Of a stretch of 64,000 nt of DNA, positions 1 to 64,000 are shown piece after piece (position 1 is the first letter of the stretch; every line of letters starts with the position of its first letter). Origin of the DNA: Thermosediminibacter oceani DSM 16646 (GTDB lineage Bacteria > Bacillota > Thermosediminibacteria > Thermosediminibacterales > Thermosediminibacteraceae); assembly GCF_000144645.1 (NCBI RefSeq), contig NC_014377.1:806001-870000 (forward strand), given 5' to 3'. The notes under the pieces are model-generated. The model was not told the origin of the DNA and made no database searches. It saw only the letters and a program-made list of their open reading frames with translations. The position numbers were made by a program, and so were the translations under genes.

Positions 1-309
1 ATTGTCTCCGGTGAAGTTGAAAGGTCAAAAGTACCGGCCTGGGTGCTCATTCCTGACGCCGGTGGATATTCGGTGCTTACCGCATGGGCAGCCGGCAAGT
101 TATCCGGTAAGACCATAGCAAAAGCAGTAAAAGATTTTACCGTAGAAGAGAAACTGAAGACCAGGGAGATTATAATACCCGGAAAAGTGGCAGTGCTCAA
201 AGCCGACATCGAAGATGAGCTACCCGGCTGGAAAGTCGTGGTGGGGCCTGAGGAAGCGGCTTTACTGCCCAAGTTCCTCAGAGATTATACGGACAAAAAA
301 GTGTCCTAA
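1..309 (+). CDS. acsC: Corrinoid iron-sulfur protein large subunit, C-terminal end (partial)
   Basis: The reading frame is open from base 1 and ends at the TAA at 307-309, so only the last 102 residues are here. They match the C-terminal corrinoid-binding end of the CO dehydrogenase/acetyl-CoA synthase gamma subunit (AcsC/CdhE), with the conserved SVLTAWAAGK stretch and the ELPGWKVVVGP segment. AcsC pairs with AcsD and carries the methyl group from methyltetrahydrofolate to acetyl-CoA synthase on a cobamide. It is followed after 18 bases by acsE, in the usual acetogen order acsC-acsE-acsB. The N-terminal 4Fe-4S domain lies outside the window. Confidence 0.9.
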   Translation: MVSGEVERSKVPAWVLIPDAGGYSVLTAWAAGKLSGKTIAKAVKDFTVEEKLKTREIIIPGKVAVLKADIEDELPGWKVVVGPEEAALLPKFLRDYTDKKVS

Positions 310-327
310 ATTAATGGAGGTGTAGGT

Positions 328-1113
328 ATGGCCAGATTTTTAACAATAGGTGAAAGAATTCATGTTATTTCCCCTGTGATTAGAAAAGCTCTCCAGGAGA
401 GGGATCCCGCCCCCATCCTTGCAAGGGCTAAGGAACAGGTTGAAGCCGGAGCTCATTACCTCGATGTCAACATCGGACCTGCCGAACGGGACGGAGAAGA
501 ACTAATGACCTGGGTGGTAAAACTCCTGCAAAGCGAATTTCCGAATACTCCCCTGTGCCTAGACACTACAAATATGAAGGCCATCGAGGCGGGGCTTAAG
601 GTTTACGACCCGAAACCGGGCAAGGCAATCATAAATTCCGCCGACGCCGGTTCCAGGATAGGCTTGCTTGAGGTGGCTGCCGAATACGGGGCGATGGTTA
701 TAGGGCTATGCGCTAAGGAAGGTATACCGAGGGATAATGAAGAGCGTATAGCTTACTGCACCGAAATCCTTGATAAAGCTGTTGCTGTGGGCTTGAACCC
801 GGAAGATATTCTCTTCGATCCTATGTTCGTCGTGGTAAAGGGAATGCAGGAAAAACAGCAGGAAGTGCTTGAGGCTGTAAGGCAGATCTCCGAAATGGGC
901 CTGAAGACCACCGGTGGCTTGAGCAATGTAGCCAACGGCTGCCCCAAAGAGGTAAGAGGCCTTATCGAGACAGTAATCTGTGCAATGGCGATTCAGTGCG
1001 GGTTAACCTCCGCCATCATTAATCCCCTCAACAAGCTACTGATGGATGTAATTAAGACGGCCGAAGTCATCAAGGGATGGACTCTATATTGTGATTCTTA
1101 TCTTGAATTATAG
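328..1113 (+). CDS. acsE: Methyltetrahydrofolate:corrinoid iron-sulfur protein methyltransferase
   Basis: At 261 residues it is almost the length of Moorella AcsE (262). It transfers the N5-methyl group of methyltetrahydrofolate to the cobalt of the AcsCD corrinoid protein in the Wood-Ljungdahl pathway. The single domain is the pterin-binding TIM barrel; the early GERIHVISPVIRKAL segment and GAHYLDVNIGPAERDG, a pterin-pocket motif, are clear. The ATG follows GGAGGTGTAGGT. It lies between acsC and acsB and is surely cotranscribed with them. The name is secure from sequence plus neighbours. Confidence 0.95.
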   Translation: MARFLTIGERIHVISPVIRKALQERDPAPILARAKEQVEAGAHYLDVNIGPAERDGEELMTWVVKLLQSEFPNTPLCLDTTNMKAIEAGLKVYDPKPGKAIINSADAGSRIGLLEVAAEYGAMVIGLCAKEGIPRDNEERIAYCTEILDKAVAVGLNPEDILFDPMFVVVKGMQEKQQEVLEAVRQISEMGLKTTGGLSNVANGCPKEVRGLIETVICAMAIQCGLTSAIINPLNKLLMDVIKTAEVIKGWTLYCDSYLEL

Positions 1114-1139
1114 TTGAGATATAAAAAGAAGGAGGAGCT

Positions 1140-3263
1140 ATGACTCTGTTTGACATTATTTTCACAGGGTCCAAACAGGCCCTCGAAGCCGCAAAGGCTG
1201 CTGTTGATTCAGCAATCGAGAAAAAGGGAAGCGACGCCAAGGTGGCATTTCCCGAGACCGCATACAGCCTTCCCACCATCTATGCGGCAACCGGGAAAAA
1301 GATTGGGAACTTGGGTGAACTCCGGGATGTCCTATCCATCGTTGAAAGCCTTATCGTGCCGGAACAAAACCTAGAAAAAGCTTTAAACGCAGGGCTTGCT
1401 ACCGCACTCTCAGCAGAAATAATAGAAGCATGCAAATATGCGGTTGAAGAAAAACCTTACAGCGAGCCATGCGCCGGGTTCATTTCCGATGCCGTAATCC
1501 GTTCCCTCGGCGTACCACTAGTTACCGGTGATATACCGGGTGTCGCGGTGGTGATCGGCGAGGCACCGTCGGTAGAGGAAGCAGCAAAAATTATCAAGAA
1601 TTACCAGAATAAAGGCCTTCTTGTCTGCCTGGTAGGAAAAATAATTGATCAGGCCATAGAAGGCAAAGTAAAGGTAGGGCTTGAACTCCGCGTTGTACCT
1701 CTGGGCTATGATGTAACTTCCGTAATCCACGTGGTGACGGTCGCTATAAGGGCAGCACTTATATTCGGCGCCGTACCTCCTGGCAATCTGGAAGAGCTGC
1801 TCAAGTACACAAGGGAAAGGGTGCCGGCTTTCGTAAACGCCCTTGGTCCGTTGAGCGAGCTGGTCGTATCCGCCGGAGCCGGTGCCATAGCCCTCGGATT
1901 CCCGGTAATAACCGATCAGGATGTACAGGAAGTACCTCACTTTCTGATCACCCAGAAGGACTACGACAAAATAGTGCCCACTTCCCTGGAAGCAAGGGGC
2001 ATAAAGATAAAAATAACCGAAGTTCCGATACCTGTAGGATTTGCAGCTGCCTTTGAGGGTGAAAGGGTAAGAAAGGAAGATATGTTTGCCGAATTCGGCG
2101 GCGGAAGGACTCCTGCGTGGGAGCTGGTACGGAAGAGAGACCTGGCTGAGGTGGAGGATCATAAGATAGAGGTAATTGGTCCCGACATAGATACCCTTGG
2201 CCCCGATGGCGGCAAGCTACCTTTGGCCATTCTGGTGGAAGTAGCGGGTAAAAATATGCAGGAAGACTTCGAACCCGTTATTGAGCGCAGGATCCATTAC
2301 TTCCTCAACTATATAGAGGGCGTGATGCACATAGGCCAGAGGGACATAATGTGGCTGAGAATCAGCAAGTCTACCTACGAAGCCGGCTTCAGGCTGCATC
2401 ACATCGGGGAAGCACTCTACGCCAAGATGCTGGATGAGTTTGGCAACATTATCGATAAGATACAGGTAAAGATTTATACCGACGGAGAAAAGGTTGAAAA
2501 GCTTGGCGAGGAAATCGCAAAGCCCAAATATGAGGCTAGGGATGCAAGACTTGCCGGACTTACGGATGAAAGTGTGGATACCTTTTACTCCTGCTTGCTT
2601 TGCCAGTCCTTCGCGCCTTCCCACGTCTGCATAGTAACTCCGGAAAGGCTGGGGCTCTGCGGAGCTGTAAGCTGGCTTGACGCCAAGGCAACGAAGGAGA
2701 TTAATCCTACCGGCCCCTGCCAACCGATAGTCAAAGGCGAATGTAAGGATGAGGTAAAAGGTATATGGGATTCGGTAAATAAGGCGGTACAGGAACTTTC
2801 CCACGGAGGAGTCAAGGAAGTAACCATCTACTCAATTTTGGAGAACCCCATGACCTCCTGCGGTTGCTTCGAGTGCATCTGCGGCATAATGCCGGAAGCC
2901 AACGGTGTGATAATCGTCAACAGGGAATATGCGGGCATGACTCCCCTCGGCATGACCTTCGGAGAACTGGCATCTACCACGGGAGGAGGCGTCCAGACAC
3001 CCGGTTTTATGGGTATGGGCAGGCAGTATATAACGAGCAAGAAATTTCTCCTCGCCGAAGGTGGGATCAAGAGGCTTGTCTGGATGCCGAAGGAGTTAAA
3101 AGATGCCATCAGAGATAAACTGAATCAAAGGGGTAAAGAAATCGGAATAGAGAATTTCGCCGATATGATCGCTGACGAAACCGTGGGGACAGACCCCGAT
3201 TCTGTGTTAGAGTTCCTGAACAAAGTAGGTCATCCCGCTTTGACGATGGATCCGATCATGTAA
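1140..3263 (+). CDS. acsB: Acetyl-CoA synthase (CODH/ACS alpha subunit)
   Basis: A 707-residue protein that condenses CO, the corrinoid-bound methyl group and CoA into acetyl-CoA at the Ni-Ni-[4Fe-4S] A-cluster. All ligands expected from the Moorella enzyme are present with a constant offset of 21: Cys485, 488, 497 and 507 for the cubane and the Cys574-Gly-Cys576 motif for the distal nickel. It is about 20 residues shorter than the Moorella protein (729), the difference lying in the N-terminal domain that contacts CODH. The start follows AAGGAGGAGCT. gcvH starts 16 bases downstream. The CODH gene acsA is not in the window. Confidence 0.97.
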   Translation: MTLFDIIFTGSKQALEAAKAAVDSAIEKKGSDAKVAFPETAYSLPTIYAATGKKIGNLGELRDVLSIVESLIVPEQNLEKALNAGLATALSAEIIEACKYAVEEKPYSEPCAGFISDAVIRSLGVPLVTGDIPGVAVVIGEAPSVEEAAKIIKNYQNKGLLVCLVGKIIDQAIEGKVKVGLELRVVPLGYDVTSVIHVVTVAIRAALIFGAVPPGNLEELLKYTRERVPAFVNALGPLSELVVSAGAGAIALGFPVITDQDVQEVPHFLITQKDYDKIVPTSLEARGIKIKITEVPIPVGFAAAFEGERVRKEDMFAEFGGGRTPAWELVRKRDLAEVEDHKIEVIGPDIDTLGPDGGKLPLAILVEVAGKNMQEDFEPVIERRIHYFLNYIEGVMHIGQRDIMWLRISKSTYEAGFRLHHIGEALYAKMLDEFGNIIDKIQVKIYTDGEKVEKLGEEIAKPKYEARDARLAGLTDESVDTFYSCLLCQSFAPSHVCIVTPERLGLCGAVSWLDAKATKEINPTGPCQPIVKGECKDEVKGIWDSVNKAVQELSHGGVKEVTIYSILENPMTSCGCFECICGIMPEANGVIIVNREYAGMTPLGMTFGELASTTGGGVQTPGFMGMGRQYITSKKFLLAEGGIKRLVWMPKELKDAIRDKLNQRGKEIGIENFADMIADETVGTDPDSVLEFLNKVGHPALTMDPIM

Positions 3264-3279
3264 TAGTGGAGGTAATTTT

Positions 3280-3657
3280 ATGAATCTGCCTTCTGGTATA
3301 AAGTATCACAGGGAACATACCTGGGCGAAAGTAGAAGGAGATTATGCTGTCATCGGCATCACCGACTATGCCCAGGATAAATTGGGAGAAGTGCTATTCG
3401 TGGACCTTCCCGAAGTCGGCGATAATATTAAAAAGGATGACATCTTTGGGACCGTGGAATCCGGGAAGGTTGCCTCGGACCTTTATGCACCGGTAAGCGG
3501 AGAAGTGGTAGAGGTTAACGAGGAACTGGCAGACAGCCCGGAGCTCGTGAACCAGTCCCCGTATGAAAAGGGCTGGATGATTAAGGTGAAAATGAGCGAT
3601 CCATCCGAATTGGAAGAACTGCTGGAAAGCGTCGAATATTCAAAGATACTCAAGTAA
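3280..3657 (+). CDS. gcvH: Glycine cleavage system H protein (lipoyl carrier) in the acs operon
   Basis: A 125-residue H-protein. The lipoyl attachment site is Lys63 in the context TVESGKVASD; the usual family sequence is ESVKAASD, so the lysine is kept although a neighbour differs. The H protein carries the aminomethyl intermediate on lipoamide between the P, T and L proteins of the glycine cleavage/synthase complex. No gcvP, gcvT or lpd is nearby. A gcvH directly after acsB is a known arrangement in clostridial acetogens such as C. ljungdahlii, which fits a link between glycine and C1 metabolism. The start follows GGAGGTAATTTT. Confidence 0.93.
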   Translation: MNLPSGIKYHREHTWAKVEGDYAVIGITDYAQDKLGEVLFVDLPEVGDNIKKDDIFGTVESGKVASDLYAPVSGEVVEVNEELADSPELVNQSPYEKGWMIKVKMSDPSELEELLESVEYSKILK

Positions 3658-3702
3658 ATTCCGGTTACCGGTAAAATTCTCCTTAACTTTGTGATTATCC
3701 GG

Positions 3703-3756
3703 CGCTCCAGGGTCCGGCTTTCTTGCTTCAAATTTGCCTTCAAAGACCCTGGAGCG
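3703..3756 (+). other. 12-bp inverted repeat between gcvH and acsV
   Basis: Bases 3703-3714 (CGCTCCAGGGTC) are perfectly complementary to 3745-3756, with a 30-base spacer. There is no T tract after either arm, so it is not a typical intrinsic terminator. It sits in the 169-base gap separating acsE-acsB-gcvH from acsV and could modulate read-through or protect mRNA ends. The function is unknown. Confidence 0.5.
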
Positions 3757-3826
3757 AATATTTATACGTTTAAAAACTTCCGCTGTTTTTAAAGAGGATT
3801 TAAGCACTTAAAGAGAAGGTGAAAAT

Positions 3827-5773
3827 ATGGATGGGTGCACCATACTGTTTAAACCCCAAAACAAGACCATAAAAGTAAAAAAAGGCACCAGCTTACTGGA
3901 AGCCGCCCGCAAGGCCGGGGTTTTCATCGACGCGCCCTGCGGCGGCAGTGGTCATTGTGGAAAATGCAGGATAAGGATACTCGAAGGAGATTACAGGTTT
4001 GAGAAATCTCTCGCTCTTCCCGATGCTGATTTTGAAAAAGGGATACGTCTGGCGTGTCTCACTTTCGCACTGAGCGACCTGGTTGTAGAGACCCAGGAAA
4101 TTAAGGTGGTAAACGAGGTGCTGGTGGAGGATGTGGATCCCGGCGAAGAAGAAGAGGGTTGGATAAATAAGGCTCGAAAGATGCTGGAAGATTCGGGGAT
4201 AGAAATTAATAGCGGGTTTGAAAAAATAAGGCTAACTCTCGACCCGCCAACGTTAGACGACAATGTCCAGGATTGGGAGCGCCTTTGCAGGGGACTTGCG
4301 ACTAAGTGCGGTTCCGGATCTGTTAGGTGTTCCCTGGATGTGTTGAGAAGGCTGCCGGGAACTCTTCGAAGGAATGATTTTGATATAAACGTTATACTCA
4401 CAAGAGAAAATGACGATTATGAGATAATAGAGGTTAGGGGTTCCGGTGAGGATAAACCCCTTTACGGAATATGTGTTGACGTGGGGACAACTACCGTAGC
4501 GGCAAATTTAGTGGAGCTTGAAAGCGGAAAGATAAAGGAGTCGGCCAGTGCCGGAAATCTCCAGATGCAGTACGGCGCCGATGTTATAAGCCGGATCATT
4601 TATTCAACCGGGAAAGGCGGCCTTGCCGCTCTCAAACATGCAGTCGTTGAGGGTACGGTAAACCGGTTGGTTGAAGAGATGACCGAGAGGCTTAATATAC
4701 ACCCGGAGGATATAGTTTTCGGGGTTTTTGCGGGCAACACCACAATGGCTCACCTTCTTCTCGGGGTTGAAGCGGCAAACATACGGCTGGAACCCTATAT
4801 ACCGGCTTTTAGGAACCATCCGCCGCTTAAGGCTGGGGATGTGGGAATTCGTATCAATCCCGATGCACCGGTGTTTATTGTGCCGAGTGTGGCGAGTTAT
4901 GTTGGTGGGGATATTGTTGCAGGGGTCTTGGCGGCCGGCATTTGGAACAGCGACGAGAATGTGCTGTTTCTAGACCTCGGTACTAACGGTGAGTTAGTCT
5001 TCGGGAACCGGGAAGTTATGGTTGCTTGCGCGTGTTCGGCAGGCCCTGCTTTTGAAGGCGGGGAAATAAGCTGCGGAATGAGGGCTATGCGGGGAGCCAT
5101 AGACCAGGTGACGATAGACGACAGGACTTTAGAGCCCCGCTACAGCGTTGTAGGTGGCACCAAGCCCCGCGGGATATGCGGTTCCGGTTTGATAGATATC
5201 GTGGCCGCCATGTTTATGACCGGAATATTAGACCCGAGAGGGAAGATAAATACCGGTTTGAAATCCGAAAGAATAAGATTCGACGATATCCTGGGCGTCT
5301 ACGAATACGTGATAGCATCCAAGGACGAGACTGAAGACGGCCGGGATATAACCATAAACGAAATAGACCTGGATAATTTCATCAGGGCAAAGGGCGCGGT
5401 CTATTCCGGGATAAGTACGTTACTTAAAATCCTAGAGATGAAGGTCACGGACATAGATAAAATAATAATAGCCGGCGGCATAGGTAGAGGCCTTAATATT
5501 AAAAATTCCATAAATATAGGCTTGCTGCCGGAAGTAGAGGAAGAAAAGTTTACTTACATTGGCAACAGTTCCCTGATCGGATCCTATCTCTGTCTCACCA
5601 GCAGGGGGGCAAGAGAAAAAGCAAAACAGATAGCGGAATCTATAACCTATGTGGAACTCAGCGCTTTTCCCGGTTATATGGAAGAATTCTTAGGGGCCTG
5701 TTTTCTGCCCCACACCGATATGGGACTTTTTCCGGGCGTTATGAAGAAGTTCAGCCGGAGAAAGGGGATATAA
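3827..5773 (+). CDS. acsV: Reductive activator of corrinoid iron-sulfur protein (RACo-type, ASKHA domain)
   Basis: A 648-residue protein with an N-terminal plant-type [2Fe-2S] ferredoxin domain (Cys38, Cys44, Cys47, Cys77), a linker and middle domain, and a large C-terminal ASKHA-fold ATPase domain (VDVGTTTVAANLVEL, then FLDLGTNGELVFG). RACo enzymes use ATP to reduce inactive Co(II) corrinoid back to Co(I), rescuing AcsCD after oxidation. The position directly downstream of the acs genes supports that substrate, although related activators serve other corrinoid methyltransferases. The start has GAAGGTGAAAAT upstream. cooT-like 5821-6006 follows after 47 bases. Confidence 0.9.
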   Translation: MDGCTILFKPQNKTIKVKKGTSLLEAARKAGVFIDAPCGGSGHCGKCRIRILEGDYRFEKSLALPDADFEKGIRLACLTFALSDLVVETQEIKVVNEVLVEDVDPGEEEEGWINKARKMLEDSGIEINSGFEKIRLTLDPPTLDDNVQDWERLCRGLATKCGSGSVRCSLDVLRRLPGTLRRNDFDINVILTRENDDYEIIEVRGSGEDKPLYGICVDVGTTTVAANLVELESGKIKESASAGNLQMQYGADVISRIIYSTGKGGLAALKHAVVEGTVNRLVEEMTERLNIHPEDIVFGVFAGNTTMAHLLLGVEAANIRLEPYIPAFRNHPPLKAGDVGIRINPDAPVFIVPSVASYVGGDIVAGVLAAGIWNSDENVLFLDLGTNGELVFGNREVMVACACSAGPAFEGGEISCGMRAMRGAIDQVTIDDRTLEPRYSVVGGTKPRGICGSGLIDIVAAMFMTGILDPRGKINTGLKSERIRFDDILGVYEYVIASKDETEDGRDITINEIDLDNFIRAKGAVYSGISTLLKILEMKVTDIDKIIIAGGIGRGLNIKNSINIGLLPEVEEEKFTYIGNSSLIGSYLCLTSRGAREKAKQIAESITYVELSAFPGYMEEFLGACFLPHTDMGLFPGVMKKFSRRKGI

Positions 5774-5820
5774 AAACATCTTTTAAAAAACCTACGCAAA
5801 CTCTAAAGAGGTGAAGAAAT

Positions 5821-6006
5821 ATGTGCGAATCTAGGGCAGTTATGCTTGAAGATGGTCGGGAAAAGGAACTAATGGAAAATGTCATTTACCTTGAGCCCCG
5901 AAATGGCAGTATCTTTTTGCGCGACTTTCTCGGGAGAGAAATGACGGTGGAGGCCAGGATTAAGGAAATTAAGCTCCTCGATCATGAGATCGTTTTGGAG
6001 AAGTAA
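5821..6006 (+). CDS. CooT-like small nickel-binding protein
   Basis: A 61-residue protein beginning Met-Cys-Glu, the hallmark of the CooT family, in which Cys2 takes part in binding Ni(II) in a small dimeric chaperone for CO dehydrogenase maturation. The rest (NVIYLEPRNGSIFLRDFLGR and a basic tail) fits the family's short SH3-like beta fold. The Shine-Dalgarno AAAGAGGTGAAGAAAT precedes the ATG. It is the last gene of the acs cluster, and the nickel need of both CODH and ACS explains the context. A role in ACS nickel insertion is inference. Confidence 0.8.
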   Translation: MCESRAVMLEDGREKELMENVIYLEPRNGSIFLRDFLGREMTVEARIKEIKLLDHEIVLEK

Positions 6007-6061
6007 TAGTTACCGGTAAAGTCAGAACTTCCGCTCCTTTTCAGAAAACCGCATAATGATG

Positions 6062-6092
6062 AGAAAGGTGAAACGAGACGTTTCACCTTTCT
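6062..6092. terminator. Bidirectional terminator after the acs cluster
   Basis: A 14-bp perfect stem (6062-6075 with 6079-6092) and a 3-base loop, followed on the plus strand by CTTTATCTTTC. It lies between the end of the cooT-like gene and the ends of the two minus-strand genes at 6100 and 6301, so it can stop transcription from both sides. Confidence 0.85.
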
Positions 6093-6099
6093 TTATCTT

Positions 6100-6288
6100 T
6101 CAATTCTGCTTGTCATGCATCTTCGGCTTGATATCTTTCCGTGTGCCCGGCTGGTTGCTCTCCAACTGGGCTTTCTGTGATTTGATCTCCCGTGGACTGG
6201 GCCTGCCCGCAGGCTTATATATATTTGAACCTATCTCGGTGCGAGCAAAGGTCTTTCTACGGGCAAACAACTTTTTCTTCAAAGACAA
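6100..6288 (-). CDS. Small basic protein, unknown
   Basis: A 62-residue frame starting with TTG, with GAGGAGG seven bases upstream and only 12 bases after the stop of the gene at 6301-6495. It is rich in Lys, Arg, Gln and Pro, with no hydrophobic segment and no recognised domain. The strong ribosome site and tight spacing argue for a real gene; the odd composition, and a long open frame on the opposite strand (6056-6442), argue for caution. I cannot assign a function. Confidence 0.4.
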   Translation of the reverse strand: MSLKKKLFARRKTFARTEIGSNIYKPAGRPSPREIKSQKAQLESNQPGTRKDIKPKMHDKQN

Positions 6289-6300
6289 AACAATCCCTCC

Positions 6301-6495
6301 TCACGTCTGGTCCAGGCTGGATAGCACCTTATCGAAGAGGTCTATATTGCACCTCCCTCGGACCCAGTGTATGCATGTCTCGCAGCTAACTATCTTTTCC
6401 GCGTCTTCGAAAGAGCTGCCCACCGCATCATCACCGATGTAGGTATATCCGGGGCAGGCTTCCCCTACCGCATGAAGTTGCATTTTGCTTACCAT
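6301..6495 (-). CDS. Small cysteine-containing protein, unknown
   Basis: A 64-residue protein. The ATG at 6495 is preceded by ACAGGAG; an in-frame GTG nine bases further up overlaps the ribosome site and is less likely. It has one cysteine near position 14 (GEACPGYTYIGDDAVGSS) and a CETC..GRC cluster in the second half, which could bind a metal or Fe-S centre. The pattern resembles small conserved Firmicute proteins but I cannot name the family. It is read away from the FmdB-like gene at 6643. Confidence 0.65.
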   Translation of the reverse strand: MVSKMQLHAVGEACPGYTYIGDDAVGSSFEDAEKIVSCETCIHWVRGRCNIDLFDKVLSSLDQT

Positions 6496-6642
6496 TTTTT
6501 TCACTCCTGTTCGAGTTGTTTGCTCTGATATTATTTTTGGGCGATTTAAGATAAAATATTATCATTTCAAATCCAACAGTTATATAATATAGTTCAAGAT
6601 GATTGAAAAAAAGTTTTGACATTTTGAAAAGGAGGATAGCAA

Positions 6643-6852
6643 ATGCCCGTCTACGAATATAAATGTGTAGACCGCGGACACCGATTTGAAGTACTTAGGA
6701 AGTTACAGGAGAGGGACGAGCCTATTGAATGCCCCGATTGCAGAAGCGGCAACACCCGCAGGGAGGTATCGCCCTTCGGGACTGGAATAAGCAGCGGCTG
6801 TTACGGATCGTCCGGTTCCTGCGGTTGCCCCGGGGGCTCAAAGTTCGGGTGA
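6643..6852 (+). CDS. FmdB-type zinc-ribbon protein
   Basis: A 69-residue protein with the FmdB/CxxC zinc-ribbon signature: MPVYEYKC at the start, a CPDC pair in the middle, then a flexible Ser/Gly/Cys-rich tail. The family name comes from a suspected regulator in a methylotroph formamidase/formate operon; in most bacteria the function is unproven. The first cysteine of the usual N-terminal pair is replaced ([11 protein letters not shown]), so the ribbon may use a histidine. The start has AAAAGGAGGATAGCAA upstream. It stands alone between divergent small genes and mrfA. Confidence 0.8.
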
Positions 6853-6879
6853 GCTCCGCTTTAACTGTCCCCGGCGGGG

Positions 6880-6945
6880 GGTCATTTCATATTTGGTCGA
6901 TCTTGTAGATGGAAAGGGCTTTTGCTAAAATAAAAAGAAATGACC
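6880..6945 (+). promoter_or_regulatory. mrfA promoter inside an inverted repeat
   Basis: TTGTAG (6903-6908) and TAAAAT (6926-6931), 17 bases apart, form a sigma-A type promoter in front of mrfA. It is flanked by a perfect 9-bp inverted repeat, GGTCATTTC at 6880-6888 and GAAATGACC at 6937-6945. The second arm would lie at or just after the transcription start, so a dimeric repressor could bind there, but that is inference. Confidence 0.55.
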
Positions 6946-6970
6946 TTCGGGAGGGGAGAGTGTCGGTGAT

Positions 6971-9232
6971 ATGAATCTCGAACAGCTTTTGGAGAAACTA
7001 AAGCATTCGGACCGTTTTAAAAGATGCGTAACCAGGTGGGAGGTAATTCCTCCAAAAGCGGCGGAATACGAACCCTTTCCCGACTATCTCGATAAAAGAC
7101 TCATCTTGGCCTTGAATAAAAAGGGCATTCACAGCCTTTATTCCCATCAGGCAATAGCTTTAGATGAGGTCACGAAGGGCAACAGCGTGGTGGTAGTGAC
7201 ACCTACCGCTTCCGGAAAGACCCTCTGCTATAACCTGCCTGTCCTCAACGCCATCCTGCAGGATAAAAACAGCAGGGCCATATACCTTTTTCCTACAAAG
7301 GCACTTTCCCAGGATCAGGTAGCCGAACTCATGGAAACGGTAGAGGCTATGGGAGAAGATATAAAGACCTTTACTTACGACGGTGATACTCCGCCTTCGG
7401 CCAGGGTGGCCATACGCAAGGACGGCCATATAATTGTGACCAATCCGGATATGCTGCACACCGGTATATTACCTCACCATACTAAGTGGATAAAACTTTT
7501 TTCAAACTTGAAATACGTTGTGATAGACGAAGTCCATACTTACCGGGGGGTTTTCGGCAGCCATACCGCTAACGTTCTAAGACGCCTCCACAGGATATGC
7601 AGGTTTTACGGCTCAAATCCGGTATTCATATGCTGTTCGGCCACCATAGCCAATCCGAAGGAACTGGCTGAAAAACTCACCGGCAGGCAAATGGTGCTCA
7701 TCGACAGGAGCGGAGCGCCATCCGGCGAAAAAAACGTAATTTTTTACAATCCCCCGGTCGTAAACCGGCAGCTCGGTATCAGGAAGAGCAGCCTTCTGGA
7801 GGCAAAAAACCTTGCCCTCGATTTTTTAAAAAACGGTATTAAGACGATAGTATTTGCCAGGAGCCGGCTGGCCGTAGAGGTGATGCTCACGTATCTTAAG
7901 GAGGGAATGAGAGACACACTCAAGGGTTCCGATTCCATAAGGGGCTACAGGGGTGGGTATCTGCCCCGGGAAAGACGCGAGATAGAGAAAGGCCTGAGGG
8001 AGAACCGGATTCTCGGGGTAGTCAGCACCAATGCCCTGGAGCTGGGTATAGATATAGGAGGGCTGGATGTCAGCATAATCACCGGGTATCCGGGTTCCAT
8101 AGCAAGCACCTGGCAGCAGGCGGGGCGCGCCGGAAGGCGTTCTGCAGTATCGGCTTCGATACTCGTGGCCTCAAGCAGCCCCCTTGACCAGTATATAATA
8201 AACCACCCGGACTACTTCTTCGGTTCACCGCCCGAAAGCGGCCTGATAAATCCCGACAACCTTTACATCCTAGTCAGCCATATAAAGTGTGCGGCTTTTG
8301 AGCTGCCCTTTGAAGACGGTGAAAAATTCGGCGTGGAGACAACTGAAGAAATACTTTCCTTCCTGGAGAGCGAGAAAATCCTGCGCCACGTAGGGGGAAG
8401 ATGGCACTGGATGGCTGACGCCTTCCCCGCCGAAGAGATAAGTCTGCGGAGTGCTTCGACCGAGAATTTTGTGGTGGTGGACATCACCGAAGAGCCCAGG
8501 GTTATCGGAGAAGTGGACAGGGCCAGCGCCCCGATGCTCATCCATGAAGAAGCCATTTACATACACGGCGGTCAGCAGTATCAGGTGGAAAAGCTGGACT
8601 ACGAGGAGAAAAAAGCCTACGTCAGGAAGGTCGATGTGGATTATTATACCGATGCGAACCTGGCGGTGGAAATAAAGGTACTGGATGTGTTAAAGGAGCA
8701 GCACCGGCGGGAAGAAACCGCCAAGTACTTCGGAGAGGTTTTGGTTACTTCGCTCGCTACTATGTTTAAGAAAATAAAATTTTTTACCCATGAAAACGTA
8801 GGTTCCGGCCCCATACACCTGCCGCCGGAAGAGATGCACACCACGGCTTTCTGGTTCACGGTTCCGGAAACCGTCCGCGGCCTTACGGCAGAAGACTTAA
8901 GGTCAGGGCTTGCGGGCCTGTGCAACGTGCTGGTCAACATCGCCCCCCTTTATCTGATGTGCGATCCCAGGGATATCCGCGGCGTCATCCAGGTCAGGTC
9001 GCCCTTTACCCAAAAACCGACGATTTTCATATACGACGCGTATCCGGGGGGAGTGGGTTTTGCCGAAAGGCTTTACCAGATGGACACGCAACTTTTAAAA
9101 GCCGCCCGGCAGGTCATCCTCGAATGCGGTTGCGACGACGGATGTCCCTCGTGTGTGGGGCCCCTGGAAGAAGTAGGTCCCGGAAGCAAAGCTTCTGCCT
9201 TAAAACTGATTCAAGGGGTGCTTTTCGATTGA
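6971..9232 (+). CDS. mrfA: MrfA-type DEAD/DEAH-box DNA repair helicase
   Basis: A 753-residue superfamily 2 helicase. Walker A is TPTASGKT (Lys83) and the Walker B box is DEVH (VVIDEVHTYRG). The helicase C domain has AGRAGRR, and a DUF1998 domain carries a four-cysteine zinc cluster near the end (CGCDDGCPSC). In B. subtilis MrfA (YprA) with the exonuclease MrfB repairs mitomycin C lesions, independent of UvrABC. The start ATG has GGGAGGGGAGAG upstream. Its stop overlaps the TTG start of mrfB (TTGA at 9229-9232), which indicates translational coupling and supports the assignment. Confidence 0.93.
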   Translation: MNLEQLLEKLKHSDRFKRCVTRWEVIPPKAAEYEPFPDYLDKRLILALNKKGIHSLYSHQAIALDEVTKGNSVVVVTPTASGKTLCYNLPVLNAILQDKNSRAIYLFPTKALSQDQVAELMETVEAMGEDIKTFTYDGDTPPSARVAIRKDGHIIVTNPDMLHTGILPHHTKWIKLFSNLKYVVIDEVHTYRGVFGSHTANVLRRLHRICRFYGSNPVFICCSATIANPKELAEKLTGRQMVLIDRSGAPSGEKNVIFYNPPVVNRQLGIRKSSLLEAKNLALDFLKNGIKTIVFARSRLAVEVMLTYLKEGMRDTLKGSDSIRGYRGGYLPRERREIEKGLRENRILGVVSTNALELGIDIGGLDVSIITGYPGSIASTWQQAGRAGRRSAVSASILVASSSPLDQYIINHPDYFFGSPPESGLINPDNLYILVSHIKCAAFELPFEDGEKFGVETTEEILSFLESEKILRHVGGRWHWMADAFPAEEISLRSASTENFVVVDITEEPRVIGEVDRASAPMLIHEEAIYIHGGQQYQVEKLDYEEKKAYVRKVDVDYYTDANLAVEIKVLDVLKEQHRREETAKYFGEVLVTSLATMFKKIKFFTHENVGSGPIHLPPEEMHTTAFWFTVPETVRGLTAEDLRSGLAGLCNVLVNIAPLYLMCDPRDIRGVIQVRSPFTQKPTIFIYDAYPGGVGFAERLYQMDTQLLKAARQVILECGCDDGCPSCVGPLEEVGPGSKASALKLIQGVLFD

Positions 9233-10491
9233 ACCTCTCAGAAAAATTGAAAGCCTTCATTGCCGGAAGGGACAAAAAAGATTCACATAAACCAGCGGCA
9301 GGAGATGACAGCGATGAGCTGAGCCGTATCTCCCGCGCGCTCGGCGGTGAACTTCTGAGGACTCCTTACGGGAGGCACATAGCCATAGAGAGGGTTTTTG
9401 ACGGGCATTTTTGCCACGCCGGTGTAATGCTGCGCTCGGTGCTGGATATTTCCCCGGAAATAATAAAGCTCATTGCTAAAAACGCCGATTTTGCGGAACT
9501 TGACTTTAAAAAGACGGCTTTCATTGATACTGAGACAACGGGCCTTGCCGGCGGCTCCGGGACCTACGCCTTTTTAATAGGAGTCGGCTATTTCGACGGG
9601 GACTCGTTCAAACTGGTGCAGTATTTTATGAGCGATTTCGACCAAGAGCCCGCAGTGCTCCACAGCCTGAAGGACCTGCTGGGTAATTTTCGGGGTGTGG
9701 TGAGTTTTAACGGAAAAGCCTACGATATACCGCTCCTGTCCGCAAGATTTCTCATAAACAGGATGGAAAATCCCCTGGAATCCCTGGCCCACCTCGACCT
9801 GCTCCATACCGCCAGGCGCATATTCCGTGAACGCCTCCGGAGCGTCAGCCTGTCGTCGCTTGAACAATCTCTTTTTTATATGGCTAGGAAGGATGACGTA
9901 CCCGGTTTTGAGATTCCATCGATATATTTCAGGTATCTTAGAGAAAAGGACCCGCTCCCTTTGATACCCGTGCTGCACCACAACCGGGTGGACATCCTCT
10001 CGCTGGTGAGCCTTCTTTCCAAAATAGGTCATGCCCTGGGGGATCCATTTCGATCCGGTACCTGCTACGGCCAGGACTACTACTGCCTTGGCCGCCTTTA
10101 CGAGGATATGAGGATGTATAAAGAAAGCGTGGAATGTTACAAGAGGGCCCTCGACGTTCCCGGTGTGAGGGATAGGGCTTACCGGCAGCTGTCTTTGCTC
10201 TATAAAAGGATGGGCCGGTGGGACGAGGCTGAAAAAATATGGATACAAATGGTCGGAGAAGGAATTAACCTACTCTTTGCTCTGCTGGAACTTTCAAAGT
10301 ATTACGAGCACAGGAAGAAGGATTACGAGAGGGCTGCCCGGGCGGCTCAGCAGGCCCTTGAACTTGCCTACAGCAAAAAAAGACTTTTGGGAGTATGCCA
10401 CAGAACCGAGATAGAGGAAATAAAAAAGCGTTTAAACCGTATATTATCAAAAATGTCAAAGACGCGGGGAGAGCAAATGGAAATTGTATGA
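9229..10491 (+). CDS. mrfB: MrfB-type 3'-5' exonuclease with TPR repeats
   Basis: I place the start at the TTG overlapping the mrfA stop, with AAGGGG about nine bases upstream; this gives 420 residues, close to B. subtilis YprB/MrfB (413). The RNase H-like exonuclease domain shows Asp100 and Glu102 in FIDTETTGLAGG, then SFNGKAYDIPLL, a DLLH motif and HHNRVDILSL as the final metal-binding block (DEDDh type). The C-terminal third is TPR-like (YEDMRMYKESVECYKRAL and repeats). The frame stays open upstream to 8920 inside mrfA, but that part is a shadow. A role in crosslink repair with MrfA is known for the family. Confidence 0.92.
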   Translation: MNLSEKLKAFIAGRDKKDSHKPAAGDDSDELSRISRALGGELLRTPYGRHIAIERVFDGHFCHAGVMLRSVLDISPEIIKLIAKNADFAELDFKKTAFIDTETTGLAGGSGTYAFLIGVGYFDGDSFKLVQYFMSDFDQEPAVLHSLKDLLGNFRGVVSFNGKAYDIPLLSARFLINRMENPLESLAHLDLLHTARRIFRERLRSVSLSSLEQSLFYMARKDDVPGFEIPSIYFRYLREKDPLPLIPVLHHNRVDILSLVSLLSKIGHALGDPFRSGTCYGQDYYCLGRLYEDMRMYKESVECYKRALDVPGVRDRAYRQLSLLYKRMGRWDEAEKIWIQMVGEGINLLFALLELSKYYEHRKKDYERAARAAQQALELAYSKKRLLGVCHRTEIEEIKKRLNRILSKMSKTRGEQMEIV

Positions 10492-10527
10492 AGGTGCGAT
10501 ACGACATGAGTTTGTTTGTAAATATAC

Positions 10528-10556
10528 TTGTATCGCATCATGCGCTGTGCTATAAT
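10528..10556 (+). promoter_or_regulatory. glyQS promoter
   Basis: TTGTAT (10528-10533), a 17-base spacer and a perfect TATAAT (10551-10556) precede the T-box leader by about ten bases. Confidence 0.75.
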
Positions 10557-10564
10557 ATATTAAA

Positions 10565-10782
10565 AATTTAAACGGATACCTTCGGATAAGTGCTTTCTCC
10601 CTGCCTGCAGCGAGCGGAGGATAGTGGGAGCTCCGCGGCACAGAAGGCATGTGGCAGCCGGAGGGGTTATATTATGAAAATTTTATAGGTCTTTTTTAAA
10701 GCGGCAGGCTAAGCCTGCAACTAGGGTGGAACCGTCCGGCATCAGGACCCCTAGACTATTAACCGGTCTAGGGGTTTTTAAT
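10565..10782 (+). promoter_or_regulatory. Glycine T-box riboswitch
   Basis: A T-box leader for glyQS. The T-box sequence AGGGTGGAACCG is at 10723-10734. The antiterminator pairs CTAGGG (10721-10726) with CCCTAG (10749-10754); the competing terminator pairs 10747-10756 with 10766-10775 and runs into a T tract. A short hairpin at 10704-10718 fits stem III. The likely specifier is GGC at 10646-10648 in the context AGAA-GGC-A, which matches glycine. Uncharged tRNA-Gly would stabilise the antiterminator and permit glyQS expression. Confidence 0.92.
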
Positions 10783-10817
10783 TTTACAAGTTTATTTGGC
10801 AGAAAGGAGAAGCATAC

Positions 10818-12200
10818 ATGGCTGATAACGGAGAAAAGATTATGAACAAAATAGTTTCCCTTTGTAAAAGAAGGGGTTTTGTGTTCCAGGGGTCCGAAAT
10901 ATACGGAGGCCTTGCGAATACCTGGGACTATGGCCCGCTGGGGGTCGAGCTTAAGCAGAATATAAAGAGAATATGGTGGAAAAAGGTCGTATATGAAAGG
11001 GATGACGTGGTAGGCCTTGACAGCGCCATCTTGATGCACCCGAGGGTATGGGAAGCTTCCGGACACGTCGCCGGCTTTAACGATGCTCTCGTAGACTGCA
11101 AGCAGTGCAAATCCAGGTTCAGGGCCGACCACCTCATCGAAGACACCCTGGGTATTCACGCGGAAGGCAAAAGCGTCCAGGAACTTACGGAGATAATCCA
11201 TAACAACCAAATAAAATGCCCGGTATGCGGCGAGGTTGCCTGGACCGATGCCAGGGTATTCAACCTTATGTTCAAGACCCACCAGGGGGTTGTCGAAGAT
11301 TCAAGTTCGGTAGTGTATCTGAGACCGGAAACTGCCCAGGGCATATTCGTGAATTTCAAAAACGTATTGGACACCAGCCGCGTTAAACTTCCTTTTGGAA
11401 TAGCGCAGATAGGCAAAGCTTTCAGAAACGAAATCACCCCCGGAAACTTTATCTTCAGAACGCGGGAATTTGAGCAGATGGAACTGGAATTTTTCGTAAA
11501 ACCCGGCGAAGATATGGAATGGTTCGAATACTGGAGGCAGTTCACTATGGACTTCTTCCTGTCGCTGGGGGTGAAAAAGGAAAACCTGCGCCTCAGGGAT
11601 CATTCACCGGAAGAACTTTCCCATTATTCCAAAGCCACAACGGACCTGGAATACAATTTCCCCTTCGGTTGGGGCGAGCTCTGGGGAGTCGCCAACAGGA
11701 CCGACTACGATCTTTCGAAGCACATTGAGTATTCGGGGAAAAGTCTGACCTATTTCGACCAGGAGGAAAAAAGACATATCGTTCCATATGTAATAGAGCC
11801 TTCGCTGGGCGTCGATAGAGCAATGCTGGCAATCCTCTGCGATGCTTACAGGGAGGAAGAGGTGGAGGGCGAGACACGGGTGGTGCTTGGATTTCACCCG
11901 GACGTCGCTCCCATCAAATGCGCCGTGTTTCCGCTCTTCAAGAAAGAGCCGCTGGAAGAGCTGGCGCGGAAAATCTACCACGACCTTAAAAAATGCTATG
12001 TGGTGGAATACGACAATACAGGCAGCATAGGCAAGCGCTACCGCCGTCAGGACGAGATCGGAACGCCGTACGCCATAACCGTGGACTTCGACAGCCTCGA
12101 TGACCACAAGGTGACGATTAGAAACAGGGATACCATGCAGCAGGACCGGATAGGAATTGACAATATCAAGGATTATCTGAGGGATAAACTAGGTTTTTAG
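10818..12200 (+). CDS. glyQS: Glycyl-tRNA synthetase, alpha2 type
   Basis: A 460-residue class II aminoacyl-tRNA synthetase that charges tRNA-Gly. It is the single-chain dimeric form (eukaryotic/archaeal-like, common in low-GC Firmicutes). [20 protein letters not shown] near the N-terminus, the class II motif 2 region ([20 protein letters not shown]) and the C-terminal anticodon-binding domain are all present. An insertion with CxxC pairs ([14 protein letters not shown]) is seen between the motifs. The start follows AAAGGAGAAGCATAC. Regulation by the T-box upstream is clear from the sequence. The gene stands alone. Confidence 0.97.
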
Positions 12201-12218
12201 CCGTATACATTTAGAAAA

Positions 12219-12255
12219 AACCGCCCACTCTATATAAGAGAAGGAGTGGGCGGTT
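12219..12255. other. Hairpin ending at the start codon of the downstream small gene
   Basis: A perfect 12-bp stem (12219-12230 with 12244-12255) ends one base before the ATG at 12256 and buries part of the AAGGAG ribosome site. It has no T tract on the plus strand, so it is a poor terminator for glyQS; on the minus strand it is followed by a T run. It may limit initiation of the gene at 12256. Confidence 0.6.
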
Positions 12256-12665
12256 ATGCATTATTACAGGTATGACGGTGACATCCTCGATTTTACGAAG
12301 GGGCTGCTTACCGAAAGAATAATGAAGATGGCTGACAACTGCTTTATAAGGGAGAGAAAGGACCGCATAACCCTTTTCAGTCTGAAGCTTCCGATGGTGT
12401 GTCCCGGGACTTACAGGGAAGGCGGTTTGCTGGAATTTTATGCGATAATCAATAAGAAAAAAATTCGCTTACCTGCGACAGGTGCTACTACGGACTTTTA
12501 GGCCGCGGCAAGCTGTGTACTGTAAATTCCTTTCTACTACCCGGGCACTTTCACCACAAGAAGGCCAATTTTGATTCAATGGTCGCGCTATTGCGATACA
12601 ATGGTTATCTCCAACTACCGGTGCCCGATCCAATGACGTGGAGCTATTTGAAGTTCAGATATTAA
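12256..12665 (+). CDS. Unknown protein interrupted by a -1 frameshift at an A7 run
   Basis: The uninterrupted frame ends at 12501 (81 residues), but its last residues after AIINKKK look non-coding. At the seven-A run 12457-12463 a -1 shift enters a frame that stays open to the TAA at 12663-12665, with good codon use and residues such as LTCDRCYYGLLGRGKL and PVPDPMTWSYLKFRY. The fused product would be about 136 residues with one CxxC pair. AAGGAG precedes the ATG. I do not recognise the family. It could be a recent null allele, a sequencing error, or real slippage on the A run. The stop lies two bases before the repeat flanking the downstream insertion sequence. Confidence 0.5.
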
Positions 12666-12666
12666 A

Positions 12667-12691
12667 AAGCCGCTCCAGAAAGGAGCGGCTT
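12667..12691. repeat. 25-base direct repeat, left copy (terminator hairpin)
   Basis: Identical to 14287-14311. Each copy is a complete hairpin, AGCCGCTCC, a 5-6 base loop, GGAGCGGCT, and the two copies exactly bracket the insertion sequence. Before insertion this would have been a single bidirectional terminator between the convergent genes at 12256 and 14312. I read the pair as the target duplication of the IS. Confidence 0.85.
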
Positions 12692-12703
12692 CAGCTTGTA
12701 GAC

Positions 12704-12741
12704 AAAGCCGCTTTTAGGATGCATAACCTAAAAGCGGCTTT
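12704..12741. terminator. Hairpin at the 3' end of the IS transposase gene
   Basis: A 15-bp perfect stem (12704-12718 with 12727-12741) with an 8-base loop. It contains the transposase stop codon and is followed by a T tract on the plus strand, so it would block transcription entering the IS from the left and may also end the transposase mRNA. Confidence 0.75.
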
Positions 12742-14174
12742 TTGTTGAAGGCGAAGAAAATTTTTAAGAAAAACGAATGTAAAGCGGGGACTGTTGGCGG
12801 AAACGTTCCCCGTCTTTTCTTCCATAAAGCCAGCTTTTTTAAATTCATGCATGCGAAAAGAAGCGTGAGGTAATGTCCAACTTTCCTCAAGCCTCGTAGA
12901 TTTGTATAGCGCATGCCATGCTTTTCCTTCGCATCGGCAAATACCCGCTCGATGGTCTGGCCGCGCATTTTGTATAGTTCTTTACCCCATTGGGTGTGTC
13001 TTATATCTTCCGCTATTTCTATGTAATGCTCCCATATATGCCGAGTTATGATTTTTGTGTAATTTTTACTTTTGGTGCACTGTAGGCGCATGGGACATTT
13101 ACAGCATATTTGGGGGTTGCTCCTATATTCCCGGTATCCCGCCCGGTTGGTGGTGCTGTATTCTAATATTTGGTTGTTGGGGCATATGTAACAATCATAA
13201 TATTCGTCATAGACGTATTCGCGTTTTTTAAAGTAACCATCTTTGGTCATCGGCCTCTTATAGGGCATAACGGGAAGCGCTCCTGCCTCAATGATTTCTC
13301 TGCATATCCCGGGGGTTTTGTAGCCTGCATCAACCACTACCGCCTCTATTTTAGAAAATTTATCGTTTACTTCTTGAAATAAATCGGAGAATACCTGGCT
13401 GTCATGAACATTTCCAGGTGCTATTTTGACACCAAGGACAAAGTTGTTCCGGTCACAGGCTACAGAAGCTGTGTAGGCAAAGCAGCGCTCTTTTTCCCCT
13501 TTTTGAAACATCCCACTTTCAGGATCTGTGGTGCTTACCCTGACTTTTTTAGAGCTATTTTCTCCTTTGTTGTTATCGTCATCATCATCTTCTTCTTCAA
13601 AGGGCTTTTTACCGTTTGCTTCCCGTTCGGCGTTGATTTCTTTTAAAAGTTCTTCCTTATATTTTTGAGTCCGTTGCTTAGCGACTTTCTCGATATATTT
13701 ATTCTTATTGGCACTGGCTTTTATGTGAGTAGCATCGATAAATACTGCATCTGTTTTAACAAACCCGCATTCTATTGCTTCCATCAACACCCGCTCGAAT
13801 ATCTTTTCAAATAGATCACTTTCCTTAAACCGCCGTTCATAGTTTTTTCCAAAAGTTGAAAAGTGAGGTATTTTTTCTTGTAATCCATAGCCTAAAAACC
13901 AACGGTAAGCTACATTGACTTCTACTTCTCTGATGGTTTGGCGCATGGAGCGGATTCCATACAATGCTTGGAGCATGAGTAGCTTAATTAACACTACCGG
14001 GTCAATACTAGGTCTTCCTGTATTTTCGCTATATAGGTCTTTTACTTCATCATAAATGAAATTAAAATCGATGCTTTCTTCTACTGCCCTAAGGAGATGG
14101 TCTTGAGGTACTAAGCTATCGATGCTTACTAATTCTACCTGCTCTATTATTTCTCGATTTTTCTTCGTTAACAT
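12714..14174 (-). CDS. IS1182-family transposase
   Basis: A 486-residue DDE transposase from the ATG at 14174; an in-frame TTG at 14189 is possible but has no clear ribosome site. The N-terminal region (SIDSLVPQDHLLR, then RPSIDPVVLIKLLMLQALYGI) is the typical IS1182 DUF772 part. The first catalytic Asp is in FIDATHIKASANKNK, the second in VVDAGYKT, and the Glu is probably in QTIERVFADAKEKHGM. An acidic stretch (EEEDDDDDNN) lies in the linker, and a cysteine cluster (CPNNQ, CCKCPMRLQC) in the middle. The frame is intact, so the element could still be mobile. Confidence 0.93.
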   Translation of the reverse strand: MLTKKNREIIEQVELVSIDSLVPQDHLLRAVEESIDFNFIYDEVKDLYSENTGRPSIDPVVLIKLLMLQALYGIRSMRQTIREVEVNVAYRWFLGYGLQEKIPHFSTFGKNYERRFKESDLFEKIFERVLMEAIECGFVKTDAVFIDATHIKASANKNKYIEKVAKQRTQKYKEELLKEINAEREANGKKPFEEEDDDDDNNKGENSSKKVRVSTTDPESGMFQKGEKERCFAYTASVACDRNNFVLGVKIAPGNVHDSQVFSDLFQEVNDKFSKIEAVVVDAGYKTPGICREIIEAGALPVMPYKRPMTKDGYFKKREYVYDEYYDCYICPNNQILEYSTTNRAGYREYRSNPQICCKCPMRLQCTKSKNYTKIITRHIWEHYIEIAEDIRHTQWGKELYKMRGQTIERVFADAKEKHGMRYTNLRGLRKVGHYLTLLFACMNLKKLALWKKRRGTFPPTVPALHSFFLKIFFAFNKKPLLGYAS

Positions 14175-14253
14175 TTCATCGCCCCACAATATTTTTGTAT
14201 CTTCTTTAATTTTACTAAAAAGCTGATGATTTTTGTACTAGCTTTTGCAAAAA

Positions 14254-14284
14254 AAGACTGTCGACAGTTACTTTGTCGACAGTC
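14254..14284 (-). terminator. Hairpin at the 5' end of the IS
   Basis: An 11-bp perfect stem (14256-14266 with 14274-14284) followed on the minus strand by a run of T. It lies between the right IS end and the transposase start, so it would stop transcripts arriving from the phosphohexomutase gene, a common way for an IS to avoid read-in activation. Confidence 0.7.
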
Positions 14285-14286
14285 TG

Positions 14287-14311
14287 AAGCCGCTCCAGAA
14301 AGGAGCGGCTT
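14287..14311. repeat. 25-base direct repeat, right copy (terminator hairpin)
   Basis: Second copy of the 25-base hairpin sequence at 12667-12691. It ends immediately before the TAA of the phosphohexomutase gene (14312-14314, minus strand), so that gene keeps its terminator despite the insertion. Confidence 0.85.
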
Positions 14312-15670
14312 TTAAAATGCCTTGAGAGGGTTTAAGGCCTTCTGCATCTCTTCCTTTATTCTCTCCAGGCCTTCGGGGGTTTTGGCTTCGCAGCGCACGA
14401 TGAGCTCGGGTCCGGTATTGGAGGCCCTGACCAGGCCCCATCCATCGGGAAAGAGCACCCTGGCACCATCCACGTCAATCATCGGGTATCTTTTCCTGAA
14501 GTACTCCTTTATCGCTTCCACCTTTGCGAATTTTTCGTCGTCGGGGCAGGGCACCCGTATTTCCGGCGTTGAATAATATTTCGGTACATCGGATAGTAAT
14601 TCTGATAATTTTTTACCGGTTCGGGAGAGAATTCTTAATAGCCGGGCGGCTGCGTACAGGGCATCGTCAAAACCGTAATATTCATCGGCGAAAAACATGT
14701 GCCCCGACATTTCGCCGGTGAAAACGGCGCCGATTTCTTTCATCTTGGCTTTAATCAGAGAATGGCCAGTTTTGTAGAACATTGGCTTCCCGCCAAGCCT
14801 TTCGATTTCCTCTACCAAGGCTTGAGAGCACTTTACTTCAACGATAGCTGTGGTGCCGGGATGTTTAGGCAGTATCTCCCGCCAGTAAAGGATCATGAGC
14901 ATATCCCCGTATATGACGGTTCCTGTGTCGTCTACCACGCCTATGCGGTCCCCGTCGCCGTCAAAACCGATGCCCAAATCAAGCTTTTCCCTCAACACCA
15001 GCTCTCTGAGGTCTTTTAAATTTTCGGGCTTCACCGGGTCAGGAAAGTGATTGGGAAAGGAGGGATCCGACTCGCAGTAGATCGGGTGTGTTTCAACTCC
15101 CAGCCGTTTGAACAACTTTTCTGCAAATAAAGATGCAGTGCCGTTGCCGCAGTCGATACCCACCCTTAGGGATTTTGATAACTCGATTTTATCGCATATT
15201 GTTGAAATGTAGTCTTCGGTGGGGTCTATATAAGATAGTTTACCTTTTCCTGATTCAAACTCCCCCTTTTCCATCATTACCCTTATTTTCTGGATGTCGT
15301 CGCCGTAGAGCGTGGCGTGCCCGAAGGCCACCTTAAAACCGTTATACTGCGGGGGGTTGTGGCTGGCGGTTACCATAATACCGGGATTGATGCCGTAGTG
15401 TATTCTGGAGAAATAGAATACAGGAGTCACCACCGTCCCCGGGTCCACTACATCGCATCCGGTGGACATCAGCCCTTCTATCAAAGCACGTTTTAGAGAA
15501 GGCGATGAAGATCTGTTGTCACTGCCCACCACGACCTTTTTCTCGCCGTTTCTCAGAGCGAAGGTTCCGAAAGCCCGCCCGAGGGTTTGGGCCACTTCTT
15601 CATCTATCTCTTCGCCTACAACGCCCCTTATATCGTACTGCCTGAAAATGTTGGGGTTTATCCTCTTCAC
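14312..15670 (-). CDS. Phosphomannomutase/phosphoglucomutase
   Basis: A 452-residue alpha-D-phosphohexomutase that interconverts hexose 1- and 6-phosphates for polysaccharide and cell-envelope sugars. The phosphoserine loop is VTASHNPPQYNGFK, the metal loop GFDGDGDRIG, and the sugar-binding loop GEMSGHMFF. The length and RQYDIRG start fit the bifunctional PMM/PGM (AlgC/ManB) type. I take the GTG at 15670, eight bases after AAGGAGG; a GTG at 15679 lies within the ribosome site. It follows the RMD1 gene by 20 bases and shares its promoter. The bifunctional isomerase at 31800 could supply its substrates. Confidence 0.92.
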   Translation of the reverse strand: MKRINPNIFRQYDIRGVVGEEIDEEVAQTLGRAFGTFALRNGEKKVVVGSDNRSSSPSLKRALIEGLMSTGCDVVDPGTVVTPVFYFSRIHYGINPGIMVTASHNPPQYNGFKVAFGHATLYGDDIQKIRVMMEKGEFESGKGKLSYIDPTEDYISTICDKIELSKSLRVGIDCGNGTASLFAEKLFKRLGVETHPIYCESDPSFPNHFPDPVKPENLKDLRELVLREKLDLGIGFDGDGDRIGVVDDTGTVIYGDMLMILYWREILPKHPGTTAIVEVKCSQALVEEIERLGGKPMFYKTGHSLIKAKMKEIGAVFTGEMSGHMFFADEYYGFDDALYAAARLLRILSRTGKKLSELLSDVPKYYSTPEIRVPCPDDEKFAKVEAIKEYFRKRYPMIDVDGARVLFPDGWGLVRASNTGPELIVRCEAKTPEGLERIKEEMQKALNPLKAF

Positions 15671-15690
15671 GTGATCCACCTCCTTGAAAT

Positions 15691-16521
15691 TTAATAGTGT
15701 ATTCCCAGCGCTGACATGATTATGCTGAGAAGTATTTCAAAGGCTATAAGAATTATGATCATCCATTCCAGCCTTGTTCCCCTTTTGGCGTGAGCCAGGC
15801 CTGTAAATACCTCGGTGATATCCAGCAGCGTTTCGGTCTTATGCCGGATTTTCTCGTACCGGTCGCCCAGTTCGAACTGTTCTTCCAGCTGTATGTAAAG
15901 GTTTTCACTTTCCTCGTTGATCCACGTTATTTCCGGTTTATCCAAAAGCATTATATACGACAGGGTGTTGTATTTGAAGCCAAGGATCTTGCCGGACATC
16001 CTGGCGAGTTTCTCGTCCGATATGTTAAGCCTACCCGCTTCCAGATAATTTATTATATCCTCGATGGCATCCATTAAATTGTCAATTTCGTCCTCGATCC
16101 GGGCTAGAGCTACGGATTTGGCGAGTACTGTAGCTATTATTTCCAGGTACATTTCCCTGATTTCCGGGATGATAGTATACTCGTGGCTGACCGCGAGTTC
16201 TTTCCCGGGATTTATCATTACCGTGTAATCGTCGGTGTAATCAAGGGAGGTTACGGGAAGGATATTTTTTTCTGTTTTCTTTAGGTAATCCAATAGGTCC
16301 ATTATCTCGTGGTGTTCGAAATTCAAAAAGACCATGGAGCCGAAAGAAAAGATATATGCGGATTTGCCCTCGGGCATCCGGATTATGCCTTTGAGCTGCT
16401 CCTCCGACAGCACCAGAGGTTCGTCCCACTGGTATTTCTTTTCTATGCCAAAGCGAAGCGACAGGCGGTTTATATTTATTTCGTTGCAGAGAGAAGCTGC
16501 CTGCAACTTTATGCTTCTCAA
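15691..16521 (-). CDS. RMD1/DUF155-family membrane-anchored protein
   Basis: A 276-residue protein from the TTG at 16521, nine bases after GGGAGG. The body matches the RMD1/YagE family (DUF155), with VFLNF..HEI, then a long helical part rich in charged residues (ARIEDEIDNLMDAIEDIINYLEAGRL as family hallmark region), and one C-terminal membrane helix (WMIIILIAFEILLSIIMSAL) preceded by HAKRGTRLEW. Yeast and mitochondrial relatives act in meiotic division or mitochondrial translation; the bacterial role is unknown. It is the first gene of a two-gene operon with the phosphohexomutase. Confidence 0.85.
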   Translation of the reverse strand: MRSIKLQAASLCNEININRLSLRFGIEKKYQWDEPLVLSEEQLKGIIRMPEGKSAYIFSFGSMVFLNFEHHEIMDLLDYLKKTEKNILPVTSLDYTDDYTVMINPGKELAVSHEYTIIPEIREMYLEIIATVLAKSVALARIEDEIDNLMDAIEDIINYLEAGRLNISDEKLARMSGKILGFKYNTLSYIMLLDKPEITWINEESENLYIQLEEQFELGDRYEKIRHKTETLLDITEVFTGLAHAKRGTRLEWMIIILIAFEILLSIIMSALGIHY

Positions 16522-16546
16522 AATAATCAAACCTCCCAACAACTAA

Positions 16547-16575
16547 ATTATACCATTTTCCCAGGGTTGTAACAA
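16547..16575 (-). promoter_or_regulatory. Promoter of the RMD1-phosphohexomutase operon
   Basis: On the minus strand TTGTTA (16570-16575), a 17-base spacer and a perfect TATAAT (16547-16552) lie about 26 bases before the TTG start. The -35 box touches the start of the decayed gene on the other strand. Confidence 0.75.
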
Positions 16576-16912
16576 GAAAAGGCGGATCGTACAGATGATT
16601 TCGCTTATATTATTGACAGCGCCCTTGGAGCGTACAATTCCGCATTCGGATTGCTGGCTGTAGCGTGTATGATTCCTCCGGTGCTTACGGCCTTTTTTAA
16701 GGGTAGGATGTGGTGCGGAAGATTCTGCCCCAGGGGGAGTTTTTTTGACCATGTGCTGGCCAGATTGGGCGATAGAAACCGGCGCATACCGCAGCTTGTT
16801 AAAAAATCCTGATTGCCTGAAATGCGGAGTGTGCGTTTTGTCCTGCCCGGCGACGGCGCTGAAGTTGGAAGTTAAAACCGAATCACAGAGTACCCGAGAG
16901 ATTTGTGCTTAA
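16575..16912 (+). pseudogene. Remnant of a polyferredoxin-type membrane protein (NapH/YccM-like)
   Basis: Pieces of one gene are seen in different frames. The first reads KRRIVQMISLIL; then, in another frame, LLAVACMIPPVLTAFF followed by KGRMWCGRFCPRGSFFD, a signature of 4Fe-4S membrane electron-transfer proteins; then, after a stop near 16810, a shifted frame with NPDCLKCGVCVLSCPATALK, a typical [4Fe-4S] motif, ending at TAA 16910-16912. The normal family length is 250 residues or more, so there are both frameshifts and large deletions. No start with a ribosome site is left. I read it as a decayed gene. Confidence 0.8.
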
Positions 16913-16951
16913 TAACGAGGACCGTGTTATGCGATCCTTTTTACCGAAACT

Positions 16952-16981
16952 TTGCGGTAGGATTTATTAGTATGTTATAAT
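16952..16981 (+). promoter_or_regulatory. thiN promoter
   Basis: TTGCGG (16952-16957), an 18-base spacer and a perfect TATAAT (16976-16981), 37 bases before the thiN start. Confidence 0.6.
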
Positions 16982-17018
16982 AAAGCTGAAATATTACTTT
17001 TCACCGGCGGAGGATTTT

Positions 17019-17657
17019 ATGAGGGCCGTTATTTTTACGGGAGGGCGTATCGAGGATTACGAACCTCTTAAAAAATACGTAAAACAGGAAGATCTTATCA
17101 TTTGCGCTGACAGCGGTATTCATCATGCTCTGAAAATGGGAGTCATACCTCATTTGGTAGTGGGAGATATGGATTCCGTCACTGAAGAAGACCGGGGCAA
17201 AATTTGCGAATATAATATAAAACTATATACATTCCCGAAGGAAAAGGATTTTACCGATACCGAACTAGCACTGGAAGCGGCTTTGAAAAAAGGTGTGAGG
17301 GAGGCCGTGCTGCTGGGCGGCCTGGGTGACAGACCCGATCACAGTCTGGCAAATATTTTTCTCATGGTCAACTTCAAAAAAAAGGGAATTGACCTCATGC
17401 TAGCCGGGGTAAACTGGGAGATGTTCATAATAGACGGCGTGAGGGAAATCGAGGGTAAAAGAGGCCAGATCCTTTCCTTAATACCGCTCACTCCCGAGGT
17501 TAGAGGTATCAAGACCGCCGGTTTGTACTACCCTCTCAGGGGTGAGACCATCCCGATGGGGGCATCTAGGGGGATTAGCAACGTCTTCACCGAAGACAGG
17601 GCCGTGGTGAAGGTTGAGCAAGGCCTGTTGCTGGCCGTTAAGGTGCTCGGGTGTTAA
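17019..17657 (+). CDS. thiN: Thiamine diphosphokinase
   Basis: A 212-residue thiamine pyrophosphokinase: ATP plus thiamine gives thiamine diphosphate. The family blocks are visible: CADSGIHHALKMGVIPHLVVGDMDS (nucleotide/substrate site), FPKEKDFTDTELAL, and LGGLGDRPDHSLANI, plus a C-terminal thiamine-binding beta domain. The start has CGGAGGATTTT upstream. It has its own promoter, and the sigma-54 activator follows after 57 bases. Thiamine diphosphate is the cofactor of the Vor enzyme encoded 6 kb downstream, though the link may be chance. Confidence 0.95.
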   Translation: MRAVIFTGGRIEDYEPLKKYVKQEDLIICADSGIHHALKMGVIPHLVVGDMDSVTEEDRGKICEYNIKLYTFPKEKDFTDTELALEAALKKGVREAVLLGGLGDRPDHSLANIFLMVNFKKKGIDLMLAGVNWEMFIIDGVREIEGKRGQILSLIPLTPEVRGIKTAGLYYPLRGETIPMGASRGISNVFTEDRAVVKVEQGLLLAVKVLGC

Positions 17658-17714
17658 GGAGACGAGCCCTGGGACTCATTTTTTATACATAATATTAAGA
17701 AAAGGTGGAATATT

Positions 17715-19424
17715 ATGCTTTCTATGAATGTCTTCAGGGCTATAATCGATTCCATCCAAGACGGTATTATTGCCGTAGACCTGGCGGAACGGATTATAAT
17801 AATCAACCGTTCCGCCGAAAAACTGCTTAAAATTGACAGGGACGCGGCCTTGGGTAAGCCCGTGGGAGATGTGGTACCCAATACCGGGCTCCCGGTCGTG
17901 CTCAGGACGGGCCAGCCGGAACTGAACCAGTTCCAGCAACTGGAGGATACCACCATAGTAACGAACCGCATGCCGGTTTTCGATAGCTCAGGGAAAATAA
18001 CGGCAGCGGTGGCGGTTTTCAGGGATATTACCGAGGTAAAGCACCTGGCTGAAGAGGTGACCAACCTGCGGGAGCTGCACAGCCTTTTGGAAGCAATTAT
18101 AAATTCTACCCAGGATGCAATATCGGTGGTTGATTCCGAGGGAAGGGGTATCCTCATAAATAAAGCTTACACCAGGATAGTGGGACTCACCAAGGAAGAC
18201 GTGATAGGTAAACCCGCCACCGTGGATATAGCTGAGGGTGAGAGCGTGCACTATCAGGTACTGAGGACGGGCGAGCCCATTAAGGGTGTGCCGATGAGGG
18301 TCGGCCCGAACAGGAAGGAGGTAATAGTTCACGCCGCGCCGATAATAGTGGGGGGCAAGTTGAAGGGCAGTGTCGCCGTAATACACGATGTATCTGAGAT
18401 AAAAAGACTCACCGAAGAGCTGGATTACGTAAAGCGAAGGATGAGGCACCTGGAGGCCAAGTACTCCTTCGACGATATCATAGGCAAGAGCAGGGCTATA
18501 AGAGAAGCTATGGAGGCTGCTAAAAATGCGGCTGGCACCAACGTCACCGTGCTGCTGAGGGGCGAAAGCGGTACGGGTAAAGAGCTTTTTGCTCATGCCA
18601 TTCACAACAGCAGCGAAAGAAGACACAATCAGTTCATCAGGGTGAACTGTGCCGCATTGACCGACAGCCTTCTGGGCAGCGAGCTTTTCGGCTATGCTGA
18701 CGGGGCTTTTACCGGAGCCAGGCGAGGCGGGCGCAAGGGGCTTTTCGAAGAAGCTAACGGCGGAACTATCTTTCTGGACGAAATAGGGGAAATAGGGCTA
18801 AACCACCAGGCAATGCTGCTCAGAGTACTGAACGAAAAAGAAATTATCAGGGTAGGAGAAAGTAAGCCCATACCCGTAAACGTCAGGGTTATTGCCGCGA
18901 CAAACATAAACTTGGAGAAAGCCGTCGAGGAAGGGCGCTTCCGGAAGGACCTTTATTATAGGCTCAATGTTGTACCGATATACATCCCTCCACTGAGGGA
19001 ACGTAAAGAGGATATCCCGCTGCTGACGGAGCATTTTATCAAGAAGTGCAACCAGGAATACGGGAGGGCCGTGGAAGCCGTAGACGAAGAAGCCCTTGAG
19101 GTCCTCATGGATTACGATTGGCCGGGTAACATAAGGGAACTGGAGAACGTGATAAGCCGAGCCATCATAAACATGAAGTTCGGCGAAACGGTAATCGGTA
19201 AAAAACACCTGCCAAGACTCTATTTCAACCAAAACGAAGATAAATCCGAATCCATAGCAATAACCGAACATTCAATGCCATTGAAGGAAATACTGAAGGA
19301 CGTTGAAAAAAAGACTATAAAAAGCGTTCTTGAAAAGGTTGACGGCAATAGGAATGAGGCGGCAAGGATTCTCGGAATCTCGGTACGGAACCTGTTTTAT
19401 AAACTAAAAAAGTTCAATTTGTGA
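17715..19424 (+). CDS. Sigma-54-dependent activator with two PAS domains
   Basis: A 569-residue enhancer-binding protein. PAS domains cover roughly residues 5-110 and 125-225. The AAA+ domain (about 250-480) has Walker A GESGTGKE, the sigma-54 contact loop GAFTGA and Walker B GGTIFLDEIG; a Fis-type helix-turn-helix closes the protein (GNRNEAARILGISVRNLFYK). The downstream operon carries a -24/-12 promoter with repeats between, so it very likely activates ptb-leuDH-buk-vor, as BkdR/BkdR-like proteins do for branched-chain keto acid genes in Bacillus. The PAS ligand is unknown. AAAGGTGGAATATT precedes the ATG. Confidence 0.93.
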   Translation: MLSMNVFRAIIDSIQDGIIAVDLAERIIIINRSAEKLLKIDRDAALGKPVGDVVPNTGLPVVLRTGQPELNQFQQLEDTTIVTNRMPVFDSSGKITAAVAVFRDITEVKHLAEEVTNLRELHSLLEAIINSTQDAISVVDSEGRGILINKAYTRIVGLTKEDVIGKPATVDIAEGESVHYQVLRTGEPIKGVPMRVGPNRKEVIVHAAPIIVGGKLKGSVAVIHDVSEIKRLTEELDYVKRRMRHLEAKYSFDDIIGKSRAIREAMEAAKNAAGTNVTVLLRGESGTGKELFAHAIHNSSERRHNQFIRVNCAALTDSLLGSELFGYADGAFTGARRGGRKGLFEEANGGTIFLDEIGEIGLNHQAMLLRVLNEKEIIRVGESKPIPVNVRVIAATNINLEKAVEEGRFRKDLYYRLNVVPIYIPPLRERKEDIPLLTEHFIKKCNQEYGRAVEAVDEEALEVLMDYDWPGNIRELENVISRAIINMKFGETVIGKKHLPRLYFNQNEDKSESIAITEHSMPLKEILKDVEKKTIKSVLEKVDGNRNEAARILGISVRNLFYKLKKFNL

Positions 19425-19430
19425 AGTTAT

Positions 19431-19481
19431 ACTGCAATTTTTTGCATGTAATATTCTGCACACAGTGCTATTTTTTGCAGT
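19431..19481 (+). promoter_or_regulatory. Putative upstream activating sequence for the sigma-54 activator
   Basis: Several TGCA-centred repeats: ACTGCAA at 19431-19437, TGCA at 19443-19446, GCAC-ACA-GTGC at 19458-19468 and TTGCAGT at 19475-19481. The first and last form an outer inverted repeat. They lie about 55-100 bases upstream of the -24 element, where enhancer-binding proteins usually bind. Confidence 0.6.
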
Positions 19482-19533
19482 TAAATTTTGTAGAAAAACG
19501 CCGAAATTAAGGATTTTCTATATTGCGGATATT

Positions 19534-19550
19534 TGGTACGATTTTTGCTT
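19534..19550 (+). promoter_or_regulatory. Sigma-54 (-24/-12) promoter
   Basis: TGGTAC (19534-19539), five bases, TTGCTT (19545-19550) matches the TGGCAC-N5-TTGCW consensus at all key positions (GG and GC correctly spaced). It lies 27 bases before the GTG of ptb, which shows that an upstream in-frame start at 19523 cannot be used. Confidence 0.9.
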
Positions 19551-19576
19551 TATTTAATAATTTCGGAGGTGGTTAT

Positions 19577-20467
19577 GTGGAATCCCTTCAAGAGATAGTG
19601 GAAAAAGCCCGCCAGTCAAAACCGAAAGTGATGGCTGTGGTAAAAGCCGAGGATGACGATGTTTTAAAAGCCGTCAAGACCTCTCAGGAACTCGGGCTTG
19701 TAAAAAGTGTTCTGATCGGCGACAAAAAGAAGATCGAGTCGATAATGGATACCCTTGGAATGGAAAAGACGAATATTGAGATCATAGACGAACAGGATAC
19801 CTCACAGGCCGTAGGTATAGCGGTGGAGCTGGCCAAAAAGGGTGAAGTACAGGTCCTGATGAAGGGGCTTCTTCAAACCAAGGATTTTCTAAAGGGCATA
19901 GTTTCGGGCGACAAATCCCTCACCGGTGGTAGGTTGCTGAGCCACGTGGCGGTTTTTCAGGTGCCGCATATGAAAAAGCTTGTGCTGGTGACCGATGCTG
20001 CTATGAACATTTCGCCCGATTTATCCCAGAAGTACCAGATAATGAAAAACAGCCTGTCGGTAGCCCGGAGCCTCCAAATAAAGAATCCCAGGGTAGCGAT
20101 CTTATCTGCCGTAGAAGTGGTCAACCCATCGATTCCCTCGACGATGGATGCGGCTATTATATCAAAAATGGCACAGCGGGAGCGGTTGGAGGCTGTAGTG
20201 GACGGTCCGCTGGCGCTGGACAATGCCGTCTCAAAAGAAGCCTGTATCCATAAGGGTATCGATTCGGCCGTGGGTGGCGAAGCCGATATCCTGCTCGTGC
20301 CCGATCTGATAAGCGGTAACATCTTATACAAATCGCTGGTATACTTCGCAAGGGCGAAGGTAGCCGGTATTGTGGCCGGTGCCGAGGTACCTGTAGTGCT
20401 CACTTCCCGCGCCGATTCTGACGAGAGCAAGACCTATTCGATAGCTCTGAGCGTGCTTATGGGTTAG
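19577..20467 (+). CDS. ptb: Phosphate butyryltransferase (branched-chain acyl type)
   Basis: A 296-residue Ptb/Pta-family acyltransferase: acyl-CoA plus phosphate gives acyl phosphate plus CoA. The GTG at 19577 follows GGAGGTGGTTAT and lies after the -24/-12 promoter. Family blocks include VLIGDKKKIE, VQVLMKGLLQTKDFLKG and LLSHVAVFQVPHMKKL, with AEVPVVLTSRADS near the end. The length fits Ptb (about 300). With leucine dehydrogenase, butyrate kinase and Vor in the same operon, the physiological substrates are probably isobutyryl-, isovaleryl- and 2-methylbutyryl-CoA. The unusual upstream stretch in the same frame should not be annotated. Confidence 0.92.
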   Translation: MESLQEIVEKARQSKPKVMAVVKAEDDDVLKAVKTSQELGLVKSVLIGDKKKIESIMDTLGMEKTNIEIIDEQDTSQAVGIAVELAKKGEVQVLMKGLLQTKDFLKGIVSGDKSLTGGRLLSHVAVFQVPHMKKLVLVTDAAMNISPDLSQKYQIMKNSLSVARSLQIKNPRVAILSAVEVVNPSIPSTMDAAIISKMAQRERLEAVVDGPLALDNAVSKEACIHKGIDSAVGGEADILLVPDLISGNILYKSLVYFARAKVAGIVAGAEVPVVLTSRADSDESKTYSIALSVLMG

Positions 20468-20548
20468 ATTAGTAAAAAGCGATTTAAAACGGGGATTCCC
20501 AATGGCTATTCAGCCTACTAATATAAAATTTAAACGGAGGGAAAAAAT

Positions 20549-21586
20549 ATGGAACTTTTTAAAGTGCTTGGCGAGATGGGCCATGAAGAGGTGGTATTCT
20601 GCAACGATCCCGAGTCTGGACTGAAGGCTATAATCGCTGTTCACAACACGAATCTGGGCCCCGCCCTGGGCGGCTGCCGCATGTGGAACTACGCTTCCGA
20701 GGAAGATGCTATAAGAGACGTTCTGCGTCTCTCCAGGGGTATGACCTATAAAAACGCCATGATGAACCTGCCCCTCGGCGGAGGGAAATCGGTTATTATA
20801 GGCGATCCCCGCAAGGATAAGTCGGAAAAGCTTTTCAGGGCGTTTGGTAAATTCGTAAACAGCCTGGGTGGAAAATATATTACAGCTGAAGACGTGGGAA
20901 CCTCTCCGGAAGACATGAAAATCGTTGTTCAGGAGACCTCCCACGTAGCAGGCCTTGACGGCAAGAGCGGTGACCCGTCCCCAATTACCGCCCTCGGTGT
21001 ATTCTTAGGCATAAAAGCCTGCTGCGAGTGGGTTTACGGTAGTGACGACCTGAAGGACAAGACCGTTGCACTTCAGGGTCTGGGCCATGTAGGCATGGAA
21101 CTTGTAAGGCTGTTGACTGAAGCCGGAGCTAAACTAGTCGTGACCGATATATATGCCGACAGGATCAACGAAGCTAAAGAGAAATACGGTGTCCAGGTAG
21201 TCGAGCCCGAAAAGATTTATGACGTTCCCTGCGATATTTTTGCTCCGTGCGCCCTCGGTGCCGTTATAAATGAAAATACCGTAGACAGGCTTAAGTGCAA
21301 AATAGTGGCCGGTTGTGCCAATAACCAGCTGAAAGAAGAAAGTTTTGCGGAAAAACTGGCCCAGAGGGGTATTCTGTATGCACCTGACTACGTCATCAAC
21401 GGCGGCGGCGTAATCAACGTCTCTATAGAGGTGTCCGGACAGGCCTACAGCAGAGAACTCGTCAATGAAAAACTCCAGATAATTCCCAAGAGATTGAAGG
21501 AAGTATTCCAGTTCGCCGAGAAAGAAGGAATCACCACTGCAAGGGCTGCCGACATAATCGCCGAAAAGATTTTCATGAAAAAATAA
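20549..21586 (+). CDS. Leucine dehydrogenase (Glu/Leu/Phe/Val dehydrogenase family)
   Basis: A 345-residue NAD-dependent amino acid dehydrogenase: branched-chain amino acid to 2-oxoacid plus ammonia. The catalytic lysine region is LPLGGGKSVIIGDPR; the second catalytic region is TAEDVGTSPEDMK. The Rossmann fold has VALQGLGHVGMEL, and an Asp follows in VVTDIYADR, consistent with NAD use. The length and order match B. subtilis Bcd/YqiT. The ATG has ACGGAGGGAAAAAAT upstream. It is the second gene of the sigma-54 operon, where it produces the oxoacids for Vor. Confidence 0.92.
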   Translation: MELFKVLGEMGHEEVVFCNDPESGLKAIIAVHNTNLGPALGGCRMWNYASEEDAIRDVLRLSRGMTYKNAMMNLPLGGGKSVIIGDPRKDKSEKLFRAFGKFVNSLGGKYITAEDVGTSPEDMKIVVQETSHVAGLDGKSGDPSPITALGVFLGIKACCEWVYGSDDLKDKTVALQGLGHVGMELVRLLTEAGAKLVVTDIYADRINEAKEKYGVQVVEPEKIYDVPCDIFAPCALGAVINENTVDRLKCKIVAGCANNQLKEESFAEKLAQRGILYAPDYVINGGGVINVSIEVSGQAYSRELVNEKLQIIPKRLKEVFQFAEKEGITTARAADIIAEKIFMKK

Positions 21587-21624
21587 CGTCCGAAATCAAT
21601 ACACTCCTCAACGGAAATTAAGGG

Positions 21625-21680
21625 GCAAGGGCAGGACGCAGGATTTTATTTAACATATCCAGCACAAGTCCTGCTCTTGC
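21625..21680 (+). other. Stem-loop between leucine dehydrogenase and buk
   Basis: A 13-bp stem, GCAAGGGCAGGAC (21625-21637) with GTCCTGCTCTTGC (21668-21680), containing one G-U pair and a 30-base loop. No T tract follows. It may be an mRNA processing or stability site inside the operon. Confidence 0.5.
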
Positions 21681-21733
21681 TGTCAATAGGAAAATTTAGC
21701 AAGAACATTTTCGAGGATTGGAGGAAGAGGTCT

Positions 21734-22807
21734 GTGACGTTTTACGGGATACTGGCGATTAATCCGGGTTCAACATCCACGAAAATCGCCGTCTTTGAAA
21801 ACGAAGAACTAATATTTGAGGAGAAAATCAGCCATTCTACCGAGGAACTTTCAAAGTACGACAGCATATTGGCTCAGTACCCGTTCAGAAAGAAGTTAAT
21901 TCTTGAAGTAATAGAACAAAAGGGTTATAATTTGAGTAGGCTGAAGGCTGTTGTCGGCCGCGGAGGCCTGCTTAAACCTCTGGAGGGTGGCACCTACACC
22001 GTCAACGAACGGATGCTGGAAGACCTCAAAAAGGGTGTGCAGGGGGAACACGCGTCCAACCTGGGGGGAATCCTTGCTTACGAAATAGGCCGGGAACTGG
22101 GAGTGCCCGCTTTCATAGTAGACCCGGTGGTGGTAGACGAACTGGAACCAGTCGCCAGAATTACCGGGTTGCCGGAAATAGAACGGCGCAGCATATTCCA
22201 CGCTTTGAACCAGAAAGCCGTAGCAAGAAGAGTGGCAAAGACTCTAGGCAGGAGTTACGAAGAGCTTAACTTGATCGTTGCCCACCTGGGCGGAGGAATC
22301 ACCGTCGGTGCCCATAAAAAGGGCAGGGTAATCGATGTAAACAACGGACTGGACGGTGAAGGTCCGTTCTCACCGGAAAGGGCAGGGCAGTTGCCGGCAA
22401 TGGATTTTGCGAAACTCATTTTTTCTAAAAATCTGACCATTCACGAAATAAAGAAAATGTTAGCCGGCAAAGGGGGCCTTGTAGCCCACTTCGGGATAAA
22501 CGACGCCCGGGTTATAAAGAAGATGATAGAAGAGGGCAACCAAGAAGTAAGGCTGGTATACGAAGCCATGGCTTACCAGGTAGCCAAGGAAATAGGAGCA
22601 TGCGCAGCAGTGCTTTGCGGTCGGGTGGATGCGGTAGTTCTTACCGGTGGTCTCGCTCATGACGAAATGCTGGTGGACTGGATAAAAAACAGGGTTTCTT
22701 TCATAGCTCCTGTTTACGTCTTCCCAGGAGAAGACGAACTTAGAGCTCTTGCCGAAGGCGCATTGCGGGTTTTGACCGGCCAGGAAAAGCCAAAGGAGTA
22801 TTTATAA
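21734..22807 (+). CDS. buk: Butyrate kinase
   Basis: A 357-residue acetokinase-family kinase: acyl phosphate plus ADP gives a short-chain acid plus ATP. I place the start at the GTG at 21734 after GGAGGAAGAGG, so that the protein begins [17 protein letters not shown], as is normal for Buk (355-358 residues). The ATP-binding segments [20 protein letters not shown] and [10 protein letters not shown] are present. In this operon the branched-chain acyl phosphates made by Ptb are the likely substrates, giving isobutyrate or isovalerate and substrate-level ATP. Confidence 0.93.
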
Positions 22808-22836
22808 CCAAATTTAAAGGATAGGAGGCTCCGGAG

Positions 22837-23055
22837 TTGGTAAGGATTATCATCGATAAGGATAGATGCAAGGGCTGCGGCCTCTGCATCAAAGTATGTC
22901 CGAAAAAAGTTTTGTGTTTTGACGATGATGTGGTAAATGCGCTGGGCTATCATCCTGTAAAGGCTAAAGAAGGATGCATTGGCTGCGGTTTCTGCGCCAC
23001 TGTATGCCCCGATGTGGTATTTACAATATACAAAGAGGAAAAAGGGGGGAAATAA
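22837..23055 (+). CDS. 2x[4Fe-4S] ferredoxin-like delta subunit of the oxidoreductase
   Basis: A 72-residue protein starting with TTG after AGGAGGCTCCGGAG. It has two CxxCxxCxxxCP clusters, [12 protein letters not shown] and [12 protein letters not shown], and acts as the electron-transfer subunit (VorD/KorD type) that passes electrons from the thiamine diphosphate site to soluble ferredoxin. It ends one base before the GTG of vorB. The four-subunit order delta-alpha-beta-gamma is typical of 2-oxoisovalerate and 2-oxoglutarate ferredoxin oxidoreductases. Confidence 0.92.
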
Positions 23056-23056
23056 A

Positions 23057-24114
23057 GTGGAAAAGGTACTGATGAAAGGCAACGAAGCCCTGGCCGAGGC
23101 TGCAATAAGGGCCGGGTGTCAGTGTTTCTTCGGTTATCCTATAACACCGCAGAGCGAACTTCCGGCATACCTTGCAAGAGAGATGCCCAAAAGGGGCCGA
23201 GTTTTTTTACAGGCGGAAAGTGAAGTTGCAGCTATAAATATGGTTTACGGTGCCGCCGGGGCAGGGGTCCGCGTTATGACATCCTCGTCCAGTCCCGGTA
23301 TAAGCTTGAAGCAGGAAGGCATATCGTACCTGTGCGGAGCGGAACTCCCCTGCGTAATAGTAAATATTATGAGGGGAGGCCCCGGTTTGGGAGATATCCA
23401 GCCCGCCCAGTCGGACTACTTCCAGGCTACCCGCGGTGGAGGCCACGGCGACTACAGGACGATTGTACTCGCGCCGGCATCGGTACAGGAACTGGTTGAT
23501 TTAGTCTACGATGCCTTCGATCTGGCGGATATGTACAGGAACCCGGTGCTCATCCTGGGCGATGGAATACTGGGCCAGATGATGGAGCCGGTCGTATTCA
23601 AGGAAAGGCCCGCGAGGGAATTGCCGCCCAAGACTTGGGCTACTACCGGCAAAATGGGCAGGCAAAAGCCCAATGTGATAAATTCCCTTTATCTCGACCC
23701 CGTGCAGCTTGAAGAGCACAACCGCAAGCTCCAAAGAAAATACCAGGAGATAGAGGAAAAAGAGGCCCGGTGGGAGGTCCTGAACGGCGATGACGCCGAA
23801 TACTTCGTGGTGGCCTACGGTATCTGTGCCCGTATTGCGCATGCAGCCGTTGAAATGGCAAGGCAGGAAGGCATAAAAGTAGGACTTATACGGCCCATAA
23901 CCCTATGGCCTTATCCTAAAAAGGCCTTCGAAGAGGTTATCTCGAGAGCAAAAGCTTTCTTAACCGTTGAATTGTCCTGCGGCCAGATGGTGGAGGATGT
24001 GAAGTTGTCGGTAGAAGGTAGGGTGCCGGTATATTTCTACGGAAGAACGGGTGGTATGGTACCGACCGCCGAGGAGATTTTCGAGGAAATAAAGAAAATG
24101 AGGGGGCATTCCTG

Positions 24115-24115
<1 letters not shown>
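23057..24115 (+). CDS. vorB: 2-ketoisovalerate:ferredoxin oxidoreductase, alpha subunit
   Basis: A 352-residue protein with the N-terminal pyrimidine-binding domain of 2-oxoacid:ferredoxin oxidoreductases ([44 protein letters not shown]) and the C-terminal transketolase-like domain ([18 protein letters not shown]). The GTG at 23057 has AAAGGGGGGAAATAAA upstream. The sequence resembles VorB rather than PorA; with leucine dehydrogenase, ptb and buk in the operon, branched-chain oxoacids are the expected substrates. A 2-oxoglutarate enzyme (Kor) is the main alternative. It overlaps vorA by one base. Confidence 0.88.
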
Positions 24116-24860
<745 letters not shown>

Positions 24861-24864
<4 letters not shown>

Positions 24865-25400
24865 AGGTGGAAGTAATTATGGCAGGTTTCGGCGGTCAGG
24901 GGATCATGCTTATGGGAGAAATCCTGGCCCACAGTGCCATGCTCGAAGGGCGGGAAGTCTCCTGGATACCGTCCTACGGCCCTGAAATGAGGGGCGGTAC
25001 CGCCAACTGTATGGTAGTTGTCTCCGATAAGAGGATCCCCTCGCCTATTATATCTTCACCGGATATACTCGTCGCAATGAACAAACCTTCTATGGACAAA
25101 TTTACCCCGATTGTGAAATCCGGCGGAATAGTGATCCTCAACAAAGCCCTTATAGACGAAAAACCGGCAAGACAGGATATAGAGGTCATTGAAGTGGATG
25201 CCAGCGGAATAGCCGATGAGCTGGGGAACATGAAGGTTGCGAACATGGTGGCGTTAGGCGTTCTGGTGGGAAGAACCGGGGTCGTGAGGCCGGAGACCGT
25301 CTTAAAGTCGATAGACCATTTTCTCCCCGAACACCGGAAGAACATGTTTGAAATAAACGAAAAGGCCCTCATGAGGGGGATCGAAGAAGTAAAGAAATAA
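24861..25400 (+). CDS. 2-oxoacid:ferredoxin oxidoreductase, gamma subunit
   Basis: A 179-residue gamma subunit (VorC/KorC type) with [22 protein letters not shown] at the N-terminus and [13 protein letters not shown], both family hallmarks. It completes the Vor heterotetramer and helps to bind CoA. It is the last gene of the sigma-54 operon; a strong terminator follows 24 bases after the stop. The start ATG overlaps vorA by four bases, with GAAGGAGGGTAAT upstream. Confidence 0.9.
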
Positions 25401-25423
25401 GAGCGGAGTTTATGATGTGTTTG

Positions 25424-25452
25424 ATACCCAGTTTTCTGGGTATTTTTTTTTT
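25424..25452 (+). terminator. Terminator of the branched-chain fermentation operon
   Basis: ATACCCAG (25424-25431), a TTTT loop, CTGGGTAT (25436-25443), then a run of ten T. It is a textbook intrinsic terminator. Confidence 0.95.
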
Positions 25453-25593
25453 GCCGGATAGTTACTCCAGCTCCGTCAACTCTCCCGTGTTCCGTTTTAT
25501 AAAAATTCTGGCCTATCGCAATGGGGTGTTTTCACCCGCCCGCAATGGGCCGCATATTAATATATTGCAAATATATTTAATGGAGGTTTAGTT

Positions 25594-26178
25594 ATGTCTA
25601 ATCAGCAACCCCGTAGAGTTCCCCGGTCCTGTCCCACAGCATTTCAAGGACGATATACTGTTCAGCCCGGTGATACCTTTTTCAATATAGCTCAGATGTT
25701 CAGAACGCGCTTAGAGGCCCTTGCTGTAAATAACCCTCATATCACAAATCCCAATATTATAAACCCTGGTGATGTCCTTTGCGTGCCTGGTCTTATTCCT
25801 TACCCCTGTTGTATTGTTCTAAGGCCCGTATCTCAATTTCGGTTGCCCTTTGGATCAGGAGCAGTAGCTTTTATTAATTTTGCTCCTCAAGGTGGTCAAG
25901 CAGTGAGCTTTTTAGCAACCCTCCCCCAACCTTCCGCCTTTGGCAATTTTGATATCTATGTGGGTGAAATTTACATTCCTGACATTGGAGGATTTGGCAA
26001 TCAGTTGTTTCCGAATGATCAGGATCCGCCGACCTGGGCTACTAGAATAGATCTTCCTACTGCTGCAGCAATTGCACCTAACTCTAGAGTAGTAATACGT
26101 CCTGCTAATTCAAATACCGGCATATCCGGCGATATTATATTGGATGCAACGATTCGAGGCGGTAGCTGTCATTTGTAA
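25594..26178 (+). CDS. LysM-domain protein
   Basis: A 194-residue protein with one LysM peptidoglycan-binding domain at about residues 20-65 (RYTVQPGDTFFNIAQMF through INPGDVLCVPG), then a 125-residue beta-rich region with no recognised family. No signal peptide is visible, as in spore-coat LysM proteins such as SafA-type ones, so a spore or cell-wall role is possible but unproved. Codon use is clearly more A/T-rich than in its neighbours, which suggests recent acquisition. TGGAGGTTTAGTT precedes the ATG. It is not in an operon with either side. Confidence 0.8.
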   Translation: MSNQQPRRVPRSCPTAFQGRYTVQPGDTFFNIAQMFRTRLEALAVNNPHITNPNIINPGDVLCVPGLIPYPCCIVLRPVSQFRLPFGSGAVAFINFAPQGGQAVSFLATLPQPSAFGNFDIYVGEIYIPDIGGFGNQLFPNDQDPPTWATRIDLPTAAAIAPNSRVVIRPANSNTGISGDIILDATIRGGSCHL

Positions 26179-26292
26179 TTTTTATCTTTCCCGTGCTTTC
26201 CTTCATCTCGCACCGTATTCCCTCTGTGCAGCCGTCCCCGTGTACTCATGGCAAAGGATGAAAGCGGCCATTAAATGTGATAAAATAAAAAA

Positions 26293-26345
26293 GTGCCGAC
26301 GTGGAATACAGACGGTGGGAATCCGCCGAGTATCGGGGGAGTTGC
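26293..26345 (+). other. Possible structured leader upstream of the MobB-like gene
   Basis: The 5' region forms a compact nested fold: CGGTGG (26313-26318) with CCGCCG (26323-26328) around a GAAT loop, enclosed by CCGA (26296-26299) with TCGG (26333-26336). The ribosome site GGGGGAG follows directly. The GGTG..AATCC arrangement is reminiscent of part of a cobalamin riboswitch core, but most of that core is missing. I cannot place it in a known class. Confidence 0.35.
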
Positions 26346-26348
26346 TTT

Positions 26349-27077
26349 ATGAGAGTTTTTGCCATTTACTCTCCGGCAAGATCGGCAAAAAGCTTTCCTG
26401 TAACCGTGGAAATTGCCGGGGAACTGAAAAGACGAGGCTATACCGTTGGACTTATTAAGGCCGGGGATGATGCCGGCGTAGAAGCCGGCCCCTTCGAAGC
26501 AGTATCCCGGGCAAGCTCCGAAAGTACCGCAATTTACATAAATAGCGGATTTCGACTGGAGGAACTTCTACGTTTATACAGGCAGGACTACATAATACTC
26601 GAGGGCTTTGAGAGGGTTGCAGCCCCTAAAATTTTATGGGTGGAGGGGGAAGAAAACCTCATAGGCTCCGATGACCTGGTGTTTGCCGTAACCGGCCGCT
26701 TCCGAAAGGCTCCCTCTTGCTTTAACGGCCTACCCTTGGTAGAGGCGAAAGATATTAAACGGCTGGTGGACTTTGTAGAGGAAAAGGTCTTTGAAAAGCT
26801 GCCCGACATTGAGGGAGGGGGGTGCGGCCTTTGTGGAAGGGATTGCTACGGAATGGCGGCGGATATACTGAAAGGCCGGGCATCCAGGAAGGACTGTAAG
26901 AGTTCCGGTAAGGATTTAGTTGAAGTAAAAATAAACGGTAAGAAGCTGGATATGGTTCCCTTTGTCAGAAACATGGTGGCATCGGTTGTAAAAGGGGTGC
27001 TTTCTCCGCTGAAAGGCTTCGAAGAAGGAGAAATAGAGATCAAAATAAGAAACCCGGGGGAGGCTGGGGAATTTTAG
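26349..27077 (+). CDS. MobB-like protein with a C-terminal Fe-S domain
   Basis: A 242-residue protein. Residues 1-150 follow the MobB plan (molybdopterin-guanine dinucleotide biosynthesis accessory GTPase), including YIILEGFERVAAPKI, but the P-loop that should read GxxxSGKTT is SPARSAKSF, so nucleotide binding is doubtful. Residues 155-190 hold Cys159, 162, 166 and 183 in GCGLCGRDCYGMAADILKGRAS, like the [4Fe-4S] domain at the start of AcsC-type proteins. The chosen ATG has GGGGGAG upstream; an in-frame ATG at 26301 has none. The radical SAM gene starts two bases after the stop. Function unknown; a role in Mo/W cofactor or Fe-S assembly is conjecture. Confidence 0.7.
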   Translation: MRVFAIYSPARSAKSFPVTVEIAGELKRRGYTVGLIKAGDDAGVEAGPFEAVSRASSESTAIYINSGFRLEELLRLYRQDYIILEGFERVAAPKILWVEGEENLIGSDDLVFAVTGRFRKAPSCFNGLPLVEAKDIKRLVDFVEEKVFEKLPDIEGGGCGLCGRDCYGMAADILKGRASRKDCKSSGKDLVEVKINGKKLDMVPFVRNMVASVVKGVLSPLKGFEEGEIEIKIRNPGEAGEF

Positions 27078-27079
27078 AT

Positions 27080-27982
27080 ATGCTGGATATACTTGAGAAC
27101 TGCCGGCTTTGCCCGAGGAGCTGCGGAGTTAACCGCCTAAAGGGTGAGTGCGGGTTTTGCGGCGCTTCGGACAGGGTGGTGGTGGCAAAGGCCTTCGCCC
27201 ACCGGTGGGAAGAGCCGTGCATAAGCGGAGACAGCGGCTCGGGGACCGTATTTTTCTCGGGGTGCAACCTGAGATGCGTTTTTTGCCAGAATTACAGGAT
27301 AAGCCAGGAATGGTTCGGAAAAGCTGTCAGCGAAGACGACCTTGTGGAGATCTTTCTCAATCTCCAGGCAAAAGGAGTGCACAACATCAACCTGGTCACG
27401 CCGACGATATATACCCCGCAGCTGGCCGGCGCGCTGAAAAAAGCAAGGCAAAAAGGGCTTTTTATACCGGTGATATGGAATTCCAATTCCTACGAAAATC
27501 CGGAAGCTCTGAAGATATTGGAGGGACTGGTGGACGTATACCTCCCGGATATTAAATATTTCGACAGTGCCGCCGCCCGGAAGTATTCCGGAGCCGGTGA
27601 TTATTTCGATCGTGCGGCACCGGCGGTGCTGGAGATGTACCGGCAGGTGGGGGAGCCGGTATTTGACGATAAAGGTATTATAAAAAGAGGCCTTATTATA
27701 AGGCACCTGGTTCTACCCGGTCTGAAAGAAGATTCAAAGAAAATACTCGAATGGATAAAATCTAATCTACCCGGGGGTGTTTACGTCAGCCTCATGTCCC
27801 AGTACATGCCATGCTATAGAGCCGGGGAATTTCCCGAAATCAACAGGGTTCTTTCAATAGAGGAATACGAGGAAGTAATAGATTATTTTTTCGAACTGGG
27901 CCTTGAAAACGGATTTGCCCAGGAAGAAGGGGCGAATTCGGCAAAGTACGTACCGGATTTCGACCTGGAAGGAATTCCATAA
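27080..27982 (+). CDS. PflX-like radical SAM protein
   Basis: A 300-residue radical SAM enzyme of the COG1313 (PflX) type. The SAM-cluster cysteines are Cys62, Cys66 and Cys69 in GCNLRCVFCQN. An N-terminal cysteine-rich region (Cys8, 11, 15, 24, 27; CRLCPRSCGV, GECGFCG) could bind a further cluster. Relatives resemble glycyl-radical-enzyme activases, but no glycyl radical enzyme is in the window and the substrate is unknown. It is tightly coupled to the MobB-like gene (2-base gap) and followed by the M29 peptidase after 26 bases. Confidence 0.85.
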   Translation: MLDILENCRLCPRSCGVNRLKGECGFCGASDRVVVAKAFAHRWEEPCISGDSGSGTVFFSGCNLRCVFCQNYRISQEWFGKAVSEDDLVEIFLNLQAKGVHNINLVTPTIYTPQLAGALKKARQKGLFIPVIWNSNSYENPEALKILEGLVDVYLPDIKYFDSAAARKYSGAGDYFDRAAPAVLEMYRQVGEPVFDDKGIIKRGLIIRHLVLPGLKEDSKKILEWIKSNLPGGVYVSLMSQYMPCYRAGEFPEINRVLSIEEYEEVIDYFFELGLENGFAQEEGANSAKYVPDFDLEGIP

Positions 27983-28008
27983 GATACAAAAAGTAGGAGG
28001 GGTTTTTT

Positions 28009-29124
28009 ATGCGAGATCCCAGATACGAAAAACTTGCCCGGATTCTGATCCACTATTCGGTGGAGTTAAAAGAGGGGGAAAATATCCTGATTGAGGCCGG
28101 CCCCGGTGAAGCTCCTCTAGTGAAAGAACTGGTGCGGGAAATTTACAGGGTGGGAGGCAGGCCTTTCGTGTCACTGGCCATGCAGGAAATTCAAAGGGAG
28201 ATACTGATGAATTTGAGCGAAGAGGCTGCCGCGATGATGGCCCGTTACGATTCCGAGCGGATGAAAGATATGAACGCCTATATAGGAATCCGCGGCGGGG
28301 ACAATGTGGCGGAGCTTTCCGACGTGCCTCACGATAAAAAATCCCTTTACATGCAGCTTTACGTAAAACCCGTTCACGGGGATATAAGGGTACCCCGTAC
28401 CAAATGGTGTGTTTTAAGGTACCCCAATGCTTCCATGGCACAGCTGGCCGACACCAGCACGGAAGCCTTCGAGGATTTTTATTTTAAAGTGTGCTGCCTG
28501 GATTACGAAAAGATGTCAAAGGCCATGGACCCGTTGGTGGAGCTCATGAACAGGACTAAAAAGGTCCGGATAGTCGGCCCGGGCACCGACCTGGAATTTT
28601 CCATAGAGGGAATCAATGCGATAAAATGCGACGGTAAAAAGAATATCCCGGACGGTGAAATTTACACGGCACCCGTTCGAAATTCAGTAAACGGCTACAT
28701 AACTTATAACACTCCAGCGCTCTACCAGGGATATACTTTTGAAAATATAAGGTTTGAGTTTAAGGATGGTAAAATCATTAAGGCCACCGCCAACGATACC
28801 GAGCGGTTGAACAAGATCCTCGACACCGACGAAGGGGCAAGGTATATCGGTGAGTTTGCCATCGGTATAAATCCCCATATATTAAAGCCCATGAAGGACA
28901 CCCTTTTTGACGAGAAAATAGCGGGGAGCATCCACTTTACTCCCGGAAGGGCTTACGAGGAATGCGACAACGGTAACAAATCCGCCATTCACTGGGACCT
29001 GGTGTACATCCAAAGGCCCGAGTACGGTGGCGGAGAAATCTGGTTCGACGACGTGCTCGTGAGAAAAGACGGGCTTTTTGTGCCCGAGGAACTGCAGGGC
29101 CTCAACCCCGAAAACCTCGTCTAA
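28009..29124 (+). CDS. M29-family aminopeptidase
   Basis: A 371-residue metallopeptidase of family M29 (thermophilic aminopeptidase, AmpS/PepS). The N-terminal domain has HYSVELKEGENILIEAG; the metal-binding C-terminal domain shows GGIYTAP-like DGEIYTAPVRNSVNG, RYIGEFAIGINPH and AIHWDLVYI. These cytosolic enzymes remove N-terminal residues with two metal ions. In an amino-acid-fermenting organism a role in peptide use is natural. AGGAGGGGTTTTTT precedes the ATG. The stop overlaps by four bases the stop of the convergent DUF3006 gene, leaving no room for a separate terminator. Confidence 0.92.
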   Translation: MRDPRYEKLARILIHYSVELKEGENILIEAGPGEAPLVKELVREIYRVGGRPFVSLAMQEIQREILMNLSEEAAAMMARYDSERMKDMNAYIGIRGGDNVAELSDVPHDKKSLYMQLYVKPVHGDIRVPRTKWCVLRYPNASMAQLADTSTEAFEDFYFKVCCLDYEKMSKAMDPLVELMNRTKKVRIVGPGTDLEFSIEGINAIKCDGKKNIPDGEIYTAPVRNSVNGYITYNTPALYQGYTFENIRFEFKDGKIIKATANDTERLNKILDTDEGARYIGEFAIGINPHILKPMKDTLFDEKIAGSIHFTPGRAYEECDNGNKSAIHWDLVYIQRPEYGGGEIWFDDVLVRKDGLFVPEELQGLNPENLV

Positions 29125-29342
29125 TCTTCGAATAGGTTCCTTGCCATTTCTTCGATATCTCTTTTGCGGCGCCGGGTTTCCGGTTCGTCGATGGTTAGGT
29201 TTTCGAGGTCTATTACATCTCCTTCCCTGGCCTTTTCGGGAAGGAGATGTTTTTTTATGTTTACAATCTTTCCGTCCATGGTTTCAATGACGGCAACCTC
29301 GCCCTCAAAGCGGTCTATAACTCCCTTTTTGCCCATGACCAT
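29121..29342 (-). CDS. DUF3006-family small protein
   Basis: A 73-residue protein from the ATG at 29342, five bases after GGAGG. It has the DUF3006 pattern KGVIDRFEGEVAVIE followed by LPEKAREGDVIDL, a small beta-barrel-like domain of unknown function, and a basic helical tail. In many Firmicutes DUF3006 genes lie beside ComEC-like MBL hydrolases, as here, where the upstream MBL lipoprotein gene ends 12 bases before. A functional partnership is suspected but not shown. Confidence 0.85.
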   Translation of the reverse strand: MVMGKKGVIDRFEGEVAVIETMDGKIVNIKKHLLPEKAREGDVIDLENLTIDEPETRRRKRDIEEMARNLFED

Positions 29343-29354
29343 TTTCACCTCCGG

Positions 29355-30242
29355 TTACCTGGAAGTTGTTACTTTTATTGTGTTACCGTCGCTTTCCATT
29401 ATTACATGGCCGTTTTTGGCGGTAGTGTACACTATGACATTATATTTCCGCAGCCTTTCCAATGTTTCCCTGTGCGGGTGGCCGTAGTCGTTGTTCTTTC
29501 CGTAGCTTATCACCGCATAACGGGGCGACACTGATTTTAAAAATTCCGTGGAAGTGCTGGAACTGCTGCCGTGATGGCCCACCTTCAATACGTCGGCCTT
29601 TAAGTTGTATTTTTTCTTCAACATTTCCTGTTCGGAGAGCTTTTCAGCGTCACCGGTCAGGATAAAGGAGTTGTTTTTGTACGTTATTTTAAGCACGGCG
29701 CTGTAATTGTTTAACTCATCGTATCCTGTGCTGTTGGGAGCCAGAACCCGGATGTCGACATCCTCATCCAGTGATATGGTCATCCCGCCCTTTACGGGGG
29801 TAATTTTGAGCTTTTTGTCCGAGACTGCCTGCATGAAATCCCTGAAGGTCTTTGTAGTCGTGGTGACCCTGGGCATGTATATTTTGCCTATGTCAAAAGT
29901 ATGGATGACATCGTCCATGGCCCCGATGTGGTCCTCGTGGGGATGGGTGGCGACGACGGCGTCAATTCTTTTTATGCCCTTTTTCCTTATGTAATTTATA
30001 ACCGTTTTTGCGTCGTCGTTATTCCCGGCATCTACGAGCATGGTACTGCCCCCGGGGAATATTATAAAAATGCTGTCGGCCTGGCCTACGTCCAGGAAAT
30101 TCACCTCCAAAAATCCGCGGGAAGGGCCGGTTCCTTCCTGATCAAAGCCGCTTTCGACGGCACATCCCGGCAGGAAAGCTGCTATAAAGATGGCCAATAA
30201 AAGCAGAATAATTATTGGTTTGTTCCTAAAGGCTTTTTTCAT
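29355..30242 (-). CDS. ComEC-like metallo-beta-lactamase-fold lipoprotein
   Basis: A 295-residue protein with a lipoprotein signal (hydrophobic core, LPGC with Cys27) and one MBL domain resembling the C-terminal nuclease-like domain of ComEC/Rec2: NFLDVGQADSIFI, then THPHEDHIGAMD (HxHxDH), and later GHHGSSSSTSTEFLKS. It is expected to be anchored outside the membrane. Substrates could be extracellular nucleic acids or phosphodiesters. It forms a two-gene operon with DUF3006. No comEC pore domain is present. Confidence 0.88.
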   Translation of the reverse strand: MKKAFRNKPIIILLLLAIFIAAFLPGCAVESGFDQEGTGPSRGFLEVNFLDVGQADSIFIIFPGGSTMLVDAGNNDDAKTVINYIRKKGIKRIDAVVATHPHEDHIGAMDDVIHTFDIGKIYMPRVTTTTKTFRDFMQAVSDKKLKITPVKGGMTISLDEDVDIRVLAPNSTGYDELNNYSAVLKITYKNNSFILTGDAEKLSEQEMLKKKYNLKADVLKVGHHGSSSSTSTEFLKSVSPRYAVISYGKNNDYGHPHRETLERLRKYNVIVYTTAKNGHVIMESDGNTIKVTTSR

Positions 30243-30508
30243 GGCGTCATATCTCCTCCTGTTTTTTAGCGACTACGATATTTTAACAGATTTTATCCTT
30301 CAAGGGCAAGGCAGGAGTTTTCGGAAGTCGATCCAATCCTATCATTTATTTAAGTTATTCTTTGCTTAAGATACATATTACCGAAAACTAAAGATTTCCG
30401 GTAATCCACGGGCTATTTATTCAAATGACTATTTAGTTGTTGGAGTCAATCCTTAAAGATACTGCTAAAATATGGTGCTTACAAAAGATGGGTCTAGGTT
30501 TAAATATA
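30243..30508. other. Intergenic region, no gene seen
   Basis: About 270 bases between the MBL lipoprotein gene and the terminator of the DUF1540 gene. I see no coding frame. One short inverted repeat is present, ATTACCG (30377-30383) with CGGTAAT (30399-30405). A weak minus-strand promoter for the lipoprotein gene may lie near 30275-30310. Confidence 0.5.
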
Positions 30509-30541
30509 AAAACAAAAAAGAAGGGCTAAGGCATTAGCCCT
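30509..30541 (-). terminator. Terminator of the DUF1540 gene
   Basis: An 8-bp stem (30522-30529 with 30534-30541) with a 4-base loop, followed on the minus strand by a T-rich tract (30509-30519). Confidence 0.85.
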
Positions 30542-30560
30542 AACCCTTGATCCGGATTTG

Positions 30561-30758
30561 TTAATCCCAGCACGACCTGCCGTCGGTGGTTATACACGTT
30601 TTGCCCGCCTGATCGTCTTTTCTGGTATAAGCGTCGCAATAGGTGCCTTCTTTTGAGGTACAGGTGGGCCTGATTGCGTTGACCATCACGTTTTCGGCAC
30701 AGCATTCGCTGTTGTTATTATACTTACATGTGGTGACATTGCATTTAAGGTTGGGCAT
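30561..30758 (-). CDS. DUF1540 cysteine-rich small protein
   Basis: A 65-residue protein with the DUF1540 pattern CNVTTCKYNNNSECCAENV, followed by more cysteines (PTCTSKEGTYCDAY and two near the C-terminus), eight or nine in all, so metal binding is likely. The family is common in spore-forming Firmicutes; its function is unknown. The ATG at 30758 has GGAGGTGATTTT upstream. It is monocistronic with its own terminator and divergent from hprK. Confidence 0.88.
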   Translation of the reverse strand: MPNLKCNVTTCKYNNNSECCAENVMVNAIRPTCTSKEGTYCDAYTRKDDQAGKTCITTDGRSCWD

Positions 30759-30826
30759 AAAATCACCTCCGTATTAAATCTTTCTAATTACTAGTATTTC
30801 CACCAGGGAGGAATTCACTCTTTTTT

Positions 30827-30842
30827 GTAGAATTTATTCTAC
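30827..30842. promoter_or_regulatory. Palindrome next to the hprK ribosome site
   Basis: GTAGAAT-TT-ATTCTAC, a perfect 7-bp inverted repeat immediately before the GAGG of hprK, in the gap between the divergent DUF1540 and hprK genes. It could be an operator or a small mRNA hairpin. Confidence 0.45.
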
Positions 30843-30854
30843 GAGGTGCTAACT

Positions 30855-31781
30855 TTGCGCAAAATAAATTTAAGCAGAATCATTGATAAATTTGATCTGG
30901 AAACTTTAGTAAAGGTTGATAATTTACCTGATATCGACGTGATCGATCTTAACCGACCGGGGCTCGAGCTTGCCGGTTTCTTTGCCCATTTTGCTTTTGA
31001 GAGAATACAGATCCTCGGCATGACCGAGATCTCCTTTCTGAATAGCCTACCTCCGGATCTAAGGCGGGAACGCCTAGAGACGCTCCTTTCCTACAATTTG
31101 CCCTGCATTATTATCACGAGGAACTTGAACCCACCGGAGGAGCTCTTGAACCTGGCTGAAAAGTACGGCCGGTGTATATTAAGGACCCCGGAAGCTACCA
31201 CGAGGCTCATAAGCAAGTTGACCGATTTTCTGGAGAGCGAAATGGCTCCCATGACCACCGTCCACGGAGTGCTCATGGACATATACGGTGTGGGGGTGCT
31301 GCTCCTGGGGGAAAGCGGCATTGGGAAAAGTGAGACCGCTATAGAACTGATAAAACGCGGTCACCGGCTGGTAGCCGACGATGCGGTTGAGATAAAGCAG
31401 GTTGCAAAAAACGTCCTCATAGGTACGGCACCGGAAATTATACGCTATTACCTGGAAGTAAGAGGCCTGGGAATAATAGACGTTAAGACGGTATTCGGAG
31501 CTGGGGCGGTCAAGGACGATATAAGAATAGATATGGTGATCGAGCTGGTAGAGTGGGAAAAATATAAAGAAGGAGACCGGTTAGGTCTTCAGGACGAAAG
31601 AATGACTATTCTTGAATCCTCCATCCCCAAAAAGACCATTCCTATAAGACCGGGAAGAAATCTTGCCGCTATTATAGAGGTAGCGGCCATGGATCACAGG
31701 CTTAAAGCCATGGGTCATAATGCGGCCCTGATATTTACTCAGAAGTTATCCAGCAAAATACAGGAAGGAAAAAATGATTGA
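30855..31781 (+). CDS. hprK: HPr kinase/phosphorylase
   Basis: A 308-residue HprK/P that phosphorylates Ser46 of HPr with ATP or pyrophosphate and reverses the reaction, linking glycolytic state to carbon control. The P-loop is GESGIGKS; the HprK signature EVRGLGIIDVKTVFGAGAV and the C-terminal K3 region follow. I choose the TTG at 30855, seven bases after GAGG, giving MRKINLSRII; an in-frame GTG at 30846 overlaps the ribosome site. Its substrate HPr is encoded at 50556 with both His15 and Ser46. No lgt follows, unlike in Bacillus. Confidence 0.95.
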   Translation: MRKINLSRIIDKFDLETLVKVDNLPDIDVIDLNRPGLELAGFFAHFAFERIQILGMTEISFLNSLPPDLRRERLETLLSYNLPCIIITRNLNPPEELLNLAEKYGRCILRTPEATTRLISKLTDFLESEMAPMTTVHGVLMDIYGVGVLLLGESGIGKSETAIELIKRGHRLVADDAVEIKQVAKNVLIGTAPEIIRYYLEVRGLGIIDVKTVFGAGAVKDDIRIDMVIELVEWEKYKEGDRLGLQDERMTILESSIPKKTIPIRPGRNLAAIIEVAAMDHRLKAMGHNAALIFTQKLSSKIQEGKND

Positions 31782-31799
31782 TAAAAAGGAGGGAAAATT

Positions 31800-32855
31800 A
31801 TGCTAGATAAACTGGAAAATATTAGGCAGCTGGATAAATACGGCATGTTCGACCTTATTTACAACCTTGCCGACCAGTGCGAAGAAGCGGTTAAAATAGC
31901 CCGGGAATCGGTAAAAGGCCTAAGGTTTCACAACATCGTCAACGTGGTTATCACCGGTCTTGGCGGTTCCGCCATAGGCGGTGACCTGGTGAAGATGCTC
32001 GCCGGCGATAAGGCTAGCCTGCCCATTTTCGTTAATAGGGATTACACCCTGCCCTCGTTTGTGGATGAGAAGACGCTGGTGATAGCGTCCAGTTATTCGG
32101 GCAACACCGAAGAGACCCTTGCAGCTTACGATGAGGCCATGAAGAAAAAGGCTCGGCTTGTAGCCATAACCACTGGTGGCGAACTCAAGAAAAAGGCAAT
32201 GGCGGATGAAATTCCGGTGATTACGATACCGTCCGGCCTTCCGCCCCGCGCAGCTATCGGATATTCTTTCTTCCCGCTTCTGGTGCTTCTTGAAGAACTG
32301 GGCATTATCCATAACTGTGCCGTCCAGATACCCGGAGCCATCGAACTTCTGAGAAGGGTTAGGGATGAGCTGGCCCCGGAGGTCCCCGGGGATAAGAACC
32401 CGGCCAAAGCCCTTGCAAGAAAAATACACGGCAAACTGCCGGTAATATACGGTTCTCAGGGGGTAACCGATGCACTAGCGGTTCGCTGGAAGGGTCAGAT
32501 GAACGAAAACGGAAAACACCCGGCTTTTTACAACGTTTTTCCTGAACTGAATCACAACGAGATAATGGGATTTGAGGGCGATCCCCGGCTCCTTGCGGAA
32601 ATGGAAATAGTGATATTGAGGTCGCCCGAAGAAAACGACCGGGTGAAAAAGAGGATAGAAATCACTTCTAGTCTAATCCGAGATAAAGTCTCTGGAATCA
32701 ATGAAGTCTGGCCCGCCGGAGACACCCGGCTAGAAAGGATAATGTATCACGTGATTTACGGGGATTACGTAAGCGCTTACCTTGCAGTACTGAACGAAAA
32801 GGATCCGACGGAAATAGACTTCATCAATATATTAAAAGAGCGGATGAAGGGGTAA
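31800..32855 (+). CDS. Bifunctional phosphoglucose/phosphomannose isomerase
   Basis: A 351-residue SIS-domain isomerase of the archaeal/Crenarchaeota-like bifunctional PGI/PMI type. The sugar-phosphate loop is ASSYSGNTEETL, GGSAIGGDLVKML lies near the start, and LNHNEIMGFEG contains the conserved Glu and His. It interconverts fructose 6-phosphate with glucose 6-phosphate and mannose 6-phosphate. It lies 18 bases after hprK with AAGGAGGGAAAATT upstream, so they form an operon. The pairing with the phosphohexomutase at 14312 would support exopolysaccharide precursors. Confidence 0.92.
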   Translation: MLDKLENIRQLDKYGMFDLIYNLADQCEEAVKIARESVKGLRFHNIVNVVITGLGGSAIGGDLVKMLAGDKASLPIFVNRDYTLPSFVDEKTLVIASSYSGNTEETLAAYDEAMKKKARLVAITTGGELKKKAMADEIPVITIPSGLPPRAAIGYSFFPLLVLLEELGIIHNCAVQIPGAIELLRRVRDELAPEVPGDKNPAKALARKIHGKLPVIYGSQGVTDALAVRWKGQMNENGKHPAFYNVFPELNHNEIMGFEGDPRLLAEMEIVILRSPEENDRVKKRIEITSSLIRDKVSGINEVWPAGDTRLERIMYHVIYGDYVSAYLAVLNEKDPTEIDFINILKERMKG

Positions 32856-32876
32856 TACCTTGAAGGAGTGATCCTT

Positions 32877-33626
32877 TTGAAACTGGAAGTGGACACCCAC
32901 TGCCACACGGTCGCCAGCGGCCACGCTTACAGCACGGTTGTTGAAAATGCGAAAGCCGCATCTCAAAAAGGGCTTAGGATGATCGCCATAACTGACCACG
33001 GGCCTTCTATGCCGGGAGGCCCTCACCTTTACCACTTCGGCAACTTGAAGGTTTTGCCCAGGCAGATCGAAGGCGTATACATACTGAGAGGTGTCGAGGC
33101 TAACATCCTGGATTATGATGGCACCCTAGACCTGCCGGAAGGTTACCTACGGAACCTGGATATAGTTCTAGCCGGTTTTCATACCCATTGTTACCGTGGA
33201 GGTAATGTGGAAGAAAACACCCGGGCGGCCATTAACGCCATGAAAAACCCGTACGTCGATATACTGGTGCACCCGGGAAATCCTGAGTTCCCGATAGACA
33301 TCGATAAAGTAGTAGAAGCTTCCGTGGAATACGGGGTGCACATTGAAATAAACAACAGTTCCTTTACAGTAAGCCGGCGAGGAAGTGAACAAAACTGCAT
33401 GCTTATAGCCAGGAAAGCTGCAAGTTTAGGGGCAAAAATCGTTGTCGGCAGTGACGCACATATTTGCTTTGATGTGGGCAATTTCGATAAAGCCCTCCGG
33501 ATCATCCGGGAAGCCGGCGTTTCCGAGGAAAACGTTTTAAATACCTCGGCTGAGAAAGTATTAACTTATTTGAAGGCCAAGGGGAGAGAGATACTACCAA
33601 AACAGGACCCAGGCTCAAAAATGTAA
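32877..33626 (+). CDS. PHP-domain phosphoesterase (YcdX-like)
   Basis: A 249-residue PHP-domain protein. Metal ligands are seen in DTHCHTVASGHAYST, ITDHGPSMPGGPH, GVEANI, HTHCYRG, LVHPGNPEFP and GSDAH, the trinuclear-zinc pattern of YcdX-type phosphatases. The TTG at 32877 follows AAGGAG by seven bases; an in-frame GTG at 32868 overlaps it. It is part of the hprK-isomerase-PHP-dat run. A related protein is encoded at 46994, so the genome has at least two paralogues. The natural substrate is unknown. Confidence 0.88.
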   Translation: MKLEVDTHCHTVASGHAYSTVVENAKAASQKGLRMIAITDHGPSMPGGPHLYHFGNLKVLPRQIEGVYILRGVEANILDYDGTLDLPEGYLRNLDIVLAGFHTHCYRGGNVEENTRAAINAMKNPYVDILVHPGNPEFPIDIDKVVEASVEYGVHIEINNSSFTVSRRGSEQNCMLIARKAASLGAKIVVGSDAHICFDVGNFDKALRIIREAGVSEENVLNTSAEKVLTYLKAKGREILPKQDPGSKM

Positions 33627-33643
33627 TCAAGGGGGTTTTCATT

Positions 33644-34495
33644 ATGGAAGCAGTGGTTTATTTAAACGGGGAAAGGGTTGATTACGCGGATGCCAGAGTA
33701 TCCGTAGAAGATCGTGGGTTCCAGTTTGGCGACGGCCTTTACGAAGTTGTCCGGGTGTACGGCGGAAGGTTCTTTTATTTGAACCGCCACTTGAAGAGGC
33801 TGCAGAAAGGTGCCGAGGAGATATACATGGAGCTCGACTTCGGCCTCGACAGGTTAAGGGATGTATGCAAAAAAGCGGTGGTGGAAAGTGGTTTTAAAGA
33901 TGCTTCCGTTTATATCCAGGTTACCCGGGGCGTAGCGCCGCGCCAGCACGCTTTCCCGGAGAAAAGTTCCTGTACGTGGGTCGTGATAGTGCGCCAAGCC
34001 AAACCCCAGCCCGACGAATTTTACGAAAACGGTGTCAAAGTCATCACCGTCCCCGATGAGCGCTGGACTCGCTGCAATATAAAGACCGTGCAGCTTATAG
34101 CAAACTGTATAGCGAAAGAAAAAGCCAAGAGGGCAGGAGCGTACGAAGCCGTATTCCACAGGGGTGGGATAGTAACGGAAGGATCCAGCAGCAATTTATT
34201 CATAGTTAAGGATAGGAAGCTTTTCACCCACCCGGCAAACAACCTGATTCTACACGGTATAACAAGAAGCGTGGTGCTTGAAATCGCCGAAAAACTGGGC
34301 TTTGATGTGGTAGAAGAGGCTTTTTCCCTTGATAGACTTTTCGACGCCGACGAAGCCTTTGTTACGGGGACCATGACAGAAGTCATGCCCATCGTAAAGG
34401 TTGACGGCAAAATGATAGGCGACGGTGTTCCCGGCGAGATGACCAGGGACATAATGAGGGAATTCAGAAAACTTACCGAAACCGTTGACGAGTAA
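33644..34495 (+). CDS. dat: D-amino acid aminotransferase
   Basis: A 283-residue class IV PLP transaminase. The Schiff-base lysine is Lys147 in RCNIKTVQLIAN, and TEGSSSNLF contains the conserved Glu. GFQFGDGLYEVVRVYGG and the length (about 280) match D-alanine aminotransferase, which makes D-glutamate and D-alanine for peptidoglycan, more closely than IlvE. The other class IV enzyme at 60588 is the branched-chain type. AAGGGGGTTTTCATT precedes the ATG. It ends the hprK cluster; murB, another wall gene, is 1.9 kb downstream. Confidence 0.88.
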   Translation: MEAVVYLNGERVDYADARVSVEDRGFQFGDGLYEVVRVYGGRFFYLNRHLKRLQKGAEEIYMELDFGLDRLRDVCKKAVVESGFKDASVYIQVTRGVAPRQHAFPEKSSCTWVVIVRQAKPQPDEFYENGVKVITVPDERWTRCNIKTVQLIANCIAKEKAKRAGAYEAVFHRGGIVTEGSSSNLFIVKDRKLFTHPANNLILHGITRSVVLEIAEKLGFDVVEEAFSLDRLFDADEAFVTGTMTEVMPIVKVDGKMIGDGVPGEMTRDIMREFRKLTETVDE

Positions 34496-34569
34496 GCCTG
34501 ACAATCCAACCGAATAATTTTCGACTCGGTGTAATATAGATAGGGTAAAAGGTCATGGGAGGGCGAAAT

Positions 34570-35967
34570 ATGCGCTGGCGACCTTTTACCCGATTTTTTT
34601 GCCTTCTTCTCGCTATGGTGTTGATGCTTTCTTCGGTGGGATGCGGTACAAAAAAAGACTTACGGAGGCGCGATGAAGGAGAGCAAAAGACCTGGCAGGG
34701 GGTTATAACCCTGTGGGATTTTCCCAGGTGGGAGGATGAAAACGGAAACAGGTACGGATGGATTGAGAGGAAAATCGCTGAATTTGAAAAATCCCACCCG
34801 GGAGTTTTCATACATCTTAGAAAATTAAAATGGGAATACGGGATGTTAGAGCTGAGAGCAGCTGCTTCTACGGGGACAAACCCTGACATAGCCCCCGTAG
34901 CGGGAGACATAGACTTTATCCTGCAAGGTTATCTGGAACCCGTTGACGAGTTTTTTACACCGGAAGAGCTCAAAAGGTACGATGAAAGAGTTTTAAAAGC
35001 CTTGAGCCACAACGGCCGGCTCTACGGGTTTCCGTGGTTTATTACTACATACGGCCTTTTTTTAAACGCCGATGCCTTTCGTTCCAGAAACGCCCGAATT
35101 CCTACTGATGGAGAATGGAGTTATCAGGAATTTGTAGAGGCTCTTCAAAAACTTACATATGATAAAAATCGGGATAGAAAACACGACTATTTCGGTTTTA
35201 ACAGTTTTCTGTATCCGGGCAGCTACCAGATGTGGGGGTTCCTTACCATGGATGGGGCCAGGCTTTTCGATGAAAACGGGCGCTTCGTTCTTAACAGCCC
35301 TGAAGGGAAATCGGCCCTTACTAAAATAGTAGACCTTTCGGCAAAGTACAGGGTGGTGCCCGAAGACTTCGGTACTGGCGATGAAAAACAGGTGTGGAGT
35401 GATTTCATAGAAACAAAAAAGATTGCCGTGTGTCCGGCGGGTCCGTGGGCTATAAAAATTCTTGAAGAAAAGCAGCGGCAAGGTAAAGGCTTTGAATTTG
35501 AAATAGCCCGCTATCCTTCAGGCTCGAGTAAAGCGAAATCGATCGCCTTCGCGTCAGGTTACGCAATCTTCAAGCAGCAGGATCCGGGGAAAAGGGCCAT
35601 GTGCGCTGAGTTTTTAAAATTTATTACATCGGAAAGAGAACAGGAAGAACTCATGAAGTACGGAGTTTTTCCGGCTATTAAAGACCTTCAGGAAAAAGCT
35701 AGCGAGGATAGGCATATGAAGCGCATGAAAGAAATACTCGACGACGCCGAGTTTCTCCCAAAAATAAGGAATTTCACCAAAGTGGATGAAATTATAACGA
35801 CTCAGGTGCGCCAGGCAATTCTCGGCAGAAAGACTCCCGCCCAGGCTCTTGATGACGCAGCGGAGGAGATCGGGAAACTGCAGGAGGGCTCCATGCAGAA
35901 TTCCAATAAAATTGGGGATTCTAATAAAGAACCTGCGATTATAGGCCCTTATGGTGTTGGGGAGTGA
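34570..35967 (+). CDS. ABC-type sugar-binding lipoprotein
   Basis: A 465-residue extracellular solute-binding protein family 1. The lipobox SSVGC (Cys25) follows a hydrophobic signal. The body has WEDENGNRYGWIERKIAEFE, ASTGTNPDIAPVAGDID and VCPAGPWAIKILE, as in maltose/glycerol-phosphate-type binding proteins. The ATG at 34570 follows GGGAGGGCGAAAT. No permease or ATPase genes follow, so it is an orphan binding protein that must use membrane subunits encoded elsewhere. The C-terminal 30 residues are polar and probably unstructured. Confidence 0.88.
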   Translation: MRWRPFTRFFCLLLAMVLMLSSVGCGTKKDLRRRDEGEQKTWQGVITLWDFPRWEDENGNRYGWIERKIAEFEKSHPGVFIHLRKLKWEYGMLELRAAASTGTNPDIAPVAGDIDFILQGYLEPVDEFFTPEELKRYDERVLKALSHNGRLYGFPWFITTYGLFLNADAFRSRNARIPTDGEWSYQEFVEALQKLTYDKNRDRKHDYFGFNSFLYPGSYQMWGFLTMDGARLFDENGRFVLNSPEGKSALTKIVDLSAKYRVVPEDFGTGDEKQVWSDFIETKKIAVCPAGPWAIKILEEKQRQGKGFEFEIARYPSGSSKAKSIAFASGYAIFKQQDPGKRAMCAEFLKFITSEREQEELMKYGVFPAIKDLQEKASEDRHMKRMKEILDDAEFLPKIRNFTKVDEIITTQVRQAILGRKTPAQALDDAAEEIGKLQEGSMQNSNKIGDSNKEPAIIGPYGVGE

Positions 35968-35972
35968 AGGAT

Positions 35973-36212
35973 TTGAACGTAAGACCCGAAGAATTTTGCA
36001 GTACGGTGTTTATAGGTTCTCCCGTGTCCCACAAGGATTTTACTTTTATACCTGTTATCGATGTGACTATTAACGGTTTTACCGGGGAAAATAGTCTGTT
36101 GTTTTTTGGAAATATATCCCTGCAGGCCGTGATAATTATGGACAAAGAGGGCGTAATGGGTGTATATGCGCTGAAGGAAAGTTTCCGGGCAGAAGATGCC
36201 TTAAAAAACTGA
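35973..36212 (+). CDS. Small protein of unknown function
   Basis: A 79-residue frame starting with TTG at 35973, eight bases after GGGGAG; a GTG at 35964 overlaps the stop of the sugar-binding lipoprotein gene. The sequence (FIPVIDVTINGFTGENSLLFFGNISLQAVIIMDKEG) looks like a small beta domain; I do not recognise it. The overlap and ribosome site suggest cotranscription with the lipoprotein gene. A hairpin follows at once. Confidence 0.55.
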   Translation: MNVRPEEFCSTVFIGSPVSHKDFTFIPVIDVTINGFTGENSLLFFGNISLQAVIIMDKEGVMGVYALKESFRAEDALKN

Positions 36213-36214
36213 AA

Positions 36215-36238
36215 GGGACGCGACATCCGCCGCGTCCC
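36215..36238 (+). terminator. GC-rich hairpin after the lipoprotein operon
   Basis: GGGACGCG (36215-36222), an 8-base loop, CGCGTCCC (36231-36238). Only a short GTTT follows, so termination may be inefficient. Confidence 0.55.
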
Positions 36239-36401
36239 GCGTTTGAGAAAAGTTTTTATACGTATCATTAATATCTTTCCGCTTGCGTAAAAGTACTATA
36301 GGAGATTAATGTATAATATATGTAGGATCTTTTACATCCGGCAGGAAATAGAGTCTAAAATGCAGAAATAAAATAAGCATCTGACAGAAAGGAAAGATAG
36401 T

Positions 36402-37316
36402 ATGGACATACAGGCTTTTTACAAAGATATATGCAAGGTTATACCTTCAAATAGAGTGAAAATGAACGAGCTCATGAAGCACCATACGTCCTTCCGTATA
36501 GGTGGGCCGGCGGATATTATGGTATTGCCCCAAAGCAGTGAAGAAATCAAAAAGGCATTAATGCTGTGCAGACAAAAGGATATTCCCGTTTTTATAATGG
36601 GGAACGGTACAAACCTGCTGGTCAGGGATAAAGGAATACGGGGCGTAGTGATTAAAATTGCCCAGAACTTTAATGATGTCGAAGTAAAGGGGAATACCAT
36701 AAGATCCAAAGCCGGGGTATTTCTGTCGGTTGTGGCAAGAATAGCTTTGGAAAACCATCTCAGCGGTTTGGAATTCGCTGCCGGTATTCCCGGAACGGTA
36801 GGCGGTGCAATAATAATGAACGCAGGAGCCTACGGGGGAGAAATGGCAGATGTGATAAAAGAAGTAGTGGTGATGGACTTTAACGGAGAGATTTTTTCTA
36901 TGAAAAAAGAAGAGCTGGAGTTCGGATACCGCTGGTGCAATCTGCAGAAGGGAGGGAAAATTGTTCTGGAGGCCGAACTCGAGCTGAAGCCCGGGAATTA
37001 CGAGGATATTAAGCTAAAAATGGAGGAGCTTTCAGCCAAGCGCAGGATGAAACAACCTCTCAATATGCCTAGCGCTGGCAGTGCCTTTAAGCGCCCCACC
37101 GGAAATTACGCCGGTGCTTTGATAGAGAAGGCAGGGCTGAAGGGATTCAAGGTGGGCGGCGCAATGATTTCCGACCTCCACGCTGGCTTTATAGTAAACA
37201 CCGGAAATGCCACTGCCGAAGATGTGCTCAAGCTTATCGGGATTATACAGCGAAAAGTCAAAGAGGAATTCGGAATTTTGCTCGAGCCCGAAATAAAGGT
37301 AGTTGGTGAGGAATAG
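36402..37316 (+). CDS. murB: UDP-N-acetylenolpyruvoylglucosamine reductase
   Basis: A 304-residue type II MurB (FAD-dependent), which makes UDP-N-acetylmuramate for peptidoglycan. The FAD region shows MKHHTSFRIGGPADIMVLP, GNGTNLLVRDKGIRG and AAGIPGTVGGAIIMNAGAYGGEM; SAGSAFKRP contains the catalytic Ser, and EPEIKVVG the terminal Glu. AAAGGAAAGATAGT precedes the ATG. The hydantoinase-like gene starts 12 bases after the stop, an odd partner for murB. Confidence 0.97.
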   Translation: MDIQAFYKDICKVIPSNRVKMNELMKHHTSFRIGGPADIMVLPQSSEEIKKALMLCRQKDIPVFIMGNGTNLLVRDKGIRGVVIKIAQNFNDVEVKGNTIRSKAGVFLSVVARIALENHLSGLEFAAGIPGTVGGAIIMNAGAYGGEMADVIKEVVVMDFNGEIFSMKKEELEFGYRWCNLQKGGKIVLEAELELKPGNYEDIKLKMEELSAKRRMKQPLNMPSAGSAFKRPTGNYAGALIEKAGLKGFKVGGAMISDLHAGFIVNTGNATAEDVLKLIGIIQRKVKEEFGILLEPEIKVVGEE

Positions 37317-37328
37317 GAGGGTTATAAG

Positions 37329-39017
37329 GTGATAATTGGACTCGATGTCGGCGGTACCCATATAGATGCCGTGCTATTACGCGGCGGGCATATCCTTGAA
37401 AACGTTAAGATCCCTTATAATCCGGCAGATACCCTGGAAGCCATCTGTACGGCAATCGAAAAGTTGATCGATAAAAAGGATCTTTCACGGATTGAAAGGG
37501 TTAACCTGAGCACTACCATTTCCACGAACGCCGTACTGGAAGGCAGGACATCACCGGTAGGAATGATCATAGAGAGCGGACCGGGTCTTGAACCTTCATC
37601 TCTAGCGTGTGGCGAAGAAAACGTCTTTCTCGATGGTTACATAGATCACCGGGGGCGCGAAGTAGCTCCGTTCAGGGAAGGTCTGGTTCACGAAGCCTCG
37701 AGGAATTTCAAAAAACGAGGCCTTTCAGCCGTCGGCATTGTGACCAAGTTTTCCGTAAGAAACCCGTCCCATGAAGTAAGGGTTAAGGAGCTGCTGGGTA
37801 GCGATTTTTATCCGGTAACAATGGGACATGCTCTTTCCGGGAAGTTAAATTTTCCGAGGAGGGTTTTTACGACTTATCTAAACTCGGCTGTATACGAACG
37901 CTTTAATACATTTACCTCCGCCATCAAGCGGGCTTTTGAAGACATGGGCATAAAAGCCCCTATCAATGTGCTGAAAGCCGATGGGGGTACGATGAGTCTT
38001 GAACAGGCGACTTCTTTGCCGGTACATACAATTCTTTCCGGCCCCGCTGCTAGCGTGATGGGGTGTATTCTTTCCCCCGCTTCGGGAGATGCCGTGCTCT
38101 TGGACGTGGGAGGTACCACCACCGACATCTCCTTCCTCGCCGGGGGCGTACCGCTCCTGGAACCGCAGGGTATAAAGATTGGGGAATATCCCACGCTGGT
38201 GAGGGCTATTTTTTCTAATTCCATAGCTTTAGGCGGTGACAGTGCCGTAAAGGTTGAAGACGGCCGGGTAGTCATAGGTCCACGCCGGGAAGGACCGCCT
38301 GCAGCTTTGGGCGGTCCTATGCCAACACCCAGCGATGCAATGATCGTAAAAGGGATGCTTCATTTTGGCAGCAGGGAAAAAGCTTACCTTGCTATGAAAG
38401 AACTGGGCCTCGTTCTAGGGATGGACCCGGAGTCCGTCGCGGAAATAATACTTGAGAAAATGGGGGATATGATCAAAAATGCCGTGGACGGGATTCTGTT
38501 GGAACTAAACAGCAGGCCGGTTTATACCGTCCGGGAGCTCCTTTACGGGAAGAGAATACAACCCCGGGAAGTCAGGATCATAGGAGGCCCCGCCAAGGTG
38601 CTGGCTCCCGTAATCGAGCGAAAGCTCAATATTCCATGTGCGGTTCCCGATAATTACCAGGTGGCCAATGCCATCGGGGCGGCCTTAAGCAGGACTACGG
38701 CGGAGATAACCCTCATTGCCGATACAGCACGAGGGTATATTACGGTTCCGGAGCTGGGAATCCGCCAAAAAATAGACAGCGGTTTTACGTTAAAACAGGC
38801 AAGGTCAATGGCCGTGAAGCTTGTAGAGGAAAGGGCGGCGATTCTGGGAGCATCACCGGAGGATATAGAGGCTGAAATAATAGAAGAAAGTTGTTTTAAC
38901 ATGGTTAGAGGTTTTTACACCGTGGGAAAAAACATACGGGTAAAAGCCCAGGTAAAACCCGGAATAACCGGTTGCGGCGGAGAAGGGAGAGAGATGGATG
39001 ATGAAGGCCGTAAATAA
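37329..39017 (+). CDS. Hydantoinase/oxoprolinase-family (HyuA-like) ATPase protein
   Basis: A 562-residue protein with the hydantoinase A N-terminal (MIIGLDVGGTHIDAVLL) and hydantoinase A core domains (LLDVGGTTTDISFLAGG; SGPAASVMG). Such proteins are ATP-dependent amidases or, in some cases, act on acetone or acetophenone; no HyuB subunit is nearby. The shorter length fits the stand-alone HyuA-like subset. The GTG at 37329 follows AGGAGGGTTATAAG. Its 3' end overlaps the HDAC-like gene by 20 bases, so the two are translated together. The substrate is unknown. Confidence 0.85.
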   Translation: MIIGLDVGGTHIDAVLLRGGHILENVKIPYNPADTLEAICTAIEKLIDKKDLSRIERVNLSTTISTNAVLEGRTSPVGMIIESGPGLEPSSLACGEENVFLDGYIDHRGREVAPFREGLVHEASRNFKKRGLSAVGIVTKFSVRNPSHEVRVKELLGSDFYPVTMGHALSGKLNFPRRVFTTYLNSAVYERFNTFTSAIKRAFEDMGIKAPINVLKADGGTMSLEQATSLPVHTILSGPAASVMGCILSPASGDAVLLDVGGTTTDISFLAGGVPLLEPQGIKIGEYPTLVRAIFSNSIALGGDSAVKVEDGRVVIGPRREGPPAALGGPMPTPSDAMIVKGMLHFGSREKAYLAMKELGLVLGMDPESVAEIILEKMGDMIKNAVDGILLELNSRPVYTVRELLYGKRIQPREVRIIGGPAKVLAPVIERKLNIPCAVPDNYQVANAIGAALSRTTAEITLIADTARGYITVPELGIRQKIDSGFTLKQARSMAVKLVEERAAILGASPEDIEAEIIEESCFNMVRGFYTVGKNIRVKAQVKPGITGCGGEGREMDDEGRK

Positions 39018-40311
39018 ATTGGGGCTCGTATTCTTTCCGGCGTTCGACTGGGCTATAAGCCCTACACATCCTGAAAGAGAGGAAAGGCTACTTTATACGC
39101 TGGACCAGGTACAGGAGGAAGGAATAGCCGATATTGAGGGGATCAAATTTTATAACCCGTCTGTGGCTGAAAAAGAGGATATAGAAAGGGTGCATTTTTG
39201 CGTTCCCGACGTATCGTCCCTCGTTACCGAATCCCACATGGTGTCGGCTGGTGGGGCTATTACAGCCGCCCGCGCGGTAATGGAGGGTGAAGTTGACAAA
39301 GCCTTCGCCGTTGTCAGACCTCCCGGGCATCACGCCCACAGGGTGGTTTACGGCGACAGGGGGTTTTGCATAATCAATATCGAGGCGGTCATGCTCGAAT
39401 ACGTAAGGCAGAGGTACGGCAAGCGTAGGGTGGCCATCGTGGATACCGACTGCCACCACGGCGACGGAACCCAGGATATCTTTTGGAACGACAGGGATAC
39501 CCTTTTTATCTCATTGCACCAGGATGGCCGGACTCTTTATCCGGGCACGGGCTTTCCGGAAGAGTTCGGAGGTCCCGGTGCTTTCGGCTATACGATAAAC
39601 ATCCCCCTTCCTCCCCAGACCGGAGAGGAAGGCTTCCTTTACGTGGTTGAAAACCTGGTGCTCCCAATAATAAAGGATTACAACCCCGATCTCATCGTAA
39701 ATTCGGCCGGGCAGGACAACCATTATACGGATCCAATAACCAACATGAACTTTACCGCGCAAGGGTACGCCAGGCTGACCCAACGGTTGAATCCCGATAT
39801 TGCGGTGCTTGAAGGAGGCTATTCAATCGAAGGTGCTCTCCCCTATGTCAATCTGGGGATAATCCTGGCTTTGGCCGGTCTTGATTATTCTCATGTAAAA
39901 GAGCCCGACTATGATCCGGAAAAAATCAAACAGCCAACCTGGATTTCAGAATACTTAAAGAGGCTCTGTGAAGAAATCTATCGGCGGTGGATGAAAAAAG
40001 AGGACGCTGCAAAAAAGATGTTCGAGGGAAAGGACTCCGTGGTGCGCAAAAAGAGGATATATTACGATACAATAGGGGTTTTGGAAAAACAGATCGAGAC
40101 TATAAGAGTATGTTCGGCGTGTTCGGGGCTCATTACTATAAAATCCGAGTGCGATCTGGGTTATTCGATCCTGGCGGTTACCATACCCCGGGATGCCTGC
40201 CCACGGTGCATCGATGAAGGCTACAGGGCTTATAGAACCGCAGACTCAGGAGATTACTCCGGGGTATACCTGCAGGACAGGGTAAACGACGAGTATTGCG
40301 CTAAAATGTAA
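38998..40311 (+). CDS. Histone deacetylase-family amidohydrolase with an extra C-terminal Cys domain
   Basis: A 437-residue protein. Residues 1-320 form the arginase/deacetylase fold: RPPGHHAHRV (His111, His112), DTDCHHGDGTQ with zinc ligands Asp151 and His153, SAGQDNHYTDP, and LEGGYS. Bacterial members deacetylate acetylpolyamines, acetyl-lysine (AcuC) or small amides. Residues about 360-410 add a Cys pair plus CPRC (VCSACSGLITIKSEC, DACPRCIDEGY), a likely zinc ribbon not usual in the family. It overlaps the HyuA-like gene. Acting in one pathway on amide bonds is inference. Confidence 0.85.
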   Translation: MMKAVNKLGLVFFPAFDWAISPTHPEREERLLYTLDQVQEEGIADIEGIKFYNPSVAEKEDIERVHFCVPDVSSLVTESHMVSAGGAITAARAVMEGEVDKAFAVVRPPGHHAHRVVYGDRGFCIINIEAVMLEYVRQRYGKRRVAIVDTDCHHGDGTQDIFWNDRDTLFISLHQDGRTLYPGTGFPEEFGGPGAFGYTINIPLPPQTGEEGFLYVVENLVLPIIKDYNPDLIVNSAGQDNHYTDPITNMNFTAQGYARLTQRLNPDIAVLEGGYSIEGALPYVNLGIILALAGLDYSHVKEPDYDPEKIKQPTWISEYLKRLCEEIYRRWMKKEDAAKKMFEGKDSVVRKKRIYYDTIGVLEKQIETIRVCSACSGLITIKSECDLGYSILAVTIPRDACPRCIDEGYRAYRTADSGDYSGVYLQDRVNDEYCAKM

Positions 40312-40409
40312 TATCGACAAAAGAAAGCTTAAGGCAAAATATGGATGAAGAAAAGGCGCTGTAGCTGGCAAGAATATTTATTGATGACAAACCGTGGGAG
40401 GTGAATTTT

Positions 40410-40997
40410 TTGGACGTCATCCAGGAAATACCTGAGGCGTTTTCGGAAAACAACAGACAGCTCGAAACCTTTATTAACCAAATGAAGGATAATTTTACAA
40501 ATTATACCAATACATTAAAAGACATCCAGGACAATCTACGGCAGATTAAAAGCGATGTGGAAAACAGTTTAAAAGAATTAGAGCTGGAACTTTCCCAGAA
40601 CCAGGGCCTGCTTGCCAAATGGCTGGCCGGCTCGAACACAAAATTACAGCAGGAGCAAGTATCCCAGCGAAGGATAGCAATATTGGAGAAATTAAATAAT
40701 CTTGAAAACGCCGTCGAACAGCTAATCAGCACCTTGACAAGCGAAACGGAAACTTTTACATCTTCTTCCCAGCAGCTGACGCTCGTTTTCAAAGACTTAG
40801 AAAACCGGCTGAAAAACGGCATGAATAACATGAATAACCAGCATGCAGTAGTGTCCCAGCCGGATCTGAATCCGTTATTATCAGTTCAGCAGACCATTCA
40901 GCAGGCTTTGGACACCCTCAATACCGCCCAGGCAAATATTGCCCAAAACAGAATATTTAGCCATATTAGCAGTTCCATCGATAACTTGCTGCAATAA
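40410..40997 (+). CDS. Coiled-coil protein related to the next gene, unknown
   Basis: A 195-residue, almost wholly helical protein from the TTG at 40410, eight bases after GGGAGG. There is no signal or membrane segment. Residues 20-140 have heptad-like patterns (IRQIKSDVENSLKELELEL and similar), indicating a coiled coil. The last 39 residues (QQTIQQALDTLNTAQANI, NRIFSHISSSIDNLL) resemble residues 77-113 of the glutamine-rich protein encoded next. No family is recognised. The two genes are 75 bases apart and share one terminator. Confidence 0.7.
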   Translation: MDVIQEIPEAFSENNRQLETFINQMKDNFTNYTNTLKDIQDNLRQIKSDVENSLKELELELSQNQGLLAKWLAGSNTKLQQEQVSQRRIAILEKLNNLENAVEQLISTLTSETETFTSSSQQLTLVFKDLENRLKNGMNNMNNQHAVVSQPDLNPLLSVQQTIQQALDTLNTAQANIAQNRIFSHISSSIDNLLQ

Positions 40998-41072
40998 CCA
41001 TATTTTTAATTAATTAAATCATAATCCCCCGGGAATATTAAAAAAGAAAATAAATTGAAAGGGGGATTAAAT

Positions 41073-41573
41073 ATGAATCATAAAAAGGACCTGAATGAGT
41101 ATCTCCAGGAGAAGAAAATAGAGGCGGAAGTCTCCGAAGAAGTGGCGCATAGATTGGATAGGAACCATGCGCAAAACCAGTCCTATGGTCAGCATCAACA
41201 GCAGCAAGTGAACGCGCAGCAGGTAGCCCAGCAGTTCCAGCAGCTCCTCAGCCAGTTGAAGAATCAGGCTCAGAGCCAGCAACAGCAGACCGATAACCAG
41301 GCAAGTCAGGCCATCCAGCAGGCGATTAATGCCCTTACCCAGGCTCAGCAGAGCATTCAGGCGAACCAGGTCTTCTACCAGATGAACCAGCTGCTCGACC
41401 AGTTCAACAGACAGCTCCAGCAGTTGAACCAGCAATTCGTGGGAGCTTTGGGCAATCAGGCCCAACACATGCAGGCTTTGGCGCAGCAGCCCGGTCAGCA
41501 GGCGGGACAGCTCCAGCAGCAAATTCAGCAGTTACAGCAACAGCTCCAGCAGCGTCAGCAGCAGCTGCAGTAA
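41073..41573 (+). CDS. Glutamine-rich helical protein, unknown
   Basis: A 166-residue protein with about one third Gln, including a C-terminal stretch made almost only of Gln, Leu and Ile. The N-terminal 30 residues are charged (MNHKKDLNEYLQEKKIEAEV). The middle (SQAIQQAINALTQAQQSIQA, NQVFYQMNQLLDQF) matches the end of the preceding protein. The ATG follows AAGGGGGATTAAAT. Low-complexity Gln-rich helices suggest self-assembly, perhaps in a spore or surface structure; that is a guess. A strong terminator follows three bases after the stop. Confidence 0.75.
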   Translation: MNHKKDLNEYLQEKKIEAEVSEEVAHRLDRNHAQNQSYGQHQQQQVNAQQVAQQFQQLLSQLKNQAQSQQQQTDNQASQAIQQAINALTQAQQSIQANQVFYQMNQLLDQFNRQLQQLNQQFVGALGNQAQHMQALAQQPGQQAGQLQQQIQQLQQQLQQRQQQLQ

Positions 41574-41575
41574 TA

Positions 41576-41606
41576 AAGAGAGGTTGTGCCGCAACCTCTC
41601 TTTTGT
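41576..41606 (+). terminator. Terminator after the glutamine-rich gene
   Basis: An 11-bp stem, AAGAGAGGTTG (41576-41586) with CAACCTCTCTT (41592-41602), then TTTTG. Confidence 0.9.
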
Positions 41607-41614
41607 ATTTGCTC

Positions 41615-41642
41615 TTGACATATATATTTAGTAAAATATAAT
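41615..41642 (+). promoter_or_regulatory. Promoter of the mgtE leader
   Basis: A perfect TTGACA (41615-41620), a 16-base spacer and TATAAT (41637-41642). The transcript would begin near 41649, leaving a leader of about 210 bases before mgtE. Confidence 0.85.
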
Positions 41643-41648
41643 TGAAAT

Positions 41649-41861
41649 ACAGAGTCAATACGACCAAAGCGTGCGAATGATCCTTCTTTATTATACCCTT
41701 TCGCATCAGGAAGGGATTTTTTTTTGAAAGGGGGGGGCGGTAAGATGGACGCCGATCCTAGTAATGAGTGTTTAAAATTAAAATTTAAAATTTGCCGGGT
41801 GGACCATCTTACCGTTCCCGGCGGTAGGATATACCCCCCGGCCTCTTAAGGAGGGAAGGGG
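41649..41861 (+). promoter_or_regulatory. Structured mgtE leader with attenuator, class unknown
   Basis: The leader holds an intrinsic terminator, CCCTTTC (41696-41702) with GGAAGGG (41709-41715), followed by nine T. Downstream, CGGTAAGATGG (41738-41748) pairs perfectly with CCATCTTACCG (41804-41814). A competing helix, GCCGGG (41794-41799) with CCCGGC (41817-41822), cannot easily form at the same time. The ribosome site AAGGAGGGAAGGGG follows. Position in front of mgtE suggests a metal sensor, but I do not find the conserved M-box (ykoK) sequences. Confidence 0.55.
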
Positions 41862-43220
41862 ATGAAAAATGAAAGGGAAATTGTGCTGCTAAAGCAGCTT
41901 ATTCTCGCCAGGAAGACCGACGAAATAAAGGACATACTCTCAAGATTGCACCCCGCGGATGTAGCGGAAATCCTTGAAGAGACAAAAGATGAGAATAAAG
42001 AGGTCTTTTTTAAGCTGCTCGATTCGGATAAAGCCACGGAAGTTCTTGAAGAGCTGGAACCGGAAGACAGGATACCGTATATTGAAGCCCTACCCGAAGC
42101 CCAGGTTATAAAAATACTGGGAAATATGTCCGTCGACGAAATCATCGACCTCCTTCAGGAAATGCCGGACGAAAAAGTTGAGAAACTCCTCGCTAAACTT
42201 CCCGCGGAATACTACGAAGAGCTGAAATCTCTCATAAAACTCGCCGAAGATTCCGCCGGCGGCATCATGACCACCGATTACGTCTACCTCTTTCACGACA
42301 TAACGGTGGCGGAAGCCATAGATGTGGTAAGGAAGTTCGGCCGCGAAGCCGAAACCATATATTACCTGTATGTCGTCGACCAGGAAAAACACCTCATCGG
42401 CGTGCTTTCCCTGCGGGAGCTCATAGCAGCTCCGAGGCATAAAAAAATCGACGAGATAATGCATAAGAAAGTGGTTTCCGTACAGGTGGATGAAGACCAG
42501 GAAGAAGTGGCTAAACTGATGTCCAAATACTCGCTTCTGGCGCTGCCGGTAGTGGACAGAGAAAACCGCCTCCTGGGCATAGTAACGGTCGATGACGCTC
42601 TGGACATTCTTGAAGAGGAGACCACTGAGGATATCCACAAGATGGCCGGTATATCGCCGGAGGAAGATATACTTCTCACCACAACCATATGGGGGGCCGT
42701 AAAAAAGAGGCTTCCATGGCTGGTGGTGAGCCTTTTGGGAAACTTGCTCGCCGGCATGGTCATAGACGGCTACTCTAGAGTCCTTGAAAGCGTGGTGGCG
42801 GTGGCCTTCTTCATACCCGTGCTCATGGCTACCGGCGGTAACGTGGGCACTCAGTCTCTCGCTCTATCCGTCAGAGGTCTTGCCACCGGTGAAATAAACA
42901 GGAAGAACGTTATAAAATTTCTGGGCGGAGAGGCTATGGCGGGAGTGTTGGTAGGCCTTTCCTGCGGCGCGATTCTGGCACTTATCGCAGCCGTCTGGCA
43001 GAAGAATTTTTACCTGAGCTTTGTATTGGGGGCTTCTATGGGAATAGCCCTTATGATATCAGCCTTTGTAGGGGTCTTAATTCCAATATTGTTCAACTCG
43101 GTGAAAGTGGATCCCGCCGTAGCCTCAGGCCCCTTTATAACGACGTTAATAGATATAATAGTACTTTTGATTTACTTTACCCTTGCCATGAAATTCCTGG
43201 GCTTGAAGGCAGTAGTATAG
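41862..43220 (+). CDS. mgtE: Magnesium transporter MgtE, first copy
   Basis: A 452-residue MgtE: an N-terminal helical superhelix domain (about 1-130), a CBS pair (about 135-255), a plug helix and five C-terminal membrane helices. GGNVGTQSLALSVRGLATGEI in the pore region and VDPAVASGPFITTLIDI with the conserved pore-lining Asp are present. MgtE is normally a homodimeric Mg2+ channel gated by Mg2+ binding to the N and CBS domains. The ATG follows AAGGAGGGAAGGGG. A second mgtE starts 13 bases after the stop. Confidence 0.95.
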   Translation: MKNEREIVLLKQLILARKTDEIKDILSRLHPADVAEILEETKDENKEVFFKLLDSDKATEVLEELEPEDRIPYIEALPEAQVIKILGNMSVDEIIDLLQEMPDEKVEKLLAKLPAEYYEELKSLIKLAEDSAGGIMTTDYVYLFHDITVAEAIDVVRKFGREAETIYYLYVVDQEKHLIGVLSLRELIAAPRHKKIDEIMHKKVVSVQVDEDQEEVAKLMSKYSLLALPVVDRENRLLGIVTVDDALDILEEETTEDIHKMAGISPEEDILLTTTIWGAVKKRLPWLVVSLLGNLLAGMVIDGYSRVLESVVAVAFFIPVLMATGGNVGTQSLALSVRGLATGEINRKNVIKFLGGEAMAGVLVGLSCGAILALIAAVWQKNFYLSFVLGASMGIALMISAFVGVLIPILFNSVKVDPAVASGPFITTLIDIIVLLIYFTLAMKFLGLKAVV

Positions 43221-43233
43221 GAGGTGGGGCGTC

Positions 43234-44577
43234 GTGGCATTGCACTTTCATGTAGATGAAATCAGGGAACTAATACAAAAGGGCGATTATACAGGGCTTT
43301 CTAAGATGCTAAAAGACAGCCACCCCGTCGACATAGCCGAGCTTTTTGGTGAACTGGAGCCTCAGGAATACCTTAATGTCTTTAAGCACCTTGAATTCAG
43401 TACCGCCAGGGATGTACTTGAAGAACTGGACCAGGAAAAAATAACCTTCATACTGACTAACATAAAACCTAAATATGCGGCTCTTTTAATCCGGGAGATG
43501 TCCTCCGACGAAGTGGCCGACTATTTGGGGATGCTGCCCGAAGGTGCCCGCCAGAATTTCCTGCACCTTTTAAAACAGCAGGACCAGAAGGACATAAGGG
43601 CACTGCTTTCATATCCAGAAACCAGCGCCGGCGGCAGAATGACCACGGACTTCATAGCTTTTCCTAAGGACATGAATGCCCAGGAGGCTTTAAACAAGCT
43701 GGCGGAACTGGCACCCGATGCGGAGATGATATATTACGTCTACGTGGTGGACCATGAAGGAAAATTGATAGGAGTTCTTTCCCTCAGGGACCTGGTGCTT
43801 TCCGCCCCGGACACAACTCTAGATAGGATAATGTACACCGATGTAAAAAAGGTACTGGCCAGCCAGGACCAGGAGGAAGTAACGAGACTCATGGAGAAAT
43901 ACGGTTTTCTAGCTTTGCCGGTGGTAGATGAGGAAGGGGTCCTGTTAGGTATAATTACCGTCGATGATGTCATGGATGTAGTGGAGGAAGAGGCCACGGA
44001 GGATATCCTTAAAATGGCGGGTACCGAAGAAGAAATAGATCCGGAGAAAAGTTCGCCGTGGTACCGCGCGCGCAGGAGGCTGCCCTGGATACTGGTGGCC
44101 CTTTTCGGTGAGATAGTCTCAGGAAATGTTATAAAAAACTTCTCCGAAGCCCTTCAGGCTCTGGTTGCCCTGTCCTTTTTTATACCGCTGTTGATGGATA
44201 TGGGAGGCGATGTTGGCACCCAGTCGGCGGCGATAGTCGTCAGAGGGCTTGCAACAGGCGAAATCGAACCCTGGGATATATGGAAGAACTTGCTCCGGGA
44301 GATCCGAGTTGGGGTTGTGTTGGGTATAATAAACGGTGCGATAGTGGGGAGCATAGCGTATATATGGCAGGGCATGCCGGCCCTGGGACTGGTAGTGGGC
44401 ATATCCATGGTGCTTAACCTGACCATCGCTGCCTTTCTGGGCACCTTCATGCCGCTGATGTGGAATAAACTTGGGCGCGATCCTGCAGTAACTTCTGGTC
44501 CTTTTGTGACGACACTCCTCGACATAATAGGCCTTTTCGTATACTTCAGCACTGCCCGGTGGATTTTAAAGCTGTAA
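43234..44577 (+). CDS. mgtE: Magnesium transporter MgtE, second copy
   Basis: A 447-residue paralogue of the preceding gene with the same domains, starting with GTG after GGAGGTGGGGCGTC. The pore motif reads GGDVGTQSAAIVVRGLATGEI and the terminal block RDPAVTSGPFVTTLLDI, so Asn is changed to Asp in the first motif. The soluble domain also differs widely, so this is an old duplication. Cotranscription in fixed order could allow heterodimers. A bidirectional terminator follows. Confidence 0.95.
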   Translation: MALHFHVDEIRELIQKGDYTGLSKMLKDSHPVDIAELFGELEPQEYLNVFKHLEFSTARDVLEELDQEKITFILTNIKPKYAALLIREMSSDEVADYLGMLPEGARQNFLHLLKQQDQKDIRALLSYPETSAGGRMTTDFIAFPKDMNAQEALNKLAELAPDAEMIYYVYVVDHEGKLIGVLSLRDLVLSAPDTTLDRIMYTDVKKVLASQDQEEVTRLMEKYGFLALPVVDEEGVLLGIITVDDVMDVVEEEATEDILKMAGTEEEIDPEKSSPWYRARRRLPWILVALFGEIVSGNVIKNFSEALQALVALSFFIPLLMDMGGDVGTQSAAIVVRGLATGEIEPWDIWKNLLREIRVGVVLGIINGAIVGSIAYIWQGMPALGLVVGISMVLNLTIAAFLGTFMPLMWNKLGRDPAVTSGPFVTTLLDIIGLFVYFSTARWILKL

Positions 44578-44583
44578 GTAGAT

Positions 44584-44615
44584 AACCCCCTTGCCTCGAA
44601 AAGAGGAAGGGGGTT
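44584..44615. terminator. Bidirectional terminator between mgtE and the methyltransferase gene
   Basis: AACCCCCTT (44584-44592) with AAGGGGGTT (44607-44615), extended inside by CCTC/GAGG with one bulged G. It lies between convergent genes. Confidence 0.85.
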
Positions 44616-44618
44616 TAT

Positions 44619-45791
44619 TCACATCACCTGGAGCATCAGGAATTTCAGGTAACGGGTTTCCTCCGAAGCCGCCAAAATCGGGTGGTCTTTTGCCTGGGTG
44701 CGGCTTTCTATGATCCGCAAGTTAACCCGGGCGTCCCAGGCAGCAGATTCTATTATTTCCCAGAACAGGGCATCATCCACGTGATGGGAACACGACGATG
44801 TTATCAAGAAACCGCCGGGCTTCAGGATTTTAAGGCTTCTCAGGTTTATCTCCTTGTAGCCCCTGATGGCGCTTTCCAGCGCCTTTTTATTTTTGGCAAA
44901 GGCAGGCGGATCCAGTATAACTACGTCAAACTTTTTTCTGCTATCGTAAAACTGCCTCAGGACGTCGAAGGCGTTTCCCTCCTGAAACTCACAAATATCG
45001 TTGAGTCCGTTTAAGACAGCGTTTTCTCTAGCAAGCTCCACGGCGTCCTTAGACGAGTCAAAAGCAAGTACTTTTTTGGCTCCGTAACGGGCGGCGGAAA
45101 GAGCGAAAGAGCCGGTGTAACAAAAGCATTCCAGCACCTCGGCTCCCTTCACCAGAGGTGCGATGGCCTGCCGGTTTTCCTTCTGATCAAAAAAGTATCC
45201 GGTTTTCTGGCCATTGATGACGTCGACATACAGTTTAAGGCCATTCTCCTCTATGATTATCCTTTCGGGCACCTCTCCGTAAAGGCAACCCTTGACCTGG
45301 GGAAGGCCTTCCAGCTCCCGCACTGGGGCGTCGTTCCTCTCGTAGATGCCGCGTGGTTCAAAAATTTCCTTGAGAATGTCCACTATAACGCTTTTAAACC
45401 TGTCCATACCTAGTGCTAGGGTTTGAATTACAAATACGTCCTCAAATTTGTCTACGATAAGTGCCGGTAGAAAATCGGCTTCGCCGTAAACAAGCCTGAA
45501 GCTCCCGGTAAACCCCAGTTTTTCTCTGTACGACAGGGCATCTAGTATTCTCTTTTTAAAAAAATCCCTGTCGATTGTCTCGTTTTTATTCCTCGTTAAA
45601 AACCTTACGGTGATCTGTGATCTCGGGTTTATATAGCCTTTACCCACAAATCTTCCCCGGTGGTCGTATACCTCGACGATGTCCCCGGGGCTGAAATTAC
45701 CCTGAATTTCTTCGATTTCAGTTCTGAAAACCCATGGATGTCCTTTTTCTATTCGCTTGCTGCGGTTGTTGGTTAAAATAACTTTGGTCAA
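44619..45791 (-). CDS. RlmI-like class I SAM-dependent rRNA methyltransferase
   Basis: A 390-residue protein with an N-terminal PUA domain (KGHPWVFRTEIEEIQG, GDIVEVYDHRGRFVGKGYINP), a linker domain and a C-terminal Rossmann methyltransferase. The SAM motif is VLECFCYTGSFALSAARYGA, and the catalytic block VILDPPAFAKNKK. E. coli RlmI makes m5C1962 in 23S rRNA; the Firmicute relatives (YwbD group, COG1092) are probably 23S rRNA cytosine methyltransferases too. The TTG start has GGAGAA upstream. It is the last gene of a minus-strand set with YlbF and a HAD hydrolase. Confidence 0.88.
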   Translation of the reverse strand: MTKVILTNNRSKRIEKGHPWVFRTEIEEIQGNFSPGDIVEVYDHRGRFVGKGYINPRSQITVRFLTRNKNETIDRDFFKKRILDALSYREKLGFTGSFRLVYGEADFLPALIVDKFEDVFVIQTLALGMDRFKSVIVDILKEIFEPRGIYERNDAPVRELEGLPQVKGCLYGEVPERIIIEENGLKLYVDVINGQKTGYFFDQKENRQAIAPLVKGAEVLECFCYTGSFALSAARYGAKKVLAFDSSKDAVELARENAVLNGLNDICEFQEGNAFDVLRQFYDSRKKFDVVILDPPAFAKNKKALESAIRGYKEINLRSLKILKPGGFLITSSCSHHVDDALFWEIIESAAWDARVNLRIIESRTQAKDHPILAASEETRYLKFLMLQVM

Positions 45792-45798
45792 TTCTCCG

Positions 45799-46134
45799 TT
45801 ACCTCCAGTCGTCCAGGTCCACCGCTCTGGCGATTATCCTCTGGATATCGGCCATGAGGACCAGGAAGCGGCTTTCCGCTTCAAGATACTTTTTTATACC
45901 CGAGTGATAGGAAACGACATTAAAAAGGTTTTCAAGCTGTTTTTCTGCTTCTTCGGAGGACTTACCGGAAAGCCTCAGGGCTTCCACCTCCAGCTGTTTT
46001 GCCCTTAAATCCTTCAGCATCCTTTCCGCTTCGGGATCTTTTTTCAACTCTTCTCTGGCGGCCTTAAATTCCAGGTATTCGGGAGAACAGGACAGCGCCC
46101 GGGCCAGTTCATGAGCGGCGTCATATGCGTTCAC
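45799..46134 (-). CDS. YlbF/YmcA-family protein
   Basis: A 111-residue all-helical protein of the YlbF/YmcA family (formerly DUF964): NAYDAAHELARALSCSPEYL, then ELKKDPEAERMLKDLRAKQ. In B. subtilis YlbF, YmcA and YaaT form an Fe-S-containing complex that directs RNase Y processing and affects competence, biofilm and sporulation. This member is a single-domain relative. The start overlaps the stop of the HAD gene (ATGA-like, four bases). Confidence 0.85.
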   Translation of the reverse strand: MNAYDAAHELARALSCSPEYLEFKAAREELKKDPEAERMLKDLRAKQLEVEALRLSGKSSEEAEKQLENLFNVVSYHSGIKKYLEAESRFLVLMADIQRIIARAVDLDDWR

Positions 46135-46847
46135 CGCAAAACACCCCCCAGAGATTTTACGAAACTTAATAAATCTTCCAGAGTCCCCGAATAATCGGGG
46201 TCTGGCTTCCGGTTGTTCCTGTTTATCATGTGATCGGTAACCAGGAACGTTTTTATGCCCAGCTTTCCCGCGATAAGGTCCTCATCCACATCGTTGCCCA
46301 CCATTACGCACTCCTCAGGCTCGGCACCGATGATGCTCAGAATTTCTTCATAGTATTCCATGTAGGGTTTGGCAAAATGCATGTTCTCATACGTCGTTAT
46401 GAGCCTGTAGGGGAAATTTTCGGCGTTTATCCAGCGAAGTCTTTCGCGTATTGCTATTTCGGGAAAGATTGGGTTGGTGGCTATGACCAGTTCGTAGCCC
46501 AGGCTTTCAGCCTCTTTTAAAATACGGTAGGGTAAGGGGTTCTCTTTAACCACTCTACGGAGGTCCGGGAATTTTCGAATATAAAATTCATCTATCCTGG
46601 ACATCACCGCAGTTTTGTCGCAATCGAGGCCTTCAAAAAAATGTTCCCAGAAAACTTCCATATTGGTCTTTGAAGGGTCCAGGTTGTTGATCATAGCGTA
46701 AGTTGAATCCAAGAGTTTTTTTACGAAAATTTCGGCCGGAATGAGGTCATTAATCTCATGGGAGAGCATTTTCATGTAGTTTTCAATGAATTCGTCGGTA
46801 TCGAGCGGAAGCAGAGTGCCGTCCAGGTCAAAAAGAAGCGTCTTCAT
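46131..46847 (-). CDS. HAD-superfamily hydrolase
   Basis: A 238-residue HAD phosphatase. Motif I is LLFDLDGTLLPLDTD, motif II LVIATNPIF, and motif III/IV MVGNDVDEDLIAGKLG. An alpha-helical cap (about 15-100) places it with the class I beta-phosphoglucomutase/phosphoglycolate-like group. The substrate is unknown. AGGAGGAATATAG precedes the ATG. It is the first gene of the minus-strand set and divergent from the PHP-rapZ operon. Confidence 0.85.
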   Translation of the reverse strand: MKTLLFDLDGTLLPLDTDEFIENYMKMLSHEINDLIPAEIFVKKLLDSTYAMINNLDPSKTNMEVFWEHFFEGLDCDKTAVMSRIDEFYIRKFPDLRRVVKENPLPYRILKEAESLGYELVIATNPIFPEIAIRERLRWINAENFPYRLITTYENMHFAKPYMEYYEEILSIIGAEPEECVMVGNDVDEDLIAGKLGIKTFLVTDHMINRNNRKPDPDYSGTLEDLLSFVKSLGGVLR

Positions 46848-46902
46848 CTATATTCCTCCTGTGTTGTTAATGCGGCTTTACATTTTTATTAATTAAAAAT
46901 TA

Positions 46903-46972
46903 TTTCACTGCAAAAACTTTACTTATGTAGTGAAAAAATAGATTTTGACACCATTACAAATTATATTATACT
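46903..46972 (+). promoter_or_regulatory. Promoter of the PHP-rapZ-glmR-whiA-ptsH operon
   Basis: A perfect TTGACA (46945-46950), a 16-base spacer and TATACT (46967-46972). Just upstream lies an inverted repeat, TTTCACT (46903-46909) with AGTGAAA (46929-46935), which could serve as a regulator site. Confidence 0.7.
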
Positions 46973-46993
46973 ATTACAGAGGAGGTTAGTCGA

Positions 46994-47764
46994 TTGAAAA
47001 TATGGGCCGATTTTCACACCCATACCCGTTACAGTCACGGAAGCGGCACCATAAGGGACAATGTGGAAGCAGCGGTTAAAAAAGGCCTGAGGGTTATCGG
47101 CATATCCGACCACGGTCCGGCAACTATAGGGGTAGGCCCCGATCTTGATGATTTTAAAAAAATGAGAGAAGAAATTGAAAGTTTAAAGGAGGAATACAAA
47201 AATATTACCATATTGCTCGGTTGCGAGGCGAATGTGATAAGCCTTGATGGAAGGCTCGATATGCCGGAAAGGGTGCTGGATGAGCTGGATTATGTGATGG
47301 TGGGGTTACATCCGCTGGTATGGACCAAGACCTTTAAAGACGGCTACCGTATACTTTTTGAAAATTTTGTCGCAAGGTACCTGGATCAAATTAAACCAAA
47401 AGTTCTGGAACAGAATACCCGGGCTCTGATCAACGCCATAAAAAATTATAGGGTAGACATAATAACCCATCCGGGACTACACCTTCCGATAGACACTGGA
47501 GCTTTGGCCGAAGCCGCGGCCAGCTGCCGTACGGCTATGGAAATAAACGCCGGCCACGGGTATATGACCGAGGAATACGTGAAAATAGCAAAAAGTTACG
47601 GTGTAAAATTCGCCATAGGAAGCGATGCCCACAGCCCCAAAAAGGTGGGAGAGCTAAAAAGGGGCATTGAAATAGCCCTTGAAGCAGGACTTAGTGAGCT
47701 GGATATTCTAAACGCCGGCAGGAATCAGGAGGTGAGCTTGTGGAGGAAGATATCAAGTTTATAA
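46994..47764 (+). CDS. PHP-domain phosphoesterase
   Basis: A 256-residue PHP protein with [34 protein letters not shown] and [11 protein letters not shown], the metal-binding set of the family. It is a distant paralogue of the protein at 32877. The TTG at 46994 has GAGGAGGTTAGTCGA upstream. It overlaps rapZ by 25 bases, so it is the first gene of the rapZ operon. A PHP gene in this position is seen in other thermophilic clostridia; the substrate is unknown. Confidence 0.88.
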
Positions 47765-48630
47765 TAATTACGGGTCTATCGGGTGCCGGGAGGACCCTTG
47801 CGCTCAGGGTATTCGAAGACCACGGGTACTTTTGCGTCGACAACCTGCCGCCGGCGCTCATCCCGAAATTTGCGGAATTATGCAGCCAGAGCATAAGGAG
47901 AATAAATAAGATAGCGCTTGTTATAGATATAAGAGGTGGAGGCTTTTTCGACCACCTTTTTGAAAGCCTTAAGACCCTTAAGAGTATGGGATACACTTAT
48001 GAGATCCTGTTTCTCGACGCCTCCGACGAAGTTCTAATAAAACGGTATAAGGAGAGCCGGCGGCGCCATCCGCTGGCACTGGACAGGAGGATAATAGAAG
48101 GAATAAACCTGGAGAGGAAGAAGCTAGACCCCCTCAAGGCCAATTCGGATGTGATCATAGATACTTCCCATAAAACTCCCGCCCAGCTGAAGGAAGAAAT
48201 AGTCAGAAGATTCATAGAAACCGAAAAGGAACCGGGCCTATTAATTAACATCGTTTCCTTCGGGTTCAAACTCGGCATTCCCCTGGATGCAGACCTGGTT
48301 TTTGACGTAAGATTTCTGCCCAATCCGTTTTATGTAGATGAACTGAGGCCTCTATCAGGCAACGATCCGCAGGTGAAAGATTTTGTCATGAAGTGGCCGG
48401 AAAGCCAGGAATTTCTGGATAAACTTTTAGACCTCATACAGTTTCTTATACCATATTATATCCGCGAGGGTAAATCCCAGCTTGTAATAGCCATAGGCTG
48501 TACCGGCGGAAGGCACAGGTCGGTGGCAGTGGCCAATGAACTCGCAGAACTTTTGAAGAAACAGGGGCATAAAGTAATAATAGATCACAGGGACGAAAAC
48601 GATAGCCGGGGTGAGAAAAGTGAACCCTAA
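47740..48630 (+). CDS. rapZ: RapZ/YvcJ nucleotide-binding protein
   Basis: A 296-residue RapZ-family P-loop protein. The Walker A sequence is GLSGAGRT with Arg18 where the family usually has Lys (codon AGG). [19 protein letters not shown] and the C-terminal [19 protein letters not shown] and [14 protein letters not shown] are all present. In enterics RapZ controls GlmS sRNAs and senses GlcN6P; in Bacillus YvcJ has nucleotide-binding activity and affects competence. The neighbours glmR and whiA are the conserved ones. The GTG start overlaps the PHP gene. Confidence 0.93.
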
Positions 48631-49558
48631 AATTGTAGCCATTGGAGGGGGCACGGGGCTTCCTAATCTGCTGCGGGGATTAAAGCACTATACCAGGGAT
48701 ATCACCGCCATTGTTACCGTAGCTGACGACGGCGGAAGTTCAGGTATTCTAAGAGACGAGCTCAAAATTTTACCGCCGGGAGATATAAGGAACTGCCTTC
48801 TGGCTCTGGCCAATACCGAACCTCTGATGGAAAAACTTTTTCAGTACAGGTTCACGGCGGGTTCGCTGAAAGGCCATAGCTTCGGCAATCTGTTTCTGGC
48901 GGCCATGACCGATATACTGGGGAACTTTGAACTGGCGATAAAAGAATCCAGTAAAGTCCTGGCAGTGAGCGGACAAGTCCTACCATCAACCCTCTGCGAT
49001 ATAGTCCTGGTGGCCGAATACGAGGACGGCACCATAGTAAAGGGAGAGTCTCAAATTCCCGGGGCCAGACGGAAGATAAAAAGAATTAGGATCATCCCCG
49101 AGGATGCCACCCCACTTCCGGAGGCTGTGGAGACTATTGAAAAGGCTGATGCCGTTATTCTCGGGCCGGGAAGCCTTTATACGAGCATAATACCCAACCT
49201 GCTCATAAAAGATTTGGCCGATGCGGTTAGGGCCTCCAGGGCCAGGAAAATTTTTATTGTAAACGTGATGACGCAGCCGGGTGAAACCGACGGCTATACC
49301 GCTTACGACCATGTAAAGACGATACTGGAGCATGCAGGGGACAATTTGATCGACTATGTGGTTATCAATGTGGAAAAAATCCCCGAACACCTGCTTTTAA
49401 AATATCTCTTTGATGGGGCACGCCCCGTTGTGTGCGATGGTGAAAAAATAAGAAAATTAGGATGTAATGTGATTTTTGGAGAGCTCTTGAGCCACACCGA
49501 TGTGATACGCCACGATCCGATAAAGCTTGCCAAAGTAATAATGGATATAATAAAATAA
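48620..49558 (+). CDS. glmR: GlmR/YvcK UDP-GlcNAc-binding regulator
   Basis: A 312-residue YvcK/GlmR protein (CofD-like fold). [29 protein letters not shown] and [14 protein letters not shown] are diagnostic. In Bacillus GlmR binds UDP-GlcNAc and stimulates GlmS, steering carbon to the cell wall, mainly under gluconeogenic growth. I favour the GTG at 48620 with GGGG eight bases before; a GTG at 48611 is also in frame and would add three residues. It overlaps rapZ. Confidence 0.93.
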
Positions 49559-49585
49559 TGAACAAGCACCATAAACCGAAAGCGG

Positions 49586-50563
49586 GTGGCCGGTTTGTCC
49601 TTTTCTTCGGAGGTAAAGGAGGAGCTCTCGAGAATATCGGCCGAAAGATATTGCGAACTGGCGGAACTCACTGCGCTTTTGAGGATGAGCGGCAGCATTC
49701 ACATAACCGGCGGGAGAAATCCGGTTAATATCAAAATCAAGGTTCACACTGAAAGCGCTTCTACCGCCAGAAGATTTATACACCTTTTAAAGAAATTTAT
49801 AGAAGCGGAAGTAGAGATAGTTGTAACCAAGGAAAAACTTAAAAAGAACAATCTGTACGTAGTGACCGCCAGTTCACCGGAGATGGGCGACTTTCTCGAG
49901 AAAATTGGCGTCCTGCTTGTCAATAGGGACAGATTTCAAATAAAGGATACTATTAAGTCGGCTTTAATCAGAAAGCGTTGTTGCAGAAAGGCGTACCTGC
50001 GGGGCGCTTTTTTGGGTGGCGGGTCAATTAGTGACCCTAAGGGACCTTACCATATGGAATTTGTCGCCGCCGGAAAAGAACAGGCTGAGTCTCTGGCGAG
50101 GCTAATCAACAGTTTCGGATTGAACGCTAAAGTGGCAGAAAGAAAGGGTACCTTTGTAGTTTACCTGAAGAACGGCGACGATATCAGGGATCTTTTGGGT
50201 CTCATGGGTGCCAACGAGAGTCTTTTAAAGTTTGAAGACATCCGGGTTTTAAAAGAAATGAGAAACAGCGTAAACCGGCTGGTAAACTGCGAGACCGCCA
50301 ACTTGAACAAAACGGTTAATACAGCCATCCGCCAGATTGAAATGATAAATTTGCTGAAGGAGAGCGGAGTTTTCGAACATTTGTCCCCGGGGTTGAGGCA
50401 ACTGGCCGAATTAAGGCTGAAACATCCGGACTTGAGCCTCAAAGAACTGGGCCAAATGATGACGCCTCCTTTAGGCAAATCCGGTGTGAATCACCGGTTA
50501 AAAAAGATAGAAGCAATTGCAGAAAAGCTAAAATGTAAAAAGGAGGAAGATTTTAATGTTTGA
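49586..50563 (+). CDS. whiA: WhiA DNA-binding protein
   Basis: A 325-residue WhiA with an N-terminal LAGLIDADG-like homing-endonuclease fold lacking catalytic acids (LRGAFLGGGSISDPKGPYHME) and a C-terminal helix-turn-helix (LSLKELGQMMTPPLGKSGVNHRL). WhiA is needed for sporulation septation in Streptomyces and affects cell division and chromosome segregation in Bacillus. The start is GTG. Its end overlaps the HPr gene by eight bases, as in the Bacillus whiA-crh arrangement. Confidence 0.95.
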   Translation: MAGLSFSSEVKEELSRISAERYCELAELTALLRMSGSIHITGGRNPVNIKIKVHTESASTARRFIHLLKKFIEAEVEIVVTKEKLKKNNLYVVTASSPEMGDFLEKIGVLLVNRDRFQIKDTIKSALIRKRCCRKAYLRGAFLGGGSISDPKGPYHMEFVAAGKEQAESLARLINSFGLNAKVAERKGTFVVYLKNGDDIRDLLGLMGANESLLKFEDIRVLKEMRNSVNRLVNCETANLNKTVNTAIRQIEMINLLKESGVFEHLSPGLRQLAELRLKHPDLSLKELGQMMTPPLGKSGVNHRLKKIEAIAEKLKCKKEEDFNV

Positions 50564-50822
50564 GAAAACAGTCGTTGTAAAAAATAAAACCGGACTTCAC
50601 GCAAGACCGGCGGCCATGTTTGTACAGACCGCCAACAAGTTTAAATCCGAGATCTTCCTGGAAAAAGAAGGGAAGAAGGTTAATGCAAAGAGCATCATGG
50701 GCGTAATGTCGCTCGCTATAAGCCAGGGCACCACTGTAACTATTTCGGCTCAGGGAGATGACGAAAAAGAAGCGGTAGAAGCGCTGGTGGAATTGATAGA
50801 AAGCAAGTTCGGCGAGGAATAA
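50556..50822 (+). CDS. ptsH: HPr phosphocarrier protein
   Basis: An 88-residue HPr-family protein. Both regulatory residues are present: His15 in TGLHARPAAMF and Ser46 in NAKSIMGVMSL. In Bacillus the gene after whiA is crh, which lacks His15; here the histidine makes it a possible phosphotransferase as well as an HprK substrate. No EI or EII gene is in the window. AAAGGAGGAAGATTTTA precedes the ATG. Ser46-P HPr could act with CcpA on catabolic genes. Confidence 0.93.
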   Translation: MFEKTVVVKNKTGLHARPAAMFVQTANKFKSEIFLEKEGKKVNAKSIMGVMSLAISQGTTVTISAQGDDEKEAVEALVELIESKFGEE

Positions 50823-50870
50823 GGGCCGAGGCTGCCGCGACTCAGCTTCATCCTCCGACGGGGGGTTATC

Positions 50871-52169
50871 ATGACAAAGCATGAGAAGATACTGAAATAT
50901 ATAAAGGATTTAAAAGTCGGGGCCAGGATATCGGTAAGGCAGCTGGCCCAGGACCTGAAGGTCAGCGAGGGTACGGCCTACAGGGCCATAAAAGATGCCC
51001 AGCTGAGGGGTCTTGTCTCCACAATACCCAGGATAGGTACCATTCGAATCGAGCAGGCCGAAGGAGAAGACATAGAGAAATTGACGTATGCGGAAGTTGT
51101 CAATATAGTAGAAGGCAGCGTGCTAGGAGGAATCGCAGGCCTTCACAAACCGCTTAAAAAGTTCCTGATAGGAGCCATGGAACTACGGGATATGCAACAA
51201 TACGTGGAGCAGGGTGACCTTCTGATTGTCGGAAATAGAAAGCAGGCCCAGATACTGGCGCTGAATATGGGTGCTGCCGTGCTGATTACCGGTGGATTCC
51301 ATGCCGACGACGATGTGGTGAGGTTGGCCGATGAAAAAGAAATGCCCCTCATCACATCGCCTTACGATACCTTTACCGTGGCAACTATAATTAACAGAGC
51401 CATTTTTAACCGGTTGCTCAGAAAAGACGTTATCAGAGTGAAGGATATAATGGTTCGGGACTCTTACTATCTTGACGTAAAGTCGACGGTGGGCGACTGG
51501 AGAAAGCTCCTGAGGGCAACCAGGCACAGCAGGTTCCCGGTGGTGAACAGCGATGGGGAAGTTATCGGAATAGTAACGACCAATGACGTCGCCGACCTGA
51601 AGGACGAGTTGCCGATAGTGGAGATCATGACAAAGAACCCTATTGTGGTAAGCCCTGATACACCGGTAGCCCACGCCGCTCACCTAATGGTATGGGAAGG
51701 TATCGAGCTAATACCGGTCGTGGAGGGCCGAAAGCTGGTAGGAGTTATAAGCCGTCAGGATGCGATCAGGGCGTTCCGAAGCTTAAGTTTTCAGCCCCAG
51801 GTTGCCGAGACCGTCGATAGCCTCATTATGAGCCATTTTTCCGTGTCGAAGACAGAAAGCGGTGTAAAGCTCCACGGAAAGACAGGCCCCATAATGCTGA
51901 GCCCGTACGGAATAACGAGCTACAGCTCCCTTTTAACCGCTATGGCTAATGCCGCTTTTGAAGCCTTCAGAAGCAAAAAGCGCCTGGAAATCATTCCGGA
52001 CAGCTTCACAGTATATTTTTCAAGGCCGGTGCAGTTGGAGGAGGAAATAGAAATCAACGTTGATATTATTGAGATGGGCAGGAAGTCCGGCAAAGTAGAA
52101 ATAAATCTTTTCCACAAGGGAAACCTGGTGGCAAAGGCGATAATGTCTGTGAAAGTTTTGAGCAGGTAG
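50871..52169 (+). CDS. ytoI: YtoI-like regulator (HTH, DRTGG, CBS pair, hotdog)
   Basis: A 432-residue protein built as in B. subtilis YtoI: a helix-turn-helix (about 1-60, GARISVRQLAQDLKVSEGTAYRA), a DRTGG domain (65-185, GNRKQAQILALNMGAAVLITGG), two CBS domains (190-310) and a C-terminal thioesterase-like hotdog domain (330-432). CBS and DRTGG domains suggest binding of a nucleotide, perhaps a cyclic dinucleotide or AMP; the target is unknown. The dnaE start lies nine bases after the stop, a neighbourhood kept in many Firmicutes. Confidence 0.88.
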   Translation: MTKHEKILKYIKDLKVGARISVRQLAQDLKVSEGTAYRAIKDAQLRGLVSTIPRIGTIRIEQAEGEDIEKLTYAEVVNIVEGSVLGGIAGLHKPLKKFLIGAMELRDMQQYVEQGDLLIVGNRKQAQILALNMGAAVLITGGFHADDDVVRLADEKEMPLITSPYDTFTVATIINRAIFNRLLRKDVIRVKDIMVRDSYYLDVKSTVGDWRKLLRATRHSRFPVVNSDGEVIGIVTTNDVADLKDELPIVEIMTKNPIVVSPDTPVAHAAHLMVWEGIELIPVVEGRKLVGVISRQDAIRAFRSLSFQPQVAETVDSLIMSHFSVSKTESGVKLHGKTGPIMLSPYGITSYSSLLTAMANAAFEAFRSKKRLEIIPDSFTVYFSRPVQLEEEIEINVDIIEMGRKSGKVEINLFHKGNLVAKAIMSVKVLSR

Positions 52170-52178
52170 GTGACCTCT

Positions 52179-55100
52179 ATGGCCGATTTTGTCCACCTGC
52201 ACGTTCATACAAATTACAGTCTCCTGGACGGAGCCTGCGAAATTTCAAAACTCGCAAAAAGGGCAAAAGAACTCGGGATGAATGCCATGGCCATAACAGA
52301 CCATGGCGTTATGTATGGAATTATAGATTTTTATAAAACCATGAAGGCCGAAGGCGTAAAACCCATAATAGGGTGCGAAGTCTACGTGGCGAAAAGGTCC
52401 ATGGCGGATCGTCAACCCGGTATAGACGACGACCAGTATCACCTGGTGCTGTTAGCGGAAAATGAAACCGGATATAAAAACCTGGTTAAACTGGTATCTC
52501 TGGGATTTTTGGAGGGTTTTTACTATAAGCCCAGAGTAGACAAAGAGGTGCTCAAAAAGCACAGCCAGGGCCTAATTGCTCTGAGCGCTTGCCTTGCCGG
52601 AGAGATACCGTACTTTCTCGAGAATGGCGAATACGAAAAGGCAAAAGAGGCGGCCTGTGAACTCAACGAGATATTCGGTAAAGGCAATTTCTTCCTGGAG
52701 CTTCAGGATCATGGGATTCCTGAGCAGAAAAGGGTAAACGCCAATCTTTGCCGATTAAGCAAAGAAACCGGCATTCCTCTGGTGGCTACCAACGACGTCC
52801 ACTATATATTGAAATCGGATGAGCCGGTCCATGACGCCATGCTTTGTATTCAGACCGGAAAGACTGTAAAAGATGAAGACCGCTTGAAGTTTAATTCTGC
52901 AGAACTTTACCTGAAGTCGCAGGAAGAAATGTGGAGGCTTTTCTCACACATACCGGAGGCTCTTGAAAATACCGTGATGATAGCCCAGAGGTGCAACGTA
53001 GAACTTGATTTCGGTAGGATCCACCTGCCCCATTTTGAAGTGCCTCAGGGCTTTACTCAGGACTCGTACCTGGAAAAACTCTGCTATGAAGGGCTCGTAG
53101 AGCGGTACGGCCGGATAACTCCCGAAATTAAAGCCCGGCTTGACTACGAGCTGGATGTGATAAAGAGGATGGGGTATTCCAGCTATTTTCTGATCGTATG
53201 GGATTTTGTGAATTTCGCAAGGAAAAACGGCATAATGGTCGGTCCGGGCCGGGGTTCCGCCGCAGGAAGTCTGGTGGCTTACTGCCTGCATATAACAAAT
53301 GTGGACCCGCTGAGATACAATCTACTTTTTGAGCGATTCCTCAACCCGGAAAGGGTAACGATGCCGGATATAGATGTGGATTTCTGTTACGAGAGGCGGC
53401 AGGAGGTCATCGATTATGTCGTTAGAAAATACGGGGAGGACCGGGTCGCCCAGATAGGCACCTTCGGCACAATGGCAGCCCGAGCAGCTATAAGAGATGT
53501 AGGAAGGGTTTTGGGTTACCCTTACGGTGAAGTCGACACCGTCGCTAAAATGGTTCCTATGGAACCGGGTATGACTATAGAAAAGGCGCTGGTCCTCAAC
53601 CCGGAATTAAAAAAGCTGTATGATGAAAACGAGAGGATCAAGAGGTTGATAGATACGGCAAAAGGCCTGGAAGGTTTCCCCAGACATGCTTCTACCCATG
53701 CGGCCGGGGTGGTGATATCCAGCGAACCACTGGTGGAACTGGTGCCTCTGCACAAGGTAGGCGACTCCAATGTATCTACCCAATTCACAATGACGGCCCT
53801 GGAAGAACTCGGCCTTTTGAAGATGGACTTTTTAGGCCTCAGAACCCTAACGGTAATAAGGGATGCGCTGGGGTTGATAGAGCAGACGCGGGGGATTTCC
53901 GTGGTACTGGATGAACTTCCCCTTGACGACGAAAAGGTATACGATTTACTGAGCAGAGGGGAGACCACCGGCGTCTTCCAGCTTGAAAGTAGCGGCATGA
54001 GGAACCTCCTCAGAGAATTAAGGCCGGAGCGCTTTGAAGACATAATCGCGGTTATAGGTCTTTACAGACCCGGTCCCCTTGGAAGCGGCGCCGCCGACGA
54101 GTTTATAAAAAACAAGAACAACCAGGGAAGCATTAAATACCTGCATCCCCGGCTTAAGCCAATCCTTGAAGAAACTTACGGTATCATACTTTACCAGGAG
54201 CAGGTAATGAAGATAGCCCAGGACCTGGCTGGATTCACCCTTGCCCAGGCCGATATCCTGAGAAAGGCAATGGGCAAAAAACAGCAAAGTGTCATGGAGG
54301 CTCAACGGGCTGCTTTTATCCGAGGATGCGTAGAAAACGGCATCGATGAGGAAACCGCCGCAAATATCTTCGAGGAAATATCTTATTTCGCCGGTTACGG
54401 TTTCAACAAGTCCCACGCTGCGGCTTATGCCATGATAGCGTACCAGACGGCCTACCTCAAGGCTCATTTCCCGGTGGAATTTATGGCGGCCCTTCTTACA
54501 AGCGTTAGGCACAATACCGACAAAGTGGCCCAGTATATCGCCGAATGCAGGCACATGGGCATTGAGGTGCTGCCGCCGGATATCAACGAGAGTTTTGAGG
54601 TTTTCACCGCAGTCAGCGGTAAAATAAGGTTCGGTCTGACGGCGGTAAAAAATGTGGGCGAAGGTATGGCTAAAGCTATAATAAAATGCAGGGATGAAAA
54701 GGGTAGATTCGTCTCGTTCAGCGATTTTTGCGAAAAATTGGATCAGACAGAAATCAATAAAAAAGCTGTCGAAAGCTTGATAAAAAGCGGTGCTTTTGAT
54801 TCACTAGGTGCAAGGCGTTCCCAGCTCTTGAAGGTATACGAGGATGTGCTGAACCGGGTGCAGAAGAAGCAAAAGCAACAGGGGAAAAACCAGCTCTCCT
54901 TATTTGAGATGATCCGGGTGGATGATGTTGTTGAGGACGAATTGCCCGATATTCCCGAATACCCGGAAAACGAGCTGTTGGCTATGGAAAAGGAGGTTCT
55001 GGGGCTTTACCTGAGCGGGCACCCCCTGAGGGAATTCAAAGATCTTCTCGAAAAAACGACAACCCTCTGCAGCAAGGATCTAGCCGATGAAGAAAAAGAA

Positions 55101-55616
55101 TTTAAAGATAACTCGGCCGTGGTCGTGGGTGGCATTATATCGGAAATCAAACTGAAATCCACTAAGGATAACAAACTCATGGCCTTCATAACGCTGGAGG
55201 ACCTGACGGGTGTTATGGAAGTTATAGCTTTTTCGAATGTTTACGAGAGGTACTCCGGCAACCTGTACCAGGATGCAAAGGTCATAATTAAAGGGAGGAT
55301 AAACTTAAAAGAAGAGGAAGCCCCGAAAATAATAGCTGATGAGATCAGGCCCCTTGAGGAGAGTAAGGAGGGTGTTCTCGTCATTATGGTTGAGAGGCAG
55401 GAGGACACCGATAAGTTCTTGGAGCAGCTCAAAGAATTTTTCCTTTTGCATCCGGGGAGCATTCCTGTTACAATTTATGTTGAGAATAATTCGAAAGCCC
55501 TCCTGGTCGACAAGAACTATTATATAAACCTTTCGGAGCAAGTTCTGGGGAGAATATGCAGCATGGTTGGAGCTGAAAATTGCCTCTTTATGGAAACAAC
55601 AGTGGGGGCGTTTTAA
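52179..55616 (+). CDS. dnaE: DNA polymerase III alpha subunit, DnaE type
   Basis: A 1145-residue replicative polymerase: an N-terminal PHP domain (FVHLHVHTNYSLLDGA), the catalytic C-family core with PDIDVDF, GPGRGSAAGSLVAYCL and ASTHAAGVVIS, a tandem HhH region (GFNKSHAAAYAMIAYQTAYLK), and an OB-fold domain (VVVGGIISEIKLKSTKDNK). In Firmicutes DnaE extends primers for the lagging strand next to PolC. I favour the ATG at 52179 over the GTG at 52170. Intact and of normal length. Confidence 0.96.
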   Translation: MADFVHLHVHTNYSLLDGACEISKLAKRAKELGMNAMAITDHGVMYGIIDFYKTMKAEGVKPIIGCEVYVAKRSMADRQPGIDDDQYHLVLLAENETGYKNLVKLVSLGFLEGFYYKPRVDKEVLKKHSQGLIALSACLAGEIPYFLENGEYEKAKEAACELNEIFGKGNFFLELQDHGIPEQKRVNANLCRLSKETGIPLVATNDVHYILKSDEPVHDAMLCIQTGKTVKDEDRLKFNSAELYLKSQEEMWRLFSHIPEALENTVMIAQRCNVELDFGRIHLPHFEVPQGFTQDSYLEKLCYEGLVERYGRITPEIKARLDYELDVIKRMGYSSYFLIVWDFVNFARKNGIMVGPGRGSAAGSLVAYCLHITNVDPLRYNLLFERFLNPERVTMPDIDVDFCYERRQEVIDYVVRKYGEDRVAQIGTFGTMAARAAIRDVGRVLGYPYGEVDTVAKMVPMEPGMTIEKALVLNPELKKLYDENERIKRLIDTAKGLEGFPRHASTHAAGVVISSEPLVELVPLHKVGDSNVSTQFTMTALEELGLLKMDFLGLRTLTVIRDALGLIEQTRGISVVLDELPLDDEKVYDLLSRGETTGVFQLESSGMRNLLRELRPERFEDIIAVIGLYRPGPLGSGAADEFIKNKNNQGSIKYLHPRLKPILEETYGIILYQEQVMKIAQDLAGFTLAQADILRKAMGKKQQSVMEAQRAAFIRGCVENGIDEETAANIFEEISYFAGYGFNKSHAAAYAMIAYQTAYLKAHFPVEFMAALLTSVRHNTDKVAQYIAECRHMGIEVLPPDINESFEVFTAVSGKIRFGLTAVKNVGEGMAKAIIKCRDEKGRFVSFSDFCEKLDQTEINKKAVESLIKSGAFDSLGARRSQLLKVYEDVLNRVQKKQKQQGKNQLSLFEMIRVDDVVEDELPDIPEYPENELLAMEKEVLGLYLSGHPLREFKDLLEKTTTLCSKDLADEEKEFKDNSAVVVGGIISEIKLKSTKDNKLMAFITLEDLTGVMEVIAFSNVYERYSGNLYQDAKVIIKGRINLKEEEAPKIIADEIRPLEESKEGVLVIMVERQEDTDKFLEQLKEFFLLHPGSIPVTIYVENNSKALLVDKNYYINLSEQVLGRICSMVGAENCLFMETTVGAF

Positions 55617-55655
55617 TAGTATTAAATTACAATAAAATAAAAGGAGGCCCCGGAA

Positions 55656-55850
55656 GTGTGGACTGTAGTTTATATGGCAACCGATAGAGAATATGCTGAA
55701 AAAGTGGTAAATGCCCTGCAGAGCGAAGGGGTTCTTGTTAAAATGAAGGAAGTCATGAAGAGCAAAAAGCGAGGGTGCTATATAGAAATCCTAGTGCCGG
55801 AATCAGAAGCGGAAGAAGCTCAAAAAATAATTCTGGAAAAAAATCTGTAG
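55656..55850 (+). CDS. Small conserved protein upstream of pfkA (DUF2007-like)
   Basis: A 64-residue protein starting with GTG after AAGGAGGCCCCGGAA. The pattern [31 protein letters not shown] and [19 protein letters not shown] is a small alpha/beta fold like DUF2007 signal-transducing-type proteins. Relatives next to pfkA in thermophilic clostridia are sometimes misnamed glutamate decarboxylase. The function is unknown; the position between dnaE and pfkA suggests nothing specific. pfkA begins 14 bases downstream. Confidence 0.75.
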
Positions 55851-55864
55851 AAGGGGAGAAGAAC

Positions 55865-56824
55865 GTGAAGAGGATTGGAATTCTCACTAGTGGTGGAGAT
55901 GCCCCCGGGATGAATGCCGCCATAAGGGCGGTGGTCAGAAGTGGCATATACAATGATATGGAGGTTTACGGCATTAGAAGAGGCTACGCTGGACTGATAA
56001 ACGGCGATTTTGTAAAAATGGACCTGGGCTCGGTGGGCGATATAATACACCGCGGCGGTACCATTTTGAGGACCGCCCGTTCTGAAGAATTTAAAACTCC
56101 CGAAGGCATGGAAAAGGCGTTAAAAAACATCGAAGCCCTAGGCCTGGAAGGACTGGTCGTTATAGGCGGAGACGGCTCCTTTAGAGGGGCAATCGAACTA
56201 TCCAAAAGAGGCGTGGCCACAATAGGCATTCCGGGTACCATCGACAACGACATCCCTTTTACCGATTATTCGATAGGTTTTGATACCGCCGTCAATACCG
56301 TGGTAGAAGCCGTAAACAAGATAAGGGATACGGCTACTTCCCATGAGAGGACTTTTATAATCGAGGTTATGGGCAGGGAATCCGGCAATCTCGCCCTGTA
56401 TTCGGGCGTCGCCTGCGGTGCTGAAACCATTCTCGTCCCCGAAATGCCTTTTACGATAAAAGATGTTTGCGAGAAAATAATGAGCGGCTTCCGTAGGGGA
56501 AAACTGCACAGCATTATAATCCTGGCCGAAGGGGCCGGTCAAGGGTTCGATGTAGGGCGGGAGATAAAGAATATAACGGGTTTTGAGACCAGGATAATAG
56601 TCCTTGGGCACCTTCAGAGAGGAGGTACGCCAACAGCCTTTGACCGCATACTGGCCAGCCAGATGGGCGGTAAAGCTGTGGAACTTCTGAAAAGCGGTGT
56701 GAGCAACAAGATGGTGGGATGGGTTAAAGGAGAACTGCTGGTGACGGATCTGGAACAAATACTCACAACTAATAAACCGTTTAATATGGAACTATATGAA
56801 CTGGCGAACATCCTCTCTATTTGA
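55865..56824 (+). CDS. pfkA: 6-phosphofructokinase, ATP-dependent
   Basis: A 319-residue bacterial PfkA, the standard length. [30 protein letters not shown] and [20 protein letters not shown] (catalytic Asp) are present; the Gly at the GGDGS site indicates ATP rather than pyrophosphate as the donor. The GTG at 55865 follows AAGGGGAGAAGAAC; the frame is open further upstream but overlaps the small gene. It is in an operon with pyk, the classic Firmicute pair. Confidence 0.96.
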
Positions 56825-56842
56825 AGAGGGTAGGTGTTGAAT

Positions 56843-58591
56843 ATGCGAAAAACCAAGATAATATGCACTATCGGACCTGCCAGCGAAAAAAAAGAGATCG
56901 TGCGAGAATTGATTAAATCCGGAATGAATGTAGCGAGGCTCAACTTTTCTCACGGCAATCATGAGGAACACAGGGCCAGAATCTTGACTATTCGCCAGGT
57001 CGAAAAGGAGTTAGGTGCTACCGTTGCGATAATGCTCGACACAAAGGGTCCTGAGATTAGGCTGGGGACCTTTGCCGGAGGGAAGGTACGCCTTAAAAAG
57101 GGACAAGAATTTACCCTTACCACGTATCAGGTCGAGGGCGATGAGAACAGGGCTTTCGTGAATTTCGAAGACCTGCCCCGAGTGGTGGGGGACGGTGACA
57201 GGATTTTATTGGCCGACGGCCTCATCGAACTTAAAGTAAAAGAGGTAAAGGAAAAAGAAATCCTGTGCACCGTTATGAACGATGGAGATCTGAGCGATAA
57301 AAAGGGGGTTAACATCCCCGGGAAATCGATCCCCCTTCCGGCGGTAACCCAAAAGGACGTGCAAGATATACTGTTCGGCATTGAAATGGGAGTGGACTTT
57401 ATAGCCGCTTCCTTTATAAGGAAGGCCTCCGACGTTATAGAGATAAGAAAAATCCTCGAGAACAACGGCGGCCAGGATATACAGATAATAGCCAAAATCG
57501 AAAGTCAAGAGGGAGTCCAGAACCTGGATGAGATAATTAAAGTCGCTGACGGCGTGATGGTCGCAAGGGGAGACCTGGGAGTAGAGATACCCGTCGAAGA
57601 GGTGCCCATCGTACAGAAAATGATCATCGAAAAGTGTAACCGGGCCGGTAAGCCGGTGATCACAGCCACCCAGATGCTGGAGTCGATGATAAGAAACCCC
57701 AGGCCAACCCGGGCAGAGACCACCGATGTGGCCAACGCAATCCTGGATGGCACCGATGCTATAATGCTGTCAGGAGAGACCGCTTCTGGCGATTTTCCGG
57801 TGGAGGCCGTCAGGATGATGGCTCGAATTGCCGAGAAGGTCGAAGAAACCATTTCCCTTGACATAACGGCATGCAAAAGGCAGACAAGTATAAGGACCGT
57901 CACTGATGCCATAAGCCATGCCACGTACACTATATCCAAGGATCTGGCAGCCAGTGCCATAATCACCTCTACAAAATCCGGATATACTGCCCGCATGGTG
58001 GCCAAGTTCAGACCACCCGTTCCCATAATAGCCGTTACGCCCAGGGAAAAAGTAACAAGGACACTACAGGTGGTGTGGGGCGTTATCCCCATAAAAATTA
58101 ATGAGACCGAATCTACCGATGAGATGTTCAGGGAAGCCGTGAGCGGTGCATTAAATTCCGGGATTATAAAAAAGGGCGACCTGGTGGTTATCACCGCCGG
58201 GGTTCCTCTCTACGTCAGCGGCACGACAAACCTCATACGCGTCCAGGTGGTGGGTGACGTGATCCTCAAAGGTACAGGTATCGGGACAAAATCGGTACAT
58301 GGAGTAGCATATGTGGCCAAAACCCTGAAGGAGGCGATGGCCATGCCAGCGGGTTCTATACTGGTAGTGAATTCCACGGATAAGGATTACATGCCAGCAA
58401 TACAGAGAGCCTCAGCAATAGTTGCCGAAGAAGCAGGGCTTACATCCCATGCTGCCATCGTCGGTGTTGAACTCGGAATCCCGGTTATCGTAGGTGCCGA
58501 AGGGGCCACCGAAAGGCTGGTGACGGGCGAGGAAATCACGGTCGACTGCCAGAGGGGTCTGGTGTACAGGGGTATAGTTGACGTAAAGTAG
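56843..58591 (+). CDS. pyk: Pyruvate kinase with C-terminal PEP-utiliser domain
   Basis: A 582-residue pyruvate kinase of the Bacillus long form. KIICTIGPASEKKEIVREL, MVARGDLGVEIP, VITATQMLESMIRNPRPTRAE and NAILDGTDAIMLSGETA are all present; the extra domain at about 480-582 holds SHAAIVGVELGIPVIVG, like the phospho-His domain of PEP synthase but lacking a transferable role in most PKs. The ATG at 56843 has GAGGGTAGGTG upstream. The stop is 12 bases before the start of the IS remnant. Confidence 0.96.
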   Translation: MRKTKIICTIGPASEKKEIVRELIKSGMNVARLNFSHGNHEEHRARILTIRQVEKELGATVAIMLDTKGPEIRLGTFAGGKVRLKKGQEFTLTTYQVEGDENRAFVNFEDLPRVVGDGDRILLADGLIELKVKEVKEKEILCTVMNDGDLSDKKGVNIPGKSIPLPAVTQKDVQDILFGIEMGVDFIAASFIRKASDVIEIRKILENNGGQDIQIIAKIESQEGVQNLDEIIKVADGVMVARGDLGVEIPVEEVPIVQKMIIEKCNRAGKPVITATQMLESMIRNPRPTRAETTDVANAILDGTDAIMLSGETASGDFPVEAVRMMARIAEKVEETISLDITACKRQTSIRTVTDAISHATYTISKDLAASAIITSTKSGYTARMVAKFRPPVPIIAVTPREKVTRTLQVVWGVIPIKINETESTDEMFREAVSGALNSGIIKKGDLVVITAGVPLYVSGTTNLIRVQVVGDVILKGTGIGTKSVHGVAYVAKTLKEAMAMPAGSILVVNSTDKDYMPAIQRASAIVAEEAGLTSHAAIVGVELGIPVIVGAEGATERLVTGEEITVDCQRGLVYRGIVDVK

Positions 58592-58603
58592 GTGATACCT
58601 TCA

Positions 58604-58769
58604 AAGCAGCGATAAAACCTTAACACTTCAAATTTGAGCGATAGCCTCATAATGTCATTGGGTGGGATCCCTCCTTAATGGGTTTTTGGTTTGCCATATC
58701 CATAATACCCCGGGAATACCCACCCTTTGCAATGTCTTTTTTACTTAACGAAACTCTGGCTCATCTACA
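58604..58769 (-). mobile_element. Internally deleted IS remnant
   Basis: Read on the minus strand, it has the right-hand end of the neighbouring IS (inverted repeat 58747-58769), the transposase leader with its ribosome site and the start codons ATG ACA TTA, then jumps to a sequence like the transposase 3' part (VLRFYRCF against ALKFYRCF in the full copy). The left inverted repeat is missing. Base differences to the full copy show that the two are diverged. Confidence 0.75.
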
Positions 58770-58784
58770 AAATTTTATGTCAGC
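58770..58784. repeat. 15-base direct repeat, left copy
   Basis: AAATTTTATGTCAGC, identical to 60056-60070, brackets the full-length IS. It starts exactly at the end of the remnant, so it may be a target duplication or part of a tandem junction. Confidence 0.75.
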
Positions 58785-59928
58785 TGTAATGTGCCATAGT
58801 TTCGTTCAATAGCTTTTTATTTCTGGGCAGGTTATCCCAGGGCAAAGAAGAGATGTCAAAAAGCAAAGAAGTGTAATTAGAAAGCTGATCCAAAACAACT
58901 ACAGGCATAGAACCAATTGCAGGATGATAAAAGCAGCGATAAAACTTCAACGCCTCAACAGGAGTCATTCCATTCATGTTTTTGCCAAAATGCGGCCGCC
59001 TGTAGTTGAAATATAGTATCCAATTTTGAGCCATCTTTAGGAATGAAGTCCTTGAAGTTACTTTTTTCAAGTTTAAAGCGTAAAACTCCTCATCATCAGT
59101 GCGGTGAGAGCGTTCAACGAAGCAATTTGTTTCCTTATTCCTTTCCGGGATATTAAGCAAAGATACGTTCCAATGATCGAAAATAAGTTTTTGAATGAGT
59201 TTTCTTTTACGAGAGCCGGCACTGCCTCCGAACTCTGCTCCATTGTCTGTTTGAAAGAAGAGTTGATGTTTTACACCGAAGGCTCTAAGCCAGGCTGCCA
59301 CAAGCAGCATGAAAGTCAACCCATTTTTAAAATCGAGAGAATCGGCATACGCAATAAAGCGCAACCTTGTTTTAATATCAATAGCAGTGAACTGAAAAGG
59401 AGGCAGCTTATTTTTGAAAATAGATGCATAAGCTTCGGGAGGCAAAGCCGATTGATCGGCGATATGTTTTGCATCGATCTGCCAGAGCTGCAAAGGTTCG
59501 AAGGCGGAGAAATCTGTAGCAAATCGGCGGGAGCCGGTAATCGTCTTGTGTTTACGGCAGTGTATACCGTAACGTCTTCTAATATTTCGAATAGTAAAAG
59601 GGGAAAGTTGAATATTGAAGGTATTTTTAATGAACAATGCCAGCCTTTTAGAGCCCAGATTAGTTTCTTTTGCCAGAGTAACGACCAAATTTTCGATGTG
59701 CTCCGGAGTTCTGTTAGGCATGCGGAATTTAGGTCCTCGTTTTTTGATACAGGCCGATATATCCCCATTAGAAAGCCTGAAACGCTCTCTTAATTTATAC
59801 ACCCATCTTGGAGTAACACCCAAGATTTTAGCGGTTTCTTTAACGGAATGAGACTCAAGTAAAGAGATAGTGATTTGAGCAACAGCCTGGGGATTACCCG
59901 AAGCTTTAAGTTTTTGGTATAATGTCAT
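58780..59928 (-). CDS. DDE transposase, IS481-like (integrase core)
   Basis: A 382-residue transposase from the ATG at 59928, 11 bases after AAGGAGG. The N-terminal helix-turn-helix (SVKETAKILGVTPRWVYKLRERF) is followed by an integrase core with the triad in LWQIDAKHI, FFQTDNGAEFGG and the Glu in CFVERSHRTDDEEFY. Family placement (IS481 rather than IS3) rests on the single-frame architecture and is tentative. The stop codon TGA lies outside the inverted repeat, in the flanking direct repeat. The frame is otherwise intact. Confidence 0.85.
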   Translation of the reverse strand: MTLYQKLKASGNPQAVAQITISLLESHSVKETAKILGVTPRWVYKLRERFRLSNGDISACIKKRGPKFRMPNRTPEHIENLVVTLAKETNLGSKRLALFIKNTFNIQLSPFTIRNIRRRYGIHCRKHKTITGSRRFATDFSAFEPLQLWQIDAKHIADQSALPPEAYASIFKNKLPPFQFTAIDIKTRLRFIAYADSLDFKNGLTFMLLVAAWLRAFGVKHQLFFQTDNGAEFGGSAGSRKRKLIQKLIFDHWNVSLLNIPERNKETNCFVERSHRTDDEEFYALNLKKVTSRTSFLKMAQNWILYFNYRRPHFGKNMNGMTPVEALKFYRCFYHPAIGSMPVVVLDQLSNYTSLLFDISSLPWDNLPRNKKLLNETMAHYS

Positions 59929-60055
59929 TGGGTGGGATCCCTCCTTAGTGGGTTTCTGTTGTTCCATATCCATAATACCCCAGGGATACCCACCCTTTTG
60001 CAATGTCTTTTTCACTTTAATAAAGTAGTGTGAACGAAACTGTGGCTCATCTACA
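58785..60055 (-). mobile_element. IS481-like insertion sequence, full length (1271 bp)
   Basis: Bounded by imperfect inverted repeats, TGTAATGTGCCATAGTTTCG from 58785 and TGTAGATGAGCCACAGTTTC inward from 60055. It is flanked by 15-base direct repeats and contains one transposase gene. It sits between pyk and the ilvE leader; the ilvE -35 box is five bases beyond the right repeat. Confidence 0.8.
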
Positions 60056-60070
60056 AAATTTTATGTCAGC
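60056..60070. repeat. 15-base direct repeat, right copy
   Basis: Second copy of AAATTTTATGTCAGC (58770-58784), immediately outside the right inverted repeat of the IS. Confidence 0.75.
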
Positions 60071-60074
60071 CCCC

Positions 60075-60104
60075 TTGACAACAGCAAAAAGCTGGTGTTA
60101 AAAT
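60075..60104 (+). promoter_or_regulatory. ilvE leader promoter
   Basis: A perfect TTGACA (60075-60080), an 18-base spacer and TAAAAT (60099-60104), about 40 bases before the riboswitch core. Confidence 0.8.
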
Positions 60105-60145
60105 ACATATCAAATCCGAATAATTTTCCAGTCTAAAGCATAATT

Positions 60146-60276
60146 AGGAAGTGTACCTTAGGGTTCCGGCCATAAGGCGTCAGCGACCGAGCGGTACAAT
60201 CCGGGGAAACCCGGAACACCGTGAGCATAAAAGGCTCCAGCGGCAAGTTCCTAAAAGAACTAACCGCTGTTTTTTT
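60146..60276 (+). promoter_or_regulatory. ykkC-type riboswitch, probably ppGpp class
   Basis: The core starts GTGTACCTTAGGGTTCCGG at 60151, matching the ykkC signature, followed by GACCGAGCGG, a GC hairpin (CCGGGGAAACCCGG), ACACCG and a TAAAAGGCTCC segment. An intrinsic terminator follows: CAGCGG (60238-60243) pairing toward CCGCTG, then seven T. ykkC subtype 2a RNAs bind ppGpp and occur before branched-chain amino acid genes, which fits ilvE; guanidine and PRPP classes are less likely here. Ligand binding would favour read-through during starvation. Confidence 0.8.
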
Positions 60277-60284
60277 ATAATCAA

Positions 60285-60558
60285 AAACCGCAAAAATGTG
60301 ATGAAGGAGACGGAATTAATGATCACGGTCAAAGAGAGCCGGGGAAGGTGAAAGCCGGTACCGGATCATTGATTTCTAATCACTCCGGAACAGCCCGGGC
60401 GAAATTTGAGTAGTCCGGAGCCGCATCAAAGCGTTAAATGAACGAGGCCCGCCTTTAATGACGGTTCGGGTAAATCAGGGTGGTACCGCGTGGAAAACTC
60501 CCCTCGTCCCTGAGATATGACGTGTATCTCAGGGGCTGAGGGGATTAATTTTTTGATA
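60285..60558 (+). promoter_or_regulatory. T-box riboswitch, probably isoleucine-specific
   Basis: The T-box motif AGGGTGGTACCGCG is at 60477-60490. AGAGAG and GGTGAAAGCC fit stem I. The probable specifier is ATC at 60379-60381, in the context CTA-ATC-ACTCCGGA, giving Ile. The terminator pairs CCCCTC..CCCTGAGATA (from 60499) with TATCTCAGGG..GAGGGG and is followed by a T tract. It lies directly after the ppGpp-type riboswitch and its terminator. Confidence 0.85.
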
Positions 60559-60587
60559 AAAATAATAAAAATCAGGGGGTTTTAAAA

Positions 60588-61472
60588 ATGAGTATCCAGG
60601 TTTACATCAACGGCAGTTATTTTCCGAAGGAGGAAGCAAAAATTTCGGTATTTGACCACGGCTTCCTTTACGGTGATGGAGTTTTTGAGGGCATACGGGC
60701 TTACGACGGTAGAGTATTCCGGTTAAGACAGCATATCGATAGACTTTACAGCGGAGCAAGAGCGATAATGCTCGATATACCGCTTTCCAAAGATGAAATG
60801 GTAGAGGTGGTACTGGAGACTCTGCGGCGGAATCGTTTAAGAGACGCGTATATCAGGCTGGTTGTCTCACGGGGGGAGGGGGACCTTGGGCTCGATCCCA
60901 GGAAATGCAGTAAACCCACCATCATATGCATAACGGATAAAATCGTGCTGTACCCTCAGAAAATGTACGAGGAAGGGCTCGAAATAATAACTGCGGCCAC
61001 GCGCAGGAATACGCCGGAAGGCGTAAATCCCCAGGTGAAGACCCTGAATTATTTAAATAATATAATGGCGAAAATAGAGGCAAACCAGGCGGGAGTTATG
61101 GAAGCCCTTATGCTTAACACCGATGACTACGTGGCCGAATGTACAGGGGACAATATCTTCATAGTCAAAGACGGTGTCCTGATTACTCCGCCGACCTACT
61201 CCGGAATACTCATAGGTATTACAAGAAATGCTATAATCGAGCTGGCGCAAAAGCTCGGTATAAAGGTGGAGGAAAAACTTTTCACCCGTTACGAAGTATA
61301 TGCGGCGGATGAATGCTTCCTAACCGGCACGGCCGCTGAAGCCATCCCTGTAGTGAAAGTCGACGGCAGGGTAATTGGCGACGGCAAGCCCGGAACAATA
61401 ACACGGCGGCTCCTGGAAGCTTTTAAAGAACTGGTTAGGACCGACGGCGAAAAAATTTACCTCGAAGACTGA
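60588..61472 (+). CDS. ilvE: Branched-chain amino acid aminotransferase
   Basis: A 294-residue class IV PLP aminotransferase. The Schiff-base lysine is Lys151 in PQVKTLNYLNNIMAK, typical for IlvE. GFLYGDGVFEGIRAYDGR and ECTGDNIFIVKDG are present. It interconverts Val, Leu and Ile with their oxoacids, the last step of their synthesis. The ATG follows GGGGGTTTTAAAA. Its leader has a ppGpp-type riboswitch and a T-box in series, so expression needs both signals. A terminator follows directly, so ilvE is monocistronic. Confidence 0.95.
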   Translation: MSIQVYINGSYFPKEEAKISVFDHGFLYGDGVFEGIRAYDGRVFRLRQHIDRLYSGARAIMLDIPLSKDEMVEVVLETLRRNRLRDAYIRLVVSRGEGDLGLDPRKCSKPTIICITDKIVLYPQKMYEEGLEIITAATRRNTPEGVNPQVKTLNYLNNIMAKIEANQAGVMEALMLNTDDYVAECTGDNIFIVKDGVLITPPTYSGILIGITRNAIIELAQKLGIKVEEKLFTRYEVYAADECFLTGTAAEAIPVVKVDGRVIGDGKPGTITRRLLEAFKELVRTDGEKIYLED

Positions 61473-61479
61473 ATCGGCG

Positions 61480-61506
61480 ACCCGGCTTAAAATAGCCGGG
61501 TTTTTT
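61480..61506 (+). terminator. ilvE terminator
   Basis: ACCCGGCT (61480-61487), a 6-base loop, AGCCGGGT (61494-61501), then six T. Confidence 0.93.
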
Positions 61507-61592
61507 GGTGGCTTTTTAAAAAATTGCCTTAAAGGATAAAGTACGATAAAAGTAGTTATATATGGAGAAGCGCTGGTAGAGTTAAGGTTTAA

Positions 61593-62141
61593 TTGAACCC
61601 GTCACATTTTTTGCTTTTGCTGTGTCTATATATACGGAAGCCCGAGCTCGGGACGGGGGTGTTGTTTCTGGACTACGTAGAGGTGTTTACCAATTATTAC
61701 AGTAAGGTATATAAACAGCTGCTATATATATTAAACGATCCTTTTCTTGCAGAAGACCTTGCGCAAGAGGTATTTTTGAAATTTTACCGGAATCCCCCCG
61801 AAAAAGAAGAATGTATAGGAGCGTGGCTTTTTCAGGTGGCAAAAAATGTGGCTTATAATCATATAAGAGGTGAAAACAACCGGATACATAGGGAGATAAA
61901 AGCCTGTCTTTTTAAGGGAACAGAAATGTATTCTCCATCATACGCGCAGGAAGAGCAGATCTACGTCCGGCAGGTGCTGAAGAGGATGGATGAAAGAGAC
62001 AGGACCATATTGATCCTGAAACTTTCCGGTTACAGCTACGAGGAAATAGCAGGAGTTCTGGGAGTAAAAAAGACTTCGGTGGGTACTCTCATAGCTAGGG
62101 CTCAAAGGAGATTCAAAGAACTTTATGAAAAGGGGGTGTAA
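61593..62141 (+). CDS. ECF-type RNA polymerase sigma factor
   Basis: A sigma-70 family protein with region 2 (FTNYYSKVYKQLLYILNDPFLAEDLAQEVFLKFY) and region 4 (LKRMDERDRTILILKLSGYSYEEIAGVLGVKKTSVGTLIARAQRR). The start is uncertain. TTG at 61593 gives 182 residues with AAGG upstream but adds a hydrophobic tail unusual for the family; the region 2 homology only begins near 61668, and GGGGG at 61655-61659 would suit a start there (GTG 61659, TTG 61662 or CTG 61668). A 12-base palindrome, CCCGAGCTCGGG, lies at 61641-61652. The anti-sigma gene follows after three bases. Confidence 0.9.
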   Translation: MNPSHFLLLLCLYIRKPELGTGVLFLDYVEVFTNYYSKVYKQLLYILNDPFLAEDLAQEVFLKFYRNPPEKEECIGAWLFQVAKNVAYNHIRGENNRIHREIKACLFKGTEMYSPSYAQEEQIYVRQVLKRMDERDRTILILKLSGYSYEEIAGVLGVKKTSVGTLIARAQRRFKELYEKGV

Positions 62142-62144
62142 CCT

Positions 62145-63251
62145 GTGTGTTATGATGAGGGAGTATTGCAGGCATTTATGGACGGTGAATTGAGTCGGGA
62201 AGAAGAAAATGAGATAAGAGTCCACCTGGAAACCTGTAAGACCTGTACACAACAGGTGGGTGAATTGAAGGCCCTAAACGATTTCGCCCGAAGCAAACTC
62301 GCCGTAGGCTTTAACCCCGGCGAGGAATATATCAAAAAGCGCTTTAAATACGTAATGATGAGGAAGGGAGTGTCGGATTTGGTGAGAAAGTACGGAAGAG
62401 CCATCGCCGGTTTTGCGGCGGCATTGCTGGTTTCGTCGACGCTATGGTTTGCTCCCGTCAGGGATGCGGCGGCGGATTTTCTGAGCATATTCAGGATATC
62501 GAAGGTCCAAGCTGTTAAAATCACTCTGGAAGACCTAGAGCACATTAAGCAACAGTTAAATGGAAGAGGGATAAGAGATATAGATCTAAAACAGTACGGT
62601 AGAGTTAAAGCCACTGGTGGTGGCTTTGAAGAAGTCAAACCTGAGGAGATAGGTTTACTTCCTGAGAAAGTTGGCTTTAATTTCAGGTCGCTGAAGGCTC
62701 CCGGAGGCTTTAAATTGGCTTCTGCTGCGCTGGAGAAACCCATGCGCATAGAAATTACTCCAAACGTGGCCAACATGAACAAGCTGATATCAACGCTGGG
62801 AGGCACCAAACTGTTGCCGGAGGAACTGGATGGAAAAACCTTCGTCATAAACACCAAAGGTACTGTACAGCAGTACTTTATCCAAAATACTGCTAAAAGT
62901 GAAGAATATAAATCCTTCTCTTTAACCCAGATGGGAGCTCCGAATATACAGGTTCCGGAGGGCGTGGACCTGGAGGCCGTCAGGCAGGCGGTGCTGGCGC
63001 TTCCTTTCCTGCCGGATAACCTGAGGGAGCAGCTTTACGGTATCGAGGACTGGAACACCACCGTACCGCTGCCCGTACCTGCAGAAGAAGTGGATACGGA
63101 AGAGATAATTGTTAACGGTAAACCCGGTCTTTTGATGAAAAAATCGTGGGGCTACAACGCCATTATATGGATCGACGGTGAGACGATTTTCAACATAGAG
63201 GGTAACCTGTCGCAGCAGGAATTACTTCAAATAGCAAGTCTTCTGAGGTGA
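62145..63251 (+). CDS. Zinc-finger anti-sigma factor with large outer domain
   Basis: A 368-residue membrane protein. The zinc anti-sigma motif is His27-x3-Cys31-x2-Cys34 (VHLETCKTC). One membrane helix lies at about residues 82-105 (AIAGFAAALLVSSTLWFAPV). The outer 260 residues have a repeated beta pattern without a family I can name, similar to the DUF4367 region of other Firmicute anti-sigma proteins. It should hold the ECF sigma inactive and respond to an envelope signal. The GTG has AAGGGGGTGTAACC upstream. The ABC gene starts five bases after the stop. Confidence 0.88.
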   Translation: MCYDEGVLQAFMDGELSREEENEIRVHLETCKTCTQQVGELKALNDFARSKLAVGFNPGEEYIKKRFKYVMMRKGVSDLVRKYGRAIAGFAAALLVSSTLWFAPVRDAAADFLSIFRISKVQAVKITLEDLEHIKQQLNGRGIRDIDLKQYGRVKATGGGFEEVKPEEIGLLPEKVGFNFRSLKAPGGFKLASAALEKPMRIEITPNVANMNKLISTLGGTKLLPEELDGKTFVINTKGTVQQYFIQNTAKSEEYKSFSLTQMGAPNIQVPEGVDLEAVRQAVLALPFLPDNLREQLYGIEDWNTTVPLPVPAEEVDTEEIIVNGKPGLLMKKSWGYNAIIWIDGETIFNIEGNLSQQELLQIASLLR

Positions 63252-63255
63252 AGCC

Positions 63256-64000
63256 ATGGTCATAGAAACCTTTGGGCTTACAAAACAATACGGCGGAAAG
63301 GGCGGGTGCGTCGATATAAACCTAAAAGTCGAGCAAGGGGAAATCTTTGGATTCCTGGGGCCGAATGGTGCCGGCAAAAGTACACTGGTAAAAACTCTGG
63401 TGGGGCTTTTGCGCCCCACCTCCGGCACCGCCACCATCCTCGGGAGGCCCCTGGGGAATACAGAGGTGAAAGGTCGAATCGGCTACCTGCCCGAAAATTT
63501 CAGGTACCACGATTGGATGACTGGGCTTGAAGTTATGAGGTTTCACGCCGAGCTTTATAAAATGCCAAGGCCCGAGAGAAGAATAACAGAGCTGCTGGAA
63601 CTTGTAAGGCTTGCCGGGCACGAGAAAAAAAGGGTGGCCGGTTACAGCAAGGGAATGCAGCAGCGGTTGGGACTTGCGGTAGCCCTTCTGCCGGACCCGG
63701 AGCTCGTATTTCTCGACGAGCCCACTTCGGCCCTTGATCCCGTCGGGAGGGTAGAGATACGCGAGATAATAAGGGAACTGAAGAGCCGCGGGAAAACTAT
63801 TTTTTTAAACAGTCACCTCTTGAGCGAAGTGGAAATGGTGTGCGACAGAGTGGCAATAATCAACAAGGGTAGAATAATCACCCAGGGCAGTCTCAAAGAT
63901 ATGCTCTACTCGAGTTCGCATGTGGTGATAAGAACGGGAACTCCTGCGGCAGGACTCATCGAGGCTCTGTCGGTTGCTGCCGAAGAGATCGAACAGAGAG
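63256..64000 (+). CDS. ABC transporter ATP-binding protein, partial
   Basis: The ATG at 63256 follows GAGGTGAAGCC, and the frame stays open to the end of the window (248 residues seen). Walker A is GPNGAGKST, the signature YSKGMQQRLGLA and Walker B LVFLDEPTSALDP, followed by the H-loop NSHLLSEVE. It belongs to the drug/lipid export group (CcmA/BcrA type), whose permease should follow outside the window. Cotranscription with the sigma/anti-sigma pair suggests a stress-induced exporter of an envelope-damaging compound. The 3' end is missing. Confidence 0.93.
   Translation, partial: MVIETFGLTKQYGGKGGCVDINLKVEQGEIFGFLGPNGAGKSTLVKTLVGLLRPTSGTATILGRPLGNTEVKGRIGYLPENFRYHDWMTGLEVMRFHAELYKMPRPERRITELLELVRLAGHEKKRVAGYSKGMQQRLGLAVALLPDPELVFLDEPTSALDPVGRVEIREIIRELKSRGKTIFLNSHLLSEVEMVCDRVAIINKGRIITQGSLKDMLYSSSHVVIRTGTPAAGLIEALSVAAEEIEQR

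Follow-up and report, generated by a model that had tools for sequence, protein, structure and literature searches.

Which signals decide whether ilvE, the branched-chain amino acid aminotransferase gene of Thermosediminibacter oceani, is transcribed? The question is raised by a leader of about 476 nt within the window, the 64,000-nucleotide stretch of DNA analysed here, in which promoter, ykkC-fold aptamer, terminator, T-box, second terminator and ilvE follow one another in this order, all on the + strand. A preliminary description had placed two switches, each with its own terminator, in one leader upstream of ilvE, and its coordinates proved correct, from the -35 box TTGACA at 60075-60080 to the start of ilvE at 60588. 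The promoter (TTGACA-N18-TAAAAT, 60075..60104; -10 box TAAAAT at 60099-60104, spacer of 18 bp) matches the consensus at 11 of 12 positions. The same promoter is found in T. litoriperuensis, the nearest named relative, whose IlvE is 96% identical and in which the tandem leader is kept whole. In a scan of 60030-61560 this was the only strong promoter-like site, upstream of both switches, and no second strong promoter internal to the tandem leader was found; the arrangement is thus one transcript with two terminators and without an internal promoter, as a ppGpp/T-box AND gate demands. The gene itself (60588..61472) encodes a product that scores above the cut-off of the NCBIfam models PRK08320 (497 bits, cut-off 363) and TIGR01122 ilvE_I (347.9 bits, cut-off 245.55). 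Directly after ilvE and its terminator, 61593-63251 holds an RNA polymerase sigma-factor-like gene and then a gene for a putative membrane anti-sigma-like protein, as judged from translation only.

The tandem leader is far beyond chance, and we consider it highly probable that a ppGpp aptamer and an isoleucine T-box in series gate ilvE in an AND-like manner. The first switch was located with a ppGpp-type covariance model (R1) built from 19 loci upstream of ilvB, ilvE, livK and glutamate-synthase genes, with T. oceani left out. Its sole match in the window is the aptamer at 60141..60255 (104.9 bits, E 7e-23), which has the ykkC fold with the conserved core and a P0 helix pairing UUAGGAA (60144-60150) with UUCCUAA (60248-60254), and this helix shows compensatory changes across the 19-locus alignment. 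The first intrinsic terminator (CAGCGG...CCGCTG-T7, 60238..60276; -15.6 kcal/mol, z -5.4 against shuffles) shares 60238-60254 with P3 and P0 of the aptamer. Since aptamer and terminator compete for this segment, the ligand should prevent termination. The minimum-energy fold of the aptamer alone has P0 closed, and adding 20 downstream bases shifts it to the terminator fold. The second intrinsic terminator (60499..60554), a hairpin of -35.8 kcal/mol (z -8.3 against shuffles) followed by a T-run, is mutually exclusive with the antiterminator, as expected for the competing terminator of a T-box.

We infer from these structures the switching by each half of the T. oceani leader and the combined AND logic. 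From one promoter, polymerase would meet in the leader two independent switches in series, each acting on transcription termination ahead of ilvE. Binding of ppGpp or pppGpp would close P0 and thereby tie up 60238-60254, bases required for the first terminator, letting polymerase pass; the first half would then be an ON switch, as the PRPP and ppGpp members of the ykkC family are said to be (PMC6031431). Polymerase would next reach the T-box reading isoleucine, where uncharged tRNA-Ile would pair at two places, with the specifier and, by way of its free ACCA end, at the UGGU bulge. This pairing would stabilise the antiterminator and keep the second terminator from forming, making the second half an ON switch too. 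Full ilvE expression would be expected only with the stringent response on and tRNA-Ile uncharged, which approximates an AND gate; a Rel-type ppGpp synthetase gene is present in the genome. Each terminator may leak, which may give a multiplicative output in place of a Boolean one. The inputs are also linked to each other, in that uncharged tRNA-Ile on ribosomes is itself a driver of ppGpp synthesis.

How much the aptamer contributes can be judged from relatives, and here the strongest competing explanation finds its support: that the aptamer makes little difference, the T-box alone exerting control and the first terminator serving as a constant attenuator. The ilvE leaders of Fervidicola (L016), a Tepidanaerobacteraceae MAG (L018) and Thermovorax (L019), at about 1160-1220 of these loci, lack the aptamer and retain the first terminator hairpin and its T-run before the T-box. 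A further leader (L017) carries a truncated aptamer of 26.1 bits, and another (L021) keeps the T-box with the first terminator gone. L016-L019 and L021 thus keep the T-box with the aptamer absent or impaired, and the group as a whole cannot depend on what the aptamer contributes. Because the terminator is retained without the aptamer, we infer that this decay series records loss, not gain, of the aptamer. Control by the T-box alone nevertheless appears improbable for T. oceani itself, since the aptamer is complete both there and in T. litoriperuensis (104.9 and 101.2 bits with the ppGpp-type model) and the T. oceani RNA has been reported to bind ppGpp (PMC10112252). The T-box specifier also varies among these close relatives: AUC (Ile) is found in Thermosediminibacter and Fervidicola (L016), and GUC (Val) in L018, L019 and L126 as well as, read by eye, in L017.

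The serial gate therefore remains our preferred reading, and the next point is the amino acid that its second half would sense. The T-box leader (60292..60514) is a full-length match to Rfam RF00230, whose gathering score of 93 it narrowly misses (91.2 bits, E 1.7e-20), and comprises stem I and the T-box motif AGGGUGGUACCGCG. At gathering thresholds Rfam gives no match anywhere in the window, because the T-box falls 2 bits short and no ppGpp family is among the matches. The motif AGGGTGGTACCGCG lies at 60477..60490, and its UGGU bulge (60481-60484) is placed to pair with the ACCA 3' end of tRNA-Ile. The T. oceani tRNA-Ile(GAT) does end in ACCA, which serves as a consistency check only, given that tRNA-Leu and tRNA-Val fit equally. 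The specifier was called with a reading rule (three bases, one base, a four-base lower helix) calibrated on T. oceani's own T-boxes, for which an earlier automatic reader, found to be poor, was dropped. Of the other T. oceani T-boxes the rule called nine, every one in agreement with the gene that follows (valS, ileS, metS, trpP, serS, pheS, cysE, thrS and proS, named by eye from the translated proteins); the leuS (CUC) and glyS (GGC) T-boxes were left uncalled by the script, and their specifiers were read by eye. For the ilvE leader it returns AUC, isoleucine, at 60379..60381, a branched-chain codon that fits the controlled pathway and bears out the isoleucine assignment made beforehand.

This result departs from the literature, in which all 31 tabulated ppGpp/T-box tandems, ppGpp leading in 15 and the T-box in 16, are labelled T box(Leu) (PMC9481103 Table 2), and ppGpp-then-T-box leaders before ilvB do read CUC (Leu). 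That the T. oceani T-box senses tRNA-Leu, as the published table would have it, is nonetheless very doubtful: its specifier reads AUC by a rule that holds for nine further T. oceani T-boxes, that of ileS (likewise AUC) among them, and T. litoriperuensis also has AUC before ilvE. On these grounds we rejected leucine as the reading of the T. oceani ilvE specifier. Searching the phylum gave a wider view of the isoleucine reading. The ppGpp-type model matches at E 1e-4 in 211 of 399 genomes, PRPP loci included. Among about 110 loci inspected, a T-box lies downstream of the aptamer in 12, with the specifiers CUC (nine), AUC (two) and GUC (one), and upstream of it in eight, all before ilvE. These T-box-first ilvE leaders (L171, L172, L182, L184, L185, L186, L188 and L217) read AUC, six of them by script; for L182 and L217 the script gave an unrelated triplet and UCC first, and AUC was read by eye only. 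By gene, ilvB leaders have CUC (Leu) in 7/7 read, and ilvE leaders have AUC (Ile) or GUC (Val). On balance, it seems probable that the second input in ppGpp/T-box gates depends on the gene under control and is not always leucine, in either order of the switches, and that T. oceani holds an isoleucine-tuned AND gate, a variant absent from the published table.

The identity of the first ligand is the better settled half. The ykkC-type loci for the models were gathered from the class, and a PRPP-type model was built from 19 purine-gene loci. Held-out PRPP loci are separated clearly by the two models (L199, L220 and L222: 107.5-112 bits with the PRPP model vs 65-69 with the ppGpp model; for L199, 112 vs 69). 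With ilvE loci from other lineages the PRPP model discriminates less cleanly, as seen in L171, a T-box-first ilvE leader scoring 90.3 bits with the PRPP-type and 80.3 with the ppGpp-type model; for T. oceani it is thus the 48-bit margin that counts, not the sign alone. Scores of 56.6 bits with the PRPP-type model and, in a relaxed-threshold search, of 31.5 bits with Rfam guanidine-I RF00442 (gathering threshold 63) compare with 104.9 for the ppGpp-type model, so that neither alternative scores better and the prior assignment to the ppGpp class of ykkC is upheld; PRPP and guanidine-I identities were both rejected. Single bases agree. In the segment CGG-C-AAG (60241..60247) the base after CGG of P3, 60244, is C. 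Tabulated against the downstream gene for about 100 loci, this base is mostly G where a purine gene follows, and C, A or T at the ilvB, ilvE, livK and glutamate-synthase loci. In our reading of the alignment, 60244 would be equivalent to G96 of the PRPP aptamer, where a G-to-A change turns a PRPP aptamer into a ppGpp aptamer (PMC6031431), and position 49, mapped in the same way, is a pyrimidine instead of A (GAGCGG vs GAGAG of guanidine-I). In vitro binding of both ppGpp and pppGpp by the T. oceani ilvE riboswitch is reported in a review (PMC10112252), after Sherlock, Sudarsan and Breaker 2018, contrary to what a failure of the ppGpp assignment would have entailed. The aptamer before ilvE is the single strong one of ykkC type in the genome, and the reviewed riboswitch is therefore the RNA at 60141-60255. 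That the first switch senses PRPP or guanidine, which share the fold and of which guanidine-I is the only match Rfam offers, can be given next to no credence in view of the weaker scores, the C where most purE/purB loci have G, the ilvE context and the reported binding of ppGpp.

Taken together, reported aptamer binding and tabulated AND gates mean that the finding is already known. The tandem before ilvE is known in kind, which agrees with the expectation that it would be no new principle, ppGpp/T-box AND gates having been tabulated before (PMC9481103), and the aptamer itself is known as well. The refinements are the isoleucine input and the decay in relatives. Closest is the T. oceani ilvE ppGpp riboswitch itself (ykkC subtype 2a; PMC10112252), from the same species and the same gene; in its part on this RNA the review describes the aptamer, whereas here a T-box is seen to follow. 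The tandem ppGpp/T box(Leu) AND gates (PMC9481103 Table 2; PMC5912903 Figure 6C) likewise combine two ON switches with their own terminators, ppGpp then T-box, but the T. oceani specifier is AUC (isoleucine) and that of near relatives GUC (valine), not leucine. Similarly, the ilvE riboswitch of Desulfitobacterium hafniense is a termination-controlling ppGpp-type ON switch that works as a reporter in B. subtilis (PMC10112252, PMC12373219); unlike the T. oceani leader, it is treated as a single switch in the passages of these papers that deal with it, which do not mention a T-box.

Upstream of the promoter lies a second feature of the locus, an IS481-like element at 58785-60055 with its transposase at 58783-60015 on the - strand (NCBIfam transpos_IS481, 124.6 bits, below the cut-off of 224). 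Its right end is 19 bp before the -35 box of ilvE. All eight T. oceani copies or remnants with an accessible right flank sit 18-20 bp upstream of TTGAC, and the ninth right end stems from an earlier insertion at the site upstream of ilvE, with the second copy now lying after it. Downstream of the T. oceani copies are the ilvE leader, the ileS T-box, three tRNA operons, two riboswitches (SAM and cobalamin) and one other unit. Across 10 genomes belonging to the class (58785-60055 plus loci L095-L102, L275, L276, L279, L289 and L294-L319), 23 of 27 right ends, some of them at sites common to sister species and hence not independent, have a promoter with at least 10 of 12 consensus matches at 18-24 bp (mode 19); such a promoter is found at this distance from 0.74% of random window positions. 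This association points to promoter-targeted insertion, the element entering at a constant spacing before sigma-A promoters. The insertion pattern consists of a target duplication of about 15 bp, 4 bp and TTGACA, in constant orientation and mostly before tRNA operons, T-boxes and riboswitches. At 58600-58784 an older and diverged copy of the element survives as a remnant with an identical 15-bp target AAATTTTATGTCAGC, so that two insertions took place one after the other at a single spot before the ilvE promoter. In T. litoriperuensis the ilvE promoter is present without the element. A limited literature search for promoter-targeting insertion sequences returned nothing relevant, which is weak evidence of absence, and we know of no precedent for promoter-targeted insertion of this kind. 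The association is probably more novel than the tandem leader and merits separate study.

For T. oceani, the ilvE leader represents a natural two-input RNA device in a thermophile, and with its first half biochemically characterised the AND-gate prediction is directly testable with ppGpp and tRNA-Ile. The breakdown of such a gate can be followed in its relatives, the aptamer being lost and the terminator kept. For the family of tandem leaders, the isoleucine specifier suggests that the published leucine label is too narrow.
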